Source: Hyalangium gracile (GTDB lineage: Bacteria; Myxococcota; Myxococcia; Myxococcales; Myxococcaceae). From it: a DNA stretch of 64,000 nt. The position numbers and the translations under genes are program-made. Positions 1 through 64,000 of the stretch are shown in pieces. The notes under the pieces are model-generated. The model saw only the letters and a list, made by a program, of their open reading frames with translations, did not search any database and was not told the origin of the DNA. The stretch is from positions 248,001 through 312,000 of the forward strand of contig NZ_JAHXBG010000003.1 in assembly GCF_020103725.1 (NCBI RefSeq). Reading direction: 5' to 3'. Position 1 is the stretch's first letter; each line of letters opens with the position of its first letter.

Positions 1-3000
1 CGGGGGCGGAGTCGCGGCGCTGCCCGGTGCGGGCTTGGAGTCCTTGGCGTCCTTGAGAGGACTGACGAGCTGCGCGGGGCGCTTCATCGACCAGGCCGAC
101 AGGAACGGACTGGTGTGGTCCGCCTCGTCCTCCTGCTCGTCCCCGAGGAGCGCGTCCAGCTCGCGGGAGGCGCTCAGCGCCGCGATGTCGACCTTCTTGC
201 TCGTCCTCTTCTTGGGAGCGGCGGCGGGCGGTGGAGCCTTCTCGGACGGAGCGGCCGGCTGGGGGACCGTGACGGGCTCCGTCTTGAGCTCGGAGCCGGG
301 CACCGACCCGGGAGGCACGAACCCCTCTGGCGCCTCGGTCGCCGTCGTCTCCTCGTCGGAGAAGGGCATCTTGTCGCCGGGGAACGTGACCGCGGAGAAC
401 TCGATGGTCGGCCGGGCGTGATCGGGGATGCTGGAAGCTGTCGCCCCTTCGTGGATGTCCGTCTTGGGCTCGTCTCCGATGGGGGGATGAGCCTGGCCCG
501 AGGGGGTCAGCTCCAGGTTCCCAGGCGCCGGGATGAGGATCTGCGGCCGTGCGCCGGTGCCCTCGCGGCGAGGCGGAGGAGGAGGACTGCGCGGCGGCTC
601 CGGAATCGGGGGCACGCTCTTGTCCTCGAGGGAGCGCCGCAGGTTGTCCGCGCGCCGGGAATACATCTCCGCGCGGGCCGAGTCCTTGAGCACGTTGTGG
701 CAGAAGCTGGCCAGCCGCTGCCAGGTGCGCAGGCGCTCCGCCTCGTCCTCCATGGCGGAGGCGGCATTGTCCAGCGCCCAGGCCGCCTCGCCGATCTGTC
801 CATGCTCGGTGAGGCGGTCGGCCAGCAGCAGCCAGGCGTCCTTGTGGCCGGGCTCGAAGCGCACGGCCTGCCGCAGCTCGGTGAGCGCGCCCTCCGCGTC
901 CCCGGCGTCCTCGAGGGTGGCCACCAGCTCCATGCGGGCCAGCCGCGCCGAGGGGCCTCGGGGCTCGCGGGAGATCTGCTCGCGCAGGAGCTGGCTGAGC
1001 GCGCCGCGATCCTTCAGCTGCCGCGCCAGCTCCAGGAGCCGCTCGCGCGCGTGGGCCTCAGTGGGCTCCTCGGCGAGCACCTCCGCCCAGGCCCACTGCG
1101 CCAGCTTCGGCTCCTTCAGCGAGTCGTCGGCCACGGTGGCGAGCACCCGCAGCGCCTCGAGCCGATCCGGAGAGCGGCGAGGAGCGGCGGCGAGCGCGGC
1201 CCGCAGGCGGTTGGCCATGATGGTCCGCTCGGGGCCCGGCACGCAGCGAGCCAGGCCCGCGAGCACCAGGAGCATGCCGGGCGTGAGCGCCTCGGCCGTC
1301 TCGAAGTCGGCCTTGGCCTGGGTCTGCTCACCCGCCTCGAGCGCGCGCTCGGCGCGGGTGAGGTAGGCGGCGGCCCGGGCCTTGGGCGTGCGAGCGGTCT
1401 GCACCGCCTCGTCGAGGGCCCGGCGCACCAGGGTGGGATCTCCGCGCTGAGACAGGAGCCGTACCTGCTCCTTCAGGGCATCGCGATCGCCCGTGAGGGT
1501 GACGATCTCCCGGTAGATGCGCGCGGCGCCCGAGGGATCGCTCAGCTCGTCCTCCATCAGCTCCGCGAGCCGGGTGAGCGCCTCGGCGCGCAGCAGCGGC
1601 TCCTTCGCGCGATCAGCGCGGGACAGATAGAGCTGCGCCAGCTCGCGCCAGGACTTGCGGGCGATGAGCTGCGCCTCCAGGCGCTGCTCGGCCAGGGGAT
1701 CCTCTTCTTCCTCCTCCCCTACCTCCTCTTCCTCGTCGACTGGGGGAGGCGGAGGCTCCTCGGACGCGGCCTCCTGCTCGGGGGGCTCCTCTGCTTCGGC
1801 CTGGGCGACAGGCGGCGCGGAGTGAGGGGCCTCCTCCTCGGGAAGCTCGAGCAGCTCGGTGAGCGGCGAGCCGTCACCCGCCCTCAGCTCATCGCCGCCC
1901 TTCTCTCCGTCCTCGGGAGCTGCAAGGGCCTCTCCGTCGTCGTCTTCTCGCGAGGGCTGCTGGGAGCTCTCGAGCGGCAGGGAGACCGCAGGCATCATGA
2001 GCTCGGTGGGACGCCCGGCGGCCCGGTCAGACTCGAGGCTGCGCGCGGCAGCAGGGGCCTCCGCCGGAGGGGCCGCGGGCGGGGGACTGGCTGGAGCCGA
2101 GACCTGGGGCGACGGAGCCGAGGCTCCAACCGGCTCCGGAGCGGGCGGAGGCGCGGCCGGAGCCGGAGCGGGCAGAGGCACGTTGACCCCAGGCTCCGAG
2201 ACGCCGCTCAGGTTCTGCTCGGAGGATGCGGCAGCGAGCATGGCCTTGAGCAGGGGCAAGGACATCTCGACCGTCGCGGTGTTCCTGGGCGCTGGGATGT
2301 CGGCCGGAGCCTCCTGCGAGGAGGTGGCCTCGGAGGAAGTCGGGTCGATCCGCGGGGGGATGAGCTTCAGCTCCTCCAGCACCTGTCGCGCCTGGGCATC
2401 CCGGCCCAGCCGGGCCGCCGCGCTCATGCACACCGACGCCGCCGCGGTCAGCACCGCCTCGGATGCGCCCGACGCGTGGAGCACCCGGAGCCCATCCAGC
2501 CGCACGGTGAAGGCGCCCACGGCGTCCTCCATCTGCTCCAGGTAGTTGGCGGCCTGGCCGTAGCTCTCCGCCGCGCGCGCCAGGTTGCGCAGCTGCTCGG
2601 CCTGGATGCGAGCGCGCCAGCTCGCGGCCCGGGCGGCGCGGTAGTACTCCCCGCGATGGAAGGCCTCCTGCGCCTCGCGCTCCAGGGAGGCCACCAGCGC
2701 CTCCCACCGTCCGGTGCGCTCCAGCAGCGCCTGAAGCACCCGGCGAGAGGCATGATCATCGGGCACGGCGGCGAGCAGCGCCTCGAGGACCTCGATGGCC
2801 CGGGACAGCTGATCCACCTTGCGCAGCACCCGCGCGAGCTGCCGGCGCACGTCGCGGCGCGCCAGGCCCTCCACCTTGTCGACGGCGGAGGACAGCAGCG
2901 TGATGGCGGCGGCCTCGGTGCCGGCCCGGAGCGACACGGTGACGAGCGCCGAGGCGAGCCGCCGCGTCATGGGCAGGGAGCGGGTGGCGCGCACCAGCTC

Positions 3001-3183
3001 GCCGAAGGCCTTGGGGGCCTGGCGCTCGCTCAACAGACGGAAGGCCACCTGGAGGTGCTGCTCCACCCGGCTCTGCACCCGGCTGGCATCCGCTGGAGAC
3101 AGGCCCTCCACGGCGAGCGTCTCCTGGCGGGCACCGGGCTCCCCGGTCTCGGTCTCGCTCTTGCCGTTTCTCACGCCACCCAT
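1..3183 (-). CDS. Large TPR-like repeat protein with acidic and Pro/Ala-rich linker (3' end cut by window)
   Basis: The minus-strand frame stays open from an ATG at 3183 to the window edge (over 1060 residues), so the C-terminus is missing. The first ~270 residues are helical and rich in Ala, Leu, Arg and Glu, in the style of TPR or other alpha-solenoid repeats. A low-complexity Pro/Ala/Glu linker follows (about residues 290-490), then a second helical-repeat block, then a Pro-rich tail. There is no signal peptide or membrane segment, so it is probably a cytoplasmic scaffold. The start lies only 21 bases from the divergent glycosyltransferase ATG, so the two genes have almost no private promoter space. 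The family is not recognised beyond repeat type, and a scaffolding role is inferred. Confidence 0.75.
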   Translation of the reverse strand, partial: MGGVRNGKSETETGEPGARQETLAVEGLSPADASRVQSRVEQHLQVAFRLLSERQAPKAFGELVRATRSLPMTRRLASALVTVSLRAGTEAAAITLLSSAVDKVEGLARRDVRRQLARVLRKVDQLSRAIEVLEALLAAVPDDHASRRVLQALLERTGRWEALVASLEREAQEAFHRGEYYRAARAASWRARIQAEQLRNLARAAESYGQAANYLEQMEDAVGAFTVRLDGLRVLHASGASEAVLTAAASVCMSAAARLGRDAQARQVLEELKLIPPRIDPTSSEATSSQEAPADIPAPRNTATVEMSLPLLKAMLAAASSEQNLSGVSEPGVNVPLPAPAPAAPPPAPEPVGASAPSPQVSAPASPPPAAPPAEAPAAARSLESDRAAGRPTELMMPAVSLPLESSQQPSREDDDGEALAAPEDGEKGGDELRAGDGSPLTELLELPEEEAPHSAPPVAQAEAEEPPEQEAASEEPPPPPVDEEEEVGEEEEEDPLAEQRLEAQLIARKSWRELAQLYLSRADRAKEPLLRAEALTRLAELMEDELSDPSGAARIYREIVTLTGDRDALKEQVRLLSQRGDPTLVRRALDEAVQTARTPKARAAAYLTRAERALEAGEQTQAKADFETAEALTPGMLLVLAGLARCVPGPERTIMANRLRAALAAAPRRSPDRLEALRVLATVADDSLKEPKLAQWAWAEVLAEEPTEAHARERLLELARQLKDRGALSQLLREQISREPRGPSARLARMELVATLEDAGDAEGALTELRQAVRFEPGHKDAWLLLADRLTEHGQIGEAAWALDNAASAMEDEAERLRTWQRLASFCHNVLKDSARAEMYSRRADNLRRSLEDKSVPPIPEPPRSPPPPPRREGTGARPQILIPAPGNLELTPSGQAHPPIGDEPKTDIHEGATASSIPDHARPTIEFSAVTFPGDKMPFSDEETTATEAPEGFVPPGSVPGSELKTEPVTVPQPAAPSEKAPPPAAAPKKRTSKKVDIAALSASRELDALLGDEQEDEADHTSPFLSAWSMKRPAQLVSPLKDAKDSKPAPGSAATPPP

Positions 3184-3204
3184 CGCTGGGGCAGTCTACA
3201 CACG

Positions 3205-4218
3205 ATGCCCCCTCCGGTCGTCACTGTCCTCCTTCCCGCCCGCAACTCGGCGCCCACGGTCGCCCGAGCCGTGGAAAGCCTGCTCGTTGGCACGCTGAGT
3301 GACATCCGGGTCCTCGCGGTGGATGACGGCTCCACGGATGACACACGCGGCGTGCTCCAGGGGCTGGCGGCTCGGGACACCCGGGTGGAGGTGCTCGACG
3401 GCGGAGGCCGAGGGCTGGTGGCCGCGCTCCAGCTCGCGCTCTCCCAAGCCACATCCCCCTACGTGGCCCGCATGGACGCGGATGACGAGGCCCTGCCTCG
3501 CCGGCTGGAGGCCAGCGTGGCGGCCTTGGAGGCGGACTCCCACCTGGCGGGAGTGGGCACGGCCGTGGAGCTCTTCCGGGAGGACCAGCCGGTGAGCCCC
3601 TCGCTGCAAGCGTACGCGGCGTGGCTCAACGGGCTCACCACGGCCGAGGCCCTCTTCCGCGAGCGCTTCATCGAGAGTCCGCTGTGCCACCCCTCGGTGT
3701 GCCTGCGGCGAGAGGCGCTCCTGGCCAGCGGAGGATGGGAGCACGGCAACTTTCCCGAGGACTACGCGCTGTGGCTCAAGCTGCTACACGCCGGACATGG
3801 CCTGAGGAACCTGCCCGAGGTGCTGCTGCGCTGGCGGGACAGCTCGGGGCGGCTGACGCGGACGGACCCGCGGTACGACGTGCGGCGCTTCACGTGGGTG
3901 AAGGCGCGATACCTGGCGCTCGGTCCCCTGGCTGGCGGGCGGTCGTGCACGGTGTGGGGCGCGGGGCCCAGCGGGCTGACCCTCACCCGGTTCCTGCGAG
4001 AGGAGGGCGTGGCCGTGCAGCGCCTCGTCGACGTGCACCCGCGCAAGGTGGGCACCCGCATCGAGGGCATCCCCGTGGTGTCGCCGGAGCAGCTGGGGCC
4101 GCCCGCTGGAGAGCTCCTCCTCGTCTGCGTGGGCATCCGCTGGGCCCGAGAGGAGATCCGCGCGGACCTCACCGCCCGCGGCTGGGTGGAGGGCGTGGAC
4201 TTCCTGTGCGCGGCGTGA
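3205..4218 (+). CDS. Family 2 glycosyltransferase with C-terminal Rossmann-like domain
   Basis: A 337-residue protein that probably transfers a sugar from a nucleotide donor to a surface polysaccharide or lipid carrier. The N-terminus has the GT-A fold pattern: VTVLLPARN as first strand, VDDGSTDDT as nucleotide site, and RMDADDEALP as the DxD metal-binding segment. FPEDYALWLKL matches the acceptor-side ED motif of GT2 enzymes. The last ~100 residues form a separate Rossmann-like unit beginning VWGAGPSGL, an uncommon addition that may bind a nucleotide or bring a second function. Upstream open sequence in this frame is only the shadow of the divergent TPR gene. The 3' end overlaps the convergent pseudouridine synthase gene by 50 bases. 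Confidence 0.88.
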   Translation: MPPPVVTVLLPARNSAPTVARAVESLLVGTLSDIRVLAVDDGSTDDTRGVLQGLAARDTRVEVLDGGGRGLVAALQLALSQATSPYVARMDADDEALPRRLEASVAALEADSHLAGVGTAVELFREDQPVSPSLQAYAAWLNGLTTAEALFRERFIESPLCHPSVCLRREALLASGGWEHGNFPEDYALWLKLLHAGHGLRNLPEVLLRWRDSSGRLTRTDPRYDVRRFTWVKARYLALGPLAGGRSCTVWGAGPSGLTLTRFLREEGVAVQRLVDVHPRKVGTRIEGIPVVSPEQLGPPAGELLLVCVGIRWAREEIRADLTARGWVEGVDFLCAA

Positions 4219-5143
4219 CGGGGGCAATGGGGCCCTCGGGCACGGGCACGCCGGCCTCGGTGAAGAAGCGCCGCAGGTCCTCGGGCACCGGAGCCTCGAG
4301 GCGCAGAGGCTCGCCGGTGCGCGGGTGTGCCAGCTCCAGCGCCTGCGCGTGCAGCAGGCAGCGCGGCGCGGGAATCCCCCCGGCCTGAGAGGCCCCTCCG
4401 TAGCGCGCATCTCCCAGGATGGGCCTGCCCAGCGCCGTGAGGTGCGCGCGCAGCTGGTGCGTGCGCCCGGTCCGAGGCAGCAGCTCCACCAGGCAGAACG
4501 CCTCGCCCGCGTACAGGGTCCGGAAGTCGGTGTACGCGGGCACTCCGTTGGCGGCATGGCTCGCGCGCCAGCGCCCGGGACGTGACGGGTCCCTCGACAG
4601 CGGGAGCTCCACCGTGCCCGACTCGGGGAGCCCCGGGCCGGTGGCCGCCACGTAGCGCTTGCGGGCATGGCCCTCGCGGAACTCCGCCGCCAGCGCCGTC
4701 GTCGCCTGGGGCGTCTTGCCGAAGACGGTGACGCCCGACGTCTCCCGGTCCAGCCGGTGCACGAGCCCCGCGGGCCGCCCCAGCTTCTGGCTCACCCGGT
4801 CCACCAGGCTCTCGCCGACGCGCCCTTCCGTGGGCTGCGCGGTGATGCCCGCGGGCTTGTCCACCGCGACGAGCTCCTCATCCTCGAACAGGATGCCGAG
4901 CGCCGGAGGCGGAGCCGGGGCCGCGAGCGAGCTGCGCCCCGCCTCCTCCAGCACCACCGCGACCACCTGCCCCGCGCGCAGGCGGGCATCGGCCTCCCGG
5001 CAGCGCCGCCCCGCGAGGTACACGGCGCCCGTCTCCACGAGGCCTCGGGCCACCTCCACGGTCATCCCGAGCTGGGCGGCCACGGCCTCCACCACGGAGA
5101 GCCCCACCAGCACGCCCTCGACCTGAAAGGTTCTGCGCTTCAC
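4169..5143 (-). CDS. RluA-family 23S rRNA/tRNA pseudouridine synthase
   Basis: A 324-residue enzyme that isomerises uridine to pseudouridine in structured RNA. It has an N-terminal S4-like RNA-binding region (about residues 1-75), then the RluA catalytic domain with the signature HRLDRETSG; its Asp is the nucleophile of the family. GRTHQLRAHL and the C-terminal ARYGG stretch are also family hallmarks. The GTG start at 5143 was chosen because GGAGGG lies 6 bases upstream and homologous sequence begins there; the frame stays open much further only as a shadow of the neighbouring peptidase gene. Which RNA position is modified (RluA, C or D type) cannot be told from sequence alone. The 3' end overlaps the GT2 gene by 50 bases. 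Confidence 0.9.
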   Translation of the reverse strand: MKRRTFQVEGVLVGLSVVEAVAAQLGMTVEVARGLVETGAVYLAGRRCREADARLRAGQVVAVVLEEAGRSSLAAPAPPPALGILFEDEELVAVDKPAGITAQPTEGRVGESLVDRVSQKLGRPAGLVHRLDRETSGVTVFGKTPQATTALAAEFREGHARKRYVAATGPGLPESGTVELPLSRDPSRPGRWRASHAANGVPAYTDFRTLYAGEAFCLVELLPRTGRTHQLRAHLTALGRPILGDARYGGASQAGGIPAPRCLLHAQALELAHPRTGEPLRLEAPVPEDLRRFFTEAGVPVPEGPIAPVTPRTGSPRPPPSRGR

Positions 5144-5218
5144 GGGTGGCCCTCCGAGCGGCACTCCATGCCCTGCAAACCCTTCCATGTCGACCGCTTC
5201 CTGCATAGGGTGCCCGCC

Positions 5219-6739
5219 ATGGACCGTCCCGTGCACTCCGTTCGCGCGAGGCTGGACGACTTCCTCGCCGAGCTGGCAACCCTGCACTACCGCCACGGCG
5301 CAGGACTCTCGACAGACCTGCCCGTCAGCGCGCTCCACGCCAGCTTCCCCGAGGTCTCCGACCCCGACACCTTCTCCGCCGCCACCGAGGCCCTGGAGAA
5401 GGCCCGAGCCAAGAATGATGTGCTCGCCGTGCGCCGCCTCCAGCTGCTGCGAGAGCTGGTCGCCGGCCAGGTGGAAGAGGCGCTCGCCGCGCGCGACGTC
5501 GAGGCCGTCGCGAAGCTCGAGGCCCAGGCCCGCCTGCCCGTGGATGACCAGACCCTCTCCTTCGGCGAGGTGCTGAGCCAGCTTCCCCAGGAGACGCAGC
5601 GAGGCCGCCGCGCCCTGCTGGAACGGGCCGTGGGCAACTTCCTGTGGGGCGAGCGCGGCCGCTATGGCGCACGGCGCGAGGCGGCGCTGCGGACCGCCGA
5701 GCGGCTGGGAGCCAGGAGCTACCCGCTGCTGCGAGACGACGTGTCCGGCATCGCCCACGACAAGCTCGTCGAGGCGGCGGAGGAGACGCTCCGGCGCACC
5801 GAGGACGCGTACCGCGACGTGCTCGGCTACGTGCTGCGCAAGCTGGAGCCCACCCTGCGCCCGCTGCCCGGCGGGGACGCGCGCCGGCATGATCTCCAGG
5901 CCGCGCTCCAGTCCCCGTGGATGGACAGCTTCTTCCGGCGCGAGGACTTGATGCCCGCCGTGACGCGCTGGCTGAACGAGTGGAACCTCCCGCCCGCCGC
6001 CAACGGCCGCATCCGCATCGATGACGAGCCGCGGTCCGGCAAGGCCCGTCGCCCCTTCGTCGCCGCGGTGCGCGTCCCGAGCGAGGTGCGCCTGGTGATC
6101 CACCTGGAGGGCGGCATGGACAGGCTCGGGGGGCTGCTCCACGAGTTCGGCCACGCTCAGCACCTGGCCCACATCTCGGAGACGGCGCCGGTGGAGCTGC
6201 GCCGGCTGGGAGATGCCTCGGTGACGGAGGCCTACGCCGCGCTCACCGAGCGGCTCCTGCTCTGCCCCGAGTGGCTCAAGCGCTACCTCCACCTGCCGAG
6301 CACTCCGGCGCGGGACACCGTGCGACTGGCGGCCTTCCAGGCCCTGGCGGTGATGCGGCGCCACTGCGCGAAGCTCTCCTACGAGCTGTCGCTCACCACG
6401 CGCGGCGCCTCGGAGGAGCGAGCCGAGGAGTACGTGGCGGGCCAGCGACGCGCGCTCTTCGTGGAGCCGCACCCGGGCTTCTTCCTGTTCGACGTGGATC
6501 CCCAGCTGTACTCGGCGCGCTACCTGCGCGCGTGGGCGCTGGAGACGCGCCTCACGGCCCGGTTGATGGAGCGCTTCAACGAGGACTTCTGGCGCAACCC
6601 CTCCGCCAGCGCCTGGCTGAAGGGGCTGTTCTCCCGCGGAGGTACGGACGACGCGGAGGCACTCTCCACGGAGGTGTCTGGCGCAGCCCTCTCCCTGCCC
6701 GAGGCGGGAGCCCGCCTCGTGGCCATACTCAATGGGTAG
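5219..6739 (+). CDS. Peptidase M3-like (thimet oligopeptidase family) metallopeptidase
   Basis: A 506-residue, mostly helical protein with the gluzincin zinc motif HEFGH at residues 308-312. A downstream Glu-containing helix (DASVTEAYAALTE) is in the place of the third zinc ligand of M3 enzymes. It is shorter than typical M3 oligopeptidases (about 600-700 residues) and has no signal peptide, so a cytoplasmic role in trimming short peptides is likely. The ATG at 5219 follows an AGGG eight bases upstream. It is divergent from the pseudouridine synthase and convergent with the small gene ending at 6754. The exact subfamily is uncertain. Confidence 0.78.
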   Translation: MDRPVHSVRARLDDFLAELATLHYRHGAGLSTDLPVSALHASFPEVSDPDTFSAATEALEKARAKNDVLAVRRLQLLRELVAGQVEEALAARDVEAVAKLEAQARLPVDDQTLSFGEVLSQLPQETQRGRRALLERAVGNFLWGERGRYGARREAALRTAERLGARSYPLLRDDVSGIAHDKLVEAAEETLRRTEDAYRDVLGYVLRKLEPTLRPLPGGDARRHDLQAALQSPWMDSFFRREDLMPAVTRWLNEWNLPPAANGRIRIDDEPRSGKARRPFVAAVRVPSEVRLVIHLEGGMDRLGGLLHEFGHAQHLAHISETAPVELRRLGDASVTEAYAALTERLLLCPEWLKRYLHLPSTPARDTVRLAAFQALAVMRRHCAKLSYELSLTTRGASEERAEEYVAGQRRALFVEPHPGFFLFDVDPQLYSARYLRAWALETRLTARLMERFNEDFWRNPSASAWLKGLFSRGGTDDAEALSTEVSGAALSLPEAGARLVAILNG

Positions 6740-6753
6740 GAGCTGGCGGCCGG

Positions 6754-7095
6754 CTACTTCTTCTTGCGCAGCGCGCGGACGATCTTGTCCTTGGCGGGGT
6801 TGCCCGAGGACTCGGCGGCGCGAGCGGCGGCGACCTTGGGCTTGCTGCCCGACTTCGTCTGACCGGTGCGCTCACGCATGGCCTTCATCAGCTGCATCTC
6901 GATGACGAGCAGCTCGTCGGCCAGCTCCTCGTTGTTGCCCGCCGCACGGGGGAGCGGAGCCTTGGTGCTCGGAGCGCCAGCGCCGTGACGCATGCGCAGC
7001 ACCTTCTCCTCCTCGGACGTCAGGGTGCGCGTCTTCTCCAGCGCCGCCTTGACCTCCTTCGTCGTCACCGTGCTACTACCAACCTTGCGCTCCAT
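6754..7095 (-). CDS. Small basic protein with sigma-70 region-4-like motif
   Basis: A 113-residue protein starting at ATG 7095, preceded by AAGGGAGCGGAG as ribosome site. Residues about 20-35 read LTSEEEKVLRMRHGAG, which closely resembles the start of sigma-70 region 4 (LT-REE-VLR-R-G), where sigma factors begin their -35-binding helix-turn-helix. The rest of region 4 does not follow. Instead there is a Pro/Ala linker, a helix (NEELADELLVIEMQLMKAMRER) and a Lys/Arg-rich tail ending RALRKKK. It may be a sigma-derived or sigma-mimicking regulator that touches RNA polymerase or DNA, but this is inference. It is monocistronic, with a ~150-base gap before the next minus-strand gene. Confidence 0.65.
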   Translation of the reverse strand: MERKVGSSTVTTKEVKAALEKTRTLTSEEEKVLRMRHGAGAPSTKAPLPRAAGNNEELADELLVIEMQLMKAMRERTGQTKSGSKPKVAAARAAESSGNPAKDKIVRALRKKK

Positions 7096-7244
7096 CTCCG
7101 CTCCCTTGAAATGGCGCCATCTGAACACCTGAGCATGTCAGACGCGTCTGGGCCGCAACCAGTGGGGATTCTAGAAGACGCAAGAGGTCGGTCAAATTTT
7201 CTTCCAACAGGGTGATCCCCGTCTGTAGCAGGCCAACGCTTGGC

Positions 7245-7775
7245 CTACATGCGGAAGCCCACCCCAACGAAGGCCGATCCCAGCTCCTGGCGCTCCCCGG
7301 ACAGCGGGTCCCCCTGGGTGGAAAAGCTCTGATATCGCGCCTCGGTGGAGAGGAAAAATCCCTGGCCGAGCTCCACCCCCACCCCGCCGCTCAGCTCCGC
7401 TCCCACCAGCATGTTGGAGGAGGCCATGGCCTGGTAGGCCACCGACTGCAGGTGGGGGACCAGGAGGCTGGCGCCCAGGCCCACGAAGGGCCGGATGGTC
7501 GAGTCCCTCAGGGGGGTGAAGCGCACCGCCACGGGCGTGGCCGTGGTGAGGAACTGGCTGGAGGCCACATGCCCGCCCACCTCGGCCAGCGCGTCCGCAT
7601 GCCGGTAGGACCAGCCCACCTCGGCGGCGTACCCCGCCACGCGACCCTTGGGGGTGCCCGTGAGCAGGAAGGCCCCCACGGGGGCCACGGTGAACCCCAG
7701 GCTCTGGCTGGAGGCCCAGGCCGGGGAAGTCACCAGACTTGGAATCAGCAGCACGAGCAGCACGAGGCGGCGCAT
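7245..7775 (-). CDS. Outer-membrane beta-barrel protein, signal peptide
   Basis: A 176-residue protein with a typical signal peptide (MRRLVLLVLLIPSLVTSPAWA) and then alternating polar/aromatic strands (GWSYRHADALAEVGGHV, TEARYQSFSTQG). It ends in AFVGVGFRM, a terminal beta-signal-like strand of small 8-stranded OmpW/OmpA-type barrels. It is therefore expected in the outer membrane; no ligand or function can be assigned. The start at ATG 7775 follows AGGAG closely. A TTG at 7799 in frame is possible but would put a Cys/Pro stretch before the signal peptide. Confidence 0.72.
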   Translation of the reverse strand: MRRLVLLVLLIPSLVTSPAWASSQSLGFTVAPVGAFLLTGTPKGRVAGYAAEVGWSYRHADALAEVGGHVASSQFLTTATPVAVRFTPLRDSTIRPFVGLGASLLVPHLQSVAYQAMASSNMLVGAELSGGVGVELGQGFFLSTEARYQSFSTQGDPLSGERQELGSAFVGVGFRM

Positions 7776-7939
7776 GGCTCCTGGGCAGAGCAAGCCCAAG
7801 GCCAGTCAGCACCGCCCGGATTTCAAGGACTTACAGACGCTCACGGGCTTGCGCGGTCCGCGGCTCGGACACGCCGGTCACAGCAGGCAGCCGAGCCACC
7901 CTATCAGGTAGGGCCCGGCGGCGCGCACCTCTCCCTACA

Positions 7940-8962
7940 CTACCCCTCGTCCTCCGGGTCCGTCTCGCCGGGAGTGCCCGCGTCGGCGCCCGTCTTGGCG
8001 CGCGGGATGCCGAAGCGGTCGAGGGCGTCGGCGATGCCCTCGGGCTTGTCGGCGTCGGGGAGGAACTTCTCGGGCGGCTGCAGCTGGGGGTCCTGGCCGA
8101 TGCCGGTGAGGGCGGACTCCAGGGACATGCGCAGGTCGGCGGCCTCGGGCGTCTTGTCGGCGGGCACCGTGAGGTGGCCATCCAGGCGCGTCTTGAGGAC
8201 GACGGAGGTGGCGGCGTCCACCAGCACCTCGCCGTCCAGGCTCTTGGGCACGCGGTGCTCGAAGAAGGCCAGGCGGCGCTGGGTCGTCTCATCGCGCCCG
8301 TTCTTGGGCTCGAGCAGCGCGGGCAGCTGCTTGGGGGCGGAGGCGTCCACCTTGTCGCCCAGCTTCACCTGGTAGCGCCACGCGGTGCGGCCCTCATAGG
8401 TGATGGTGCCCTGGGGCTCGAGCAGCATGCGGCCCTGGAAGAGCGCGTCCATGTCTCGCAGGGCGCCAGTGAGCTCCGCGCGGGTGCGCTCGGCCATGCC
8501 GCGGTCTCGCAGACGCTGGCGGAAGGTGCTGTAGCGGTTGCGGGCGTACACCTTTCCTCCCACCCGCATCACCTCGAGGCCCTGGTCCCGACTGTTGTCC
8601 AGCTGACCATGGAAGTCGCCGCTGACGCCGCCCGGGCCGGCGCGCAGGGTGCGCGTCTCGGACAGGCGCACCGGCGGGGCCTCCTTGGTGGTCCACTCGA
8701 AGTCCACCTTGGCCTTGTAGGTGTGGGGCCCCAGGCGCTCGGTGACTTCAGCGGCCTCCATGCCGAGGATGCGGCGGGCGACGCGGGGGTTGTCGGCCAC
8801 GTCCTCCGGAGGGAGCTTCTCGGCGGCCGAGGCCACCACCTTGGGAGGATCCTCGGGCGAGAAGATGCGGGCCTTGGCCGCCTTGTCGACGGGATCCGAG
8901 GTACAGGCCGCGGCGGTGAGCGCCAGGGCGGCAATGAATGTGGACCTCACGAGACGGCTCAC
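7940..8962 (-). CDS. Predicted lipoprotein of unknown function
   Basis: A 340-residue protein with a hydrophobic signal ending in the lipobox-like LTAAAC, so the mature protein is probably anchored to the outer or inner membrane through an N-terminal Cys. The body is a mixed alpha/beta sequence with repeated strand patterns (TYKAKVDFEW, GTITYEGRTAWRYQVKLG, VVLKTRLDGHL), reminiscent of the LolA/LolB/RseB-type lipid-binding half-barrels; this is only a resemblance. The C-terminus is an acidic, disordered tail. The GTG at 8962 was chosen because GGAGGA sits just upstream; GTG 8950 is an alternative. It is divergent from the DUF2058 gene across 101 bases. Confidence 0.7.
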   Translation of the reverse strand: MSRLVRSTFIAALALTAAACTSDPVDKAAKARIFSPEDPPKVVASAAEKLPPEDVADNPRVARRILGMEAAEVTERLGPHTYKAKVDFEWTTKEAPPVRLSETRTLRAGPGGVSGDFHGQLDNSRDQGLEVMRVGGKVYARNRYSTFRQRLRDRGMAERTRAELTGALRDMDALFQGRMLLEPQGTITYEGRTAWRYQVKLGDKVDASAPKQLPALLEPKNGRDETTQRRLAFFEHRVPKSLDGEVLVDAATSVVLKTRLDGHLTVPADKTPEAADLRMSLESALTGIGQDPQLQPPEKFLPDADKPEGIADALDRFGIPRAKTGADAGTPGETDPEDEG

Positions 8963-9063
8963 AGATCCTCCGACATAAGGGCAGCGCAAGTTATGTGGCG
9001 CATACAGAGGCGGCAAGCGCCCCTTGCGCTCGGCTGTGCAAGGGATAGAACCCCGAACTCATC

Positions 9064-9900
9064 ATGCAGAACCTGCGCGACAAACTCCTGAAGGCAGGCC
9101 TCGTATCCGAGGACCAGGCCAAAAAGTCAGAGACGAGCGCTCCGGCCCCCCGCCGCTCGCCCCCTGCCCAGACACCGCGACAGGAGGCCAGCGCGCCTCG
9201 GAGGGACGACCGCCCGCCTCGGCGGGATGACCGTCCTCCTCGGAGGGATGACCGCCCGCCCCGGCGGGATGATCGTCCCCCACGCCGCGATGATCGTCCA
9301 CCGCACCGCGAGGGAGGCGGTGGCGGTCGCCCGCAGCACGGCCGGCCTGCCGCCACCGCGGCCGAGCGACCGATCCCCAAGCTGCCGCCGCTGCCGGGCT
9401 CCAAGGAGTACCAGCGCATCGAGTCGAAGAAGCAGCTCGAGCTGGACCGGGCGCTGCGCGAGCTGGTGATGGGCGCGCAGGTGCCGAGCGAGCCGGGCGA
9501 GACGGCCTTCTACTTCATGACGCGCAAGGGGCGGTTGCGCCGGCTGGAGCTGAGCCAGGCGCAGGCCAAGCAGCTCGAGGACGGGGCGCTCGGGGTGGTG
9601 GAGCGGCCCGAGCCCGCGCAGATCGAGCACGCGCTGGTGCCGGCGGCGACGGCTGAGCAGATGTTCGCGCTCTCGAAGAAGGCGGTGCGGTTCCTCAATC
9701 GCAAGGAGAACCCCATCGGCTTCATGAGCGACGACGACGTGAAGACGCAGCAGGCGGCCGAGGCCGCGGGCACGGCGCCGGAGATTGCCGACGAGCCCGA
9801 GGCCGACGAGGGCGCTGCGGCGGGCACGACCGAGTCCGCCGCCCCCACCACCGAGGGTGGCACGCCCGAGGGTGGCGGCACCGAGCCTCAGGCGCAGTAG
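9064..9900 (+). CDS. DUF2058 (YaiL-like) nucleoprotein-associated protein with RRDDRPP repeat array
   Basis: A 278-residue protein. The N-terminal MQNLRDKLLKAGLVSEDQAK is the conserved opening of DUF2058 proteins, and residues about 105-220 (KEYQRIESKKQLELDRAL, then strand-rich sequence) match the rest of that family. The family is often labelled as polynucleotide-associated, but its biochemical role is not settled. Unusual here are five tandem copies of RRDDRPP (residues 46-80) inserted between the two conserved parts, giving a charged, disordered hinge that could bind nucleic acid or phase-separate. The C-terminal ~60 residues are Ala/Glu/Gly-rich and probably disordered. A hairpin follows 33 bases after the stop. 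Confidence 0.85.
   Translation: MQNLRDKLLKAGLVSEDQAKKSETSAPAPRRSPPAQTPRQEASAPRRDDRPPRRDDRPPRRDDRPPRRDDRPPRRDDRPPHREGGGGGRPQHGRPAATAAERPIPKLPPLPGSKEYQRIESKKQLELDRALRELVMGAQVPSEPGETAFYFMTRKGRLRRLELSQAQAKQLEDGALGVVERPEPAQIEHALVPAATAEQMFALSKKAVRFLNRKENPIGFMSDDDVKTQQAAEAAGTAPEIADEPEADEGAAAGTTESAAPTTEGGTPEGGGTEPQAQ
9199..9303 (+). repeat. Five tandem 21-bp units encoding RRDDRPP
   Basis: Five in-frame 21-base units each encode RRDDRPP. Third-position bases differ between units (cggagg, cggcgg, cgccgc), so the array has been held at protein level rather than being a fresh slippage product. Confidence 0.95.
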
Positions 9901-9932
9901 CCCCCGCTGCACCATGCACGTCGTCGTGTGGC

Positions 9933-9959
9933 GTGTCCCGTGAAGAGCGCACGGGGCAC
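9933..9959 (+). terminator. Hairpin after the DUF2058 gene
   Basis: GTGTCCCGTG and CACGGGGCAC form a 10-bp stem with one G-U pair around a 7-base loop, starting 33 bases past the stop at 9900. There is no following T-run, so termination may need a factor. Confidence 0.4.
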
Positions 9960-10138
9960 CACTACGCCGCGATAGCGCTGGGCGCATCAGCGTGAAGGGA
10001 TTCGCTTCTAGCGAGCATCAGAAATCACCTCGGAGAAGCCACGGACAGGCGTCAGCGGTCGAGATGGGGAACGTCCCTATGGGGCTCACCTCGTCACCCG
10101 ACGACACAACCCTCTTCTATGAGGAGAGAAAGCCTGCC

Positions 10139-10582
10139 ATGCCCGTACGTCCCGAGAACTTCTATCCTGGACTCGTCCTCCACCTAGCTCCAGCGGTGAT
10201 GCTGGAATCCCCGTTGACGGACGTTTCCAATGGAAGGGAGTCAGGCGTCCGCCACAGCCACTTCTTCATCCACCTGGGGCGCTCATCTGACGGGCGTGGT
10301 ATCTGGGTACCCGCCTACACAAGCGCTGGTCCAGGTCGTATCCAGGTACCTACGTCCGAGAAAAACGGTCACCCGAAGTGGGCCGCCGGTACGACCTACT
10401 GCCACAAGACCCAGTACTGGCAGGTGTCGGATGAAGTCGTGGACCGTGCCCAGGTATACGACCTGAGTTCAGATGCCTGCCCCAACACGGTCTCCGAGTT
10501 CCAGGTCCGAGAGTTGCTGACGCTCTTCCGCCTTCTGGCCCCATCTCACGAGAAAAACCAGAGCACCGGAGCCCCTCTCTAG
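10139..10582 (+). CDS. Orphan protein of unknown function, lower GC than neighbours
   Basis: A 147-residue protein not recognised. The start is placed at ATG 10139, 10-15 bases after GAGGAGAG; open sequence upstream to 9992 is less protein-like. There is no signal peptide or membrane segment. The centre is strand-rich and aromatic (HSHFFIHLGRSSDG, GIWVPAYTSAGPGRI, GHPKWAAGTTYCHKTQYWQ), giving a small beta-barrel look. Some SH3-barrel toxins and immunity-like proteins have a comparable strand-H-x-FF pattern, but the match is too weak to name. Codons contain more A and T than the surrounding genes, which suggests acquisition. It ends just before a strong two-way hairpin. Confidence 0.6.
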   Translation: MPVRPENFYPGLVLHLAPAVMLESPLTDVSNGRESGVRHSHFFIHLGRSSDGRGIWVPAYTSAGPGRIQVPTSEKNGHPKWAAGTTYCHKTQYWQVSDEVVDRAQVYDLSSDACPNTVSEFQVRELLTLFRLLAPSHEKNQSTGAPL

Positions 10583-10608
10583 GACCGACCTCAAGAATCC
10601 GAACCATC

Positions 10609-10642
10609 GGGGCTGGTGCAAGAACGCAGCTTGCACCACCCC
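10609..10642. terminator. Two-way hairpin between convergent genes
   Basis: GGGGCTGGTGCAAG pairs with CTTGCACCACCCC (13 pairs, one bulged C) around a 7-base loop. It lies in the 71-base gap between the stops at 10582 and 10654, the expected place for a shared terminator. Confidence 0.7.
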
Positions 10643-10653
10643 GGCTCGACTGC

Positions 10654-11835
10654 TCAGTTGAACGCGTCGATGCCGGTGATGGCCTTGCCCAGCACGAGCG
10701 TGTGCACCTCGTGGGTGCCTTCGTAGGTGAAGACGCTCTCCAGGTTGAGCATGTGGCGCACCGGCGGGTACGCGTCCGAGATGCCGTTGGCCCCGTAGAT
10801 GCTCCGCGCCGAGCGGGCAATCTCCAGCGCCGCCTTCACGTTGTTGCGCTTGGCCAGGCTCACCATCACCGGCGTCACCTTGCCCTCGTCCTTGAGGCGC
10901 GCCAGGCGCAGGCCCAGCAGCTGCGCCTTGACGATCTCCTGGAGCATGTCCGCCAGCTTCTCCTGCGTGAGCTGGTAGCCGGCGATGGACTTGCCGTCGA
11001 ACTGCGCTCGCGACAGCGCGTACTCGCGAGCACCCTCGAAGCACGCGATCGCCGCGCCCGTCACCGCGAAGGCGATGCCCAACCGCGCGTTGTTCAGGCA
11101 GGACAGCGGCCCCTTCAGCCCCGTCACCTTCGGCAGCACGTTGCGGTCCGGCACGCGCACGTCCTGGAAGGACAGCTCGCTCGTCACCGAGGCGCGCAGC
11201 GAGAACTTCCCGGGAATCTCCCGCGCCGTGAAGCCCGGCATCCCCTTCTCCACCAGGAAGCCGCGCACCGACTCGGCGCCGCCCTCCTCCGTCTTCGCCC
11301 ACACCACCGCCACGTCGGCGATGGCGCCGTTCGTAATCCACGCCTTGGTGCCGTTGAGCACCCACGTGTCCCCGTCCTTGCGCGCCCGCGTCCGCATGCC
11401 GCCCGGGTTCGAGCCGAAGTCCGGCTCGGTGAGGCCGAAGCACCCGATGAGGCGGCCCTGCGCCATGCCCGGCAGGAAGCGCTGCTTCTGCTCCTCGCTG
11501 CCGTAGGCGTGGATGGGGAACATGCACAGCGAGCCCTGCACCGACGCGAACGAGCGCAGCCCCGAGTCCCCTCGCTCCAGCTCCTGCAGGATGAGGCCGT
11601 AGCTGACGGTGTTCATGCCCGCGCAGCCGTAGCCCTGGAGGTTGGCGCCCAGCACGCCCATCTCCGCCAGCCCGGGCACCAGGTGCGCGGGGAATGTGCC
11701 GTCGCGGAAGTGCTGGCCGATGATGGGCAGCACCTCCTTGTCCACGAAGCGGGCCACCGTGTCGCGGGCGGCCTTCTCCTCGTCCGTCAGCAGCTGGTCG
11801 ATGAGGAGCAGGTCGGTGATCTCCGCGCGCGGCAT
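10654..11835 (-). CDS. gcdH: Glutaryl-CoA dehydrogenase (acyl-CoA dehydrogenase family)
   Basis: A 393-residue FAD enzyme that oxidatively decarboxylates glutaryl-CoA to crotonyl-CoA in lysine and tryptophan breakdown. The sequence follows the glutaryl-CoA dehydrogenase branch rather than short-chain dehydrogenases: GYGCAGMNTVSYGL near residue 70, CFGLTEPDFGSNPGGM at the FAD/substrate site, GKFSLRAS, and TYEGTHEVH near the C-terminus, where the Glu is the catalytic base. Length is normal for the mature bacterial enzyme. The ATG at 11835 follows AGGAAGA. It is divergent from an SDR gene, which may act in a linked beta-oxidation-type step. Confidence 0.9.
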   Translation of the reverse strand: MPRAEITDLLLIDQLLTDEEKAARDTVARFVDKEVLPIIGQHFRDGTFPAHLVPGLAEMGVLGANLQGYGCAGMNTVSYGLILQELERGDSGLRSFASVQGSLCMFPIHAYGSEEQKQRFLPGMAQGRLIGCFGLTEPDFGSNPGGMRTRARKDGDTWVLNGTKAWITNGAIADVAVVWAKTEEGGAESVRGFLVEKGMPGFTAREIPGKFSLRASVTSELSFQDVRVPDRNVLPKVTGLKGPLSCLNNARLGIAFAVTGAAIACFEGAREYALSRAQFDGKSIAGYQLTQEKLADMLQEIVKAQLLGLRLARLKDEGKVTPVMVSLAKRNNVKAALEIARSARSIYGANGISDAYPPVRHMLNLESVFTYEGTHEVHTLVLGKAITGIDAFN

Positions 11836-11934
11836 GGCTCTTCCTCGGGGTGACAGGGGTGCGCGGCTTGTAATCCCCGCTCCCATGCCAGTCAAACCAC
11901 CTGCCCCGCGCTTCCCCGGCTATCCTGCCGCGCC

Positions 11935-12699
11935 ATGACGACTCCTACGAAGATGGCGGTGGTGACGGGCGCCAGCCGCGGCATCGGCCGCGCGGTGGCG
12001 CTGGGCTTCATCAAGGAGGGCTACACCGTGTGGGCCATGGCCCGCTCGGCGGAGGCCCTCGAGGGGCTGCGGCGCGAGGCCGGCGAGGCCCTGCGCCCCG
12101 TCACCCTGGACGTGACGGACGAGGCGGCGCTGGTGGCCGCGTGCCGCACCGTGCTCCAGGCCGGCACACCGCGCGTGCTGGTGAACAACGCGGGCATCTC
12201 CATCTCCGCGCCGCTGACGAAGACGCGCACCGAGGACATGGCCCGGCTCATGGCCATCAACGTCACGGCGCCCTACCTCTTCTGCCGCGAGCTCATCCCC
12301 GCGATGGCCACGGCCGGCGGCGGGCGCGTCATCAACATCGGCTCGGTCGCCTCGGTGCGCGGCGTGCCGTACACGTCCGCCTACTGCGCCTCGAAGCATG
12401 CGCTGCTGGGCATCACCCGCTCGCTCGCCGTGGAGTACGCGCGCAAGGGCGTGACGGTGAACCAAGTGAACCCGGGCTGGGTGGACACGGACATGCTCAG
12501 CCAGGCGGTGGGCACCATCAGCAAGACCACGGGCCGCTCGGAGCAGCAGGCGCGCGAGACGCTCGCCGCCATGAACGCCACGGGCCGCGTCATCCGCCCC
12601 GAGGAGGTCGCCGCGACGTGCCTCTTCCTGGCCTCGGACGCGGCCGAGGGCATCACCGGCGCGGCGATCCCGCTGGCCGGCGGCGACATCTCCGGCTGA
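11935..12699 (+). CDS. Short-chain dehydrogenase/reductase (FabG-like)
   Basis: A 254-residue classical SDR, likely an NAD(P)H-dependent 3-oxoacyl or 3-hydroxyacyl reductase/dehydrogenase. Cofactor motif TGASRGIG is at residues 9-16, NNAGIS follows, catalytic Ser lies in the INIGSVASV strand, and the YCASK catalytic Tyr-Lys pair and PGWVDTDM loop are present. It ends in GAAIPLAGGDIS, the usual FabG C-terminal pattern. The divergent glutaryl-CoA dehydrogenase gene 99 bases away suggests a shared promoter region and acyl-CoA metabolism, but the substrate is not shown by sequence. Confidence 0.88.
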   Translation: MTTPTKMAVVTGASRGIGRAVALGFIKEGYTVWAMARSAEALEGLRREAGEALRPVTLDVTDEAALVAACRTVLQAGTPRVLVNNAGISISAPLTKTRTEDMARLMAINVTAPYLFCRELIPAMATAGGGRVINIGSVASVRGVPYTSAYCASKHALLGITRSLAVEYARKGVTVNQVNPGWVDTDMLSQAVGTISKTTGRSEQQARETLAAMNATGRVIRPEEVAATCLFLASDAAEGITGAAIPLAGGDISG

Positions 12700-12799
12700 G
12701 TCCGGTCGACTGCCGAGACGGCAACCTCGACCCGGGGACGTTGCGGCGGGAAGAATCGGTGCCCAGCCTCCCGCCTCAACTCGAGTCGGGAGGTTCCTC

Positions 12800-14593
12800 G
12801 TGAGGTGGTCGTGGAGTGTGGTGGCCGGACTCTGTGTGATCTCGGGCTGTGGAGTAGAGAACGATCCCGAGACAGCCTGGGCCGGCCTGAGGAGCGAGCC
12901 ATCCGCTCGGGTGCCCGCCAACATCGTCGTGGAACCAGGCGCGGTGGTGTTCCCGCGCACCACCGTCGGCGTACCGGTGACAACCTCCGTGCGCCTCCGC
13001 AATGACGGGGAGAGCATCACGCAGGTCCTCCTGGGCATCCCGGAGCCCTTCACCGTCGCGCTCACGTCGCTGAACCTGCCTCCCGGCGCGGAGCAGGCGG
13101 TCGACTTGCGCCTGGAGCCCGCGCAACCCGGCACCGCGGGAGCCGTCCTCCTGGTACAGGCGGAGGGTCGCCGCATCGAGCTCACCGTGCGTGGCGAGGT
13201 GGATCCGGCGCCCACCGGCGGCTCCGAGGACGACTCGAGCGGGCAGCTCGCCACGTCCACCTGCTCCGGCCCGGATGGCACCGCCCGGCAGGCCTGGTCC
13301 TACGTGCCGCCGCAAGACCAGGCGCTCGAGTTCACCGGCGCGGTGGACGCGCAGGGCCACCTCTACGCGACGGAGTGCCCGCGCTTCTGGGACACGGCCG
13401 AGGACGGCCCCATCGAGCTGCGCACCTGCCACCTGCTCTCGCTCGATCGGGACGGACAAGTGCGCTACCGGCGGCCCCTGTCGGGCAGCGAGTACGTGCG
13501 CGTGGACCTCATCGACGGTGAACACCTCTATGGCACCTTCGAGCGGACCTCTCCCCGGGTGACTTCACTGGCCGCCGCCAATGGGAGCGTGCGCTGGTCC
13601 ACGCCGCTCTTCCCGCTGATGGACGCGGGGTGCCGGTGGGCCTACGTCTCCGCGCCCGTGCTCGCGCGGCCCAACGTGGTCGTCGCCGTGTACGCCCTCG
13701 GCGAGAACGTCACGTGCAACGCGCTGGTGGCCCTGAACGCGGACACCGGAGCGCTGGCGTGGAAGGTGAGCGCGGACTCGCACTTCTCCCAGCCCATCGC
13801 AGACAGCCGAGGCAACCTCTATACGAGCCACTACGATCGGGCCCGGGACCGCTCGAAGCTGCTCTCGTACACGGCCGCCGGAGCCGTGCGCTGGCAGGCC
13901 GAGCGCACCGGCGAGCGCGCACCCGTGGCCGTCAATGGCGGCGCGCTCACGCTGTCGAGCGAGGAGCTCGCCGATCCGGACACCGGCGCCTTCCGGGCCA
14001 CGCTGGCCATCGCCGACATCCCCCGGTGGAGCCCCGAGGGAGCGCTCCCCTTCGGCCCCTCCCCGTACGCCGACGTGGCGCTGGGCGCGCGGGGCCTGCT
14101 CGCCGTGCCCGAGGGGCGCTGCACCGGAGCCACCTGCCCCACCGCGCCGCACGTGAGCGAGCGCTTCTTCTACGGGCTGGACGCCACGAGCGGCACGCTG
14201 CGCTGGACCGTGCCCATCGGCGGGTTCCCGTCGGCGCCCCTGCTCACCGCGCGAGACTCGCTGCTGCTGGTGGACCGGCCCGTGCCGGAGGACTGCGAGT
14301 TCGGCTGCCAGGGAGATGACTCCTACTTCGATTCCTACCTGCACGAGTTCTCCCTCGATGGTCGGGAGCAGGTGGCGTGCAGGCTCCAGGGCCAGGCGCC
14401 CTTCATCACGCCTCCGGCGCTCCACCAGGGCCGGCTGTTCCTGGGCGCGTGGCTCAACTGGGACATCAGCAACGAAGCGACGCGCGTCCTCGGCCTGCAC
14501 GCCTATGACTTGAGCTCACCCACGGAGCCCGCCGCCACGGGCTGGGTGACGGAGGGCGGTGGCAACACGCGACAGGGCCGACCGAGCCCCTAG
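12800..14593 (+). CDS. Lipoprotein with Ig-like domain and PQQ-type beta-propeller
   Basis: A 597-residue protein starting at GTG 12800 with GGGAGG upstream. The signal sequence ends in the classical lipobox ISGC (Cys 18). Residues about 40-130 form an Ig-like strand domain of the ASPM/SPD-2/Hydin or choice-of-anchor style (VVEPGAVVFPRTTVGVPV). The rest contains propeller blades with the repeating pattern L-A-x-N/D-A-x-T/S-G-x-L-x-W (ALNADTGALAWKV, GLDATSGTLRWTV). Such propellers in surface lipoproteins usually scaffold protein contacts; the dehydrogenase residues that bind PQQ are not evident. The product is probably exported and membrane-attached, with unknown function. Confidence 0.8.
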   Translation: MRWSWSVVAGLCVISGCGVENDPETAWAGLRSEPSARVPANIVVEPGAVVFPRTTVGVPVTTSVRLRNDGESITQVLLGIPEPFTVALTSLNLPPGAEQAVDLRLEPAQPGTAGAVLLVQAEGRRIELTVRGEVDPAPTGGSEDDSSGQLATSTCSGPDGTARQAWSYVPPQDQALEFTGAVDAQGHLYATECPRFWDTAEDGPIELRTCHLLSLDRDGQVRYRRPLSGSEYVRVDLIDGEHLYGTFERTSPRVTSLAAANGSVRWSTPLFPLMDAGCRWAYVSAPVLARPNVVVAVYALGENVTCNALVALNADTGALAWKVSADSHFSQPIADSRGNLYTSHYDRARDRSKLLSYTAAGAVRWQAERTGERAPVAVNGGALTLSSEELADPDTGAFRATLAIADIPRWSPEGALPFGPSPYADVALGARGLLAVPEGRCTGATCPTAPHVSERFFYGLDATSGTLRWTVPIGGFPSAPLLTARDSLLLVDRPVPEDCEFGCQGDDSYFDSYLHEFSLDGREQVACRLQGQAPFITPPALHQGRLFLGAWLNWDISNEATRVLGLHAYDLSSPTEPAATGWVTEGGGNTRQGRPSP

Positions 14594-14703
14594 TCCCGGG
14601 ACGCTTCCCCCTGGCGTCCCAACAGCCGCCGGAGAATCCGGTTTCCGTCAGGCTTCCAATTCCTGCAGGCATTCCGTCTGCAACTCGTGCCACGCTGAAT
14701 ACC

Positions 14704-15297
14704 GTGAGTGACACGCGCCTCCAGAAGCTGGCCTCCGCCGTTTTCTTCTCCGCCTCCCTGGTGGGGCTGCCCGCGGTCGCGGGGACCGTGAAGGGCAAGG
14801 TCCCCGTGGCGGATGCCCAGGAGGCGGAGCGGACGGTCGTCTATATCGAGCACATCCCCGAGGCGAGCCACCCCACGGCCGCGCCCGCGACGGCGAAGGT
14901 CTCCCAGAAGGGCGCCCGCTTCTCTCCAGGGGTGATGCCGGTGGTGAAGGGCACCTCGGTGGACTTCACCAACGACGACTACGTCACCCACAACGTCTTC
15001 TCCAAGTCCAAGGTGAAGCCGTTCGACCTGGGGCTCTATCCCAAGGAGCAGGCCAAGGTGGTGACGTTCGACCAGCCGGGAACGGTGGAGATCTTCTGCT
15101 CCATCCACCCGCGGATGAACGGCGTCGTCCTGGTGCTCCAGAACCCGCACTTCACCAAGCCCTCGGCGGACGGCAGCTTCACGCTGCCCAACGTGCCCGC
15201 GGGCGAGTGGAAGCTCCGGGTGTACCGGCCCGGCCTGGACAAGGAGCCCGTCACCGTGAAGGTGCCGGCCAAGGGCACCGTCGAGACGAAGCTCTGA
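14704..15297 (+). CDS. Secreted cupredoxin-like (type 1 copper) protein
   Basis: A 197-residue exported protein; the signal peptide ends at about residue 26 (AVAG). It has the plastocyanin-type ligand set: His 96 in YVTHNVFS, then Cys 132, His 135 and Met 138 in FCSIHPRMNG. It should therefore bind a type-1 copper and shuttle electrons in the periplasm. A C-terminal strand domain (DGSFTLPNVPAGEWKLRVY) looks like a carboxypeptidase-regulatory-like/Ig fold. Domain order resembles 'methylamine utilisation'-annotated cupredoxins. The start is GTG 14704, with no clear ribosome site. It is convergent with the chemoreceptor gene, so co-regulation is not implied. Confidence 0.82.
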   Translation: MSDTRLQKLASAVFFSASLVGLPAVAGTVKGKVPVADAQEAERTVVYIEHIPEASHPTAAPATAKVSQKGARFSPGVMPVVKGTSVDFTNDDYVTHNVFSKSKVKPFDLGLYPKEQAKVVTFDQPGTVEIFCSIHPRMNGVVLVLQNPHFTKPSADGSFTLPNVPAGEWKLRVYRPGLDKEPVTVKVPAKGTVETKL

Positions 15298-15319
15298 CGT
15301 CCCCAGCCCGCCGCGCCGG

Positions 15320-17152
15320 CTACAGCTTGTAGCGGCGCACCAGGGAGGCCACCTCGCGCGAGGCTCCCGTGAGTCGGGACGCCGCCTCCTCGGTGGCCTG
15401 CAGGCGCGTGACGGTCTCCTGCGAGAGCGAGGACAGATCCTTCAGCGCGTCGAAGAGCTGGGCGATGCCCGCGTCCTGCCGGGCCACCGTCTCGGCGATC
15501 TCCCGGACGACGAGCCCGTTCTCGTGCACCAGGGCGGCCAGCGCGCGCAGGCTGTCGCCGGTGGCCTTCACCTGCGCCAGGCCGCCCTCCACCTCGCGCG
15601 CGCCGTTCTCGCTGGTCTCCACCGTGTTGGAGATGGCCACGCGGATGTCCTCGAGGATCTCCTGCACGCGCGCCGTGGCGCCCACGGACAGGTCCGCCAG
15701 CGAGCGGATCTCCCGCGCCACCACCGCGAAGCCCTTGCCGTGCTCGCCGCTGCGCGCCGCCTCGATGGCGGCGTTGAGCGCCAGCATGTTGGACTGGTCC
15801 GCCAGGTCCTTCACCGTCTGGGTGATGCCGCCGATCTGCGCCGTGCGCTGCTGGAGCTCCTGGCTGGTGTGGGCGATCTGATCCACCTGATCGCGGATGA
15901 AGGTGAGCCCGCCCACGCTGCTCTCGATGGCCCGCTCGCCGGCCCGGCCCAGCGAGTCCGCGCGCTCGGCGCCCTTGAGGACGGCCTGGGCGCGCTGGGC
16001 GGCGCTCTGCGAGCTGCGCTGCAGCTCCTGCGCCGTCACCTGCGTCTGGTAGAGCGCGGAGGCCTGGCGCGTGGCGGTGCGGTTCTGCGCCGCGGCGTCC
16101 GTGGAGAGCTGCCCCGCGGCGTGCTCCAATTCGGCGGCGGAGGCATCCAGCACGAGCAGCACCTCGCGCAGCTGGTCCATCATCCGTCCGAACGAGTTGG
16201 CCAGCTCGCCGATCTCGTCGCGCGAGTTCACCTCGAGGCTGCCGCGGAAGTCCCCCTCGGCCACCACGCGCGCGGCCGCGGCGGTGAGCTGTCGCAGCGG
16301 CCCCGTCACCCGCCGGACCAGAATGAAGGCCACGGCCCCGGCGACGAGCGCCCCCACGGCGCTGAGAGTGAGCAGGGAGAGCAGCGTCGCGCGGAAGCGG
16401 GCGAACTCCCCCTCCGCGCTGCGCGTGAGCACCATCCGCAGGCCGTCGCCCATGTCCAGCCGGATCGCCAGCAGCCGCGGGCCGTTCAGCTCGAGGAAGT
16501 CCTGCGAGGCGCTCGCGGTGGGCAGCGCCCGAAGCACCTCCTCGGGGCGGGCCGAGAGCACGCTGCTCGCGAGCACCGTCTGCCCCGTCAGCAGGACGGC
16601 CTGCACACCGCTCTGCTCACGCAGGCGCTTGAGCAGGACATCGCCCAGGCGGACGCCCAGGACGAGATAGCCCACGGTCCTGCCGTTGGCCTCCACGGCG
16701 TTGAAGACGCTCCAGTAGGGAGTGCCGTCCACCATCAGCAGCCCTCGCTCCTTGCGCGAGAGGAAGGTGGAGACATCCGCGGGCTGGGCCCCGGGCAGAC
16801 TGCCCGCGCGGACCTTCCCGCTCGGATCCGTGAGCAGCAGCAGGTCCACATCCATCAGTGCGCGCTGCTCGTTGGCGACTCCCTGGAGCGTCTCCCCATC
16901 CACCCCTTCACTGGCGAGCAGGGCCCGCAGGGTAGGGCTGTTCACGACACCGTGAGCCACCACGGCGAGCACCCGCCCCTCCTGCTCCAGCAGGTGGCGC
17001 CAGCTGGTGATGTCCTGGTCCAGGCTGAGGGAGAGCCGCTCCTCGAGGCTCCTTCGGAGGGACACGGCCACGACCGCCACGCTCCCGAAGGACAGGACCA
17101 TGACGACGAGCAGGAAGGCCGCGGTCACCCGGGCGGCGAGGCTGAGCTTCAT
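15320..17152 (-). CDS. Methyl-accepting chemotaxis protein
   Basis: A 610-residue transmembrane chemoreceptor. TM1 lies at about residues 8-32, then a ~230-residue periplasmic sensor of Cache type (PYWSVFNAVEANGRTVGYLVLG), TM2 near 250-275, HAMP (RRVTGPLRQL) and a long cytoplasmic coiled coil. The hairpin tip reads DLADQSNMLALNAAIEAARS, the CheA/CheW-contact signature. It controls a Che pathway, possibly gliding or gene expression, as several myxobacterial Che systems do. No che genes are adjacent, so it is an orphan receptor. ATG 17152 is preferred over the TTG nine bases upstream. Confidence 0.92.
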   Translation of the reverse strand: MKLSLAARVTAAFLLVVMVLSFGSVAVVAVSLRRSLEERLSLSLDQDITSWRHLLEQEGRVLAVVAHGVVNSPTLRALLASEGVDGETLQGVANEQRALMDVDLLLLTDPSGKVRAGSLPGAQPADVSTFLSRKERGLLMVDGTPYWSVFNAVEANGRTVGYLVLGVRLGDVLLKRLREQSGVQAVLLTGQTVLASSVLSARPEEVLRALPTASASQDFLELNGPRLLAIRLDMGDGLRMVLTRSAEGEFARFRATLLSLLTLSAVGALVAGAVAFILVRRVTGPLRQLTAAAARVVAEGDFRGSLEVNSRDEIGELANSFGRMMDQLREVLLVLDASAAELEHAAGQLSTDAAAQNRTATRQASALYQTQVTAQELQRSSQSAAQRAQAVLKGAERADSLGRAGERAIESSVGGLTFIRDQVDQIAHTSQELQQRTAQIGGITQTVKDLADQSNMLALNAAIEAARSGEHGKGFAVVAREIRSLADLSVGATARVQEILEDIRVAISNTVETSENGAREVEGGLAQVKATGDSLRALAALVHENGLVVREIAETVARQDAGIAQLFDALKDLSSLSQETVTRLQATEEAASRLTGASREVASLVRRYKL

Positions 17153-17426
17153 ACGCGGCAAAGGGGAGACAGAAAGGGCGGCAAGACAGAAGCCAGCCTA
17201 GTCCGAAAGGGTCAGGGCTTGCAGAGGCTGATGTGGCAGGAGTGATCAGAGGAGGGGACACGGCTCGTCGGCAACAGGCTCCGACCCTCCCGGCCCCTGC
17301 TCCCCTCCCCCCTGTACCAATGACCAGGGAGGCGCCTCCTCGGCCTGGGGAGGGGATTCCGATGGTTGGAGCCCCCTCTTTCCGTGGCGCTGATCTAGCC
17401 TCCCGGCACGACTGCCAGGAGGTGTC

Positions 17427-20400
17427 ATGCAGGTCCCCCCACGCAAGGCGCTGCTCGAGCAACTGGACTCCCTGTCCCATGGAGCGCGCATGGCGCGGGT
17501 GGCCGCCCTGGGCGAGGAGGCCCGAGGGACGGCGGCGCTCACGCAGCTGATGGACGAGCTGCTCTCCGGTGAAGCATACGAGGCGAGCCTGGCCCTGCAG
17601 ATGGCGCGGGCCGCGCGGGAAGAGGCTCCGCTGCTGCGAGCCCTCCACCACCCTTCGTTGATGATCCAGAAGCTGGCCGCGGCGCTGGCGGGCCCCTGCA
17701 TCCAGGATGACGCCGCGCTGGAGCGCGTCCTGCCCGAGCTGGCCCCGGCCATCCGGCGGCGCGTGCTCAAGAGCGTGGCGCTGGCCGGCCGCGGCGCCCT
17801 GGCCGCCCGGCTGCTGCCGCAGATCCTCTCCCGGCACGGCGAGGAGGAGGCCGTCCTGCTCCTGCAGGCCGTGGATGAGGCGACGGTGCGGCGACTGCTG
17901 CCGGAGGTGGGCCATACGCTCAGGAGCTGGCGCACGCTCACCTGGCGCTACCCGGACGCGGTGCTCGAGTACTTCCAGGCCCGCTTCGCCGAGGCTCCCG
18001 AGCGGCAGCGCGACATGCTCTTCTACATCTATCACGCGCCGCTGGCGGAGCTGACCCACCTGCGCAGCGCCGCGGTGCTCGCCCTGGCGCGCGACTTCTC
18101 GCCGCTGGAGACGATGCCGTGGCCCCTGCTCGTGGGGAGCCGCAGGCTCACCCGCCGCCACCCCGAGCAGATCTTCGACCTGCTCACGCGGCCCTCGCTC
18201 CGAGGCTGGCTGAGGAACCAGGGCCTGCCGCGGGGCGTGCTGCTGGAGGCGGATGCCTTCACCTCCGAGCAGCAGCACGCGCTGGCCCGGCTCCTCGCGG
18301 AGATGCCCCAGCACCTGGGCGCCTTCCTGGCGGCGCTGCCGCCCTCGCGGCGCGCCGCCCTCTTCACCCACGCCTTCGAGGGCATCTCCGCGCGCGACCT
18401 GCCCGACTCGCTGCTCTCCGTGCTGCCCCACGCGCAGCGGGACACGGAGGCGGCGCGACGGCTCACGTTCCGGGAGATCCAGGAGAACCGCAACCGGCTG
18501 CTGGCCACCCACGCCCTGCGCCTCATCGAGCACGCGCGCGAGCCGCTGACCAAGGCCGCCTTCGCGGCGAAGGCGGAGGATCGCTCCCAGGCGCTCGTCT
18601 TCCTGGTGCGAGCCACGGGGCTGTCGCGGCGGGGGATGACGGAGACGCTGACCCACCTCATGCGGCTGCGCAACGAGCAGGACCCGGTGCGCATGGCGGT
18701 GCTCAGCGAGCTGGCCAACGTGCCGCTCGCCGCCTTCAGCGCCGAGCACATCCCCTCGCTCACGGAGCTGGTGACGTGCGTGGTGGAGGCGCGGGACTCC
18801 TCGTCGACGACACGCGCCGCGCTCCAGCAGCTGGCCTTCCGGCTGATGCAGGGCCACGCCACCGAGCCGGAGGGCCCGCTGTTCCAGTTCTCGCTGGACA
18901 CGCTGAAGCGCCTGGCGGGACAACGCGGCACGCTCTCGCTGCCATCGCTCGAGAGGGATCTGCCGCGCGGCGCCGAGTTCCGCATCGTCTCCACGCTGCT
19001 GCCGATGATCCGCTCGGCCGCCGAGCGCGACAGCCACGCCCTCGCCATCACCCTGGCTCGAGCGCTCGGCAGGCGCGCGTGGCACGTGGACATGCTCCAG
19101 GCGATGCTCGAGCCGGCGACGGAGGCTTCGCCGGAGGGCGCGGCGCACATGGCCATCTCGCTGTGGCTCGCGCCCCCACGCACGCGCGACGTCCGGGTGC
19201 GCAAGCTGCTGGATCGGGACGAGACGACGGTGACCATCACCCCGGTCTTCCAGCACCTGCACCGGCGCCGCCAGGAGTGGCTGGATCCCTTCCTCCAGGG
19301 GCGGAGGCTGCGCGGGCGCTTCAAGACGGGCAAGGCGGGGTGGGTGCCGCCGGCTCGGGACGGCTTTCACCGCTGGCTGCCACGGCAGCAGGAGCAGCTG
19401 GTGAAGCTGCTGGTGCTGATTGCCCAGGACGGGCAGCGCAGCGCCTGGGAGCGGATGGCCGTGCTGCACGTGCTGCCTCGGATGCCGGTGGTGACGGTGG
19501 ACACGCTGGCCCCGTTCCTCACCTCGAAGGACGTGCCCACGGTGGAGGCGGCGCTGGGGGCGCTGGCGTGGCTCGATCGGCCGGAGACGGCGCTGCCGCT
19601 GCTGCTGGAGCACCTCGAAGGGGACCGCGCCCGGGTGGCCATGTACGCGGTGCCGCGCGTGGCGCGCCTGGTGAGCGGGGAGACGCTGTCGAAGACGCTG
19701 GCGGCGCTGTTCGGGCGCGAGAAGCTGAAGGTGACGGTCCAGAAGGAGGCGGTGCGGCTGCTGGGGACCTACCGCTCCCCGCACAGCATGGCGCTGCTGC
19801 GCCAGCAGTGGGAGCGCCCGCAGCTCCACCGGGACGTGCGCATCGCGGTAGGCCATGCGGCGCGACGGCTGCTGGACACGCCGGAGGCGTGGGAGATGCT
19901 CGACGCCATGGCGCGCAGCCCGGATGCATACGTGGCCGCGAGCCTGCTGGATCAGCCCACCTTCGTGCTGCGTCCCGAGGTGCGCCCGCGCTATGCGACG
20001 CTGGTGCTCCAGGTGGCCCGCCATCCGGAGCTGTCCGTCCGCAAGCAGGCGTGGCTGGCGCTCACCGCCTGGTCTCCCGGCATGGAGGAGGAAGTGGCGC
20101 GGGCGGCGTCCGAGCGCGTCCTGGACCTCGCGGGAGGCGCCGAGTGGGGGGAGGCCGGCCGAGCGCTGGTCGAGTCCATCCGGGACGGCCTCGCGGTGGA
20201 GCAGGTCATCTCCACGGTGGCGGCGCTCGTCACCCAGCCCGTCACCGAGGCGCAGAACGCCACGCCGGAGCGGGATCTGCCGGCCCGCCAGCGGCTGAGC
20301 GGGCTGTGCCAGGCCCTGCTGAACCTGCCGCGCCCGGTGCGCCTGCGCCTGAGGAAGCGGCTGGGGGAGGTGGCGGGCGTCATCGCCACGGATGCCTCCC

Positions 20401-20765
20401 TCTGGCCGGAGAGCGCGGCGCTGCGGCTGGGAGTCATGGAGTGGAAGGATGCGGGCGTCGCCAGCCAAGCGATCCTCGAGCTGGCGGCGGAGTCGAGAGA
20501 GGAGCCCCTCTTCGCCCCGTCCCTGGCGGGCGCGGTGGCCTCGGCCGTGAGCCACCCGAGCGCCGAGTGGGAGCCGGAGACGCTGCTGGAGATCTCCGAG
20601 CGCGTGGCGGAAGGAGCGCCGCTCGTCTCCATGGCGCTGGTGCGAGTCGCTGGTGAGCGTCTGCACTGGCGAGAGGATGCGGCCCGGCGGCTCCGCGTGC
20701 TGCGCGAGCACTCCCGCCCGGCCATCCGCGCCGCGGCGCGAGCCATCGCCACCGCCGGGGAGTGA
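17427..20765 (+). CDS. Very large HEAT-like helical-repeat protein
   Basis: An 1112-residue protein starting at ATG 17427 behind AGGAGG. Almost the whole length is short paired helices rich in Ala, Leu, Arg and Glu (for example VQKEAVRLLGTYRSPHSMALLRQ, DVPTVEAALGALAWLDRPETALPLL), which is the HEAT/alpha-solenoid style. A non-repeat insert near residues 630-650 (GWVPPARDGFHRWLPRQQEQ) interrupts the array. There is no signal peptide or TM segment. A cytoplasmic scaffold or adaptor role is likely, with unknown partners. The upstream 274-base gap contains a perfect 12-base palindrome GGAGGCGCCTCC (17328-17339), possibly regulatory. The long antisense open frame across this gene is a GC-driven shadow. 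Confidence 0.8.
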   Translation: MQVPPRKALLEQLDSLSHGARMARVAALGEEARGTAALTQLMDELLSGEAYEASLALQMARAAREEAPLLRALHHPSLMIQKLAAALAGPCIQDDAALERVLPELAPAIRRRVLKSVALAGRGALAARLLPQILSRHGEEEAVLLLQAVDEATVRRLLPEVGHTLRSWRTLTWRYPDAVLEYFQARFAEAPERQRDMLFYIYHAPLAELTHLRSAAVLALARDFSPLETMPWPLLVGSRRLTRRHPEQIFDLLTRPSLRGWLRNQGLPRGVLLEADAFTSEQQHALARLLAEMPQHLGAFLAALPPSRRAALFTHAFEGISARDLPDSLLSVLPHAQRDTEAARRLTFREIQENRNRLLATHALRLIEHAREPLTKAAFAAKAEDRSQALVFLVRATGLSRRGMTETLTHLMRLRNEQDPVRMAVLSELANVPLAAFSAEHIPSLTELVTCVVEARDSSSTTRAALQQLAFRLMQGHATEPEGPLFQFSLDTLKRLAGQRGTLSLPSLERDLPRGAEFRIVSTLLPMIRSAAERDSHALAITLARALGRRAWHVDMLQAMLEPATEASPEGAAHMAISLWLAPPRTRDVRVRKLLDRDETTVTITPVFQHLHRRRQEWLDPFLQGRRLRGRFKTGKAGWVPPARDGFHRWLPRQQEQLVKLLVLIAQDGQRSAWERMAVLHVLPRMPVVTVDTLAPFLTSKDVPTVEAALGALAWLDRPETALPLLLEHLEGDRARVAMYAVPRVARLVSGETLSKTLAALFGREKLKVTVQKEAVRLLGTYRSPHSMALLRQQWERPQLHRDVRIAVGHAARRLLDTPEAWEMLDAMARSPDAYVAASLLDQPTFVLRPEVRPRYATLVLQVARHPELSVRKQAWLALTAWSPGMEEEVARAASERVLDLAGGAEWGEAGRALVESIRDGLAVEQVISTVAALVTQPVTEAQNATPERDLPARQRLSGLCQALLNLPRPVRLRLRKRLGEVAGVIATDASLWPESAALRLGVMEWKDAGVASQAILELAAESREEPLFAPSLAGAVASAVSHPSAEWEPETLLEISERVAEGAPLVSMALVRVAGERLHWREDAARRLRVLREHSRPAIRAAARAIATAGE

Positions 20766-20811
20766 GCCCTCAGCGCCACCCCAAGAGTGAACAGCATGGG
20801 CAACTGCGTTC

Positions 20812-21009
20812 TCAGAAAACCCGGACGAGGCTCTGCCCCCGACCTCTTCGACCGGTTAGCTTCGCGTGAGGCTTCACTGAACGACGAGTAACTTTCTGTG
20901 TTCTCCCTTCGTGGAGCCACGACACGCGGCAGTAATGCCCTTGGGCCTCGGTGACGAAGCCTTTCTTCGCACCACGCTTCACCCAGCCCAACTTCTTGAT
21001 CGCAGGCAT
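20812..21009 (-). CDS. Small basic protein, unknown
   Basis: A 65-residue protein starting at ATG 21009 with GGAGAC six bases upstream. It is rich in Lys/Arg and has an SH3/KOW-like strand pattern (KKGFVTEAQGHYCRVSWLHEG) followed by a basic tail, so nucleic-acid binding is possible. It sits 28 bases downstream of the secreted protein gene on the same strand, suggesting a three-gene unit. GC is lower than the chromosome around it. Short length keeps confidence moderate. Confidence 0.5.
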   Translation of the reverse strand: MPAIKKLGWVKRGAKKGFVTEAQGHYCRVSWLHEGRTQKVTRRSVKPHAKLTGRRGRGQSLVRVF

Positions 21010-21037
21010 GCACCTGTCTCCACCTACACCTACACAC

Positions 21038-21553
21038 CTACAAATTGTGAGGATAGCGTGCGAGGACGCGTCCCTCCGGTGAAACTGCATACAGTTCCAG
21101 CCAGTCAATAGCGGCATTGAAGCTGGCATCCGCGCGTCCGCACCTATCCACACGGCGATTGATACGAACGATATACATCCCGTCACCTTCACCGACAATC
21201 ACGTCCATGGCCTTGGGAGAGTATTCGCAACGCCCTGCGTGACCCTTGTCCTCCTTCATGATGCGCGCGAGCAGGTGCTGCATCGCTGCATGCGCGGCAA
21301 TGACGGCGGGGCCGTCCAACGTCGCCAGTGTCCGCACCTCGGTTGGCCAGCGAATACCATCCACGATGAGCGGCTTACTCGCCACAGTCCCGGCATCTCG
21401 CTCCAAGGAACTGGCCGGAGTCGCCCCCATTCCCGCATCAACTGCTGATGAACTTGCGGAGGAAGCGCCGGTTCCGGCATCCGACTGAGCGGCAACGGTT
21501 CCTGCGCCCACAAGCAACGTGACGAGCAGGAACGAGCAATGAAGTCTCAGCAT
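21038..21553 (-). CDS. Small secreted protein, unknown, in lower-GC cluster
   Basis: A 171-residue protein with a signal peptide (LLVTLLVGAGTVAAQ) and then a Ser/Ala/Asp-rich low-complexity stretch (residues 24-60). The folded part starts at WPTEVRTLATLDGPAVIAAH and contains four strands and two Cys residues (HAGRCEYS and VDRCGRAD) that could form a disulphide. It follows the JAMM-like lipoprotein gene by 25 bases on the same strand, so the two are probably co-transcribed and act together outside the cytoplasm. The family is not recognised. Composition is clearly less GC-rich than flanking genes. Confidence 0.65.
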   Translation of the reverse strand: MLRLHCSFLLVTLLVGAGTVAAQSDAGTGASSASSSAVDAGMGATPASSLERDAGTVASKPLIVDGIRWPTEVRTLATLDGPAVIAAHAAMQHLLARIMKEDKGHAGRCEYSPKAMDVIVGEGDGMYIVRINRRVDRCGRADASFNAAIDWLELYAVSPEGRVLARYPHNL

Positions 21554-21578
21554 AGGGTCATTCCAAGAGAATCGCGAC

Positions 21579-22373
21579 CTAGTACCAATCTGTCAGTTCT
21601 GGAGAGCATTCGGGCGGAAGGACATTGCCCGTAAGCATACTGGACGACTGAGGCTTGCAGATGGCCTGAAACTCCCAATGTCGCTTGTCCTCTCTCCACC
21701 TGAATACCTCACCCTGTGGATTCCATTTATAGAAGCGCGGTTCGTCGCCACGGCCTGTGGCAAGCCAATGCCAGGCGGGAATCAACAAGCCCTGGCCATC
21801 AAGCGCAGGCTGCCCACTGGGAGTTGCTGCATATCCCACGACGACCCAGATTCCTTCTGGCGATCTCATCGCGGGAAACCTTCTCAGGTCCGTACTGCTC
21901 GCGAAGAGGCCACAGGTGTGATTATGAGCATAACCGAATACAGGCAGGCCTCTCCCGAAGTCGGCGTCTTCCACACCGCCGAATGGCGGCTTGCACGCTC
22001 CTTGCTCCCTCACCAGTTTCCGGATGGGCCACGTCGCACGCCAATCCTGGGGAGTCCTGTAGACCGCGACACAATATTCAGATGCGTCAGGGCGCGGCTG
22101 GCCATTCCAGTCACAAGCGTCCGTTGCTCCCGGTAGGGTCATCAGGGCTTTGAGGGTGGCCAAAACCAGATCGTCTGGCACAGCGGCCTGATCCGAGAGG
22201 ACGGTGGGCACGGCCGGCCATGGCCCAGGCCCCACAACCAGCTCCAACTCGGGCGCGTCCTCGAGTTTGGGTAATTCCGAGGTCACATAGAAGAGCCGAG
22301 AACCTGAGCACGCCGTGGCGACCGCGAGTACTGCCAACAAAAGCGGTCTCATCCGAAGCCGTATGGAGTTCAT
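21579..22373 (-). CDS. Predicted lipoprotein with JAMM/MPN-like metal motif
   Basis: A 264-residue protein. The N-terminal hydrophobic segment ends in ATAC (Cys 22), a likely lipobox. Residues 146-165 read FGYAHNHTCGLFASSTDLRR: His 150, His 152, Ser 159/160 and Asp 162 resemble the H-x-H-x7-S-x2-D zinc site of JAMM isopeptidases, but the His-Asp spacing is one residue shorter than in RadC or AMSH. Glu 99 in SEYCVAVY could be the upstream catalytic Glu. A zinc-dependent peptidase-like role on the cell surface is inferred, not shown. The C-terminus is strand-rich and aromatic. It is first of three same-strand, lower-GC genes. ATG 22373 is used; 22352 and 22418 are alternatives. Confidence 0.65.
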   Translation of the reverse strand: MNSIRLRMRPLLLAVLAVATACSGSRLFYVTSELPKLEDAPELELVVGPGPWPAVPTVLSDQAAVPDDLVLATLKALMTLPGATDACDWNGQPRPDASEYCVAVYRTPQDWRATWPIRKLVREQGACKPPFGGVEDADFGRGLPVFGYAHNHTCGLFASSTDLRRFPAMRSPEGIWVVVGYAATPSGQPALDGQGLLIPAWHWLATGRGDEPRFYKWNPQGEVFRWREDKRHWEFQAICKPQSSSMLTGNVLPPECSPELTDWY

Positions 22374-22526
22374 GCCCGTCGATACCAGCCTGGTCAGCTC
22401 GACTGTATGGTGCCCCATCGTATGAAAGCCGGTCCCGTATCGTCAAATCCTCCACCCTCTCGATGCAGCCCAAACATGACCCATGTCCGGCCACTGAATC
22501 GCCCCTCCCTTTCGCTCTCCGTCTAC

Positions 22527-23312
22527 TCACGCGTGGGCGCGGAGGAACTCGAGCAGGTGCGGGTTGAGCAGCTCGGGGTGGGTGAGACAGACGGCGTGAG
22601 CGGCTTCGGGGATGAAGACACAGCCAGCGCTGCCTGGCAGCAGGTGGCTGAGCAGCTCGCCCTGTGACGGAGAGACGGTGGTGTCCTGCGCGCCGTGCAC
22701 GACCAGCGCGGGGCACCGGATGTCCTTCAGCCGCTTGCTGATGTCATCCCGCTCGTAGAGACAGCGGATGGTGGCCAGCACGTGAGCGCCGGTGAGCACG
22801 CGCCAGCGATTGGTCCACGCAGTGAACCGGAAGGGATCTCCCAGGAAGGAGTTGGCGAGGATGTGGAGGATGGGCTCGATGGGCCCCTCGGAGGACCAGA
22901 TCTTCGCGATGTCCCGATAGATGTCCTGCTGCTGCGCATCCTCCTGGGTGATGCGGGTGCTCATGAGCACCAGCCCCTTGACGCGCTCGGGGTAGCGCAG
23001 CGCCACGCGCAGCGCGCAGTGGCTGCCCAGGGACATGCCGCCCACCACGGCCCGCTCGATGCCGAGATGATCCAGCAGGCCGACGCAGTCGTCCGCCGAG
23101 TCCCAGAGGCTGAAGGGCTTGCCATCCCAGCGCGTGCGCCCCGTCCCCCGCGAGTCCCAGCGGATGACGCGGAACTCCGGAGCCAGTGCTCGCACCTGGG
23201 CCTCGAACATGCGGCTGTCCATGAGGAAGCCATGGCCCAGGATGATGGGACGGCCGGGGCCACCCGAGTCTTCGTAGAAGATGTCTTGTCCGTGAATCGC
23301 GGCGATTGGCAT
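22527..23312 (-). CDS. Alpha/beta-fold hydrolase
   Basis: A 261-residue serine hydrolase. The oxyanion-hole strand reads ILGHGFLMD, the nucleophile elbow GMSLGS carries the catalytic Ser, the acid is expected in VVHGAQDTTVS and the His in PEAAHAVCL. Overall pattern matches esterases, 3-oxoadipate enol-lactonases and haloperoxidase-like enzymes (RWDSRGTGRT). The substrate cannot be assigned. There is no signal peptide, so it is cytoplasmic. It is divergent from an XRE regulator with a 9-bp inverted repeat in between, suggesting that regulator controls it. ATG 23312 is chosen; 23354 in frame is possible but would leave AGG only one base from the start. Confidence 0.88.
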   Translation of the reverse strand: MPIAAIHGQDIFYEDSGGPGRPIILGHGFLMDSRMFEAQVRALAPEFRVIRWDSRGTGRTRWDGKPFSLWDSADDCVGLLDHLGIERAVVGGMSLGSHCALRVALRYPERVKGLVLMSTRITQEDAQQQDIYRDIAKIWSSEGPIEPILHILANSFLGDPFRFTAWTNRWRVLTGAHVLATIRCLYERDDISKRLKDIRCPALVVHGAQDTTVSPSQGELLSHLLPGSAGCVFIPEAAHAVCLTHPELLNPHLLEFLRAHA

Positions 23313-23362
23313 GGTGTCTGGAGATCCATGCCTGTCATCGACCGGACAGGGCATACCTCCCC

Positions 23363-23387
23363 AGGCGTACGACCGGGGCGTACGCCT
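23363..23387. promoter_or_regulatory. 9-bp inverted repeat, candidate operator
   Basis: AGGCGTACG and CGTACGCCT are perfect inverted copies separated by seven bases. They lie between the divergent hydrolase and XRE-regulator starts, and a further GCGTACC half-site occurs downstream near 23420. Size and symmetry suit a dimeric HTH regulator. Confidence 0.5.
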
Positions 23388-23468
23388 CGAGTGGTACGGC
23401 TCGCTTCGACCCTGCTGCGTACCCTGCCGCTCACTTCAATGACTCGGACGACACACGAGGTGAGCGTA

Positions 23469-23960
23469 ATGAAAGACAAGCGGGCGGCGAGGGTTGCCGC
23501 GAGATCCTCGACTCCTCCGCGGCGGACGCGCCGCGAGCGGGGCCACTCCCTTGCGACGGACAGGCAGTGGCAGGAGGAGCGACTCCGGAAGACGCTCGGC
23601 AGGGCCGCGCGGCTGGCGAGGATGCGCTCGGGGCTCACCCAGGCGGACGTCGCCGAGAGCATCGGCACGGTGACGGAGGTGTACGGGCGCATGGAGCGCG
23701 GCAAGCTGCTCCCCAGCGTGCCGACCCTGCTCCGGCTCTGCGTCGCGCTCCACAGCGGCCCCCATGAGCTGATGGGGTTCGTCCCCATGGGCCCCACGGA
23801 CAAGGAGCGCCCCTGGGAGGAGCTCCAGGGCTCGGCGGGCCCGCCGAAGACCCCGGAGCTCCAGCGCCTCGTGCGCCGCCTGGGCCACCTCGACCGCTCG
23901 GAGATCCGGCTGCTGCTGGCGCTCGTGAGCTCGCTGGCGGCGCGGCGGGTGAAGAAGTGA
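23469..23960 (+). CDS. XRE-family helix-turn-helix regulator
   Basis: A 163-residue DNA-binding protein. The first ~40 residues are basic and probably disordered. The Cro/C1-type HTH covers about residues 45-100 (RMRSGLTQADVAESIG, then VYGRMERGKLLPSVPTLLRL), followed by a Pro linker and a short helical C-terminus. ATG 23469 lies just after a GAGGTGAG; longer upstream open sequence in this frame is the shadow of the hydrolase gene. Divergent placement and the inverted repeat at 23363-23387 suggest control of itself and the hydrolase. Confidence 0.85.
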   Translation: MKDKRAARVAARSSTPPRRTRRERGHSLATDRQWQEERLRKTLGRAARLARMRSGLTQADVAESIGTVTEVYGRMERGKLLPSVPTLLRLCVALHSGPHELMGFVPMGPTDKERPWEELQGSAGPPKTPELQRLVRRLGHLDRSEIRLLLALVSSLAARRVKK

Positions 23961-23969
23961 GGCGAGCGC

Positions 23970-25064
23970 TCAGGGCGAGGCGGGCGCGCCGATGGCCACC
24001 GGGCGCACCTGGGAGACCGACACCCCCTTGAGGCGCAGCGGCAGAAGCATCGTGCAGGAGGTCCACACCTTGTTCGCCGCCAGCTCGGCCAGGTGCACGT
24101 TCTCCACGTGGTGGATGCCCGACTGCACCAGGTTCTCGTGGTGGATGGAGAAAGGCAGCCCCGGCGGCGTTCCCGGCGTCGGCGGCACCTTGCCCTCCAT
24201 CTGCCCCTCCACCATGGGATCCAGGAACGGCGCATCCAGCCCCAGCGCCACGACGGCCTTCTGACCGATGTACTTCGCCGCGTCGTACGAGAGCCCCGGG
24301 CCCTGCTTGTAGTACCCCTTGCCGCCCTCCGGGTCCGCCCAGTTCTCCTCCCAGCCGGTGTAGATGTAGAGGACATCGCCCGGCTGCAGCCCGCGCCAGC
24401 CCAGCCCCTGCGCCTGGAGCATGCCCTCGATGTCCTTGGCGGTGATGAGCTGGCCGGCCTTCATGGGCTGGCCCTGGCCCAGGAAGCCGCGCGCATCCAG
24501 CAGCACCGCCTCGGTGATGATGGGCGGCACCTTCTCCATGCCGAACTTCAGCAGCGGCGAGTCCGGCGTCGGCTTGACGTCCTTCTGCGTGAAGCCGCCG
24601 TAGTACTGGACCGCATCCACCGGCAAGGGGCTCTGCGGGTTCCAGGGCTCGGGCAGGATGCCGAAGTGCCCGAAGCCGTCGAACTGGGTGCCCTGGTTGT
24701 TCGGGTCCCCTTCCCCGAGCACCTCGCCGTTCACCACCTGCCGGGTGTACGGCAGGGCCGCGGACGGCCGGTACTTGTAGTTCAGCGGCGTGGAGAAGGG
24801 AGACGACGGCATGGTGTTCGAGGACACCTGCGCCAGCTCGTACACCTTCGCGTTCGGCGCGTTCATGTGCCAGGCGCACCGCATCCACGTCCCGGGGCCC
24901 TGGGTGTTGGCCATGCCCCGCTCGTCTCCGGCCTGCCAGGGCGGCGCCGGCACCTGCGAGCGCGTGCGCTCCACCATCGCCTGCTCGGACTCACGCCCAC
25001 CGCCCGTCGTCGCGCACGCCGCGGTCAGGCCCAGCCCCGCCACCATCATCAGTGACTTCCTCAC
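23970..25064 (-). CDS. Cyclase-family (kynurenine formamidase-like) lipoprotein
   Basis: A 364-residue protein starting at GTG 25064 with GGAGGAGACC just upstream. The signal ends in LTAAC, a likely lipobox. The body matches the 'putative cyclase' superfamily of metal hydrolases: NQGTQFDGFGHFG corresponds to the usual H-x-G-T-H-x-D metal motif, and SGIHHVENVHLAEL to the later active-site helix. The second metal-binding His of the canonical motif is Gln here, so activity or metal choice may be altered. Most relatives are cytoplasmic; a lipid-anchored form is unusual. A 7-bp inverted repeat (25094-25116) lies in the leader. Confidence 0.8.
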   Translation of the reverse strand: MRKSLMMVAGLGLTAACATTGGGRESEQAMVERTRSQVPAPPWQAGDERGMANTQGPGTWMRCAWHMNAPNAKVYELAQVSSNTMPSSPFSTPLNYKYRPSAALPYTRQVVNGEVLGEGDPNNQGTQFDGFGHFGILPEPWNPQSPLPVDAVQYYGGFTQKDVKPTPDSPLLKFGMEKVPPIITEAVLLDARGFLGQGQPMKAGQLITAKDIEGMLQAQGLGWRGLQPGDVLYIYTGWEENWADPEGGKGYYKQGPGLSYDAAKYIGQKAVVALGLDAPFLDPMVEGQMEGKVPPTPGTPPGLPFSIHHENLVQSGIHHVENVHLAELAANKVWTSCTMLLPLRLKGVSVSQVRPVAIGAPASP

Positions 25065-25205
25065 GGTCTCCTCCTCGCCGGGGACTCACCCCCGAGCGCC
25101 CGTCTTCTAGGCGCTCCATGCCCCCCTCGCCATTTCCGGTGGGCAGTTGACGCGAGCGCCCTCTCGGGAAAGAACAGGCCCCTCCTCGCTCCCCTGGAAG
25201 GACGC

Positions 25206-27281
25206 ATGTCCGTGTACCGTTTTTCGCTGCTCGTCCTTGTCCCTGGCCTGCTGCTGTCGCTCCCCGCTCGCGCGGAGGAGGGCATGTGGACCTACGACGC
25301 CTTCCCCTCGGAGGCCGTGAAGAAGGCCCACGGCTTCGCTCCGTCGCAGGCCTGGCTGGACGCGGTGCGGCTGGCCTCGGTCCGGCTCGCGGGTGGGTGC
25401 TCGGCCAGCTTCGTGTCTCCCAACGGCCTGGTGATGACCAACCACCACTGCATCCGCGGCTGCGTGGAGGACCTGTCCTCGCCCCAGAAGGACCTGCTGG
25501 CCACCGGCTTCTCCGCCGCCGAGCCCAAGGACGAGCTGCGCTGCCCCAAGGTGGAGGCCAACCAGCTGGTGGAGATGACGGACGTCACCGCGCGGATGAA
25601 CACCGCGACGAAGGGGCTCACCGGGGCGGCCTTCAACACCGCGCTGAAGGCGGAGATGGCCAAGGCCGAGGCGGAGTGCGCCACCGGGCCGCAGGTGCGC
25701 TGCGACGTGGTGACGCTCTTCAACGGCGGCAAGTACCACCTCTACAAGTACCGCCGCTTCCAGGACGTGCGGCTGGCCTTCGCCCCGGAGTTCCCCATGG
25801 CCAGCTTCGGAGGCGATCCGGACAACTTCAACTTCCCCCGCTTCGGCTTCGACGTGGCCTTCCTGCGCGTGTGGGAGAACGGCCAGCCGGCCAGCAGCCC
25901 CCACTTCCTGCCCTGGGCGAAGCAGCCCGTGAAGGAGGGGGAGCTCGTCTTCGTCTCCGGCCACCCCGGCGGCACCGAGCGCAAGAGCTCCGTGGCCGAG
26001 CTGGAGTTCCAGCGGGACGTGGCGCTGCCCTACACCCTGCTCCACCTGTCCGAGCTGCGCGGCATGCTGCGCGAGTTCTCCCAGGGCTCGCCGGAGCGGC
26101 TGCGCGTCACCCGCTCGCACCTGCGCTCGGTGGAGAACGGCCTCAAGGCGCTGCGGGGCCGGCACCAGGCGCTGGCGGATCCGGCGCTGCTGGCGCAGAA
26201 GCGCAAGGACGAGGCGGAGCTGCGCGCCCGGGTGATGGCCAACGCGAAGCTGAAGGCCTCCACCGCGGGCGCATGGGAGGAGCTCTCTCGGGCGCTCGAG
26301 CTGTATCGCCCCATGCTGCCCGAGTACCGGATGAAGGAGATGGGGGACGCGTTCCAGTCCGAGCTCTTCACGCTCGCGCGCCACCTGGTGCGCGCCTCGG
26401 ACGAGCTGCCCAAGCCCAACGCGGAGCGGCTGCGCGAGTACACGGAGGCCCAGCTCCCCTCGCTGCGCCAGCAGCTCCTGCGCGAGGCGCCCATCCCGCT
26501 GGAGCTGGAGGTGGCCACGCTGACGTACGGCCTCAACCGGCTGCGGGAGACGCTGGGCGCGGATGATCCCTTCGTGCAGACGGTGCTCGGCCGCGAGGCC
26601 CCGGCGGACCTGGCGCGCGCGCTGGTGACGGGCACGAAGCTGCACGACGTGAAGGTGCGGCAGGCGCTGCTCGAGGGCGGCAAGGCGGCGGTGGAGGCCT
26701 CGAAGGATCCGATGGTGCTGCTGGCGCGCAAGGTGGATGCGGAGGCGCGGGCGGCTCGCAAGCGCTACGAGGACACGGTGGAGGCCGTCCTCAAGCGCAA
26801 CAGCGAGCGGCTGGCCCAGGCGCGCCTGGCGGTGTACGGCACCAGCGGCTACCCGGATGCCACCTTCACCCTGCGGCTCAACTACGGCGCGGTGAAGGGC
26901 TGGGAGGAGAATGGCCGCGCGGTGGTGCCGTTCACCACCTTTGGTGGCGCGTGGGCGAGGCACACCGGCAAGGACCCCTTCAAGCTGCCGGACACGTGGC
27001 TCGCGGCCCGGGGCAAGGTGCCGCCGGAGACGCCGCTGGACATGGCCACCACCAACGACATCATCGGCGGCAACTCCGGCTCGCCCATGGTGAACAAGGA
27101 GGGGCAGGTGGTGGGGCTCGTGTTCGACGGCAACCTGCACTCGCTCGGTGGCCGGTACGCCTACGTGCCGGCGACCAACCGCGCCGTGGCCGTCAGCGGG
27201 GCGGGGATCCTCGCCGGGCTCGAGCACGTCTACGGCGCCCGGCGCATCCTGGAGGAGCTGCGCGCCACCCAGGCTCGCTGA
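25206..27281 (+). CDS. S46-family dipeptidyl-peptidase (DPP7/DPP11-like)
   Basis: A 691-residue exported serine exopeptidase that removes dipeptides from the N-terminus of peptides in the periplasm. The signal peptide ends near residue 23 (PARAEE). The chymotrypsin-fold triad is visible: His in TNHHC (about 79-82), Asp in GGDPDNFNFPR (about 200), and Ser 624 in GGNSGSP. Length and the helical insert (about 280-560) match the family. Myxobacteria feed on prey protein, so a role in final peptide digestion fits. The signal peptidase gene follows 89 bases downstream on the same strand. Confidence 0.92.
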   Translation: MSVYRFSLLVLVPGLLLSLPARAEEGMWTYDAFPSEAVKKAHGFAPSQAWLDAVRLASVRLAGGCSASFVSPNGLVMTNHHCIRGCVEDLSSPQKDLLATGFSAAEPKDELRCPKVEANQLVEMTDVTARMNTATKGLTGAAFNTALKAEMAKAEAECATGPQVRCDVVTLFNGGKYHLYKYRRFQDVRLAFAPEFPMASFGGDPDNFNFPRFGFDVAFLRVWENGQPASSPHFLPWAKQPVKEGELVFVSGHPGGTERKSSVAELEFQRDVALPYTLLHLSELRGMLREFSQGSPERLRVTRSHLRSVENGLKALRGRHQALADPALLAQKRKDEAELRARVMANAKLKASTAGAWEELSRALELYRPMLPEYRMKEMGDAFQSELFTLARHLVRASDELPKPNAERLREYTEAQLPSLRQQLLREAPIPLELEVATLTYGLNRLRETLGADDPFVQTVLGREAPADLARALVTGTKLHDVKVRQALLEGGKAAVEASKDPMVLLARKVDAEARAARKRYEDTVEAVLKRNSERLAQARLAVYGTSGYPDATFTLRLNYGAVKGWEENGRAVVPFTTFGGAWARHTGKDPFKLPDTWLAARGKVPPETPLDMATTNDIIGGNSGSPMVNKEGQVVGLVFDGNLHSLGGRYAYVPATNRAVAVSGAGILAGLEHVYGARRILEELRATQAR

Positions 27282-27370
27282 CGCACTGCATCAGCGCGGA
27301 AGCCACCATCGATGGAAATAGCCGGCACGGGCCGACGTATAGGAACGTGTCCCGAGAAGCGGAGGAGGCA

Positions 27371-28048
27371 AGGATGGCACGTGCCAACCCGAAGCAGCCC
27401 TCGAAGCGGTGGCTGAAGTACCTGGGCGATCTCGCCTTCTTCGTCATCATCCTGGTGGGCCGTGGCAGCTTCGCGGACCACTACCATGTGCCCTCGGGCT
27501 CCATGGAGCCCACGCTCCAGGTGGGTGACCGCCTCGCGGTGGACAAGTCCGCCTACGGCCTGCGCCTCCCGCTCACCCACGTCTGGCTCACCGAGAAGGC
27601 TCCCCAGCGTGGAGACGTGGTGGTCTTCGACTCGCCGGTGGACGGCGCGGTGCTGGTCAAGCGCCTCGTCGGCCTGCCGGGGGACCGCATCGCCTTCGAC
27701 GGCCAGAGCCTCATCCTCAATGGCCAGCGCGTGCCCCAGGGATTCACTCAGGAGGATGCGCGCATCGAATTCCTTCCGGGCGCGCCCCACCCGCTCCACC
27801 CCGAGCCCTACCAGGGGCCTCCGATGAGGGAGGTGGAGATCCCTTCGCGGCACTACCTGGTCCTGGGAGACCATCGGGGCAACTCGGCTGACAGCCGCAG
27901 CTGGGGCTTCGTCCCTCGCGAGAACCTGCTCGGCCGCGCGGTGGCCGTCTACTACAGCCCGCGCGAGGGGCTCTCTGGCGGTGAGCGCTGGTGGATTCCC
28001 CTGCGCGCGGACGAGAGCCAGGGCAGCGACCCTCGCCTCACGCGGTAG
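27371..28048 (+). CDS. lepB: Signal peptidase I
   Basis: A 225-residue inner-membrane serine protease that cleaves signal peptides from exported proteins. A single N-terminal TM segment (about 18-32) is followed by the catalytic region: PSGSMEPTL with Ser 43, and VLVKRLVGLPGD with the general-base Lys 96. GDHRGNSADSRSWG is the conserved box E. Length is typical of compact bacterial LepB. ATG 27371 is set by GGAGGCAAGG directly upstream; earlier open frame is shadow of the S46 gene. Genomes of this group often carry several copies, so this need not be the only one. Its stop lies two bases from the convergent CPBP protease stop. Confidence 0.93.
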   Translation, partial: RMARANPKQPSKRWLKYLGDLAFFVIILVGRGSFADHYHVPSGSMEPTLQVGDRLAVDKSAYGLRLPLTHVWLTEKAPQRGDVVVFDSPVDGAVLVKRLVGLPGDRIAFDGQSLILNGQRVPQGFTQEDARIEFLPGAPHPLHPEPYQGPPMREVEIPSRHYLVLGDHRGNSADSRSWGFVPRENLLGRAVAVYYSPREGLSGGERWWIPLRADESQGSDPRLTR

Positions 28049-28050
28049 GC

Positions 28051-29136
28051 TCAACCCGCGAGGCTGCGCGCGAGCATCAGCAGCCCGAAGCTGTTGACGG
28101 TGGCGTGCAGGAGGATGGGGACTCGCAGCCCTCCACTGGTGAGCCGTGCCCAGCCCAGCATGAGCCCCAGGAAGAAGATCCACACGGCGAACACGCCATA
28201 GAAGAGGTGGAGTGACGCGAACAGGCCGGCGCTCAGGACCAGCGCCGCCACGCGTCCCATCCACCCGCCCAGCCACGGCAGCAGCACGCCTCGGAACAGC
28301 AGCTCCTCGCCCACGGGCGCGAGCAGGGCCGCCGGGACGACGAGCAACACCCAGCCCAGCGCCCCCATGGGTCCCTGCCGGGCCATCTCCATCAAGGGGT
28401 GCGCGTTCTTCTCGGGCGAGACCGCGAGGGCCTGCGAGAGCCAGGACAGCAACATCAACACGCGCATCCCCAGCGCGACGAACAGCCCCAGGCTCACGAA
28501 GTACGTGTGGAGCCAGCCACGCCCGGGCGCCTCGCTCCCAGGCGGGCCACGCCTCACGAGCCACCAGGCCGCAAGCAGGAGCAGCAGGGCCTGCGCCCAC
28601 ACGCCGAGCAACATGCCGCCTCGCGAGGGGCCGCCGAGCAGCGCCGAGAGCCCGCGCATCGTCACCAGGGCTCCGAGCCCCGCGATGACGAGCACCGCCA
28701 GTACCCCGAGCGGCCGCGGATCCGCGCCGCGCCTCCGTCCCACGGCCCAGAGCACGACCAGCACCACCATCACCAGGGCCGTGCCGATCCAGTCCTTGCG
28801 CGCTTCTCGCGGGAGCGCCCGCTCCTCCGACGTGACGGGCTCGAACAGCCCTCGGGGAGGAGACGCCAGCGAGGCGCTCTCCGCCGGCACGACCTGGCGC
28901 TCCCGACGCACGCCCTCGTGCTCCGTCCCTCGCTTCGCCATCACTCCCAGGTGCAAGGAGGCCACCGCCACCAGGGTGTCCAGCACGGCCAGGGCCAGCA
29001 GCCGCCGAGACCAGCGCCGGGCGGTGAGGCTCGCACCGCTCCCCCTCCCGAACAGGACGAGGCCCCAGACCACGGGCAGCCCGAAGACGGGGATGAAGCC
29101 CGCCACCAGCGCCCAGATGAAGAACTGGCGGCCCAT
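28051..29136 (-). CDS. CPBP-family intramembrane metalloprotease
   Basis: A 361-residue membrane protein with about eight hydrophobic segments. The C-terminal half holds the CPBP (Abi/Rce1-like) motifs: EELLFRG, FASLHLFYG and HATVNSFG, which supply the Glu and His residues of the intramembrane zinc site. Relatives cleave prenylated proteins, bacteriocin-related peptides or membrane regulators. ATG 29136 is used; a GTG at 29211 would add 25 Pro-rich residues. It is convergent with lepB (two-base gap) and divergent from the MepA gene. Confidence 0.85.
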   Translation of the reverse strand: MGRQFFIWALVAGFIPVFGLPVVWGLVLFGRGSGASLTARRWSRRLLALAVLDTLVAVASLHLGVMAKRGTEHEGVRRERQVVPAESASLASPPRGLFEPVTSEERALPREARKDWIGTALVMVVLVVLWAVGRRRGADPRPLGVLAVLVIAGLGALVTMRGLSALLGGPSRGGMLLGVWAQALLLLLAAWWLVRRGPPGSEAPGRGWLHTYFVSLGLFVALGMRVLMLLSWLSQALAVSPEKNAHPLMEMARQGPMGALGWVLLVVPAALLAPVGEELLFRGVLLPWLGGWMGRVAALVLSAGLFASLHLFYGVFAVWIFFLGLMLGWARLTSGGLRVPILLHATVNSFGLLMLARSLAG

Positions 29137-29380
29137 GGCTTCCGGCCCGCCCTGCTCCGGCGACGGAGGCACCTGATCAGGAACCGGGGGTGACGGGGGG
29201 AGCTCGGCCACGAGCACATTGGGGCACACGCTCGGGCGACAGGCCAGAACTCCGCGTCCACGCAAGCACCGGGGATGGGCACCTCCCAGGCCTGCCTGCC
29301 TGCCTGCTCTGCCACTCAGTGACCATTTCCGAGGGACGTTCGCTTCAGGTTTGTCCGATTTCGGGTAATCCTTCGCCCGC

Positions 29381-30874
29381 GTGCGTTTACTGCCCTGTCT
29401 CCCGCTGCTGCTGTGCGCCGCCTGTGCCGCGCACGTTGCTCCCAACACCTCTGCCTCGGCTCGCGCCCAGCCTGCCGACGCGGTGACGGCGCCTGTCGCC
29501 TCGCCGTCCGCGACGACACCTGGCGCGTCCAGTCCCGCCGAGGCGAGCAGCCTCGCCCAGGCCGCGGTCGACAGCGCCGCCCAGGAGCAGGCCGCCCTCG
29601 TGGAGGACGGCGCGGAGGGCGCTGACGGCGAGGCCGATGACGACAGCGGCGCCGCCGTGGACGGGTTCGACTCGACCGAGGGCGACGAGGCCGAGTCGTC
29701 CACCGTCCCCGCCGGCACGCCCGAGGTGCAGTACACCGCCGACCTCCCCGACGAGGAACTCCAGCGGCTGTGGAAGGAGAACCCCGCCGCGCTGGGCTCG
29801 GTGTCCGTGGGCTTCGTGCACAGCGGCCGCATGGTGAACAGCGTGCGCTTCCCGTCCGGCGAGGACTGGATCGTCGTCTCGCCCGACAAGGCGTGGACCA
29901 CCACCGAGACGGTCGACTACCTCACCCAGGTGATCCGCGAGCTGCGGACGCGCTACCCCCAGGCGCCCCTGCTGCGCGTGAACCAGCTCAGCGCCAAGGA
30001 TGGCGGCTACCTCCGCCCCCACAAGAGCCACCAGAACGGCCGGGACGTGGACCTGGGCTTCTACTACCCCGGCGGCAATGCCGTCCGGGCCCGCGCTCGC
30101 GAGAAGTACATCGATCCCGCGATGAACTGGGCCCTCGTCCGGGCGCTCGTCACCCTCACCGACGTGCAGGTCATCCTCGTCGATCGCCGCGTCCAGAAGG
30201 TGCTCTACGACCATGCCCTCAAGAGCGGCGAGGACAAGGCGTGGCTCGACTCGCTGTTCCACGCGGGCGAGGGCTCGATCATCAAGCACGCGCGCGGCCA
30301 CCGCGACCACTTCCACGTGCGCTTCTTCAACCCGCGCGCCCAGGAGCTGGGCCGCCGGATCGCCCCGCTGCTCGCGCTGCAGCCGGAGCACAACATCGCC
30401 ATGCACCGGGTGCGCAAGGGCGACACGCTGGGCGCCATCGCCATGCGCTACAACTCCACGGTGAACGCGCTGCGCAACGCGAACCGGATCCGCGGCACGC
30501 TGCTGCGCATCGGCCAGGTGCTCTCGGTGCCGCTGCGCGGGCCCTGCACCCAGTGCCCCGTTCCGCCGCCCGTCGTGGTGCCGCCTCGGCGCCTGCCCGC
30601 CGTCGCGAAGGTGGACGCTCCGGCCGAGGTGAAGGCCTCGGTGCAGGCCAGGGCCGACGTGCAGCCCGCCGTGCAGCCCCAGGCCGAGGCTCCGGCCACG
30701 GTGCCGGCCAACGCCGTCGCGCCCGCCGCGGCGCAGGTCCCGGGGGACACGCAGCCCGCCGTCCATGTCGTCCCCGTGACGCCGCCTTCCGTTCCGGAGG
30801 AGACGCAGGCCCCGGCCGCCCTCCCCGTGCAGCAGGCGCCGCAGCCCACGGTGGTGAACACCCCGGGCGCCTGA
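29381..30874 (+). CDS. MepA-type (M74) murein endopeptidase with LysM domain
   Basis: A 497-residue exported protein starting at GTG 29381. A signal with lipobox-like LLLCAAC is followed by a ~90-residue acidic Ala/Glu/Asp linker. Residues about 120-325 match penicillin-insensitive murein endopeptidase: SHQNGRDVDLGFYY and HRDHFHVRF carry the zinc-binding His and Asp residues that cut D-Ala-mDAP cross-links. A LysM domain follows (HRVRKGDTLGAIAMRYNSTV) and binds glycan strands. The last ~110 residues are Ala/Val/Pro/Gln-rich and probably disordered. Joining M74 to LysM and two disordered arms is distinctive; it likely tethers the enzyme in the envelope while reaching into the wall. Confidence 0.88.
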   Translation: MRLLPCLPLLLCAACAAHVAPNTSASARAQPADAVTAPVASPSATTPGASSPAEASSLAQAAVDSAAQEQAALVEDGAEGADGEADDDSGAAVDGFDSTEGDEAESSTVPAGTPEVQYTADLPDEELQRLWKENPAALGSVSVGFVHSGRMVNSVRFPSGEDWIVVSPDKAWTTTETVDYLTQVIRELRTRYPQAPLLRVNQLSAKDGGYLRPHKSHQNGRDVDLGFYYPGGNAVRARAREKYIDPAMNWALVRALVTLTDVQVILVDRRVQKVLYDHALKSGEDKAWLDSLFHAGEGSIIKHARGHRDHFHVRFFNPRAQELGRRIAPLLALQPEHNIAMHRVRKGDTLGAIAMRYNSTVNALRNANRIRGTLLRIGQVLSVPLRGPCTQCPVPPPVVVPPRRLPAVAKVDAPAEVKASVQARADVQPAVQPQAEAPATVPANAVAPAAAQVPGDTQPAVHVVPVTPPSVPEETQAPAALPVQQAPQPTVVNTPGA

Positions 30875-30953
30875 GGCCCTCCTGGAGCGAGAGACGGCCC
30901 CGGGCGTCCGTCCCCCGGTATAGAGTCATCCCGCTCTTGCCCAGAGGCCATGG

Positions 30954-31280
30954 ATGACGCTCTCTCCCGAGGACCGCTTCAACATCGAGGTCATCAAGCT
31001 GCTGCTCCAGATCGCCTGGAGTGACCGCCAGCTCAACCACGCCGAGCGGCTGGTGATCTTCGGCCTGGGTCGCAGCTGGAACGTGCCGGAGCCGGAGCTC
31101 CAGTCGCTGCTGGAGAAGCTCCGGGCCGGCGGGCCCCTGCCCGAGCCCGACATCGCGGTGCTGCGCACCCGTCCGGATGATGTGCTCGAGGCCGCCCGGG
31201 CCCTGGCCGTCTCCGACGGCTCCTTCGCGCAAGGGGAGAAGGAATTGCTCGAGCGCATCAAGGCCACGCTCGGCGCGTAG
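30954..31280 (+). CDS. TerB-like small helical protein
   Basis: A 108-residue all-helical cytoplasmic protein with the paired acidic motifs of the TerB/DjlA N-terminal fold: AWSDRQLNHAE early and AVSDGSFAQGEKE late, each placing Asp and Glu in a helix. TerB-type proteins bind metal ions and appear in stress and phage-defence settings, but single small copies are common and functionally undefined. It sits between the MepA gene (79-base gap) and the winged-helix regulator (35-base gap), all on the same strand. Confidence 0.72.
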   Translation: MTLSPEDRFNIEVIKLLLQIAWSDRQLNHAERLVIFGLGRSWNVPEPELQSLLEKLRAGGPLPEPDIAVLRTRPDDVLEAARALAVSDGSFAQGEKELLERIKATLGA

Positions 31281-31308
31281 CCAGCCCGCGCAGCGAGGGC
31301 GCGCGACT

Positions 31309-31314
31309 TATATA
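31309..31314 (+). promoter_or_regulatory. Possible -10 element giving a leaderless transcript
   Basis: TATATA ends two bases before ATG 31316. If used as a -10 box, transcription would start about seven bases later, at or near the in-frame ATG 31322. The surrounding sequence is otherwise strongly GC-rich. Confidence 0.35.
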
Positions 31315-31315
31315 C

Positions 31316-31720
31316 ATGGCCATGAGCCCTCGCACCGGAGCCGCTGTCGTCCAGGAGTCCACCTGGACCTTCCTGACGAACCACGCCCACGTGCTGCTGT
31401 GCCTCGCGATGGATCCCGAGGTGCGCATGCGTGAGGTGGCGGACAAGGTGGGCATCACCGAGCGCGCGGTGCAGAAGATCGTCGCGGATCTCGAGGAGAG
31501 CGGCTACCTGACGCGGGTGAGGGCCGGACGGCGCAACCGCTATCAGGTGCACCCTCACCTGCCCCTGCGGCACCCCATCGAGAGCCACCAGTGCGTGGAC
31601 GCGCTGCTGGCCCTGGTGCTCGAGCCCGACGAGCTGGACGCCGTCTTCTCGGCGAGCGGAGCTAGATCAGCCCCTGCGCAGGCGACCAGGCCGCGGACAC
31701 GCGCACCACCACGGCGGTGA
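31316..31720 (+). CDS. Winged-helix transcriptional regulator (MarR/ArsR-like)
   Basis: A 134-residue protein with one winged HTH: AMDPEVRMREVADKVGITER contains the first helices, AVQKIVADLEESGYL the recognition helix, and TRVRAGRRNRYQV the wing. The C-terminal ~20 residues are Pro/Arg-rich and run through the 3' end of the phosphatase gene. ATG 31316 has a TATATA immediately before it and no ribosome site. A second ATG at 31322 may be the real, leaderless start (see findings). The last 59 bases overlap the convergent PP2C gene. Confidence 0.78.
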   Translation: MAMSPRTGAAVVQESTWTFLTNHAHVLLCLAMDPEVRMREVADKVGITERAVQKIVADLEESGYLTRVRAGRRNRYQVHPHLPLRHPIESHQCVDALLALVLEPDELDAVFSASGARSAPAQATRPRTRAPPRR

Positions 31721-32429
31721 TGTTGTCGCGACCGCCCGCGTCGAAGGCGCCGGTGACCAGGGTGTTGCAGGCCTCGGTGAGGCTCGGCCGGGACAGGCCG
31801 GCGATGATGCCATCCGGCCCGAGCGGCTCGTACAGGCCGTCCGAGCACAGCAGGTAGACGTCCCCGGGGCGCAGCTCCAGCCGCTGCACGGTGGGCTCCG
31901 AGCGGTCGGTGCCCAGGGCGCGGGTGATGATGTGGCCGAAGGCGCTCTGGCCTCGCGGAGGCGGCGCGAGCCCGGCGGCGCGCAGCTCCTCGGTCACCGA
32001 GTGGTCCTTGGTGAGCGCCTCGAGCTCACCGCTGCGCAGCCGGTAGAGGCGGCTGTCGCCCACGTGGGCCACGGCGGCGCCCTTCTCGCCCACGGCGAGC
32101 GCGACGACGGTGGAGCCCATGTCCCGCAGGTACCCCACGCGCCGCGAGAGCAGCTCGCGCTGGGCGGTGGCGGTGCAGGCCACCAGCAGGTTCTCCTCGC
32201 GGCTGCGCTCGGGGTCGTGCTGGGGCCAGGGGGTCTCCGTGCCACGGAGCAGGCGCTCGCCCGACTCGGAGAAGGCGTCCACGACACAGCGGCTGGCCAC
32301 CTCTCCGCCCGCCTGGCCTCCGAGGCCATCGGCGACGACGTACAGGCCGAGATCCGTCCGGATGCAGTAGGCGTCCTCGTTGTGGGCGCGTCTGCCGACG
32401 TGTGTCTGTCCCGCGCTCTCGATTCGCAT
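31662..32429 (-). CDS. PP2C-type Ser/Thr protein phosphatase
   Basis: A 255-residue soluble metal-dependent phosphatase that counters Ser/Thr kinases such as the one at 57428. All family motifs are present: RRAHNEDAY, VVADGLGG, MGSTVVAL, HVGDSRLYRL, LLCSDGLYE and GGRDNITAVVV, supplying the Asp ligands of the two Mn/Mg ions. The length is that of a bare catalytic domain. ATG 32429 follows GAGGAGGACGG; sequence upstream in frame is not phosphatase-like. It is divergent from the unknown gene pair at 32688 across 258 bases. Confidence 0.92.
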   Translation of the reverse strand: MRIESAGQTHVGRRAHNEDAYCIRTDLGLYVVADGLGGQAGGEVASRCVVDAFSESGERLLRGTETPWPQHDPERSREENLLVACTATAQRELLSRRVGYLRDMGSTVVALAVGEKGAAVAHVGDSRLYRLRSGELEALTKDHSVTEELRAAGLAPPPRGQSAFGHIITRALGTDRSEPTVQRLELRPGDVYLLCSDGLYEPLGPDGIIAGLSRPSLTEACNTLVTGAFDAGGRDNITAVVVRVSAAWSPAQGLI

Positions 32430-32687
32430 ACCGTCCTCCTCGTTCCCCCCGGGACAGCAAGCGGGGGACCACCTCCAAGCATGCGAAACGACTCGACGGC
32501 CGGGGGGCCACGCGCCCCAGCGTGGACGCTCCAAGAATAACAGGGCTGGGGACTCTATACCCCATGCCGACCGTGGGCCCCAGTTTCCCACTAGGAGAGC
32601 GAGGCCCGCGGCTCAAGGTAGCAACTTTCCTGGGTTCGGCATGAGAATGCGGATGCAGCCCGTCGTCCGTCCGCCCGAGGCAAACCC

Positions 32688-33875
32688 ATGTCCTCCATCC
32701 GCCGTCTGCTCTCAGGGATCTCCTCCTCCGCGGTGTCGTGGGCGCGCTATGAGGTGACCGCGCCCATCCGCCACAAGCCCACCGCGCCGGTGGAGCCGGT
32801 GCGGCGTGGGTTCTCGGACCACAGTGACTTCCAGTCCGCCGAGGAGGCCGAGCGCTCCCTGCTGGACGCCCACGCCCCGAGCCTGGCCGGGCGTGCGCGA
32901 AGGAACCAGGACCCGCTGAGCGCCTACACGGGGAGGAGCGACTTCCAGGCCCGGCTGCCGCGCTACCAGCACCTGCTCGGGACGAACATCCCTCCCCCGC
33001 CCAAGCGCTACTGGGAGGCGGGGCGCACCCAATCTCCGGCCACTCCGGCGCAGCAGGCGGAGCAGGCTCCGGGCAGCGGCACCCGTCCGGGCCTCACCGC
33101 CACCGCTGATCTGGAGAAGGCCTTCGAGCTGGCCGGCGAGGAGGACTCGGTGCTGCTCTACTCGGGGCAGGACGGCGAGGGCGGCCGCTCGGTGGTGCAG
33201 CACGCGGACGGCAGCGTCACCGACCCGGAGGCTCCGGAGAAGCGCTTCACGGACGCCTCGGAGTGGGAGCGCGAGCACACGGACCTGTCTCGAGCCGCGA
33301 CCCTGTCTCGCAACGATGTGGAGCTCGTGCTGGCGATGCCCGAGGGCGAAGCGCGGGATGAGATCCTCACCGAGCTGGCCAGCCAGGACGCCTCCTCCGA
33401 GCTGGATGAGGCTGGGACGACGGACGATGCCTTCATGCCGTCGCTGGATGATCTCCCGGTGGAAGGAGAGCCCGAGGCGGACGTCCCGGGCTCGGACGCC
33501 TTCATGCCGTCGCTGGATGATCTCCCCGGCGCGGGCGAGCCGATGGCGCAGCTGCTCCGGGCCACCGAGGACTCGGTGCCGCTCAGCGCCGAGGAGCTGG
33601 AGGCGCAGTTCGGTCCCGAGGGCACGCTGGCCGAGGGACGCAGCCCGCTGGACGTGGCCAGCCTGGTGGCGCGGCGAGGGACGCCGGAGATGCAGGCGCA
33701 GGTGGCCACCGCGTTCCATGAGCGGAGCCGGACGGGCGACGTTCCGGATGCCGCCGCCTGGTCTCGCGGCGCGGCGCTGGCGGCCTCGGCCAGTCCCCAG
33801 GCTTCGTACGCCTTCCTCCACCACGTGGGAGAGGCCCAGCTCGCGGACTTCGTGCGGTCCGTGATGCAGTCCTGA
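32688..33875 (+). CDS. Unknown protein with duplicated DAFMPSLDDLP motif
   Basis: A 395-residue protein, not recognised. There is no signal peptide or TM segment; the N-terminus is basic and Ser-rich. Residues about 110-240 are acidic and low in hydrophobics. An 11-residue acidic motif, DAFMPSLDDLP, occurs at 247-257 and again at 270-280, and the two DNA copies differ at only two of 33 bases. The C-terminal ~110 residues (LDVASLVARRGTPEMQAQVA onward) are helical. The stop overlaps the next start as TGATG, so the pair is translationally coupled. The motif pair looks like a docking or chaperone-binding site, which is inference. Confidence 0.72.
   Translation: MSSIRRLLSGISSSAVSWARYEVTAPIRHKPTAPVEPVRRGFSDHSDFQSAEEAERSLLDAHAPSLAGRARRNQDPLSAYTGRSDFQARLPRYQHLLGTNIPPPPKRYWEAGRTQSPATPAQQAEQAPGSGTRPGLTATADLEKAFELAGEEDSVLLYSGQDGEGGRSVVQHADGSVTDPEAPEKRFTDASEWEREHTDLSRAATLSRNDVELVLAMPEGEARDEILTELASQDASSELDEAGTTDDAFMPSLDDLPVEGEPEADVPGSDAFMPSLDDLPGAGEPMAQLLRATEDSVPLSAEELEAQFGPEGTLAEGRSPLDVASLVARRGTPEMQAQVATAFHERSRTGDVPDAAAWSRGAALAASASPQASYAFLHHVGEAQLADFVRSVMQS
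33426..33527 (+). repeat. Two 33-base direct copies encoding DAFMPSLDDLP
   Basis: Copies at 33426-33458 and 33495-33527 are identical at 31 of 33 bases, including all internal codon third positions, which suggests recent duplication or gene conversion. Confidence 0.93.
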
Positions 33876-35509
33876 TGGAGAGCTCATCCGACAAGCCCGT
33901 GCCTTCCGGGCCCTCGCTCATGGGCCTGCTGCTGCGCTCGGTGGCGGAGCTGCCGCGGGAGCCGTCCACGGACACCCTCGTCACCCAGGCCTTCGTCCAG
34001 GCCGATGCCCGCGCGCTCCAGACCCCGGAGTTCCGCGCGGGGCTGGTGGCCTGCCTCGCGACGCTGCGCTACCCGTCCGAGGGCGAGCCGCGTGAGCAGG
34101 ACGCGGCGCAGTGGGAGCAGCTCCTCTCGGACACGATGGGCGAGCAGCTCCTGGGCAATCCTCAGCTGCCGCCCGAGCAGCGCCTGGCCAACCTCTCCTT
34201 CTTCCTGCTGCGGCGGGAGCTGCCCGTGCCGCTGCTCTGGCCGGCCGGGGGCAACCTCACCAGCGTGACGGCCCACGAGGCGCAGCTGGCGCTCCAGGCG
34301 TTTCCCCCGGAGCAGGTGGCTCCCGTGGCGCGCTTCCCCGAGGCACTGGTTCCCCATATCCCGGAGCTGGCGGCGCTCGCGCAGCCCGTGGATGCGCAGT
34401 CCATCGCCGGGCTCGTTCCCGAGGGGCTGCCGCCGGCTCGGGCCATGCGGATCCTGGGCTCACTGGCGGACGACGCCTTCGGGGCGGCGCTGGACGACTC
34501 CCCCGTGAAGGCCCAGCGGCAGGCCTTCGCCACGCTGGCGTCGGAGGGGATCCGGGCGCTCTCGAAGCGGCTCGAGACCGAGACGGAGCCACAGCAGGTG
34601 GCGCAACTCCTCGTGCTCGGGGGGCTCCAGCACCAGGCCTTCTGCCAGAACCTGGGGCCCTTCACGGAGGACGTGCTGGCTCGGCAGGAGCAGCCCCCGG
34701 GAACCGGCGACGCGGTGGGTGGCGTGGCGCGCGAGCTGCTGTCCACGAGCGTGCTCCAGCTCGGCATGGCGCTGGGAGGCCCGGTCGGGGTGAACGCGGC
34801 GAGGGTGATCCTGCGGAAGGTCTCCCGGACGGTGGATGGCCTCTGCGCGGGGGGGAAGCTGCCGCTGGGGGCGCTGGCCGGAGAGGTGCTCGGTATTCCG
34901 GGGCTCGGGCTGGCGCCGGATGCGATCGGCGAGGTGGTCGCGGCGCTGACGCAGCTCTACGCGGGGAGGCTCGGACAGCTCTCGGAGGAGGCATCCGCGC
35001 TGCTGGAAGATCTCCTGCCGCTCCTTTTCCGAGGTGAGGTGGAGGGGCTCGGAGCTGCCTGGACGGCCCTGCTCGGCACCCCAGAGTGGGTGGAGCAGTT
35101 CCAGGGCCTGGACTCGATCGACCGCGCGCAGGTGCTGAGCGTGCTGCTCGTGGGAGGCGCAGTGGGAGCCTTCGCGTGGGAGGAGATCGCGCCGACGCTT
35201 CAGGCTCGAGGACAGGCCCTCTTCGGTCACGTCCTGCCGGCGGAGACGCCACCTGAGGCGGTGCCGGCGCGCTATGCCTCCAGCGCGGCGTGGGCCGTGG
35301 CCGTGCTGGCCAATGACGACATCTACGGACAGGTCTGCTCGCAGAGCCTGTCGCCCGAGGAGGCGATGGCCCAGGCGCGTGAGTCCGGCTTGAGCCTGTT
35401 CGTGGGTGGCACGGAGCCGGGAGATCCCCTGCTCACCGCCGCGATGGTGCGCGCGCTGACGGTGGAAGAGCGCTTCGACGCGACGGAAGTCGACGACGAG
35501 GAAGCCTAG
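33875..35509 (+). CDS. Unknown helical protein coupled to the upstream orphan
   Basis: A 544-residue protein, not recognised. It begins inside the stop codon of the previous gene (TGATG). It is mainly helical and rich in Leu, Ala, Glu and Pro, with Gly/Ala/Leu-rich segments (LQLGMALGGPVGVNAARV, LPLGALAGEVLGIPGLGLAP, VLSVLLVGGAVGAFAWEEIA) that are hydrophobic but carry no clear TM signal or signal peptide. The C-terminus is acidic (TEVDDEEA). The two proteins are probably made in equal amounts and bind each other. It is convergent with the membrane-partner gene at 35526. Confidence 0.72.
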   Translation: MESSSDKPVPSGPSLMGLLLRSVAELPREPSTDTLVTQAFVQADARALQTPEFRAGLVACLATLRYPSEGEPREQDAAQWEQLLSDTMGEQLLGNPQLPPEQRLANLSFFLLRRELPVPLLWPAGGNLTSVTAHEAQLALQAFPPEQVAPVARFPEALVPHIPELAALAQPVDAQSIAGLVPEGLPPARAMRILGSLADDAFGAALDDSPVKAQRQAFATLASEGIRALSKRLETETEPQQVAQLLVLGGLQHQAFCQNLGPFTEDVLARQEQPPGTGDAVGGVARELLSTSVLQLGMALGGPVGVNAARVILRKVSRTVDGLCAGGKLPLGALAGEVLGIPGLGLAPDAIGEVVAALTQLYAGRLGQLSEEASALLEDLLPLLFRGEVEGLGAAWTALLGTPEWVEQFQGLDSIDRAQVLSVLLVGGAVGAFAWEEIAPTLQARGQALFGHVLPAETPPEAVPARYASSAAWAVAVLANDDIYGQVCSQSLSPEEAMAQARESGLSLFVGGTEPGDPLLTAAMVRALTVEERFDATEVDDEEA

Positions 35510-35525
35510 GGCGAGCGCGAAGCTC

Positions 35526-36806
35526 TCAGGGAGAACCCGGCCGCCCCGCGAGGGCATCCAGCTCCTGCTGGGCTTCCTTCACGTCCTCGGTGAACCGGTT
35601 GATGTAGCGGGAGCGCTCCTCGCTCTGCCACTCCTCGGCGGAGAAGACCGTCGTGGGGTACTCGCGCGTGGTGTGCACATAGCCCTGCAGCGTGTTCAGC
35701 AGCTCGCGGTCCGGATCTCCGCGCTCCTTGAGCAGGAAGCCCTCCACATCGCGCAGCTTCAACGGGAAGGTGGGCGCCTCGTCGAGGATGAGCTTGCCGA
35801 ACACCACGAACTCCACCTCCTGCGCCCCCGCCGGGAGCTCCTCGTTGAAGGAGACGTAGGCGAAGGGCATTCCCGCCTCGTCATCCACGCGCCCCGCCAC
35901 CACGTAGCGGCCGGCCGTGCGCACCTGGAGCCCCAGATAGAGGTGGAGCGAGCCATGCTCCACCGCCTCGCGTACCTTGCCAGTGAAGCGCGCCGGCGGC
36001 GCCGGCGTATAAAGGATGTCGAAGAAGGCGCTCCCCTCGGCACTGCCCGAGCGCACCTGGAACGAGACGCGCAGCGTGCCCGAGAACATCGGGAAGCCCT
36101 GCTTCGACGGCTGGAAGCTCGCGGTGGACGTTCCATCCCGGGCCAGCACATCTCCCTGGGTGCCATCGTCCACGAAGGACAGCGGAACCGCCGCCAGGGG
36201 CGCCTGGCCGCCCAGCGCATGCTCGGCCTCGTGCGCCGAGGCGTTCGTCACCTGGCAGGGCAGCGGCTGGCGGGAGACGTTCTCGCAGCCGACGTAGAAG
36301 TGCACCACCTCGTCCCCGGCGACGAAGACCTTCTCCTGCTTCAGCTTGAGCTGCACATCCGAGCTGTCGCGCTCGAGCGGCTGCGTGCGCTCCGGCGAGG
36401 CCAGCTGCTCCTGATCCGGATGCTCGCGGATGGGCCGGGACTCGGGCGGGTAGCGCGTGCCCGCGACGTACGACTCGAGCGAGAACTTCGCCCGCTCGAG
36501 CCGCTTCTCCCACAGCGCGCGCTTCGCCTCGCGCTCCTCTTCCTCTCGGGAACGAGACGGCGCCGCCGGAGCCGGCCCCTTGCCAGGAGCCACGGGAGCA
36601 GCGGCTACAACGGACTTGGCTGCTCCCGAGCCCGAGGACCGAGAGGGCGCCGGCGTGGACGAGGCACCTGCCGCCTCGTCCGGCCCGGGCTCCTCCGCCC
36701 CCCCGCCCCACCACAGCCCGCCGAGCATGAGCGGCACGAGCGCCAGCAGCCACAGCGCGCGACGTGAACGGGAGGCAGGAGCAGGAGCGGGGGAGTTCAC
36801 AGCCAT
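35526..36806 (-). CDS. Membrane-anchored envelope protein, partner of secreted hydrolase
   Basis: A 426-residue protein with a single N-terminal TM anchor (residues 16-35, ALWLLALVPLMLGGLWW) and no cleavage site. It probably sits in the inner membrane with its bulk in the periplasm. An Ala/Pro/Ser-rich linker (38-85) and a charged coiled stretch (88-125) lead to two strand-rich Ig-like units (about 150-260 and 270-355). The C-terminus is helical. The family is not recognised. Its ATG lies nine bases after the stop of the secreted hydrolase-like gene, so the two form an operon and likely act together in the envelope. Confidence 0.72.
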   Translation of the reverse strand: MAVNSPAPAPASRSRRALWLLALVPLMLGGLWWGGGAEEPGPDEAAGASSTPAPSRSSGSGAAKSVVAAAPVAPGKGPAPAAPSRSREEEEREAKRALWEKRLERAKFSLESYVAGTRYPPESRPIREHPDQEQLASPERTQPLERDSSDVQLKLKQEKVFVAGDEVVHFYVGCENVSRQPLPCQVTNASAHEAEHALGGQAPLAAVPLSFVDDGTQGDVLARDGTSTASFQPSKQGFPMFSGTLRVSFQVRSGSAEGSAFFDILYTPAPPARFTGKVREAVEHGSLHLYLGLQVRTAGRYVVAGRVDDEAGMPFAYVSFNEELPAGAQEVEFVVFGKLILDEAPTFPLKLRDVEGFLLKERGDPDRELLNTLQGYVHTTREYPTTVFSAEEWQSEERSRYINRFTEDVKEAQQELDALAGRPGSP

Positions 36807-36815
36807 GGCGTGGGC

Positions 36816-37700
36816 CTACTTGGCGTACGTATCGATGTCCACGCGAACGGGGCCGACGATGCCACCCCAGTTGCCGTTGGCGTAGTGGTTGTAGGACTCA
36901 CCGTCATCGCGCAGCTCCACCGTGTGGTAGCTCCACTTCGCGCGGCCATCGCTGCAGGCGTTGGTGCCCGTGTTCAGCGTGCCGCCGCAGAACCAGTCAC
37001 CGGGGTTGCAGTAGGAGCCACCCGAGGTACCCGACACGCCACCGGTGGAGTGGTAGGAGACGGCCTCGTCATCCTGGCCGGGGAGGATGCCGGAGTACGC
37101 CGTGCCCTTGGAGCCGGCGAACATGTAGAACCACACCGAGCGCGTCGTGTTGTGGTTGTACATCGCGCGCGCCGTGGTGGTGACCAGATCGGAGACCAGC
37201 GGCTCGCTCATGGCCCAGTCACCGTGGTCGGCCAGCTCGCTGCCACCACCGGCGCCCGAGGCCACGTCCACCCAGCGGATGTTCCAGCCCGTCTGCGTGG
37301 TGCCGTCCGTGTTGCCGCACACGCCGCTGGAGTTGGGGGTGGCGTTCTTCTTGTAGCGCGCGGAGCCGCCGTAGAGCGACAGCGCGTAGCCGATCTGCAG
37401 GTTGCCCGCGCTGTGCACGGCGATGTAGCACCAGTTGTTGCCGGTGCAGAAGCAGTCCAGGGCGTCGCGGATCCGGTAGTTCTCGGTGCCGATGCGCTGG
37501 TCACCCCTCCAGTTGACGGCCTTCTTGTTCACGCCCGCGGCGGTAGTGCTCGGGCCCCAGTAGCGGAAGTCGCCATAGTTGCCGGGCTGCGTGCCGCCGC
37601 TGTTCCGGCCGTGGATCCACAGCGTGTAGTTGGTGGCGGATGCCTCTGGAGCGACGAGGACCGTGACTGCGACGAGGACTGCGCTGAACAGCGTCTTCAT
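36816..37700 (-). CDS. Secreted serine-hydrolase-like protein
   Basis: A 294-residue protein with a signal peptide ending near residue 22 (PEASA). The mature sequence looks like a divergent alpha/beta hydrolase: YTLWIHGRNSG could be the oxyanion-hole strand, and YIAVHSAGN holds a nucleophile-elbow Ser (Ser 97) with the first Gly of GxSxG replaced by Val. QDDEAVSYH and DGESYNHYA are candidates for the acid and His. At least eight Cys suggest disulphides and extracellular stability. It is rich in Gly, Asn, Ser and Trp, like secreted lytic enzymes. ATG 37700 is used; it is first gene of an operon with 35526-36806. Confidence 0.68.
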   Translation of the reverse strand: MKTLFSAVLVAVTVLVAPEASATNYTLWIHGRNSGGTQPGNYGDFRYWGPSTTAAGVNKKAVNWRGDQRIGTENYRIRDALDCFCTGNNWCYIAVHSAGNLQIGYALSLYGGSARYKKNATPNSSGVCGNTDGTTQTGWNIRWVDVASGAGGGSELADHGDWAMSEPLVSDLVTTTARAMYNHNTTRSVWFYMFAGSKGTAYSGILPGQDDEAVSYHSTGGVSGTSGGSYCNPGDWFCGGTLNTGTNACSDGRAKWSYHTVELRDDGESYNHYANGNWGGIVGPVRVDIDTYAK

Positions 37701-37942
37701 ACGAGCGCCTCCGGCTCGGGGGGTTGGCGAGACAGTGCTCCTGCCTGGACGCGGCCCAGGCAACGGAGCGGGCGCACTCTACGTTTCCATCTCCTGAAAA
37801 ATCGAGACACACGAAGATTGTGTTTGTCGAGAATTCTCTGGCTCGGCGCGTCATCGCGAATGAGCCTGGGCCGGCTCCGTCGTTACGCGGAGTTGAGCGG
37901 ATGGGGTACTGACGGACCCTCTCGAATGAGTAGTGTCCGGGC

Positions 37943-38401
37943 ATGAGCTCGACCCGCATCCGCCGCCACATGAAAGCCCCCCGGGAAGTCGTCTATCGCG
38001 CGCTCATCGATGCACGCGCGGTGGCGACATGGAAGGTGCCGCCCGGCATGAGCTGCCACGTGCATGAGTTCGACGCCCGCGAAGGGGGCCGGTTCCGCAT
38101 CTCCCTCACGTACGACGCGCCCACCGACACCGGCAAGACGACCTCGCAGACCGACACGTACCACGGCCACTTCGCCAGGCTCGTCCCCAACGAGCAGGTG
38201 GTCGAGGTGCTCGAGTTCGAGACGGACAACCCCGCGATGCGCGGCGAGATGACGATCACCACGACGCTCTCCGATGTGGACGGAGGCACCGAGCTCCTCG
38301 CCGTGCACGACGGGTTGCCGAGTGGCCTGGCCCCCGAAGACAACGAGCTCGGCTGGCGGTTGTCACTCGACCAGCTCGCCGCGCTCGTCGAGGCGGGCTA
38401 G
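37943..38401 (+). CDS. SRPBCC/AHSA1-family protein
   Basis: A 152-residue START-like domain with a deep hydrophobic pocket. Hallmarks are the N-terminal RHMKAPREVVYRALIDA, GGRFRISLTYD in the first strands, and the C-terminal helix LGWRLSLDQLAALVE. Members bind hydrophobic ligands or help Hsp90-type folding; the specific ligand is unknown. It is preceded by a ~240-base intergenic region with more A and T than usual, likely holding promoters for it and the divergent secreted hydrolase. A weak AACTGGT/ACCAGTT hairpin (38442-38466) follows the stop. Confidence 0.8.
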   Translation: MSSTRIRRHMKAPREVVYRALIDARAVATWKVPPGMSCHVHEFDAREGGRFRISLTYDAPTDTGKTTSQTDTYHGHFARLVPNEQVVEVLEFETDNPAMRGEMTITTTLSDVDGGTELLAVHDGLPSGLAPEDNELGWRLSLDQLAALVEAG

Positions 38402-38525
38402 ACGCCTCCGGTCCACCCTCCTGCCGGGCGCGGTCTCTGCGAACTGGTCTGCTTGTCATACCAGTTGGGGACAAGTCCGCGCCAAGGGCTCAGCCCTGGC
38501 CGGGCAGCTCCAACCAATGAGGATC

Positions 38526-39647
38526 TCAGCGGAACGTCGCCTCGCAGAAGCGCTCCAGCCGCGCGAGCGCCTCCGGCAACTGGGTCCTCCCGAGCCCCAT
38601 GCGAAAGTGGTTGCCCGGAAACTCGTACACATCCCCCGGCAGCAGCAGCACGCCCTCGCGCTCCACGAGCTCCTGGCAGAAGGTGGCCACCGGCATGTCC
38701 CGCAGCAGGCGCGGGAAGGCCACGCTGCCCGCCCGAGGCCGCACCCAGCGGAACGTCTCCGCATGGCGCGCGAAGAAGGCATCCAGCCGCTTCAGGTTCT
38801 CCTCCAGGATGGCGCGGCTGCGCGCGAGCACCTGCTCCCGGGCCCGCAGGGCGATGAGCGCCAGCACCTCGCTCGGAGCGCTGTTGCAGATGGTGGTGTA
38901 GTCCTTGTAGGCCGCGCACCGACGCAGCAGCTCCGCGTCCCGGCACGCCAGCCAGCCCACCCGCAGCCCCGCCAGCCCGAAGGCCTTGGACATCACCCCC
39001 AGGCTCACGCCCCGCGCGGTTCGCTCCACCGCCGCCGGCAGCGTACGCGCCGGAGCCAGCTCCAGCAGGCGGTACACCTCGTCCGACAGCAGGTACACCC
39101 CGCGCTCCTCGGCCAGCGCGCACAATTCCTCGAACACGGCCGGCTCCGGCAACGAGCCCGTCGGGTTGTGCGGGAAGTTCACCACCATCAGCCGCGTGTT
39201 CGGCCGGAGCGCCCGGCGCACGGCGTCCATATCCAGCGCCCAGCCGTCCTCCTCGCGCAGCGGCAGAAGCGTCACCTCCGCCCCCGTCGCCCGCGCCACC
39301 TCATATAAGGACTGGTAGCCCGGCCACGTCACCACCGCGTGGTCCCCCGCCCCCAGCAGCACGTTCACCAGGACGAACACCGCCTCCTCCGCGCCGGCGA
39401 ACGTCAGCACCTGCTCGGCGGCCACCCCCGGGTAGAGCCCCGCGATGGCCTCGCGCAGGGCCGGCAGGCCGGTGGACTCGGTGTAGCCGAGCGTCAGTGA
39501 CTCCCAGCGCGCCCGGGCCTCGGGGTCCGCCAGCGCCAGCAGGTCCGCCATGCGCCAGCCCTCGATGTCCGAGGTGCACAGCAGGTAGGGCGCGGAGAAC
39601 TCCCACCGCGCGAAGTACCGCTCCAGCTTGAAGTCAGGGATGCGCAC
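38526..39647 (-). CDS. Pyridoxal-phosphate aminotransferase, class I/II
   Basis: A 373-residue fold-type I PLP enzyme. GAEEAVFVLV binds the phosphate, NFPHNPTGS the substrate and cofactor, SDEVYRLLE contacts the pyridine N, and SKAFGLAGLRVGW carries the Schiff-base Lys. FRMGLGRTQLPEAL near the end holds the carboxylate-binding Arg. The short, aspartate-aminotransferase-like form resembles enzymes annotated as capreomycidine synthase-like or general transaminases; the substrate is unknown. The GTG at 39647 is fixed by AGGAGG seven bases upstream. It is divergent from the thioredoxin-like gene. Confidence 0.88.
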   Translation of the reverse strand: MRIPDFKLERYFARWEFSAPYLLCTSDIEGWRMADLLALADPEARARWESLTLGYTESTGLPALREAIAGLYPGVAAEQVLTFAGAEEAVFVLVNVLLGAGDHAVVTWPGYQSLYEVARATGAEVTLLPLREEDGWALDMDAVRRALRPNTRLMVVNFPHNPTGSLPEPAVFEELCALAEERGVYLLSDEVYRLLELAPARTLPAAVERTARGVSLGVMSKAFGLAGLRVGWLACRDAELLRRCAAYKDYTTICNSAPSEVLALIALRAREQVLARSRAILEENLKRLDAFFARHAETFRWVRPRAGSVAFPRLLRDMPVATFCQELVEREGVLLLPGDVYEFPGNHFRMGLGRTQLPEALARLERFCEATFR

Positions 39648-39810
39648 GTCCGGGCCTCCTGCGCCCTCAAGCCTGCTCGGCTGCTCGGGCGCTTCCTCTC
39701 CCCCTCCACCCAGGCAGGCGAGCCCATCCTGGCGCCGGCATGGGGGACGCCGGCCCCCGATGCATAGCTTGAGTCACATCCGGTCCAACGTCTTTTCGCG
39801 GAGCGTTCCC

Positions 39811-40290
39811 ATGGCCTTGGATGATGAGCACTACGTCCCCCTCACGCTGCTCGATCCGGATGGGGGCTGGATCAACTCCCCTGTCCACGTCTCGCAGCTG
39901 CACGGTCGCCCGGTCCTCCTCCACTTCTGGTCCATGGACTGCGAGTCCTGCGTGGGCCAGCTCGCCCAGGTCCAGGAGTGGATACGCGACTACGGCCCCC
40001 GGGGGCTCGTGGTCATCGGCGTGGACGTGACGCACTCGGAGGCCGAGCTGAGGGACACCAACGCCGTGGAGGCCTTCGCGCGCCGCTACGGGCTGCGCCA
40101 CCCCATCGCGGTGGATGATGGCTCCATGGCCCAGGCCTACGGCGTGGACTCGCACCCCGGCTACCTGGTCTTCGACACGCAGGGCATCCTCCGGCTGAAC
40201 GCCTTCACGCCCGAGCAGCTGCGCGATGTCCGGATGATTCTCGAGCGCCTCACCGGGCCCGACGCGAACACCGGAGCGTTCGCCCCCTGA
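39811..40290 (+). CDS. TlpA/ResA-like thioredoxin-fold protein
   Basis: A 159-residue thioredoxin-fold protein. RPVLLHFWSMDCESCVGQL includes the redox-active CESC pair in a TlpA/ResA-like position, and HPGYLVFDTQG carries the cis-Pro strand. It has no signal peptide, so it is cytoplasmic unless a longer start is used. It is likely a disulphide reductase or peroxidase-related protein. ATG 39811 follows GGAG at a good distance. The SDR gene starts 40 bases after its stop and may be co-transcribed. Confidence 0.85.
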   Translation: MALDDEHYVPLTLLDPDGGWINSPVHVSQLHGRPVLLHFWSMDCESCVGQLAQVQEWIRDYGPRGLVVIGVDVTHSEAELRDTNAVEAFARRYGLRHPIAVDDGSMAQAYGVDSHPGYLVFDTQGILRLNAFTPEQLRDVRMILERLTGPDANTGAFAP

Positions 40291-40330
40291 GCCGCAGCCA
40301 CCACCCGCACACCCTCACGGAGCCTGACCC

Positions 40331-41374
40331 ATGGCCGAGCGCCACACCAAGGAGTCCACCGGTTTCACCCTGGGCACACTGACCGCGGCCGGAATCGGCG
40401 CCGCGCTCGGCCTCCGGGCCCTGCTGCGCCCGCGGATGAGCTTCAAGGACAAGACGGTGCTCATCACCGGCGGCTCGCGAGGCCTGGGCCTCATCCTCGC
40501 CCGCGACTTCGCGAAGGAAGGGGCGCGGGTGGCCATCTGCGGCCGGGACGAGGCCACGCTCGAGCGGGCGCTGGCGGACCTGGAGCGCCTGGGCGCGGAG
40601 GTGCTCGCGGTCCCCTGCGACGTGAAGGACCCGGTGCAGGTGGAGGCCATGGTCGCCGCGGTGCACGAGCGCTTCGGCGCGGTGGATGTGCTGGTGAACA
40701 ACGCCGGCATCATCCAGACGGGCCCGCTCGAGTCCATGACGATGGAGGACTTCAAGGAGGCCATCGAGACGCACCTGTGGGCCCCGCTGTACGCCACGCT
40801 GGCGGTGCTGCCGGAGATGAAGCGGCGCGGCGAGGGCCGCATCGTCAACATCTCCTCCATCGGCGGGAAGCTCGGCGTGCCGCACATGGTGCCCTACAGC
40901 GCCAGCAAGTTCGCGCTGGTGGGCCTGTCGGACGGCATGCGCGCGGAGCTGGCGCAGGACGGCATCCTGGTGACGACGGTGTGTCCCGGCCTGATGCGCA
41001 CCGGCAGCCCGCCCAACGCCACCTTCAAGGGTGACCACGAGAAGGAGTACGCGTGGTTCTTCGTGAGCGACTCGCTGCCCGGCTTCTCCATGAACGCCGA
41101 GCGCGCGGCGCGGAAGATCGTCGAGGCGTGCCGACGCGGAGACGCCGAGGTGCTCGTCGGCCTGCCGGCGAAGCTCGGGGTGCTGGCGCGCGCGCTCGCG
41201 CCCAACCTCACCGCGTCCCTGCTGGCGTACGTGAACCGGTGGCTGCCGCAGGAGAGCTCCCAGGAGCGCTTCACCGGTAGCCAGAGCGAGACGCCGCTCA
41301 CGCGCTCGTGGCTCACGGAGCTGTCTCGCCGGGCCGCCGAGCGCAACAACGAGACGGAGGTCTCCATCCACTGA
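40331..41374 (+). CDS. Membrane-associated short-chain dehydrogenase
   Basis: A 347-residue SDR longer than classical members. A hydrophobic N-terminal segment (GFTLGTLTAAGIGAALGLRA, residues 11-30) may anchor it to the membrane. The cofactor motif ITGGSRGLG, the NNAGII strand, the Ser of IVNISSIGG and the catalytic YSASK follow. The C-terminal ~100 residues, with AYVNRWLPQESSQERF, match SDRs annotated as acting on lipid or steroid-like substrates. The product is unknown. A long inverted repeat (41379-41441) begins just past the stop. Confidence 0.86.
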   Translation: MAERHTKESTGFTLGTLTAAGIGAALGLRALLRPRMSFKDKTVLITGGSRGLGLILARDFAKEGARVAICGRDEATLERALADLERLGAEVLAVPCDVKDPVQVEAMVAAVHERFGAVDVLVNNAGIIQTGPLESMTMEDFKEAIETHLWAPLYATLAVLPEMKRRGEGRIVNISSIGGKLGVPHMVPYSASKFALVGLSDGMRAELAQDGILVTTVCPGLMRTGSPPNATFKGDHEKEYAWFFVSDSLPGFSMNAERAARKIVEACRRGDAEVLVGLPAKLGVLARALAPNLTASLLAYVNRWLPQESSQERFTGSQSETPLTRSWLTELSRRAAERNNETEVSIH

Positions 41375-41378
41375 GTGT

Positions 41379-41441
41379 TCCAGGGAGCCCCGACCCTCGG
41401 GACTTCCCGTCCTCTCGCGATCGGTGAGCCGCCTCCCTGGA
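41379..41441 (+). other. Long-range 9-bp inverted repeat, possible leader or terminator structure
   Basis: TCCAGGGAG at 41379-41387 and CTCCCTGGA at 41433-41441 are perfect inverted copies enclosing a nested CCGA/TCGG pair. It begins five bases after the SDR stop and ends 65 bases before the next start, so it may end the first transcript or fold in the leader of the second. Confidence 0.35.
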
Positions 41442-41506
41442 GGTAAACGCTGCGCGGCCGGGTCCCCTTGGGCTATGGCTGCCGGCGGCCTAGCAGGGAG
41501 GCACCC

Positions 41507-42130
41507 ATGAAGATCGGCATCATCGGTTCAGGACACATCGGCGACACGGCAGCGCGTCTCTTCGTCCAGGCGGGCCACGAGGTGGCGCTCAGCAACTCGC
41601 GGGGTCCGCAGTCACTGAAGGAGCGGGTCCAGCAGCTCGGGCCCCAGGCGCGCGCCACCACCGTGGAGGAGGCGGCCGCGTTCGGCGAGGTGGTGCTCGT
41701 CGCGATCCCCCTCAAGGCCTATGGCTCGCTGCCGCGCGCCCAGCTCGCCGGGAAGATCGTCATCGACGCGATGAACTACTACTCGCAGCGCGATGGCGAG
41801 CTCGACTTCCAGGGCCACACCTCGAGCGAGTTCATCGCCCGGTACCTGTCCGGCGCTCGGCTGGTGAAGGCGTTCAACACCATGTGGTTCAAGACGCTGG
41901 GCGAGGACGGCAAGCCAGGCGCCCCGCTGGACGAGCGCCTGGTGCTGTTCATCGCCGGCGATGACGCCGAGGCCAAGCAGGCCGTGTCCAGGCTCATCGA
42001 GCAGGTCGGCTTCGCGGCGGTGGACACGGGCACGCTGGCGGTGGGCGGCAAGCACCAGCAGCCGGGCGCTGCCGTCTACAACCGGCCCATGCGGCCGCCC
42101 CAGGCCCGCGAGGTGCTCGCCACGCTGTAG
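41507..42130 (+). CDS. F420-dependent NADP reductase-like NAD(P)-binding protein
   Basis: A 207-residue Rossmann protein with MKIGIIGSGHIGDTAARLF as the dinucleotide-binding start and VLVAIPLKAYG as the second strand. VIDAMNYYSQRDGEL and VKAFNTMWFKTL match the FNO/'pyrroline-5-carboxylate reductase-like' NADP oxidoreductase group. Most non-actinobacterial members are thought to use NADPH and unknown acceptors rather than F420. ATG 41507 is set by GGGAGG just upstream. It is followed by a strong perfect hairpin shared with the convergent lipoprotein gene. Confidence 0.85.
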   Translation: MKIGIIGSGHIGDTAARLFVQAGHEVALSNSRGPQSLKERVQQLGPQARATTVEEAAAFGEVVLVAIPLKAYGSLPRAQLAGKIVIDAMNYYSQRDGELDFQGHTSSEFIARYLSGARLVKAFNTMWFKTLGEDGKPGAPLDERLVLFIAGDDAEAKQAVSRLIEQVGFAAVDTGTLAVGGKHQQPGAAVYNRPMRPPQAREVLATL

Positions 42131-42168
42131 CGCCTCGCGGCCCGGCGGTCCGCTTCATCTACCTAATA

Positions 42169-42199
42169 GAGGTGGCGCGGTGCGGCTCCGCGCCACCTC
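42169..42199. terminator. Perfect 12-bp two-way hairpin
   Basis: GAGGTGGCGCGG and CCGCGCCACCTC pair perfectly around a 7-base loop, midway between the convergent stops at 42130 and 42208. It serves as a likely terminator for both genes. Confidence 0.8.
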
Positions 42200-42207
42200 G
42201 GCCTTCG

Positions 42208-43983
42208 TCAGCCGAAGATGATCTGGCAGACGTTGCTGCAGGCGTCGTTGTTGTTGGTGTTGCCGTCGTCGCAGTCCTCGCCACCCTCCGGCTGGACGAC
42301 GCCGTCACCACAGCGCGGCCCATAGATGCAGCCCGGGGCGCACTGGCCGTAGCCACCGGTGTTCGTCCCGTTGTCGCACTGCTCGGGCGCCTGGACGATG
42401 CCGTCGCCGCAGGTGTTCTTGCACTCGGTGCGGCGGGTGACGAAGTTGGTGAGGGTGAGCTTGTAGTTGGACTGCGTGGTGTGGCGCTCGGCCTGGAACA
42501 CCACGGCCTCGTAGACCTTGCCCACCGTGAGCCCCAGGTCCGCCCGCTGCGACAGCGTGACGCTGCCCGTCTGCGCCCCGTGGACACCGCCGAGGTCCAC
42601 GGCCAGCTTCTTGTTGATGAACACCCAGACGTCATCGTCGCCGATGAACTCCAGCACCTCGGTGCCCTTGTACTCGAACCAGTAGCGCACCTCGCTGGTG
42701 AAGCTGAAGTTGTGGTTGTTGGTGAGGCGCTTCTCGTGCCCGGAGGCCACCCAGCCCAGGTTGTCGAGCGGGAAGAAGTTGTTGTTCGAGAACTGGTACG
42801 CGCCGCCGCTCTGCTGCCGGTCCAGCCTCAGCGTGGAGACGACGGTCTTGTTGACGTTCTGCGTGTCCACGTACCACTGCGCGAAGGACGCCGCGCTCGT
42901 GATGGTGCCGGTGCTGGAGCGAGCCAGGACCGGCTTGCCGTTCGCGCCGAGCTGGGTATTGACCGCGCCTCGATCATCGCCGCCCTTGGAGTTGAAGTCC
43001 GGGTGCACGAGGTTGTTACCGGTCACCTGGCTGTCCTGGCCGATGAAGTCCCGGTACACGATGGGGATCTCGACGAAGGCCGGCGGCTGCTCCTCGATCG
43101 TCTGACAGCTGAAGCCCGGCTCGTACTTGCACGTGGGCGAGCAGCCATCGTTGGGGCGCAGGTTGCCGTCGTCGCACTGCTCCGTGGTGTCACCGGGCAG
43201 GATCACCCCGTCTCCACACACCGCCGTGCAGGTGCCATCGTTGCAGACGGGCTCACGGACGCACAGCGGCGAGCAGCCATCGCCCATGTTGTTGTTGCCG
43301 TCGTCGCACTGCTCGGTCCCCTCCACCACGGTGTCGCCGCAGGTGGTGGTGACACAGGGCGAGCCGGGGGTCTCGCACTTGTAGCCGCGCTCCAGACGGC
43401 AGGTGGCGCTGCACCCATCTCCGGCGGTAGGCGGGTTGTCCCCGTCCTCGCAGTCCTCGTCACCGGCGATGATGCCGTCGCCGCACCTGGCGGCGTTGCA
43501 GCGGCCTCCGCCGGGCGGACACGTCCAGCCCGCCTCGATGGTGCACGTCGCGCTGCAGCCGTCGTTGGAGGTGGTGTTGCGATCGTCGCACGCCTCCGTC
43601 GACCCGGTGCGCCCGTCGCCGCACACGTTGCGGATGCACGATGCGCCCGCCGTGTCGCAGAACCAGCCGGACTCGATGGCCTTGCAGTCCGCCGCGCAGC
43701 CGTCGCCGCCGTTCTTGTTGCCGTCATCACAGGCCTCGCCGGCCTGGATCGCCCGGTCACCACACCCCAGGGGAATGGGCCCGCCATCCGGATTGCCGTT
43801 CGGGCCGCCATCCGGATTGCCGTTCGGCCCACCATCCGGGTTCCCGTTCGGCCCGCCATCCGCGCCGCTTCCCGGATCCAGATGAGGCCCGTCGGGAGGA
43901 TCTCCCACGCAGCCCACCAGTGTAATGAGAAGAGAAGTCAGAATCAGTTTTGAGAGAGCAGATCGAGGGGACTTTCCAGGCAT
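42208..43983 (-). CDS. Lipoprotein with DUF4215 cysteine-rich repeats and fibro-slime domain
   Basis: A 591-residue surface protein. The signal ends in the lipobox LVGC. A Gly/Pro/Asn/Asp tail of three GGPNGNPD-type units follows, then about five DUF4215 repeats (CGDG ... CDDGN ... DGCS ... C), a fibro-slime domain at roughly residues 300-490 (YRDFIGQDSQVTG, GDDDVWVFINKKLAVDLGG, GSVTLSQRADLGL), and two more DUF4215 repeats at the C-terminus. This order resembles surface adhesins such as the TraA type (PA14-like plus Cys repeats), but here the protein is lipid-anchored and has no C-terminal MYXO-CTERM. A role in adhesion or matrix contact is inferred. Confidence 0.85.
   Translation of the reverse strand: MPGKSPRSALSKLILTSLLITLVGCVGDPPDGPHLDPGSGADGGPNGNPDGGPNGNPDGGPNGNPDGGPIPLGCGDRAIQAGEACDDGNKNGGDGCAADCKAIESGWFCDTAGASCIRNVCGDGRTGSTEACDDRNTTSNDGCSATCTIEAGWTCPPGGGRCNAARCGDGIIAGDEDCEDGDNPPTAGDGCSATCRLERGYKCETPGSPCVTTTCGDTVVEGTEQCDDGNNNMGDGCSPLCVREPVCNDGTCTAVCGDGVILPGDTTEQCDDGNLRPNDGCSPTCKYEPGFSCQTIEEQPPAFVEIPIVYRDFIGQDSQVTGNNLVHPDFNSKGGDDRGAVNTQLGANGKPVLARSSTGTITSAASFAQWYVDTQNVNKTVVSTLRLDRQQSGGAYQFSNNNFFPLDNLGWVASGHEKRLTNNHNFSFTSEVRYWFEYKGTEVLEFIGDDDVWVFINKKLAVDLGGVHGAQTGSVTLSQRADLGLTVGKVYEAVVFQAERHTTQSNYKLTLTNFVTRRTECKNTCGDGIVQAPEQCDNGTNTGGYGQCAPGCIYGPRCGDGVVQPEGGEDCDDGNTNNNDACSNVCQIIFG
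43778..43861 (-). repeat. Three-and-a-half 24-bp units encoding a GGPNGNPD spacer
   Basis: Tandem 24-base units encode a flexible Gly/Asn/Pro/Asp spacer between the lipid-anchored Cys and the first DUF4215 repeat. Units differ at a few third positions. Copy number may vary between strains and set the distance of the domains from the membrane. Confidence 0.9.
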
Positions 43984-44127
43984 GGGGCCGATCGTGGAAG
44001 TCGGAAGCAGCGGAGTCAATCCGCACATGGATCCGTTTCATGGAGCCCTCGTGGGTCCGTGTCCTGGGATGTGGGTCCCTCCAGGGGAAACCCTGCGGCC
44101 CGAGGCGGAGACGCTAGGCTCCCGTCC

Positions 44128-44778
44128 ATGAGTGCTTGTCCTTTCTGCCAGGAGCGGATGCGCGCCAGCTTTCTCAACGGGCTTGCGCGTGAGGACTGCG
44201 AGGCATGTGGCGCCGTCTGGCTCGAGAGTGAGTTCGTCGCGAAGGTGATGGGCCGCGCGGGCTCGGAGGCGCTGCCGCGGCGCGCGAAGGGGCAGCCCGG
44301 GGAGTGCAAGGGCTGCAGCGCCCGGCTCCAGTACGTGCCGAGCTGTCCCGAGTGCGGCCGCACGGCGCCCACGTGCCCTCGGTGTGGCAGCGCGCCGCTG
44401 GCCGTCCTGGAGGCGTTCGGCATCAAGCTGGACGTGTGCGGCGGGTGCGGCGGCGTGGCGCTGGATGCCGGCGAGCTGGAGCAGCTCCACGAGACCGCCG
44501 CGGTCCACCGAGACGACGGGCTGGACCCGAGCCCCCAGGTCCAACCCGCCGCGCCCTCTCGCTGCGCCACATGCGAGCGCCACCTCAGGCCCGAGCACGC
44601 CTTCGTCTGGGAGGGACGGGCCTACTGCGGAAGCTGTGCTCCCGCGGACGCAGCGCCCTTCACCGCGGAGCTGACGAAGGCGCGCCCCAGCGAGCAGTCG
44701 AACGTCGGTGGAGACCGGCTCGGCGACACCGCCACCGAGTCCGCCCTGGTGTGGCTGTTCTCCAGGCTCTTCCGCTGA
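44128..44778 (+). CDS. Zinc-ribbon protein (zf-TFIIB-like)
   Basis: A 216-residue protein with eight CxxC knuckles: CPFC, CEAC, CKGC, CPEC, CPRC, CGGC, CATC and CGSC. This suggests four zinc ribbons, the middle ones resembling zf-TFIIB (LDVCGGCGGVALDAGELEQL). The C-terminus ends in a short hydrophobic helix (SALVWLFSRLFR). It may bind nucleic acid or act as a protein scaffold; no partner is evident. ATG 44128 is preferred over earlier in-frame starts because cysteine pairs begin directly after it. Confidence 0.78.
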   Translation: MSACPFCQERMRASFLNGLAREDCEACGAVWLESEFVAKVMGRAGSEALPRRAKGQPGECKGCSARLQYVPSCPECGRTAPTCPRCGSAPLAVLEAFGIKLDVCGGCGGVALDAGELEQLHETAAVHRDDGLDPSPQVQPAAPSRCATCERHLRPEHAFVWEGRAYCGSCAPADAAPFTAELTKARPSEQSNVGGDRLGDTATESALVWLFSRLFR

Positions 44779-44788
44779 GGAGCCGCCG

Positions 44789-44986
44789 CTACTTCTCGTC
44801 CTCTTCCTGCGCGGCGAGCGGGTACACCGTCACCACCTGCGTGTCCTTCTCGGGCGTGCTCCGCGCCGCCTCCAGCTCCTCGGGGTTGCGCGGGGCGCGC
44901 TCGGAGAAGTTGTCGTTGTGCAGGCTGCGCTGGCGCTGCTCGCTCGTGCCTCCGTAGCCCTCTCGAAGCTTCGGTTCCTTCACCAT
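44789..44986 (-). CDS. Small hydrophilic protein with strong ribosome site
   Basis: A 65-residue, highly charged protein (Glu, Arg and Asn-rich; no TM, no signal). ATG 44986 is preceded by GGGAGGGAGGCACC, one of the strongest ribosome sites in the window, which argues that it is real and well translated. A 10-base palindrome CCGTTAACGG lies 26 bases upstream (45012-45021) and may be part of its promoter or operator. It is probably disordered, as many stress- or development-related small proteins are. The family is not recognised. Confidence 0.65.
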   Translation of the reverse strand: MVKEPKLREGYGGTSEQRQRSLHNDNFSERAPRNPEELEAARSTPEKDTQVVTVYPLAAQEEDEK

Positions 44987-45147
44987 GGTGCCTCCCTCCT
45001 TCCCTGTCTGTCCGTTAACGGTTGGGACGACCGGGAGTCGCAGCAAGCAGGGAAGCCCCTCGGGCGTGACGATTCGAGGCGCGGCGGGCGCCTGTCCGCC
45101 TCCTCGCCGAGCGACGGGCGAGGAGGCCGCTGGCCCCTCCACGAGCC

Positions 45148-46248
45148 TCAGTCCAGCTCCGACATCTCCGCGCGCCAGTGGCCCCGGTGCTCGAAGGCGC
45201 GGGCGAGCTGCTCGCGCAGGGCGGCGAGGATCTTCGTGTTGCCCTCCTGCGCGTAGCCCTTCAGGGACTCCTGGCACGCCGGCACGCGGGACAGGAACTC
45301 CTTGAGCGCCTCCAGCGTGAGCTGCTTCGTGTACATCCCGTACCCGAGCTTCTCCAGGTAGAGCGCGTTGATCACCTGCTCGAACTGCCCCTCCACCGGG
45401 ATGGAGAGCAGGGGCTTGCGCAGGTACACCGCCTCGCTCATCAGCGTGTAGCCGCCGCCGGCCACCACCGCCCGCGCCGTGCGCAGGTCATCGATGAAGC
45501 CCTTCTCGCTGAAGGGCCGGTACATCAAGTTGCCGTCCACCACGTCCTGGGTGATGTCCCGGCGCAGGCCGTAGATGCGGCACGGCAGCCCGCTCTGCTC
45601 GAGGATGGCCGGCAGCTGCGTGTTCGTCGTGGACGTCTGGTACACCAGCAGGTGCTCGCCGGGCTCGGACCTGGCCTCGAGGATCTCCGGCCGGAGGATG
45701 GAGGGCGCCAGCGTGGTGCGCTCCTTGCGCACCGGCGGATAGAAGAACGTGGTGACGAGGTAGTGGAACGCCCCCGGCAGCTTCGCCTTCACGATGGCCC
45801 GCGTGGCCTCGTAGGCGTCCTCCCAGCCCGCCAGCAGCTCCGGCTCGTGTTTGCAGCGGTTGATGATCTGCATGTTGTCCACGCTGATCACCGGCAGCCG
45901 GTGCATCTTGCCGAACATGTAGCTGAAGGACTCGAAGTCGCTGACCACCACGTCCGGCTCGAACTTCTCCACCAGCTCGAAGTACTGACGGATGTTCTGC
46001 GGCCAGCCCGTCACCGCGCCCTGCAGGTTCTGCAGGAGCGTCTGCCACTTGCTCACCGAGTTGCCTTCGTAGGCCAGGGTGTAGCCCCAGATGCCGTGCA
46101 CGTTCTGGAAGCGCTTGGAGAGGTAGTCACGCGCCCGGCCGGAGACGACGATGTGGACCTCGTGCTCCCTGGTCAGTTCCTCCAGGAGCACCCGCGAGCG
46201 CGTCGCATGTCCCATGCCCTCGCCAACGACACCGTACAGGATTCGCAT
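45148..46248 (-). CDS. MurG-like GT-B glycosyltransferase
   Basis: A 366-residue glycosyltransferase of the GT28/MurG fold. It opens with MRILYGVVGEGMGHATRSR, the Gly-rich acceptor loop of this family. The C-terminal donor half contains ARAVVAGGGYTLMSEAVYLRKPLL, the UDP-sugar-binding HxGG-type segment with Gly for His, and PVEGQFEQVINALYLEKLG. It is a homologue of lipid or polysaccharide glycosyltransferases rather than MurG itself, as no mur/fts genes are near. Cytoplasmic face of the membrane is likely. It is divergent from a small membrane protein gene. Confidence 0.86.
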   Translation of the reverse strand: MRILYGVVGEGMGHATRSRVLLEELTREHEVHIVVSGRARDYLSKRFQNVHGIWGYTLAYEGNSVSKWQTLLQNLQGAVTGWPQNIRQYFELVEKFEPDVVVSDFESFSYMFGKMHRLPVISVDNMQIINRCKHEPELLAGWEDAYEATRAIVKAKLPGAFHYLVTTFFYPPVRKERTTLAPSILRPEILEARSEPGEHLLVYQTSTTNTQLPAILEQSGLPCRIYGLRRDITQDVVDGNLMYRPFSEKGFIDDLRTARAVVAGGGYTLMSEAVYLRKPLLSIPVEGQFEQVINALYLEKLGYGMYTKQLTLEALKEFLSRVPACQESLKGYAQEGNTKILAALREQLARAFEHRGHWRAEMSELD

Positions 46249-46307
46249 GGCCCGACAGCATACGGCAGGTTGTGGCGCTCGTGGCCGAGCGGTGATAGCT
46301 CCCAGGC

Positions 46308-46619
46308 ATGAGCTCCGCTCCGGACAGCGCCAGCCAGCCCCCTGGCTCCTTCCTGGGCCGCGCCGCCTTCCTCGGGCTCGCGTCCGGCATGGTCATTGGT
46401 GGCTTCTGGCTGCTGGCCCTGGGACTGCGCGGTCTCTTCTTCCCGCTGGACTGCCTGGGCCTCAGCAAGAACGAGTGCGATCTGCAGAGCGAGGCCCTGG
46501 TCCACGTCGGCCGCGTGCAGACGCTGTGCGGCGGAGCCCTCATCGCCCTGGCGCTCGCCCTCTACGTCCTGCTGCGCCCCTACCTCGGCCCGCGCGCCGC
46601 TCGGCCCACCCAGCCCTGA
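46308..46619 (+). CDS. Small membrane protein, two TM helices
   Basis: A 103-residue protein with TM segments at about 17-45 (AAFLGLASGMVIGGFWLLALG) and 73-91 (TLCGGALIALALALYVLL), separated by a short loop holding two Cys (DCLGLSKNECDLQ), probably disulphide-bonded if periplasmic. The family is not recognised. It starts 59 bases from the divergent glycosyltransferase start. Confidence 0.6.
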   Translation: MSSAPDSASQPPGSFLGRAAFLGLASGMVIGGFWLLALGLRGLFFPLDCLGLSKNECDLQSEALVHVGRVQTLCGGALIALALALYVLLRPYLGPRAARPTQP

Positions 46620-46744
46620 GCCTGCTCGCCCCGAGAGCCGCTGGCCCCGGAGCCTGCGAGCGAGCGGCCGACATGGCGCGGTGGCGTAAGGAAAGCTAAT
46701 TACCCCTAGCCTAATGCTCGCCCTTCGGTATAGGAGGCGCCCTT

Positions 46745-47638
46745 ATGCAGCTTGAATCCCTGAAGATGTTCTGTGACGTGGTGGAGACGGGCTCGTTCTC
46801 GCGCGCCGCGCAGCTCAACCACGTGACGCAGTCGGCGGTGAGCCAGCAGATCCGCGCGCTCGAGAACCGGTACGAGCAGAAGCTCCTGTCGCGCAGCGCG
46901 CGCCAGGTGACGCCCACCCCCGCGGGCGAGCGCCTGTTCCGGGGCTGCAAGGAGATCCTCGCCCGCTTCGCCGAGGTGGAGGCGGAGATCCGCGAGCAGT
47001 CCACCGAGGTGCAGGGCACCTCCACCGTGTCCACCATCTACTCGGTGGGCCTGCACGAGCTGCAGAGCGTGCAGAAGCAGCTTCTCAAGACGCACCCCAA
47101 GGTGAACATGCGCCTGAACTACCGGCGCAATGATCAGGTGTACGACGACGTCATCCTCGGGGCGGCGGAGATCGGCATCGTCGCCTACCCGCAGCCGCGC
47201 GCGGGCGTGGACATCCTCCCCTTCCGCGACGACAAGCTGGCGATCGTGTGCGCGCCCGGCCACTCCTTCGCCAGCAAGGCGAAGGTGAGCCTCACCGCCC
47301 TGTCCGGCGTGCCCTTCATCGCCTTCGATCGCGAGGCCCCCACGCGCAAGGCGCTGGACCGGCTCTTCCGCGAGAAGAACCTGGACCTCAACCCGGTGAT
47401 GGAGATGGACAACGTCGAGACCATCAAGCGCGCGGTGGAGATGGGGCTCGGGGTGGCCATCCTCCCGCTGTCCACCTGCCACGCGGAGGTGGCGGTGGGC
47501 TCGCTGGTGGTGAAGCCGTTCGCGGAGGGGCCCGTGTCCCGGCCCATCGGCCTGCTCATCCGCAAGGGCAAGTACCTGGACCGCGCGTCCGCGGCGGTGC
47601 TCGACGCCTTCAAGCTGGCGGCGCAGATCGAGGAGTAG
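46745..47638 (+). CDS. LysR-family transcriptional regulator
   Basis: A 297-residue LTTR. The N-terminal winged HTH (ETGSFSRAAQLNHVTQSAVS, residues 16-35) is followed by a linker helix and two Rossmann-like effector lobes (YDDVILGAAEIGIVAYP, VPFIAFDREAP, AVEMGLGVAILP). ATG 46745 follows AGGAGG. The upstream 46690-46735 segment is AT-richer (CTAATTA, CCTAATG, GGTATAGG) and probably carries its promoter and an autoregulatory site. The nearest other gene, an isoaspartyl peptidase, is convergent, so the target operon is not evident. Confidence 0.92.
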   Translation: MQLESLKMFCDVVETGSFSRAAQLNHVTQSAVSQQIRALENRYEQKLLSRSARQVTPTPAGERLFRGCKEILARFAEVEAEIREQSTEVQGTSTVSTIYSVGLHELQSVQKQLLKTHPKVNMRLNYRRNDQVYDDVILGAAEIGIVAYPQPRAGVDILPFRDDKLAIVCAPGHSFASKAKVSLTALSGVPFIAFDREAPTRKALDRLFREKNLDLNPVMEMDNVETIKRAVEMGLGVAILPLSTCHAEVAVGSLVVKPFAEGPVSRPIGLLIRKGKYLDRASAAVLDAFKLAAQIEE

Positions 47639-47668
47639 CCCCCACCGGGGCCGGGAGCCCGGAGCCGC

Positions 47669-48769
47669 TCACTCCCGGAAGATGGCCACGAAGGGCGTGC
47701 CGTCCTCGCCCATGTAGCCGCGATACATGCCGGGGGAGTTGAAGGGCATGGCCACGTTGCCGTGCGCGTCCATGGCGATGACGCCGCCCTCCCCGCCGGC
47801 CTTCACCAGCACGTCCATCACCACGGCGTGGGCGGACTCCAGCAGCGGCAGCTGCTGGTACTCCATGCGAGCGCAGATGTCGCGCGCCACGGTGTAGCGG
47901 ATGAAGTACTCGCCGTGCCCCGTGGACGAGACGGCGCAGCGCGCGCTGGCGTAGGTGCCGGCGCCGATGATGGGCGCGTCCCCCACGCGGCCATAGCGCT
48001 TGTTCGTCATGCCGCCCGTGGAGGTGCCCGCCGCCAGGTTGCCCTCCTGATCGAGCGCCACCGCGCCCACCGTGCCGAACTTCTCCTCTCCGGTGGCCGG
48101 ATCCCGGCTCGGCCCCAGGGTGGAGGGCGGCTGGCCCTGGGAGGCCTTCTCCTTCTCCAGCGCCCTCTGGAGCTGCTCCCATCGCTCCTCGGTGCGGAAG
48201 TACTCGGGCGGCACCAGCTCCACGCCCTGCTCCCTGGCGAAGGCCTCCGCGCCCTCTCCCACCATCATCACGTGCGGCGAGTTCTCCATCACCTTGCGCG
48301 CCAGCGCGATGGGGTTCTTCACGTGATGGAGCCCCGCGACAGCGCCCGCCCGCAACGTCCTGCCGTCCATGATGGAGGCGTCCAGCTCGTTCCTGCCCTC
48401 GTGGCTGAAGACGGCGCCCTTGCCGGCGTTGAAGAGGGGCGAGTCCTCCAGGATGCGGATGGCGGCGCCCACCGCATCCAGGCTGGAGCCGCCTCGCGCG
48501 AGGACGGCGTGCCCGGCCTGGAGCGCCTCGGTGAGCTTCGCGCGGTAGGCAGCCTCCTTCTCGGCCGAGAGCGTCTCCCGGCGGATGACGCCGGCGCCTC
48601 CGTGGATGACGATGCCCCACTGGAGCTTGCGCGGCGCAGGTGCCTCGAGCGCCAGGGCCGCCTCGTCCCTCTCGGCGGCCTGCCGGGAGGCGCACCCCAG
48701 CAGCGGCAGCAGGACCATGAGCACGCCGAGCACGCGCGTGCGACAGAGTGATACAGACAGAGCAGGCAT
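47669..48769 (-). CDS. Isoaspartyl peptidase / L-asparaginase (type III) lipoprotein
   Basis: A 366-residue Ntn-hydrolase of the T2 family that matures by self-cleavage before Thr 233 in FGTVGAVALD and then hydrolyses isoaspartyl dipeptides or asparagine. Other family parts are IVIHGGAG, FNAGKGAV, ELDASIMDG and TSTGGMTNKRYGRVGD. The N-terminal signal with lipobox LLGC (Cys 26) predicts export and lipid anchoring, which is unusual for this mostly cytoplasmic family. A nutritional role on prey-derived peptides would fit. ATG 48769 is used. Confidence 0.88.
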   Translation of the reverse strand: MPALSVSLCRTRVLGVLMVLLPLLGCASRQAAERDEAALALEAPAPRKLQWGIVIHGGAGVIRRETLSAEKEAAYRAKLTEALQAGHAVLARGGSSLDAVGAAIRILEDSPLFNAGKGAVFSHEGRNELDASIMDGRTLRAGAVAGLHHVKNPIALARKVMENSPHVMMVGEGAEAFAREQGVELVPPEYFRTEERWEQLQRALEKEKASQGQPPSTLGPSRDPATGEEKFGTVGAVALDQEGNLAAGTSTGGMTNKRYGRVGDAPIIGAGTYASARCAVSSTGHGEYFIRYTVARDICARMEYQQLPLLESAHAVVMDVLVKAGGEGGVIAMDAHGNVAMPFNSPGMYRGYMGEDGTPFVAIFRE

Positions 48770-49009
48770 GTAGGGGTTATCCCACTCCACACATCCCCTG
48801 GCAGCCGAAATCACATCCAGGTGTCGCGGGACCTTGCGGTTGCTGGCCCAAGCGTCCGCTCCTGACCATGAGAGAAATCCTGCGTTGCAATGGCAGCGCA
48901 AAACCTCTCGCCGTCCTCCAGACCACTTGCGTGGTGATATCTCGTTTATGGATCATGATTTATCTGCGACACCGGGTTGCAGTCCATCCAGCGAGCACAT
49001 CTTCAGATC

Positions 49010-50899
49010 ATGGCAACTCATCCATCCCGTGAGCTGGATTCGCCCTCCCCCGGGGCGCAGCCCGCGCCCCGCGAAGAGAACTCGTGGCTCCTGAGACGGC
49101 TGGACTCGCTGCTCTCGCCGGAGCTGCGCAGGGCCTCGCCCACGGCTCTCGTCCGTCACCGCTTCCTCGTGGGGGCCGCCAGCTTCCTGCTGTTCTTCAC
49201 CCTGGTGTACCTGCTGTCCGCCCTGGTCACGCCCTCCAAGGCGGTGCCGCCGCTCCTGGCCACCATGGGCTACCTCGCCACCCTGGTCGTGGCCCGCGGG
49301 GCGCGCACGCTCGTGGCCCCGGCGATGGTCCTCGTGGTGACGCTCGGGATCGGCATGGTGGGCTCCGTGTTCATGACCCTGTCTCCGAACGCCAGCGTGC
49401 ACGCCACGACCATGCTGCTGCCCGCGCTGGCGGCGTACCTGCTCGGGCCCCGCCTGGGCCTGCTCATGACCGGGGTCTTCATCCTGGCCCTGATGGTGTG
49501 CTTCCCGCTCTACCTCCTGCACCAGGGCATCGCCTATGCGGCGGCGCCCACGCACATCGGGCCCTCGCACTTCTTCGGCGGGCTGGCCTTCCTGGGCGCC
49601 TGGTGGCTGGGCTCGCTCAACAGCACCGCTCGGGACGCGGCACAGCACTCGCTGGAGAGCACGCTGAGGGTGCTCCGTGAGAGCGAGGGCAAGCTGAGCA
49701 GCGTCATCGAGAGCACCGATGACGTGGTGATCTCGCTGGACGCCCAGGGGCGGGTGATCACCGCCAACTCCTCGGCGCAGCGCATGTATCAGCAGCGCCT
49801 GGGCACGCCGCTCCACCCGGGGCAGCCGCTGCTGCCGAGCGGACATGAGCGCGCCAGGCTCTGGGAGCTGCGCCTCTCCCAGGTGATGCAGGGCGAGCGC
49901 CTGCGCGTCGAGGAGGAGCACCTCATCGGCGAGCGCCGCGTGGCGCTGGACATCAGCCTCAGCCCCATCCTGGGCGAGGAAGGCCGGCCCGTGGGGATGA
50001 CCATCTTCGGCCGTGACATCACCACCCGGAAGGAGGCCGAGGCGCGCCTGGGCGAGATGCACCGCACGCTGGTGGATGTCTCCCGTCAGGCGGGCATGGC
50101 GGAGGTGGCCACCGGCGTGCTCCACAACGTGGGCAACACCCTCAACAGCGTCAACATCTCCGCCTCCCTCCTCACCGACCAGCTGCGCAAGTCCCGGCTC
50201 ACCAACCTGGCCAAGGCCATCCAGCTGCTGCGCGAGAACACCGCCGACTTCACCGCCTTCCTCACGCGGGACCCCCAGGGCCGCAAGCTGCCCCACTACC
50301 TCATCGCCTTGTCGGATCAGCTCCAGGAGGAGCGCGAGTCCATGATCCACGAGATGGCCTCGCTGAGCGAGAGCGTGGACCACATCAAGTCCATCGTCAG
50401 CATGCAGCAGAAGCACGCGCGCGCCGCCGGCGCGGTGGAGGAGGTGGCCGTGCCTCGGCTCATCGACGAGGCGCTGCGCCTGCACGCGGTGTCCTTCGAG
50501 CGCCACGGCATCCGCATCGAGCGCGACTACGCCCAGGTCCCCTCCATCTCCGTGGATCGCCACAAGCTGCTGCAGATCCTCATCAACCTGCTGAGCAACG
50601 CGCGCCATGCGCTGATGGACAGCCCCCAGCAGGACAAGCGGCTGACCATCCACGTGCGGCGGGAGCCCGAGGGCGAACGGATGCTCATCCAGGTGGAGGA
50701 CAACGGCGTCGGCATCTCCCCGGAGCACCTGCCCCAGCTGTTCACCCAGGGCTTCACCACCAAGAAGGAAGGGCACGGCTTCGGCCTGCACATCAGCGCC
50801 CTGGCCGCCACGGAGATGAAGGGCCGGCTCTTCTGCGAGAGTCCGGGCCCAGGCCAGGGCGCCACCTTCACGCTCGAGCTGCCACTGGAGACCTCTTGA
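49010..50899 (+). CDS. Membrane sensor histidine kinase with PAS domain
   Basis: A 629-residue kinase. Residues about 50-200 form five or six TM helices, a MASE-like membrane sensor. A PAS domain follows (about 228-340, SVIESTDDVVISLDAQGRVI). The phosphoacceptor segment is GVLHNVGNTLNSV with His 372, the 'HNVGN' class frequent in myxobacteria. The ATP-binding part has the N-box INLLSNARHAL, DNGVGI and FTTKKEGHGFGLH. There is no receiver domain and no adjacent response regulator, so it is an orphan kinase. The start at ATG 49010 is preferred over TTG 48977. Confidence 0.9.
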   Translation: MATHPSRELDSPSPGAQPAPREENSWLLRRLDSLLSPELRRASPTALVRHRFLVGAASFLLFFTLVYLLSALVTPSKAVPPLLATMGYLATLVVARGARTLVAPAMVLVVTLGIGMVGSVFMTLSPNASVHATTMLLPALAAYLLGPRLGLLMTGVFILALMVCFPLYLLHQGIAYAAAPTHIGPSHFFGGLAFLGAWWLGSLNSTARDAAQHSLESTLRVLRESEGKLSSVIESTDDVVISLDAQGRVITANSSAQRMYQQRLGTPLHPGQPLLPSGHERARLWELRLSQVMQGERLRVEEEHLIGERRVALDISLSPILGEEGRPVGMTIFGRDITTRKEAEARLGEMHRTLVDVSRQAGMAEVATGVLHNVGNTLNSVNISASLLTDQLRKSRLTNLAKAIQLLRENTADFTAFLTRDPQGRKLPHYLIALSDQLQEERESMIHEMASLSESVDHIKSIVSMQQKHARAAGAVEEVAVPRLIDEALRLHAVSFERHGIRIERDYAQVPSISVDRHKLLQILINLLSNARHALMDSPQQDKRLTIHVRREPEGERMLIQVEDNGVGISPEHLPQLFTQGFTTKKEGHGFGLHISALAATEMKGRLFCESPGPGQGATFTLELPLETS

Positions 50900-50923
50900 A
50901 GCCGAAGGCTGCGCCGCCCACCG

Positions 50924-52240
50924 TCAGTACAGCTTGCGCAGGCGGGCGGCGAAGAAGCCATCCCAGCCCTCGGGCCCCGGCAGGGTGCGCAGCGAGGCCT
51001 GGTTCATGGGCAGCTTCACCCCGGGCAGCACCGGCGGCTCCGCCGTCCACTCGGGGTGGCTGCGCAGGAACATCTCCACCTGGTCCTGCCCCTCCTGCGG
51101 CTCCGTGGTGCACACGGCGTACACCAGCAGCCCTCCAGGCGGCACCACCTCCTGGCAGTTCTCCAGGATGCGGCGCTGGAGCGAGGCCAGCCGGCCGATG
51201 TCCTCCTCCTTGCGGCGGTAGCGCAGCTCCGGGTGGCGCCGCAGCGTGCCCAGCCCGGAGCACGGCGCGTCCACCAGCACCGCGTGGAACTCGCCCAGGT
51301 CCTCCGGCAGCGGCACCGTGGCGTCATGCGCCACCGCCCGCAGCCGCCCGGTGAGCCCCAGCCGCTTCGCCTCGGCCTCGATCTTCGGCAGCTTGTTGGC
51401 GTGCAGGTCCGTGGCCACCACCTCGTGCGCCTCGGCCAGGTGGCACGCCTTGCCGCCCGGCGCCGCGCAGGCGTCCAGCACGCGCGCCGTCTCCGGGATC
51501 GCTCCGTACACGCCCACCAGCTGCGCCGCCTCGTCCTGCACCTGCCAGAGCCCCTCGGAGTAGCCGTACACCTCCTCGAGGCGCCCCACCGGCGGAAGGA
51601 TGATGCCCACCGGGGACATCGCCGTGGGCTGGGCGTCCAGCCCCACCTCGCGCAGCTGCGTCAGCAGGGCCTCGCGCGTCACCTTCGACGTGTTGGCGCG
51701 CACGACGATGGGCGGCGTCTGGTTGTCCGCCACGAGCATCGCCTCGGCGCGCTCGCGGCCGAAGTGGCGCAGCCACCGCTCCACCAGCCAGCGGGGGTGG
51801 CTCTCCCGGACGGAGAGGTACTCGGCGACGTCGCTCTCCGGCGGCAGCGGCTGGCCCGGCAGCTCCGCCAGCTTGCGCAGGATGGCGTTGACGAAGCCCG
51901 CCGCGCGCGCGACGCCCAGGTCCTTGAGGGCCTGCACCGTCTCGGCCACGGCCGCCCGGGCGGGCACCCGCGTGTGGAAGAGCTGGTAGGCCCCCACCCG
52001 CAGGGCGGCGAGCACCCGGTCCTCCATGGAGTCCAGCTTCCGGTCCGCGAACCGGGAGATGGCGTAGTCCAGCGAGAGCTGCCGCCGCGCGGCGCCGTAG
52101 GCCAGCTCCGTGGCGAGCGCCGTGTCGCGGGGATCCTTCAGCGGCCTCTCCGACAGCATCGTGTCGAGGACGACGTTGAGGTAGGCCTCGGTGGCGCGCA
52201 CGCGCGCGAGCACCTGGATGGCGAGGGCTCGAGCGCTCAT
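50924..52240 (-). CDS. rsmB: 16S rRNA (cytosine-C5)-methyltransferase RsmB
   Basis: A 438-residue enzyme that methylates C967 of 16S rRNA using SAM. The N-terminal NusB-like helical domain (about 1-130) is followed by the Rossmann methyltransferase: VLDACAAPGGKACHL binds SAM, and DAPCSGLGTLRRHP and VYAVCTTEP supply the two catalytic Cys residues. Length and domain order are standard. Its ATG overlaps the stop of the AroQ-like gene as ATGA, so it is co-translated in an fmt / AroQ-like / rsmB operon. Confidence 0.94.
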   Translation of the reverse strand: MSARALAIQVLARVRATEAYLNVVLDTMLSERPLKDPRDTALATELAYGAARRQLSLDYAISRFADRKLDSMEDRVLAALRVGAYQLFHTRVPARAAVAETVQALKDLGVARAAGFVNAILRKLAELPGQPLPPESDVAEYLSVRESHPRWLVERWLRHFGRERAEAMLVADNQTPPIVVRANTSKVTREALLTQLREVGLDAQPTAMSPVGIILPPVGRLEEVYGYSEGLWQVQDEAAQLVGVYGAIPETARVLDACAAPGGKACHLAEAHEVVATDLHANKLPKIEAEAKRLGLTGRLRAVAHDATVPLPEDLGEFHAVLVDAPCSGLGTLRRHPELRYRRKEEDIGRLASLQRRILENCQEVVPPGGLLVYAVCTTEPQEGQDQVEMFLRSHPEWTAEPPVLPGVKLPMNQASLRTLPGPEGWDGFFAARLRKLY

Positions 52241-53169
52241 CCTTCGAGCTGGGTCATCATGTCCACCAGCTGCTCATCCGTGAGGCGGCTCGCGGGCAGG
52301 GTGGAGAGGGTGAGGGTCTGCAGGCTGTCCTCGAGCATGTCCCGGTAGCCGCTCTCGGCGGGAGCACCTCGCTGCACCTCCAGGTACTGCGTGCGCGCCC
52401 AGGTGGCCAGCCCGCTCGGGGTCAGCTTGCCGGAGAGCCGGTCGGCGATCTTCTGGCGGACCAGCTCGCGGGAGAGCAGGTTGGCCGCGGGCGTCTCCTT
52501 CGAGCCGCGCCCCAGGGTCTTCTCGCCCTTGGCGGGCTTGTCTGCCGCCTGGGACTTGCGGCCCAGCGTCTTGGCCACCCCGCCCGCCTCCGCCGTGCGT
52601 GCCAAGGCCCGGGCGGGCGCGACCACCAGCCCGTCCGACTTGCGCCCCAGCGTCTTGGAGGGAGCCTGCTCCTCGGGCTCGTCGGAGGCGTCCGCCTTGC
52701 GGCCGATCGTCTTCGCCTTCCCAGGCGCCGAGGCCTTCGCGCGCTCGCGGCCGGAGGCGGCCTCGCCCTGGGCGAGGCGATCGATCGCCTGGAGGTAGGC
52801 GTCGAAGCCCTTGCCGGAGAGCTGCGCCTGGCACACGTCCTTCAGCACGGACTGCTTCGCGCGCGCGCCGTCCAGGTGGACCTCGATGGCGGGCACGCCC
52901 ACGGCCTCGAGGGCATCCCTCAGCGCGTACGAGCCGAAGAGCCCCGCGGGGTTCACCACCACGCCGGCGATGTTCCGCCGCTCGGCCTGGAGGGTGTCGA
53001 TGAGCACGCCCTCGTGGTTGGACTGGACGATCTTCAGCTCGAGGCCGTGGCTGGAGGCCCGGGCGCGAAGCGCGCTGTCGAGGTCCTCGAACCGTCCGCC
53101 CGTGGTGCCCTCCCGCTCCCCGAGCAGGTTCAGGTTCGGCCCGTGCAGCACCAGCAGTCTCATCGCCAT
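52237..53169 (-). CDS. AroQ-fold protein lacking dehydroquinase active site, with KTLGRK repeats
   Basis: A 310-residue protein. Residues 4-133 follow type II 3-dehydroquinate dehydratase: LVLHGPNLNLLGERE, VVVNPAGLFGSYALRDAL and AIEVHLDG. The catalytic Tyr of the usual REPxxYG segment is absent (REGTTGG), and the His of the THTS loop is replaced (GLFGSYAL), while Asn 73 and His 98 remain. Dehydroquinase activity is therefore unlikely. A linker carries four KT(I/L)GR(K/G) motifs (153-223), then a helical C-terminal domain. ATG 53169 follows GGAGAA. Translational coupling to rsmB and placement after fmt suggest a role near translation or RNA, which is inference. Confidence 0.85.
   Translation of the reverse strand: MAMRLLVLHGPNLNLLGEREGTTGGRFEDLDSALRARASSHGLELKIVQSNHEGVLIDTLQAERRNIAGVVVNPAGLFGSYALRDALEAVGVPAIEVHLDGARAKQSVLKDVCQAQLSGKGFDAYLQAIDRLAQGEAASGRERAKASAPGKAKTIGRKADASDEPEEQAPSKTLGRKSDGLVVAPARALARTAEAGGVAKTLGRKSQAADKPAKGEKTLGRGSKETPAANLLSRELVRQKIADRLSGKLTPSGLATWARTQYLEVQRGAPAESGYRDMLEDSLQTLTLSTLPASRLTDEQLVDMMTQLEG
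52501..52713 (-). repeat. Four dispersed KTLGRK-type linker motifs
   Basis: KTIGRK (153), KTLGRKS (172), KTLGRKS (200) and KTLGRGS (217) recur every 17-28 residues in an otherwise Ala/Glu-rich linker. Regular recurrence suggests binding sites for one partner or for phosphorylation of Thr/Ser. Confidence 0.85.
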
Positions 53170-53201
53170 CCGCGCTTCTCCTCTCTTCACTCCAACACCC
53201 C

Positions 53202-54155
53202 TCAGCCCTTGCTCTCGACCGGAGCCGAGAACGGCTGGCTCCCCGGCGCCAGCTTATGGCCGGAGAGGAAATCGCCGGCGCTCATCACCCGCCTGCCCTC
53301 CGGCTGGACGTCCAGGAGCACGAGCGAGCCCTCGCCACAAGCCACCTCGAGCCCACCCGGGCCCGCCGCCAGGATGGAGCCAGGAGCTCCCCGCCCGGTG
53401 CCCAGCTTCGTCCGGTGCACCTTGAGCCGCGTCCCATTGAGCCCGGTGTAGGCGCCGGGCCAGGGCGTGAAGGCGCGCACCCGCCGCTCCAGCTCCGCCG
53501 CGGGGCGGGTGAAGTCCAGCAGCCCGTCCTCCTTCTGGATGATGGGCGCCAGCACCACGCCCTCGGAGGGCTGCGGCACGGGCTTCAGCTCCCCACGCAG
53601 ATAGGCGGGGAGCGACTCGCGGAGGATCTCCCCGCCGAGCCGGGAGAGCTTCTCGTGGAGGCTGGCGCTCGTGTCGTCCGGGGCGATGGGCAGGCGCTTC
53701 ATCGCGATCACCGGTCCGGTGTCGAGCCCCTCGTCCATGCGCATGAGGGCCACGCCCGTCTCGGAGTCCCCGTGGGCGATGGCCCACTGGATGGGAGCGG
53801 CGCCGCGGAAGCGCGGCAGCAGCGAGGCGTGCACGTTGACGCTGCCGTGGGGCGCCACCTCCAGCACGTCCTTGGGGAGGATCTTCCCGTAAGCCGTCAC
53901 CACGCACACGTCGGGCGACAGCTTGCGCAGCTCCTCGGAGAACGGCGGGGTGCGCAGCTTCTGCGGCTGGAGCACCGTCACGCCGCGCTCGAGCGCCAGC
54001 GCCTTCACCGGGGAGATGGAGATGGCGTTGCCGCGGCCCTTGGGCTTGTCCGGCTGGGTGACGACGGCCACCACATCGCCGATGTCGAAGCAGGCCGAGA
54101 GCGACGCCACGGCGAACTCGGGCGTGCCCATGAAGACGATCCGGGGTCTGCTCAT
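53202..54155 (-). CDS. fmt: Methionyl-tRNA formyltransferase
   Basis: A 317-residue enzyme that adds a formyl group from 10-formyl-THF to initiator Met-tRNA. The catalytic domain has VFMGTPEFAV at the start, VTAYGKILP, and the hallmark NVHASLLPRFRGAAPI, which carries the active-site Asn and His, plus MDEGLDTGPV with the Asp. The C-terminal OB-like tRNA-binding domain starts near residue 208. Length is standard. It is the first gene of the operon; the AroQ-like gene follows 32 bases later. def, its usual partner, is not adjacent. Confidence 0.95.
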   Translation of the reverse strand: MSRPRIVFMGTPEFAVASLSACFDIGDVVAVVTQPDKPKGRGNAISISPVKALALERGVTVLQPQKLRTPPFSEELRKLSPDVCVVTAYGKILPKDVLEVAPHGSVNVHASLLPRFRGAAPIQWAIAHGDSETGVALMRMDEGLDTGPVIAMKRLPIAPDDTSASLHEKLSRLGGEILRESLPAYLRGELKPVPQPSEGVVLAPIIQKEDGLLDFTRPAAELERRVRAFTPWPGAYTGLNGTRLKVHRTKLGTGRGAPGSILAAGPGGLEVACGEGSLVLLDVQPEGRRVMSAGDFLSGHKLAPGSQPFSAPVESKG

Positions 54156-54275
54156 GCTGGCTGGGGTCCTGGTCCAGAGGTCATCGAGGTTCCGCGGACC
54201 ATACCGCCCCGGGCCTGGAAATGGACCTTGGAACTGGCGGCGACCATCAGCCCCTGAACAGGCAGGCCCCCGCGC

Positions 54276-54860
54276 TCACCGCGAGGGCGCCACCGGGTGG
54301 CTGCCGCTGACGGGCTTGTTCACCGCCTCGCGCTTGCGCAGGTGCAGCTCCTCCAGCGTCTTGAGCGCGGCGCGGGCCTCGTCGCTCTGGGCCAGGGGCT
54401 GGAAGGCCGCCAGGGCCTGGCCGAGGACCTGGGCCTCCTCCGCCTCGCGCGCGCGGATGCGGTCCACCGCGTGGCTGAAGCGGTCGAAGAACTTCTTGAG
54501 CTCGTCGTACTTGCGCAGCGGGCGCAGCCGCGGGTAGTGCCCGGCCGCCAGCGCCTCCACATAGAGGTTCATGACGTGCACCGGCCCGGCCACGCGGTGG
54601 GTGAAGACCAGCCCGAACAGGCCGAGCGCCACCGCCGTGCCTATCACCGCCAGCACGGTGAGCCAGAGGATGGTCATCCCCGCGAAGCCCTCCGAGCCCG
54701 AGCCCGCTTCGAGCGCCGCGGTGTGCGCCCACCACGCCAGCGCCCCGAACAGGGCGATGCTGCCCGCTCCGATCGACGCCAGCATGAAGATGTACTTCAG
54801 CTGAAACTCTCGATCGATGAGGTACGTGCGGCGCTTCCAGGCGCGATTCTGTGAACCCAT
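54276..54860 (-). CDS. Two-TM protein with HAMP-like cytoplasmic segment
   Basis: A 194-residue membrane protein. TM1 covers about residues 22-45 and TM2 about 60-90, with a short outer loop. After TM2, FTHRVAGPVHVMNLYVEALA resembles a HAMP linker (P-x-x-x-L pattern) and runs into a coiled helix (YDELKKFFDRFSHAVDRIRA) but no output domain follows. This architecture occurs in deltaproteobacterial proteins that may relay signals or dimerise with kinases. ATG 54860 follows GGAAA; ATG 54878 is an alternative. It is divergent from the HEAT lipoprotein gene. Confidence 0.72.
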   Translation of the reverse strand: MGSQNRAWKRRTYLIDREFQLKYIFMLASIGAGSIALFGALAWWAHTAALEAGSGSEGFAGMTILWLTVLAVIGTAVALGLFGLVFTHRVAGPVHVMNLYVEALAAGHYPRLRPLRKYDELKKFFDRFSHAVDRIRAREAEEAQVLGQALAAFQPLAQSDEARAALKTLEELHLRKREAVNKPVSGSHPVAPSR

Positions 54861-54985
54861 GACGGTTTCCGAGGGCATTGTCGTTGACCAGCCTACCTCA
54901 ACCAACCCGGGGGGTTTGACCCGTTCTTTCAAGGAGGGGTACGACGGCAGCACCTCACCCGCCAGACCGCTGCCCAGGAGGCCCC

Positions 54986-56578
54986 ATGCCCCGCTGCCTT
55001 GCCGCGTTGAGCGTCGTGCTCGCTGTCCTCGTCCTCTCGGGGTGCAAGGGCGACCCGAAGACACCCGAGTTCTGGGAGAAGAAGCTCGCCAGCGCGAAGC
55101 GGGCGGACGGACGGGTCCAGGTGCTGGAGTCGCTGCGCAGCTCCGGCAACCTCCAGGAGGGCTTCCTGCCCATGCTGCACGCCCGGCTGGCGGCGGAGAA
55201 GCGGCCGGAGGTGAAGGCGGCCCTGGCCCGGACGATTGGCGACCTGAAGAGCCCCACCTCCCTGGAGCCGCTGCAGGCCGCGCTGGACCCGAGCGCCACG
55301 GACAGCGACACCGCCCTGGCCAACAAGGAGCTGGCGGCGGCGCTGGGCAGGCTGGGAGACGCTCGGGCCGCCCCCGCGCTCACGGGGCTCTTGCGCGCCA
55401 AGGACAACTACACCCGCATCGAGGCCATCCAGGCACTGGGGCTCTTGCGCGCGCCCCAGGCGGTGGAGCCGCTGGTGAAGCTCGCCTCGGATGAGGAGAC
55501 GGAGAACTTCCTGAAGAAGAAGGCCATCGAGGCGCTGGGCCGCATCGGCGACGCGAAGGCCGTGCCCGTGCTGATGCGGATGCTGACCCAGGAGCGCCAG
55601 GGCGTCTCCTTCTATGTGGAGAGCTCCTTCGCGCTCTACCAGGTGGGCACTCCGGCGGCGGACGCGCTGATCGCGGCGATGGAGGGCCGGGACACGGAGC
55701 TGACGAAGTGGGCCCAGCAGAACGGCGTGCACCCGGCCAGCTACGCCATGAAGGGCGCGCAGGTGCTCGGGGACCTGAGGGATCGCCGCGCGGAGGCGGC
55801 GCTCATCAAGCAGCTGTCGTTCACGGACTCCAATCCGCAGGTCCAGGCATTGGTGCGGATGCAGGCGGCGGAGGCGCTGGGGCGGATGCGGTCCACGGCG
55901 GCGGTGAAGCCGCTCGCCGCGCTGGCCACCGAGGAGGATCCCACGGTGCGCACCTCCTACGTACGGGGGCTGGTGCTGCTGGGCGGGCGCGACGCGCTGC
56001 CGTCCCTGACGAAGGCGGCGGGCCAGGGCGACTGGTACGCCCGAGAGGTGGCCATGCGGGCCGTGGCGCTGCTGGGCAACGATCAGGAGCAGCAGCTCTT
56101 CACGAAGTGGGCGCAGAACGAGCCGGCCCTGGCGACCAAGGAGTGCCAGGAGTACGGCGGGGACGGCTGTGACAACCCCGAGGCGCTCGGCATGAAGCGG
56201 GGGGAGACGATCCTCCGCTACGGCAAGGTGCTGGAGGCGGCGAAGGCGTGCGGCGCGGACCCGGGCTGCTGGGCGCAGAAGCTGGGAGACAAGGACCCGC
56301 GAGTGGTGGAGCGGGCGGCGCTGGAGCTGGGGCGCAAGGGCAGCCCGCAGCACGCGGTGGCCATGGCCGAGAAGCTCGCCGAGAAGGACCTGGACACGCG
56401 CTTCGCGCTCATCCAGGCGCTGGACTGGATGGTGGGAGACTCCAAGGAGGCCGCGACGAAGGCGCGCGAGGCGCTGCCGAAGATCCAGGCCCAGCTCGCC
56501 GACGAGAAGGGCAACTCCCAGTTCGTGAAGGTAAATGAGGATCTGCGCCGGCTCGCCTTCCGGCTCGAGCGGACCTGA
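54986..56578 (+). CDS. HEAT-repeat lipoprotein
   Basis: A 530-residue exported protein starting at ATG 54986 behind AGGAGG. The signal ends in the classical lipobox LSGC (Cys 20). The remainder is a regular array of HEAT/PBS-lyase-type helix pairs (KAAIEALGRIGDAKAVPVLM-like units, such as AAEALGRMRSTAAVKPLAAL). Four Cys in the C-terminal third (KECQEYGGDGCDNPE and KACGADPGCW) could form two disulphides, fitting a periplasmic location. It is probably an outer-membrane-attached scaffold; partner unknown. Confidence 0.82.
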   Translation: MPRCLAALSVVLAVLVLSGCKGDPKTPEFWEKKLASAKRADGRVQVLESLRSSGNLQEGFLPMLHARLAAEKRPEVKAALARTIGDLKSPTSLEPLQAALDPSATDSDTALANKELAAALGRLGDARAAPALTGLLRAKDNYTRIEAIQALGLLRAPQAVEPLVKLASDEETENFLKKKAIEALGRIGDAKAVPVLMRMLTQERQGVSFYVESSFALYQVGTPAADALIAAMEGRDTELTKWAQQNGVHPASYAMKGAQVLGDLRDRRAEAALIKQLSFTDSNPQVQALVRMQAAEALGRMRSTAAVKPLAALATEEDPTVRTSYVRGLVLLGGRDALPSLTKAAGQGDWYAREVAMRAVALLGNDQEQQLFTKWAQNEPALATKECQEYGGDGCDNPEALGMKRGETILRYGKVLEAAKACGADPGCWAQKLGDKDPRVVERAALELGRKGSPQHAVAMAEKLAEKDLDTRFALIQALDWMVGDSKEAATKAREALPKIQAQLADEKGNSQFVKVNEDLRRLAFRLERT

Positions 56579-56685
56579 GCGGGGAGGAGAACCGCCGCTC
56601 GCCTCCTCGCCTGCCCCACCCTGCCGTCCAGGAATGGATGCCTACCTTGCCTGAGGAACCATCCAAGGGACTGAGAGGAGGCACC

Positions 56686-57036
56686 ATGACGCGGCAGGGA
56701 TGGAAGGGTTTCGTGGTGGCGGGCCTGCTGGGGCTGACGGGGCTGGCCGTGGGCTGCACCGAGCGCGGCCAGGCCGAGGTGCGCGAGAGCGCGCGCGAGG
56801 TCGGCCAGGAAGTCGGCGAGGCCACCGAGGAGGTGAAGAAGGCTGGCAAGGAAGCCGCGGAAGGCTTCAAGGAGGGCTGGGGCGGCTCGGGCACCGACAA
56901 GCAGATCGGTGACGGCAAGATCGGCGACAAGCCCGGCGTCATCGATGACGGCGAGGGCCCGTTCGAGCAGGACGGTCAGCGCGGCGACGACAACGTCATC
57001 AAGGATGGCGAGGGCCCGCTCGAGGAGCGCAACTAG
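56686..57036 (+). CDS. Small lipoprotein with amphipathic helix and acidic repeats
   Basis: A 116-residue protein with GAGAGGAGG before ATG 56686 and the lipobox AVGC. A 45-residue amphipathic helix with 11-residue-like periodicity (ARE-VGQEVGEATEEVKKAG) resembles LEA or apolipoprotein-type segments. The tail has a near-duplicate DGEGPFEQDGQ / DGEGPLEERN. It may stabilise the envelope under stress, by analogy only. Its stop (TAG) overlaps the stop of the decayed minus-strand gene remnant. Confidence 0.72.
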   Translation: MTRQGWKGFVVAGLLGLTGLAVGCTERGQAEVRESAREVGQEVGEATEEVKKAGKEAAEGFKEGWGGSGTDKQIGDGKIGDKPGVIDDGEGPFEQDGQRGDDNVIKDGEGPLEERN

Positions 57037-57330
57037 TCTTCCAGGGAGCACACCACGCCTTCCATGCTGATGCCGAAGTGGTGGCCCATTCGCGCAGCAC
57101 GTCGTCGACGATCGCGACGGCGGTGTCGGCGTGCTTCCAGAGCATGATGCCCACTGAAATCCGCGACGACTCGTAGTCATCTTGACTGAGATCGGCGCAG
57201 GGTCCGACTTTGAGCCCGTTCGGTTCGATGCCTCGTTCCTTCAGGGCGCGAGCAGCGGCCGAACGAAGTGGCGCATGGGCTCCGCTATACCCCCTGATAT
57301 ACCCCCTGAGCGCTGGCGCCCCGAATCATG
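57033..57330 (-). pseudogene. Frameshifted C-terminal gene remnant
   Basis: Minus-strand sequence from 57330 reads as plausible protein without stops (ALKERGIEPNGLKVGPCADL, then WKHADTAVAIVDDVLREW). It then appears to shift frame near 57085 and continue HHFGISMEGVVCSLED before a stop at 57033. No start codon or 5' part is present and an in-frame stop precedes it. Base use is less GC-rich than flanking genes. The original family is not recognised. The 391-base gap between 57036 and 57428 otherwise holds only a short ATACCCCCTGA direct repeat (57287-57309). Confidence 0.45.
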
Positions 57331-57427
57331 GTTGCGCCGCCCGCGCATGCAACACTCACGCGCGGAGGACTTCCCTCTTCCAGTAGAATGCTCCTCCCTG
57401 CTCCCTCACATGCCGCACGCTCCTCCC

Positions 57428-60400
57428 ATGTCCGCCGCGCCAGCTCCCGGCACCCTCCTGGCAAGCCGCTTCCTGATCCAACGACTGGCGGGCCGCGGCG
57501 GCATGGGCTCCGTCTACCGAGCCGTGGACACCACGAACGAGCACGTCGTGGCCCTCAAGCTGGTGCATGCGGTGGGGGACTCCGAGACGGCGCGGCGCTT
57601 CACGCGGGAGGCCCAGCTGCTCTCCGAGCTGCGCCACCCCCGGATCGTCTCCTACGTGGCCCACGGCGTCACCGAGGAGGGTCAGCCCTTCCTCGCCATG
57701 GAGTGGCTGGAGGGTGAGGACCTGGCCCACCGGCTGGCGCATCAGCCCTTGAGCCTCTCGGAGTCGCTGCTGCTGGTGCGCTGTGTCGCCGAGGGCCTCG
57801 CCGCCGCGCACGCGCGGGGCATCGTCCACCGCGACATCAAGCCCTCCAACCTCTTCCTGCGCGGCGGCAGGATCGAGGACGTGGTGGTGCTGGACTTCGG
57901 GCTGGCCCGACTGGTGGCCTCCTCGCAGGCGCTCACCGGCAGCTCCACGGTGCTGGGCACTCCCGGGTACATGGCGCCCGAGCAGGCCTCCAGCCAGGAG
58001 GACATCACCCCGGGCGCGGACATCTTCTCGCTGGGGTGCGTGCTGTATCAGTGCCTCACGGGCAAGGCCCCGTTCCAGGCCCCGCACATGGCCGCGGTGC
58101 TGGCCAAGATCCTCTTCTCGGAGCCCGCGCGGCTGCGCACGCTGCGGCCCGAGCTGCCCGCCTCGCTGCAGGGCCTGCTGGATCGGATGCTGGCCAAGGC
58201 TCCCGCGCGTCGGCTCGCGGATGGCACGCAGCTGCTGCCCGCGGTGGAGGCGCTGGAGACCCTGGCCGAGGTCCCCGCCCCGGGCCATCCCCACACGCCA
58301 CAGCCCACCAGCCTGGCGCACGCCGAGCAGCACCTGGTGAGCGTGCTGCTGGCCACGCCCTACGGAGCCGCCGCGAACGCGCCCACGCTCAACGCCGAGG
58401 ACGCGGAGCACGCCCGCCAGCGGCAGGGCCCGTTGCTGCAGGAGCTTCGGGCGAACGGCGCGCGTGCCGCATTGCTGGCCGACGGCTCGCTTCTGGCCAC
58501 CTTCCTGGTGGAGCGCGGCACCGCCACCGATCAGGCCGTCCTGGCCGCGCGCTGTGCCCTGACCGTCAAGGAGCGGTGGCCGGACAGCCTCGTGGTCCTC
58601 GCCACCGGCCTGACGCTCCGAGGCGAGGCGCTGCCCGTCGGGGAGGTGATGGACCGGGCCGGCGAGTTCCTCCGGAAGATGGAGCGGGAGCACGCCGTCG
58701 CCTCCCAGGTGGTGCTGGACACCACCACCGCGGGGCTGCTGGGCCCCCGCTTCCAGGTCGACAAGACGCCCTCCGGAGCCATCCAGCTGCGCGGCGAGCT
58801 GCTGAGCGTGGATGAGTCCCGCCCGCTGCTGGGCCGCCCCACCCCCTGCGTGGGCCGCGAGCAGGAGCTGGCCATGCTGGAGATGGCCTTCCACTCCTGC
58901 GTGGAGGACACCTCGGCGCGCGCCGTGCTGGTCACCGCGCCCCCGGGCACCGGCAAGTCCCGCCTGCGTCACGAGTTCCTCCGCCGCCTGGAGCACCGCG
59001 CGCAGCCGATGCTCGTGATGTTCGGCCGGGGCGATCCGATGAACGCGGGCTCCGCCTATGGGTTGATGGGCGAGGCGGTGCGCCGGCTGTGTGGCGTCCT
59101 CAACGGCGAGCCGCTGGAGTGCCGGCGACAGAAGCTGGCGCGGCGCGTCTCCCAGCACCTCGCCGCCGAGGAGGTGAAGGACACCGTCGAGTTCCTCGGC
59201 GAGCTGTGCGGCGTGGCCTTCCCCCTGGAGGACAGCCCCAAGCTGCGCGCGGCGCGCGAGGATCCGCGGCTGATGAGCGCCCAGGTGACACGGGCCATGG
59301 TCACCTTCCTCCGGGCCGAGTTGTCCCAGGGCCCGGTGCTGCTGGTCCTGGAGGACCTGCACTGGAGCGACAGCTTCACCGTGAAGCTGGTGGACGAGGT
59401 GCTGCGCGAGCTGACCGAGCAGCCGCTCCTGGTGCTGGCGCTGGCCCGCCCCGAGGTCCGGGAGCTGTTCCCGGGCCTCTGGTCCCAGCACCTCCAGGAG
59501 GTGACGCTGCGCGGCCTGAGCCAGAAGGCCTGCACCCGGCTCGTCCACGAGGTGCTCGGCCCCCAGGTGCGGCCGGCCGTGGTGGCTCGCCTGGTGGAGC
59601 AGGCCGCCGGCAACGCCCTCTTCCTGGAGGAGCTCATCCGCAACGAGGCCGAGGGACACGGCGAGGAGACTCCGGGCACGGTGCTCGCCATGCTCCAGTC
59701 CCGGCTCCAGCGTCTGGAGCGCGGCCCCCGGCGGGTGCTGCTGGCCGCCAGCATCTTCGGCCGCTCCTTCTGGCCCCGAGGCGTGCGGACGCTCCTGGAG
59801 GAGGAGATCTCCTCCGACGAGCTGGAGCACGGCCTGCGGAGCCTGCGAGAGCTGGAGATGGTGCAGCCCCAGGCCGGCAGCCGCTTCCCCGGAGAGACCG
59901 AGTACCGCTTCCGCCATGCGCTGGTGAGGGACGCGGCCTACGGCCTGGTGCCCGACAACCTCAAGCCCCTGGGCCACCAGCGGGCCGGGGCGTGGCTGGA
60001 GCAGGCGGGTGAGCAGGACGCGTGGGTGCTGGCGGAGCACTATCAGCTCGGGAAGAAGAAGGAGCGGGCGGTGCACTTCTTCACCCGCGCGGGCGAGCGG
60101 CTCTACGAGCAGCAGGACATCGCGGGCGCGCAGCGGTGCGTGCAGGCCGCCCTGGCGTGCGAGCCCACCGGCCCGGCGCTGGCGGAGCTGCGGGCTCTCG
60201 AGGTGATGATCAGCTTCTGGCAGGAGGACTTCGAGCACGGCTTCAGCGTGGGCACCAAGGTCCAGTCCCAGCTCCTCCGGGGCAGCGCTCCGTGGGCCCG
60301 GGTGACGGGGGCGATGATCCTCATGGGCGCCCAGTGCGGCCGGCACGCGGATGTGGCGCAGTTGGGTCAGCTCCTGCTGAGCACCAACCCCGCCCCCGAG

Positions 60401-61372
60401 GCCATCCCCTTCTATGTGGAGACGGCCGCCATCATGACGGCCATCAACAGCTGGTGCGGGCTGAGGGCTCCCGCCCTGCTCGTCCTGGAGCGGCTGAACG
60501 CGGTCGGGGCGGACATCCTGTCGAGGGATCCCGGCGCGCGGGGGTGGACCTGGTGCGGCAGGGCCTATCCCCGCCACTACCTGCAGCCTCACCCCTGGCA
60601 GGCCTGCATCGCCGGCGAGGAGGGGGTGAAGGCCTTCCGCGAGGTGAACTCGGAGCGCAACCGCACGGCGCCTCAGGCCATCTGGGGGATGGCGCTGGAG
60701 GCCCTCGGGGAAGGGGCTCGCGCCATCGAGGTCCTCCGGGACGCGGCGGAGACGTCCCGGCGGGCCGGCCAGACATATGCGGCGGCGGCCACGCAGATGC
60801 AGCTGCTGTACGTGCTGTCCAACAGCCCCGAGCCGACGCACCGCGAGGAGTCTCGCGAGCTGGCGCGCCGGGTGGCGGACGAGGCGAATGGCGACATGCT
60901 CCACCTGGGCATCTCCCAGCTCGCGCTGGCACGGGCAGCGGGGGCCGAGGGTCGGCACGCGGAGGCGGAGGCCCATGCCCGCAGGGCGTGCGAGCAGATC
61001 GGCGGGTTCCTGGCCTTCCAGCTCGTCGCGCGCACGTTCCTGTCGTCGACGCTGCGAGCCCAGGGGCGCATGCAGGAGGCGCGGGCGGAGGCGGCGGCAG
61101 GCGTACAGGTGCTGGAGCAGATCGGCGGCGCGGGCGCGGGCTCCGTGGGCGCGTGGCTGGCGCTGGCGGAGGCCTGCTTCGCGATGGGTGACGACACCGA
61201 AGGGAAGCGTACCCTGCGGCATGCCGTGCACTGCGTGAGACAGCGCAGCCTCGACATCCCGGAAGCCATGGCCCGCGCGCGCTTCTGGCTGTATGTCCCG
61301 GAGAATGCCCGGACCCTGGAGCTGGCGCGCCAGCGCCTCGAGCCGGACTGGGAGCTCGCCCCCCCTCCGTAG
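57428..61372 (+). CDS. Ser/Thr kinase fused to degenerate cyclase, AAA ATPase and TPR domains
   Basis: A 1314-residue signalling protein. The kinase domain spans about residues 12-280: GRGGMGSVY, Lys 44 in VALKLV, HRDIKPSN with Asp 136, DFGLAR with Asp 156 and APEQ, all intact. Residues about 300-460 resemble a class III nucleotide-cyclase domain (DGSLLATF, LPVGEVMDRAGEF) without the metal-binding Asp residues, so it is probably a sensor or docking unit. An AAA/STAND ATPase follows (APPGTGKS with Lys 510; VLEDLHWSD near 640), then TPR-like helices to the end. It is related to kinase/cyclase fusion regulators. Start ATG 57428 is chosen; 57410 is also in frame. No target gene is adjacent. Confidence 0.88.
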   Translation: MSAAPAPGTLLASRFLIQRLAGRGGMGSVYRAVDTTNEHVVALKLVHAVGDSETARRFTREAQLLSELRHPRIVSYVAHGVTEEGQPFLAMEWLEGEDLAHRLAHQPLSLSESLLLVRCVAEGLAAAHARGIVHRDIKPSNLFLRGGRIEDVVVLDFGLARLVASSQALTGSSTVLGTPGYMAPEQASSQEDITPGADIFSLGCVLYQCLTGKAPFQAPHMAAVLAKILFSEPARLRTLRPELPASLQGLLDRMLAKAPARRLADGTQLLPAVEALETLAEVPAPGHPHTPQPTSLAHAEQHLVSVLLATPYGAAANAPTLNAEDAEHARQRQGPLLQELRANGARAALLADGSLLATFLVERGTATDQAVLAARCALTVKERWPDSLVVLATGLTLRGEALPVGEVMDRAGEFLRKMEREHAVASQVVLDTTTAGLLGPRFQVDKTPSGAIQLRGELLSVDESRPLLGRPTPCVGREQELAMLEMAFHSCVEDTSARAVLVTAPPGTGKSRLRHEFLRRLEHRAQPMLVMFGRGDPMNAGSAYGLMGEAVRRLCGVLNGEPLECRRQKLARRVSQHLAAEEVKDTVEFLGELCGVAFPLEDSPKLRAAREDPRLMSAQVTRAMVTFLRAELSQGPVLLVLEDLHWSDSFTVKLVDEVLRELTEQPLLVLALARPEVRELFPGLWSQHLQEVTLRGLSQKACTRLVHEVLGPQVRPAVVARLVEQAAGNALFLEELIRNEAEGHGEETPGTVLAMLQSRLQRLERGPRRVLLAASIFGRSFWPRGVRTLLEEEISSDELEHGLRSLRELEMVQPQAGSRFPGETEYRFRHALVRDAAYGLVPDNLKPLGHQRAGAWLEQAGEQDAWVLAEHYQLGKKKERAVHFFTRAGERLYEQQDIAGAQRCVQAALACEPTGPALAELRALEVMISFWQEDFEHGFSVGTKVQSQLLRGSAPWARVTGAMILMGAQCGRHADVAQLGQLLLSTNPAPEAIPFYVETAAIMTAINSWCGLRAPALLVLERLNAVGADILSRDPGARGWTWCGRAYPRHYLQPHPWQACIAGEEGVKAFREVNSERNRTAPQAIWGMALEALGEGARAIEVLRDAAETSRRAGQTYAAAATQMQLLYVLSNSPEPTHREESRELARRVADEANGDMLHLGISQLALARAAGAEGRHAEAEAHARRACEQIGGFLAFQLVARTFLSSTLRAQGRMQEARAEAAAGVQVLEQIGGAGAGSVGAWLALAEACFAMGDDTEGKRTLRHAVHCVRQRSLDIPEAMARARFWLYVPENARTLELARQRLEPDWELAPPP

Positions 61373-61388
61373 GGGCGCCGAAAGCAGA

Positions 61389-61416
61389 AGGGGTGGGAAC
61401 CTGCGCCCCCACCCCT
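61389..61416. terminator. Two-way hairpin between convergent genes
   Basis: AGGGGTGGG and CCCACCCCT form a perfect 9-bp stem around a 10-base loop in the 52-base gap between the kinase stop (61372) and the DUF779 stop (61425). It is the likely terminator for both. Confidence 0.65.
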
Positions 61417-61424
61417 CCTCTACC

Positions 61425-61814
61425 TCAGTGCTGCGGCCCGCGAGGCGGTGGCCCCGCCTCCTGCAGCGCCCGGTACTCCGCGTCCTCGAAGACACGCGAG
61501 CGGATGAGGAAGCGGACTCCTTCCGGTGCCTCCACCGAGAAGCCGCTCCCTCGCCCCGGCACCACGTCCACCGTCAGGTGGGTGTGCTGCCAGTACTCGA
61601 ACTGCGGACCGGAGATGTAGAACGGCGTGTCCACGATCGTCCCGAGGAACACGTCCTCCTGGCCGATCTTGAAGTCGCCGCGCGGGAAGCACATCGGCGC
61701 GCTGCCGTCGCAGCAGCCTCCCGACTGGTGGAAGAGCAGCGGGCCGTACTGCCCCTGCAGCTTGCGCAGCAGGGCCTCGGCCTTGGGCGTCACGGTCACT
61801 CGCTCCACGCTCAT
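61425..61814 (-). CDS. DUF779 protein linked to aldehyde dehydrogenase
   Basis: A 129-residue protein of the DUF779 family, recognised from QSGGCCDGSAPMC, which has three conserved Cys, and from FEYWQHTHLTVDVVPGRG. The family is regularly encoded next to ExaC/AldB-type aldehyde dehydrogenases, as here, 21 bases downstream on the same strand. The Cys cluster could bind metal or form a redox site; function is not established. The operon context suggests support for aldehyde oxidation. Confidence 0.88.
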   Translation of the reverse strand: MSVERVTVTPKAEALLRKLQGQYGPLLFHQSGGCCDGSAPMCFPRGDFKIGQEDVFLGTIVDTPFYISGPQFEYWQHTHLTVDVVPGRGSGFSVEAPEGVRFLIRSRVFEDAEYRALQEAGPPPRGPQH

Positions 61815-61835
61815 GGTGCCTCCCTGGGCTACGGC

Positions 61836-63362
<1,527 letters not shown>

Positions 63363-63549
63363 CTCGGACCTGCCTTTCGTGTGTGTGAAGGCCATGCGCC
63401 AGCCCCGACGGGGGAGTGCCGGAGAGCGCAGTGCGCACGATACGAGCAAGAACGCCTGAACGGGTAGGCGCGCGCGAAGCAGAGGCTAGAGACCCGCACG
63501 GTAGGCCGTCGAACGAGGTGCCGGCCCACCCACCGGGAAGTGTTCAGAA

Positions 63550-63565
63550 TCGGAGGAACCTCCGA
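63550..63565. promoter_or_regulatory. 7-bp inverted repeat upstream of the transpeptidase gene
   Basis: TCGGAGG and CCTCCGA flank a 2-base centre, 25 bases before GTG 63591. Size and symmetry suit an operator, though it overlaps the expected ribosome-site region of the leader and could act in the mRNA. Confidence 0.4.
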
Positions 63566-63590
63566 CAACCCCTCGGGGTCCAACGCCTCC

Positions 63591-64000
63591 GTGAGAACCG
63601 CCCTGCTCTGCCTGCTGCTGACCTGTGCGCTGAGCGCGCATGCCGAGGATCGCGTTGCCGCCGCGCGTCAAAACCGGACCCGGGCGCTCACCGAGCTGTT
63701 CGCCGCCGCGGGGCTGTCGTATCCGCCGGAGGAGTTGTACCTGCGCGCCTTCAAGGAGGAGCGGCAGCTGGAGGTGTGGGCGGGCGCCAGGGGTCAGCCG
63801 CTGGTGAAGGTGAAGACGTACCCGTTCTGCGCCGCGTCAGGCGAGCTGGGGCCCAAGCGCCAGCGCGGAGACCTGCAGGTGCCCGAGGGCTTCTACACCA
63901 TCAACCTCTTCAACCCCCGGAGCAACTTCCACCTGTCCATGCGGGTGAGCTACCCGAACGAGTCGGACCGGCTCCTCGGCCGGAAGGACCCGGGGGACGC
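63591..64000 (+). CDS. YafK-type L,D-transpeptidase (3' end cut by window)
   Basis: At least 136 residues from GTG 63591. A signal peptide (LLCLLLTCALSAHA) is followed by the YafK-like opening of a YkuD-fold protein: EELYLRAFKEERQLEVWAGA, then KTYPFCAASGELGPKRQRGD and QVPEGFYTINLFNPRSNFHL. The catalytic His and Cys (HGxx...SxGC) lie beyond the window end, so activity cannot be checked. Family members edit or attach proteins to peptidoglycan in the periplasm. It is divergent from the aldehyde dehydrogenase operon. Confidence 0.85.
   Translation, partial: MRTALLCLLLTCALSAHAEDRVAAARQNRTRALTELFAAAGLSYPPEELYLRAFKEERQLEVWAGARGQPLVKVKTYPFCAASGELGPKRQRGDLQVPEGFYTINLFNPRSNFHLSMRVSYPNESDRLLGRKDPGD

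Follow-up and report, generated by a model that had tools for sequence, protein, structure and literature searches.

The closest described relative of the protein considered here is the type II 3-dehydroquinate dehydratase AroQ (PF01220, TIGR01088), with which it has its fold and ancestry in common. Type II enzymes are usually dodecamers, as stated in excerpts of PMC10772564, and their active-site positions are given here in M. tuberculosis numbering after the list in an excerpt of PMC6011038. A second point of comparison is provided by the bifunctional AroD-AroE proteins, such as the plant DHQD-SDH enzyme 2gpt and the members of NCBIfam PRK09310. In Candida albicans, according to excerpts of PMC9074039, the type I DHQase domain of Aro1 is inactive by active-site substitutions and the type II enzyme Dqd1 can compensate.

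The window, that is, the whole 64,000-nucleotide stretch of Hyalangium gracile DNA analysed here, contains a gene that we call pseudo-AroQ (52237..53169, minus strand; start ATG at 53169, stop TGA at 52239-52237). The encoded protein of 310 aa combines a type II dehydroquinase-fold pseudoenzyme with a linker and a C-terminal domain, and it is about 175 residues longer than AroQ because of these two additions. All further features mentioned also lie on the minus strand. The AroQ-fold domain comprises residues 1-134 (52768..53169), as supported by the Pfam PF01220 match at residues 5-132, the AlphaFold model and the active-site table; it is followed by a linker predicted to be disordered (residues 135-231, 52477..52767) and by a C-terminal four-helix domain (residues 232-310, 52240..52476). 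Unlike aroQ, the gene is located between fmt (methionyl-tRNA formyltransferase, 53202..54155), which lies 32 bp upstream, and rsmB (16S rRNA C967 methyltransferase, 50924..52240), with which it has the 4 bp ATGA in common; both the overlap and the position after fmt agree with the preliminary description of this DNA.

The situation resembles that of C. albicans Aro1, as far as the excerpts describe it, in that a dehydroquinase domain has active-site substitutions and an enzyme of the other type is able to supply the step. It is, however, a mirror image, since in the present case the type II domain is the dead one and the enzyme that appears to work is of type I; furthermore, inactivity was measured for Aro1, whereas the window case is known from sequence and also involves a gained linker, a gained domain and a new neighbourhood. 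The family likewise resembles pseudoenzymes in general, as covered in excerpts of PMC5106787 and PMC10211241, in that the fold is kept, catalytic residues are lost and the proteins are conserved under selection.

Active-site losses in the AroQ-like domain

Residues 5-132 of the window protein match the Pfam DHquinase_II model with an E-value of 2.6e-33 and 115.1 bits (cut-off 23.3), whereas the score against the NCBIfam aroQ equivalog TIGR01088 is 100.7 bits, under the cut-off of 169.85. The AlphaFold model keeps the AroQ fold and matches type II dehydroquinases, and the protein possesses the LVLHGPNLNLLG N-terminal signature and a QSNHEG motif. In the alignment with type II enzymes it retains Asn12, the essential Arg19, Asn75, Asp88 and the proton donor His101, but lacks the catalytic Tyr24, His81 of the THTS loop, Ser103, Arg108 and Arg112. 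The same pattern had been read from the letters alone, namely a kept signature start with several ligand positions and the loss of the catalytic Tyr and the THTS-loop His, and the outcome of the alignment favours a pseudoenzyme. Since five of these positions are still present, the window copy is less eroded than most. Among the 49 family orthologues (the window copy included), the catalytic Tyr is found in none, compared with nine out of nine canonical copies. Arg19 is kept in 29 and Arg108 in four orthologues, and the better-retained positions are Asn12 (37/49) and Asn75 (34/49).

The residues retained by the window copy would suit a ligand sensor, whose dead pocket would bind dehydroquinate or another shikimate intermediate and report flux to the adjoining translation genes. 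A precedent for such a sensor is the fungal regulator QUTR, which is built from shikimate-pathway enzyme domains. We nevertheless consider this reading quite unlikely, as the binding positions are poorly kept in the orthologues: His81 is present in three of the 49, His101 in ten, Ser or Thr at position 103 in four and Arg112 in 18. Moreover, the column of the lid Tyr is a gap in 21/49, and the entire lid loop is gone in all four of the remaining genomes that the sample of 58 contains from the same genus (G015, G030, G038 and G046).

Candidate enzymes for the dehydratase step

With Pfam, neither another AroQ nor a type I enzyme was detected in the genome to which the window belongs, and the first family searches gave the impression that pseudo-AroQ was the sole dehydroquinase. 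This was ruled out by the aro operon, which encodes a divergent AroD-AroE fusion of 415 aa (G000:C15:193327-194574, outside the window). In hhalign, type I enzymes are aligned to the N-terminal domain of the fusion with a probability of 96.1 and an E-value of 3.2e-9; this domain matches nine positions of E. coli AroD (E46, R48, D50, R82, S141, H143, K170, R213 and Q236), and the fusion profile spans the DHQD-SDH junction of 2gpt with an identical domain order. In contrast to the known bifunctional enzymes, its type I domain is divergent: the type I family model PF01487 has no match in any of the 58 family genomes (0/58), nor in the fusion protein itself. Glu86 of E. coli AroD, a residue with a catalytic role, has no partner in the alignment with this domain, and no type I enzyme was found in the PDB with the profile of the AroD-like domain alone. 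The type I assignment is thus based on the alignment of profiles, the junction between the two domains, the conserved residues and the place of the gene in the operon.

The AroD-like domain was detected in 52 out of 58 family genomes, in a search that scored a part of the first-look candidates, at most 54 per genome. Among the 49 genomes with the pseudoenzyme, 45 have the AroD-AroE fusion, three have an intact AroQ encoded in the operon, and one (G009) has neither; in G009 no substitute dehydratase was found, and aroC was likewise not found. It appears, therefore, that the fusion, or a separate operonic AroQ in three sampled genomes, is available for the dehydratase step, and the candidate for the missing dehydratase is a fusion that Pfam does not recognise. 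The preliminary description had tied its reading to another dehydroquinase being encoded in the genome; the divergent fusion was found when this was searched for, so that the reading was not refuted. With the mechanism residues lost and the divergent AroD-like domain of the fusion encoded elsewhere in the genome, the early call of a pseudoenzyme is strongly supported. By the same reading, Myxococcus xanthus and its relatives have an aroQ-like gene that is probably not a dehydratase gene.

This distribution bears on a further alternative, in which pseudo-AroQ regulates the real dehydratase or another shikimate enzyme. Dead paralogues able to activate live partners are a general precedent, as described in excerpts of PMC5201418, and the pseudoenzyme co-occurs with the fusion in 45 of the 49 genomes and with an operonic intact AroQ in three. 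In the same 45 genomes, however, the enzyme presumed to be live has an unrelated fold, the pseudo-AroQ gene is located beside fmt and rsmB rather than in the aro operon, and three genomes (G020, G032 and G041) possess aroC and the fusion without any match to PF01220 or to the C-terminal domain, although the G032 assembly is split into about 1260 contigs and that of G041 has a completeness of 88%. A regulatory partner of this kind is improbable in our estimate. A UbiE-like gene was also observed in the aro operon.

Repeated linker motif and C-terminal domain

The linker has pLDDT values below 50 at residues 139-228 of the AlphaFold model, and its mean pairwise identity over 47 of the 49 orthologues (G021 and G048 being omitted) is 34%, whereas the two domains reach 51% and 55%. 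It carries the four KTLGRK-type motifs first noticed in the translation, namely KTIGRK (52696..52713), KTLGRK (52639..52656), KTLGRK (52555..52572) and KTLGRG (52504..52521), the last of which contains K217 and G220. Their conservation, which the preliminary description had proposed as a check, is borne out by the orthologues: 118 occurrences were counted in 46 linkers against 0.53 expected by shuffling, and 45 of the 46 contain at least one. This count covers 46 of the 49 linkers, as the pattern used to delimit the linker did not apply to G013, G025 and G021, and it treats G048 as motif-free, its linker having zero length by the boundaries used. At the nucleotide level, a KT(L/I/M)GRK pattern that does not include A- or T-ending codons at every position has three matches in the 11.7-Mb genome, all within the pseudo-AroQ gene, and its reversed control has none. 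The shuffling test and the whole-genome pattern search rule out a chance motif or an ordinary low-complexity linker. In the fourth motif, G220 is invariant in alignments A5 and A7, and K217 is invariant in A7 and almost so in A5; the structure alignments comprise 19 (A7) and 21 (A8) of 29 loci in addition to the window sequence.

The extra helical domain of the preliminary description corresponds to a C-terminal domain that is ordered in the model, with four predicted helices. It has one match per genome among the candidates scored (at most 28 per genome), and neither Pfam nor NCBIfam assigned the domain of the window protein to a family. With E-values up to 1 admitted, matches to Pfam EAD2 were obtained for three of the 30 C-terminal domains compared, the best with an E-value of 0.00069 and 20.2 bits, under the gathering score of 23.8. 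The predicted fold is weakly similar to the colicin D immunity protein (VIA Z 6.2, rmsd 3.1 over 79 residues; Foldseek E-value 3.0), and similar scores are given by 7dmf, a designed protein (Z 6.3), and by the FRB domain of mTOR (Z 5.9), Z values of about 6 being common among helical bundles according to the tool's own warning. The EAD2 and colicin D matches would suit an alternative in which this domain is a protein-recruiting module of a conflict system, effector-associated or immunity-type, and the AroQ core merely its carrier. No match reaches a trusted threshold, 7dmf and FRB score about equally, and a single match per genome beside fmt and rsmB is unlike a conflict system; we therefore hold this alternative to be about as improbable as a regulatory partner.

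Conservation and proposed role

The 49 family orthologues, one of them in M. xanthus, and three outgroup forms make up 52 pseudoenzymes, which a branch with support 99/97 separates from the other sequences of the tree; FUS_G139 and eleven other rows form long branches in this tree, which leaves out two of 15 loci, L187 (no AroQ extracted) and L189 (100-base stretch). In all 14 orthologue pairs for which it was computed, a subset of the genomes, dN/dS is 0.16-0.46, indicating purifying selection and ruling out recent pseudogene decay. Reading frames are open in 49 loci, of which G021 is cut by the contig end and G048 is short at the N-terminus. The loss of Tyr in all 49 orthologues, the tree branch, purifying selection and the kept linker motif show that pseudo-AroQ, judged from sequence, is a conserved pseudoenzyme family and not a decaying gene. 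Among the literature matches listed, none describes a pseudoenzyme related to type II dehydroquinases or the M. xanthus gene.

The protein is very probably non-catalytic. A still-active dehydroquinase with shifted residues would be compatible with a Pfam DHquinase_II score far over the cut-off and with two sets of intermediate forms. The copies of G024 and G009 are without Tyr, yet Arg19, His81, His101, Arg108 and Arg112 are present; the fusions of G150 and G193 are without the Arg19-Tyr24 pair and possess THTS (His81), EVH (His101), an Arg-rich lid-side stretch and a Tyr located a few residues beyond the lost catalytic one. Against this stand the loss of Tyr in 49/49 orthologues, the absence of the lid loop from many of them and another candidate dehydratase in the genome, and we regard continued activity as very improbable. 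Together with the lid-less same-genus relatives, these forms make intermediate stages visible within a family of pseudoenzymes that have the type II dehydroquinase fold. A decaying relic, retained only for translational coupling to rsmB, would explain a faster evolution than that of fmt and rsmB (identity to the window copy has a median of 51.5%, compared with 77.6% and 79.2%) and the 4-bp rsmB overlap in 28/49 loci, but can hardly be reconciled with the open frames, the dN/dS values and the well-conserved C-terminal domain and linker motif.

The reading that we favour, at a probability of roughly 0.6, is that of a scaffold or adaptor that does not act as a catalyst, whether or not it is linked to translation. 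The proposal of the preliminary description that the fold is reused for binding is, like its tie to translation, a hypothesis. The ancestor would have been a myxobacterial type II dehydroquinase, whose copy at the fmt-rsmB locus carries the motif-bearing linker and the four-helix domain; the catalytic Tyr is gone in every orthologue examined, and in many of them most other catalytic residues as well, often with the lid loop. Type II enzymes are dodecamers composed of four trimers, and an oligomer of the remaining AroQ core may act as a scaffold. It would present disordered arms, in which the short linear motif KT(L/I)GR(K) is repeated, together with the C-terminal helical domain, and multiple display sites would allow one partner to be bound at many places. 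That the scaffold or adaptor is built on such an AroQ-type oligomer has slightly less than an even chance; the intertrimer Arg134 of C. glutamicum is replaced by Leu in the window protein, and oligomerisation is thus an assumption.

Judged by the gene order, the partner may be a factor of translation initiation or of ribosome maturation. In the family, rsmB is located at most 600 bp downstream in 45/49 loci and was not seen in the sequence examined for the other four, and fmt is located at most 200 bp upstream in 39/49 loci, farther in three and not seen in seven. A translation-linked partner, suggested by gene order and spacing, is a tentative and rather doubtful part of the reading. A dehydroquinase-shaped protein beside two protein-synthesis genes has, more broadly, probably taken on a new, non-enzymatic role. 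The most specific form, a dead AroQ dodecamer acting as a multivalent hub of myxobacterial translation that gathers tRNA- or ribosome-modifying factors from the same operon, is unlikely; if true, it would comprise twelve subunits, up to 48 KT(L/I)GR motifs and twelve lineage-specific helical domains. The repeated linker motif and the lineage-specific domain occur in genetically tractable predatory bacteria.

An eroded type II active site between fmt and rsmB

The gene at 52237-53169 (minus strand) encodes a protein of 310 residues and lies between fmt (53202-54155) and rsmB (50924-52240); these coordinates bear out the ATGA overlap with rsmB and the position after fmt reported in the preliminary description. 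The type II dehydroquinase domain (AroQ, PF01220) covers residues 5-132 (Pfam, E 2.6e-33), and the NCBIfam aroQ equivalog score is 100.7 bits, well under the cut-off of 169.85. An AlphaFold model, built from this protein and 19 relatives, predicts an AroQ-like domain whose lid loop (residues 17-24) has low confidence, followed by a disordered linker (139-228) and four C-terminal helices. Type II dehydroquinases account for 49 of the model's 50 best listed PDB matches; the other is a designed particle (9clz).

In the type II mechanism, as outlined in PMC6011038, the tyrosinate is set up by Arg19 with help from Arg108 and Arg112 (M. tuberculosis numbering), His101 serves as the acid, and binding involves Asn12, Asn75, His81 and Arg112, together with Asp88 from a neighbour. 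All PF01220 matches in the 58 genomes of the family sample fall at 58 places across 50 genomes. Nine of these places are canonical AroQ copies, all with Tyr and His81 (9/9), and the remaining 49, one per genome, form the pseudoenzyme group. As claimed earlier for the Hyalangium gracile protein, the catalytic Tyr and the THTS-loop His are lost: Tyr is found in 0/49 pseudoenzymes, its alignment column being a gap in 21, and His81 in 3/49. His101 is retained in 10, Arg19 in 29, Arg108 in 4 and Arg112 in 18 of the 49, whereas structural positions persist: the QSNHEG Glu (49/49), the LHGP Gly (48/49) and the Pro preceding the EV strand (47/49). The lid region is absent in the four other genomes of the same genus from the family sample (G015, G030, G038 and G046), and is probably retained in two found in the phylum sample only (G171 and G187), since their PF01220 match begins at profile position 2.

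A candidate dehydratase in the aro operon

Family searches of the Hyalangium gracile genome returned neither a second type II nor any type I match, and type I domains (PF01487) were found in 0/58 family genomes, compared with aroC in 54/58. A candidate was located from the DNA surrounding aroC, outside the window, where the operon order is DAHP synthase, a UbiE-like gene (by eye), AroK, a 415-aa protein, AroC, AroB and AroA. The 415-aa protein (contig C15, 193327-194574; 8828-10075 of fetched locus L047) is a divergent AroD-AroE fusion. Its C-terminal half is AroE-like, and profile-profile comparison aligns the N-terminal half with type I enzymes (probability 96.1, E 3.2e-9); the E. coli AroD positions matched are E46, R48, D50, R82, S141, H143, K170, R213 and Q236. 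The catalytic Glu86 of E. coli AroD has no partner in this alignment. The joint AroD-AroE profile extends across the point where dehydratase and dehydrogenase meet in the plant bifunctional enzyme. Two results speak against the type I assignment: the AroD-like domain profile alone retrieved no type I structure from the PDB, and a Pfam search of the 415-aa protein did not name the type I domain. The preliminary description had raised the matter of another dehydroquinase in the genome, and sequence comparison points to one, a divergent type I domain fused to AroE in the aro operon.

The AroD-like domain is present in 52/58 family genomes. Three of those without it (G006, G021 and G027) have an intact AroQ near aroC, with aroB between where read, and in the other three (G009, G010 and G043) aroC was likewise not found. 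With these six accounted for, the 49 genomes with a pseudoenzyme comprise 45 with the AroD-AroE fusion, three with an operonic AroQ and one, G009, with neither. Three genomes have aroC and the AroD-AroE fusion, but no match to PF01220 or to the C-terminal domain of the pseudoenzyme (G020, 99% complete; G032, 97%, in about 1260 contigs; G041, 88%). In the phylum sample, ordinary type I enzymes were found in 12/193 genomes and PF01220 in 154/193. Standalone intact AroQ copies were also observed in six genomes with the AroD-AroE fusion (loci L002-L007 of G029, G028, G052, G045, G003 and G037, respectively); in the tree they do not group with the family's operonic AroQ, and they were perhaps acquired separately. 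The operonic AroQ of G006 (L008:1015-1914, minus strand) is intact and continues into an in-frame extension of ~150 aa that resembles a GAF domain by eye; that of G027 (L009:1021-1914, minus strand) is of similar length.

Origin and constraint of the pseudoenzyme

With no more than 28 first-look candidates scored in any genome, the C-terminal domain gave a single match in each of 90/193 phylum genomes. Of these genomes, 87 belong to the window's family and three to other families of the order; a further 8 listed genomes of the window's family had no match. In G150 and G193, from other families of the order, the pseudoenzyme-type fusion likewise lies between fmt and rsmB and retains THTS, EVH and RRRE, the Arg19-Tyr24 pair being absent; in G150, an ordinary AroD adjoins the other aro genes. 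G139, the third genome from outside the window's family, combines an intact operonic AroQ with a badly decayed fusion between fmt and rsmB. Stages are visible in these three genomes. A maximum-likelihood tree built from 75 AroQ domains, 12 rows of which are long branches, places the 52 pseudoenzymes together to one side of a branch supported at 99/97, and one duplication and one take-over would fit this history best. Among the named relatives are Hyalangium versicolor, at 92% over the C-terminal domain, Myxococcus xanthus AM003, and Corallococcus, Pyxidicoccus and Archangium species. A Myxococcus-type pseudo-AroQ is also encoded in BNCN01000002.1 (L164), titled Comamonas sp. KCTC 72670, a record that is probably mislabelled.

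The pseudoenzyme dN/dS ranges from 0.16 to 0.46 in 14 close pairs. Of the 13 pairs having neighbour data, 11 show a higher value for the pseudoenzyme than for any measured neighbour (fmt, rsmB); in the remaining two, fmt is higher. Pseudoenzyme orthologues have a median identity of 51.5% to the window copy, compared with 77.6% for fmt and 79.2% for rsmB. Over 47/49 pseudoenzyme sequences, the AroQ domain averages 51% pairwise identity, the linker 34% and the C-terminal domain 55%. The KTLGRK-type linker motifs described earlier recur in orthologues: 46 linkers contain 118 instances of K(T/S)(L/I/M)G, compared with 0.53 after shuffling, counts that are not independent because the sequences share ancestry; at least one motif is present in 45/46 linkers and at least two in 43/46. 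A KT(L/I/M)GRK codon pattern, covering A- or T-ending codons at some positions but not every one, has three matches in the window's genome, each inside the pseudo-AroQ gene.

The C-terminal domain alone is confidently predicted as a four-helix fold (mean pLDDT 85.4), and its window copy matches no Pfam family. EAD2, described in PMC7159879 as an adaptor recruiting signalling parts in conflict systems, matches 3/30 members of the domain, all under the cut-off. The top structural matches, a designed protein (7dmf, Z 6.3) and the colicin D immunity protein (Z 6.2), as well as the mTOR FRB domain (Z 5.9), are in the range reached by unrelated helical bundles, and a Foldseek search gave no match at E <=0.001.

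Proposed role and nearest parallel

For the pseudoenzyme, the analysis establishes AroQ ancestry, loss of catalytic residues, a second candidate enzyme, conservation and gene order. Its placement beside fmt and rsmB suggests a possible partner in translation. Linkers that vary in sequence while holding short motifs constant are typical of multivalent binding, and the disordered arms of the pseudoenzyme would bear the repeated motifs and the terminal domain for the partner. An AroQ-type oligomer may act as the scaffold for these arms, given that type II enzymes of solved structure form dodecamers composed of four trimers (PMC10772564). The window protein is classed as a pseudoenzyme, a kind of protein already known; no type II dehydroquinase pseudoenzyme is described among the literature matches listed, a scope that leaves out most subscription papers and all preprints. 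The nearest published situation found is its mirror image, Candida albicans Aro1, in which, according to PMC9074039, the type I domain is dead and a type II enzyme is able to cover.

Elsewhere in the window, a large open frame at 57182-61372 (plus strand) resembles a serine/threonine kinase at its N-terminus and contains an ATPase-like region, both recognized by eye.
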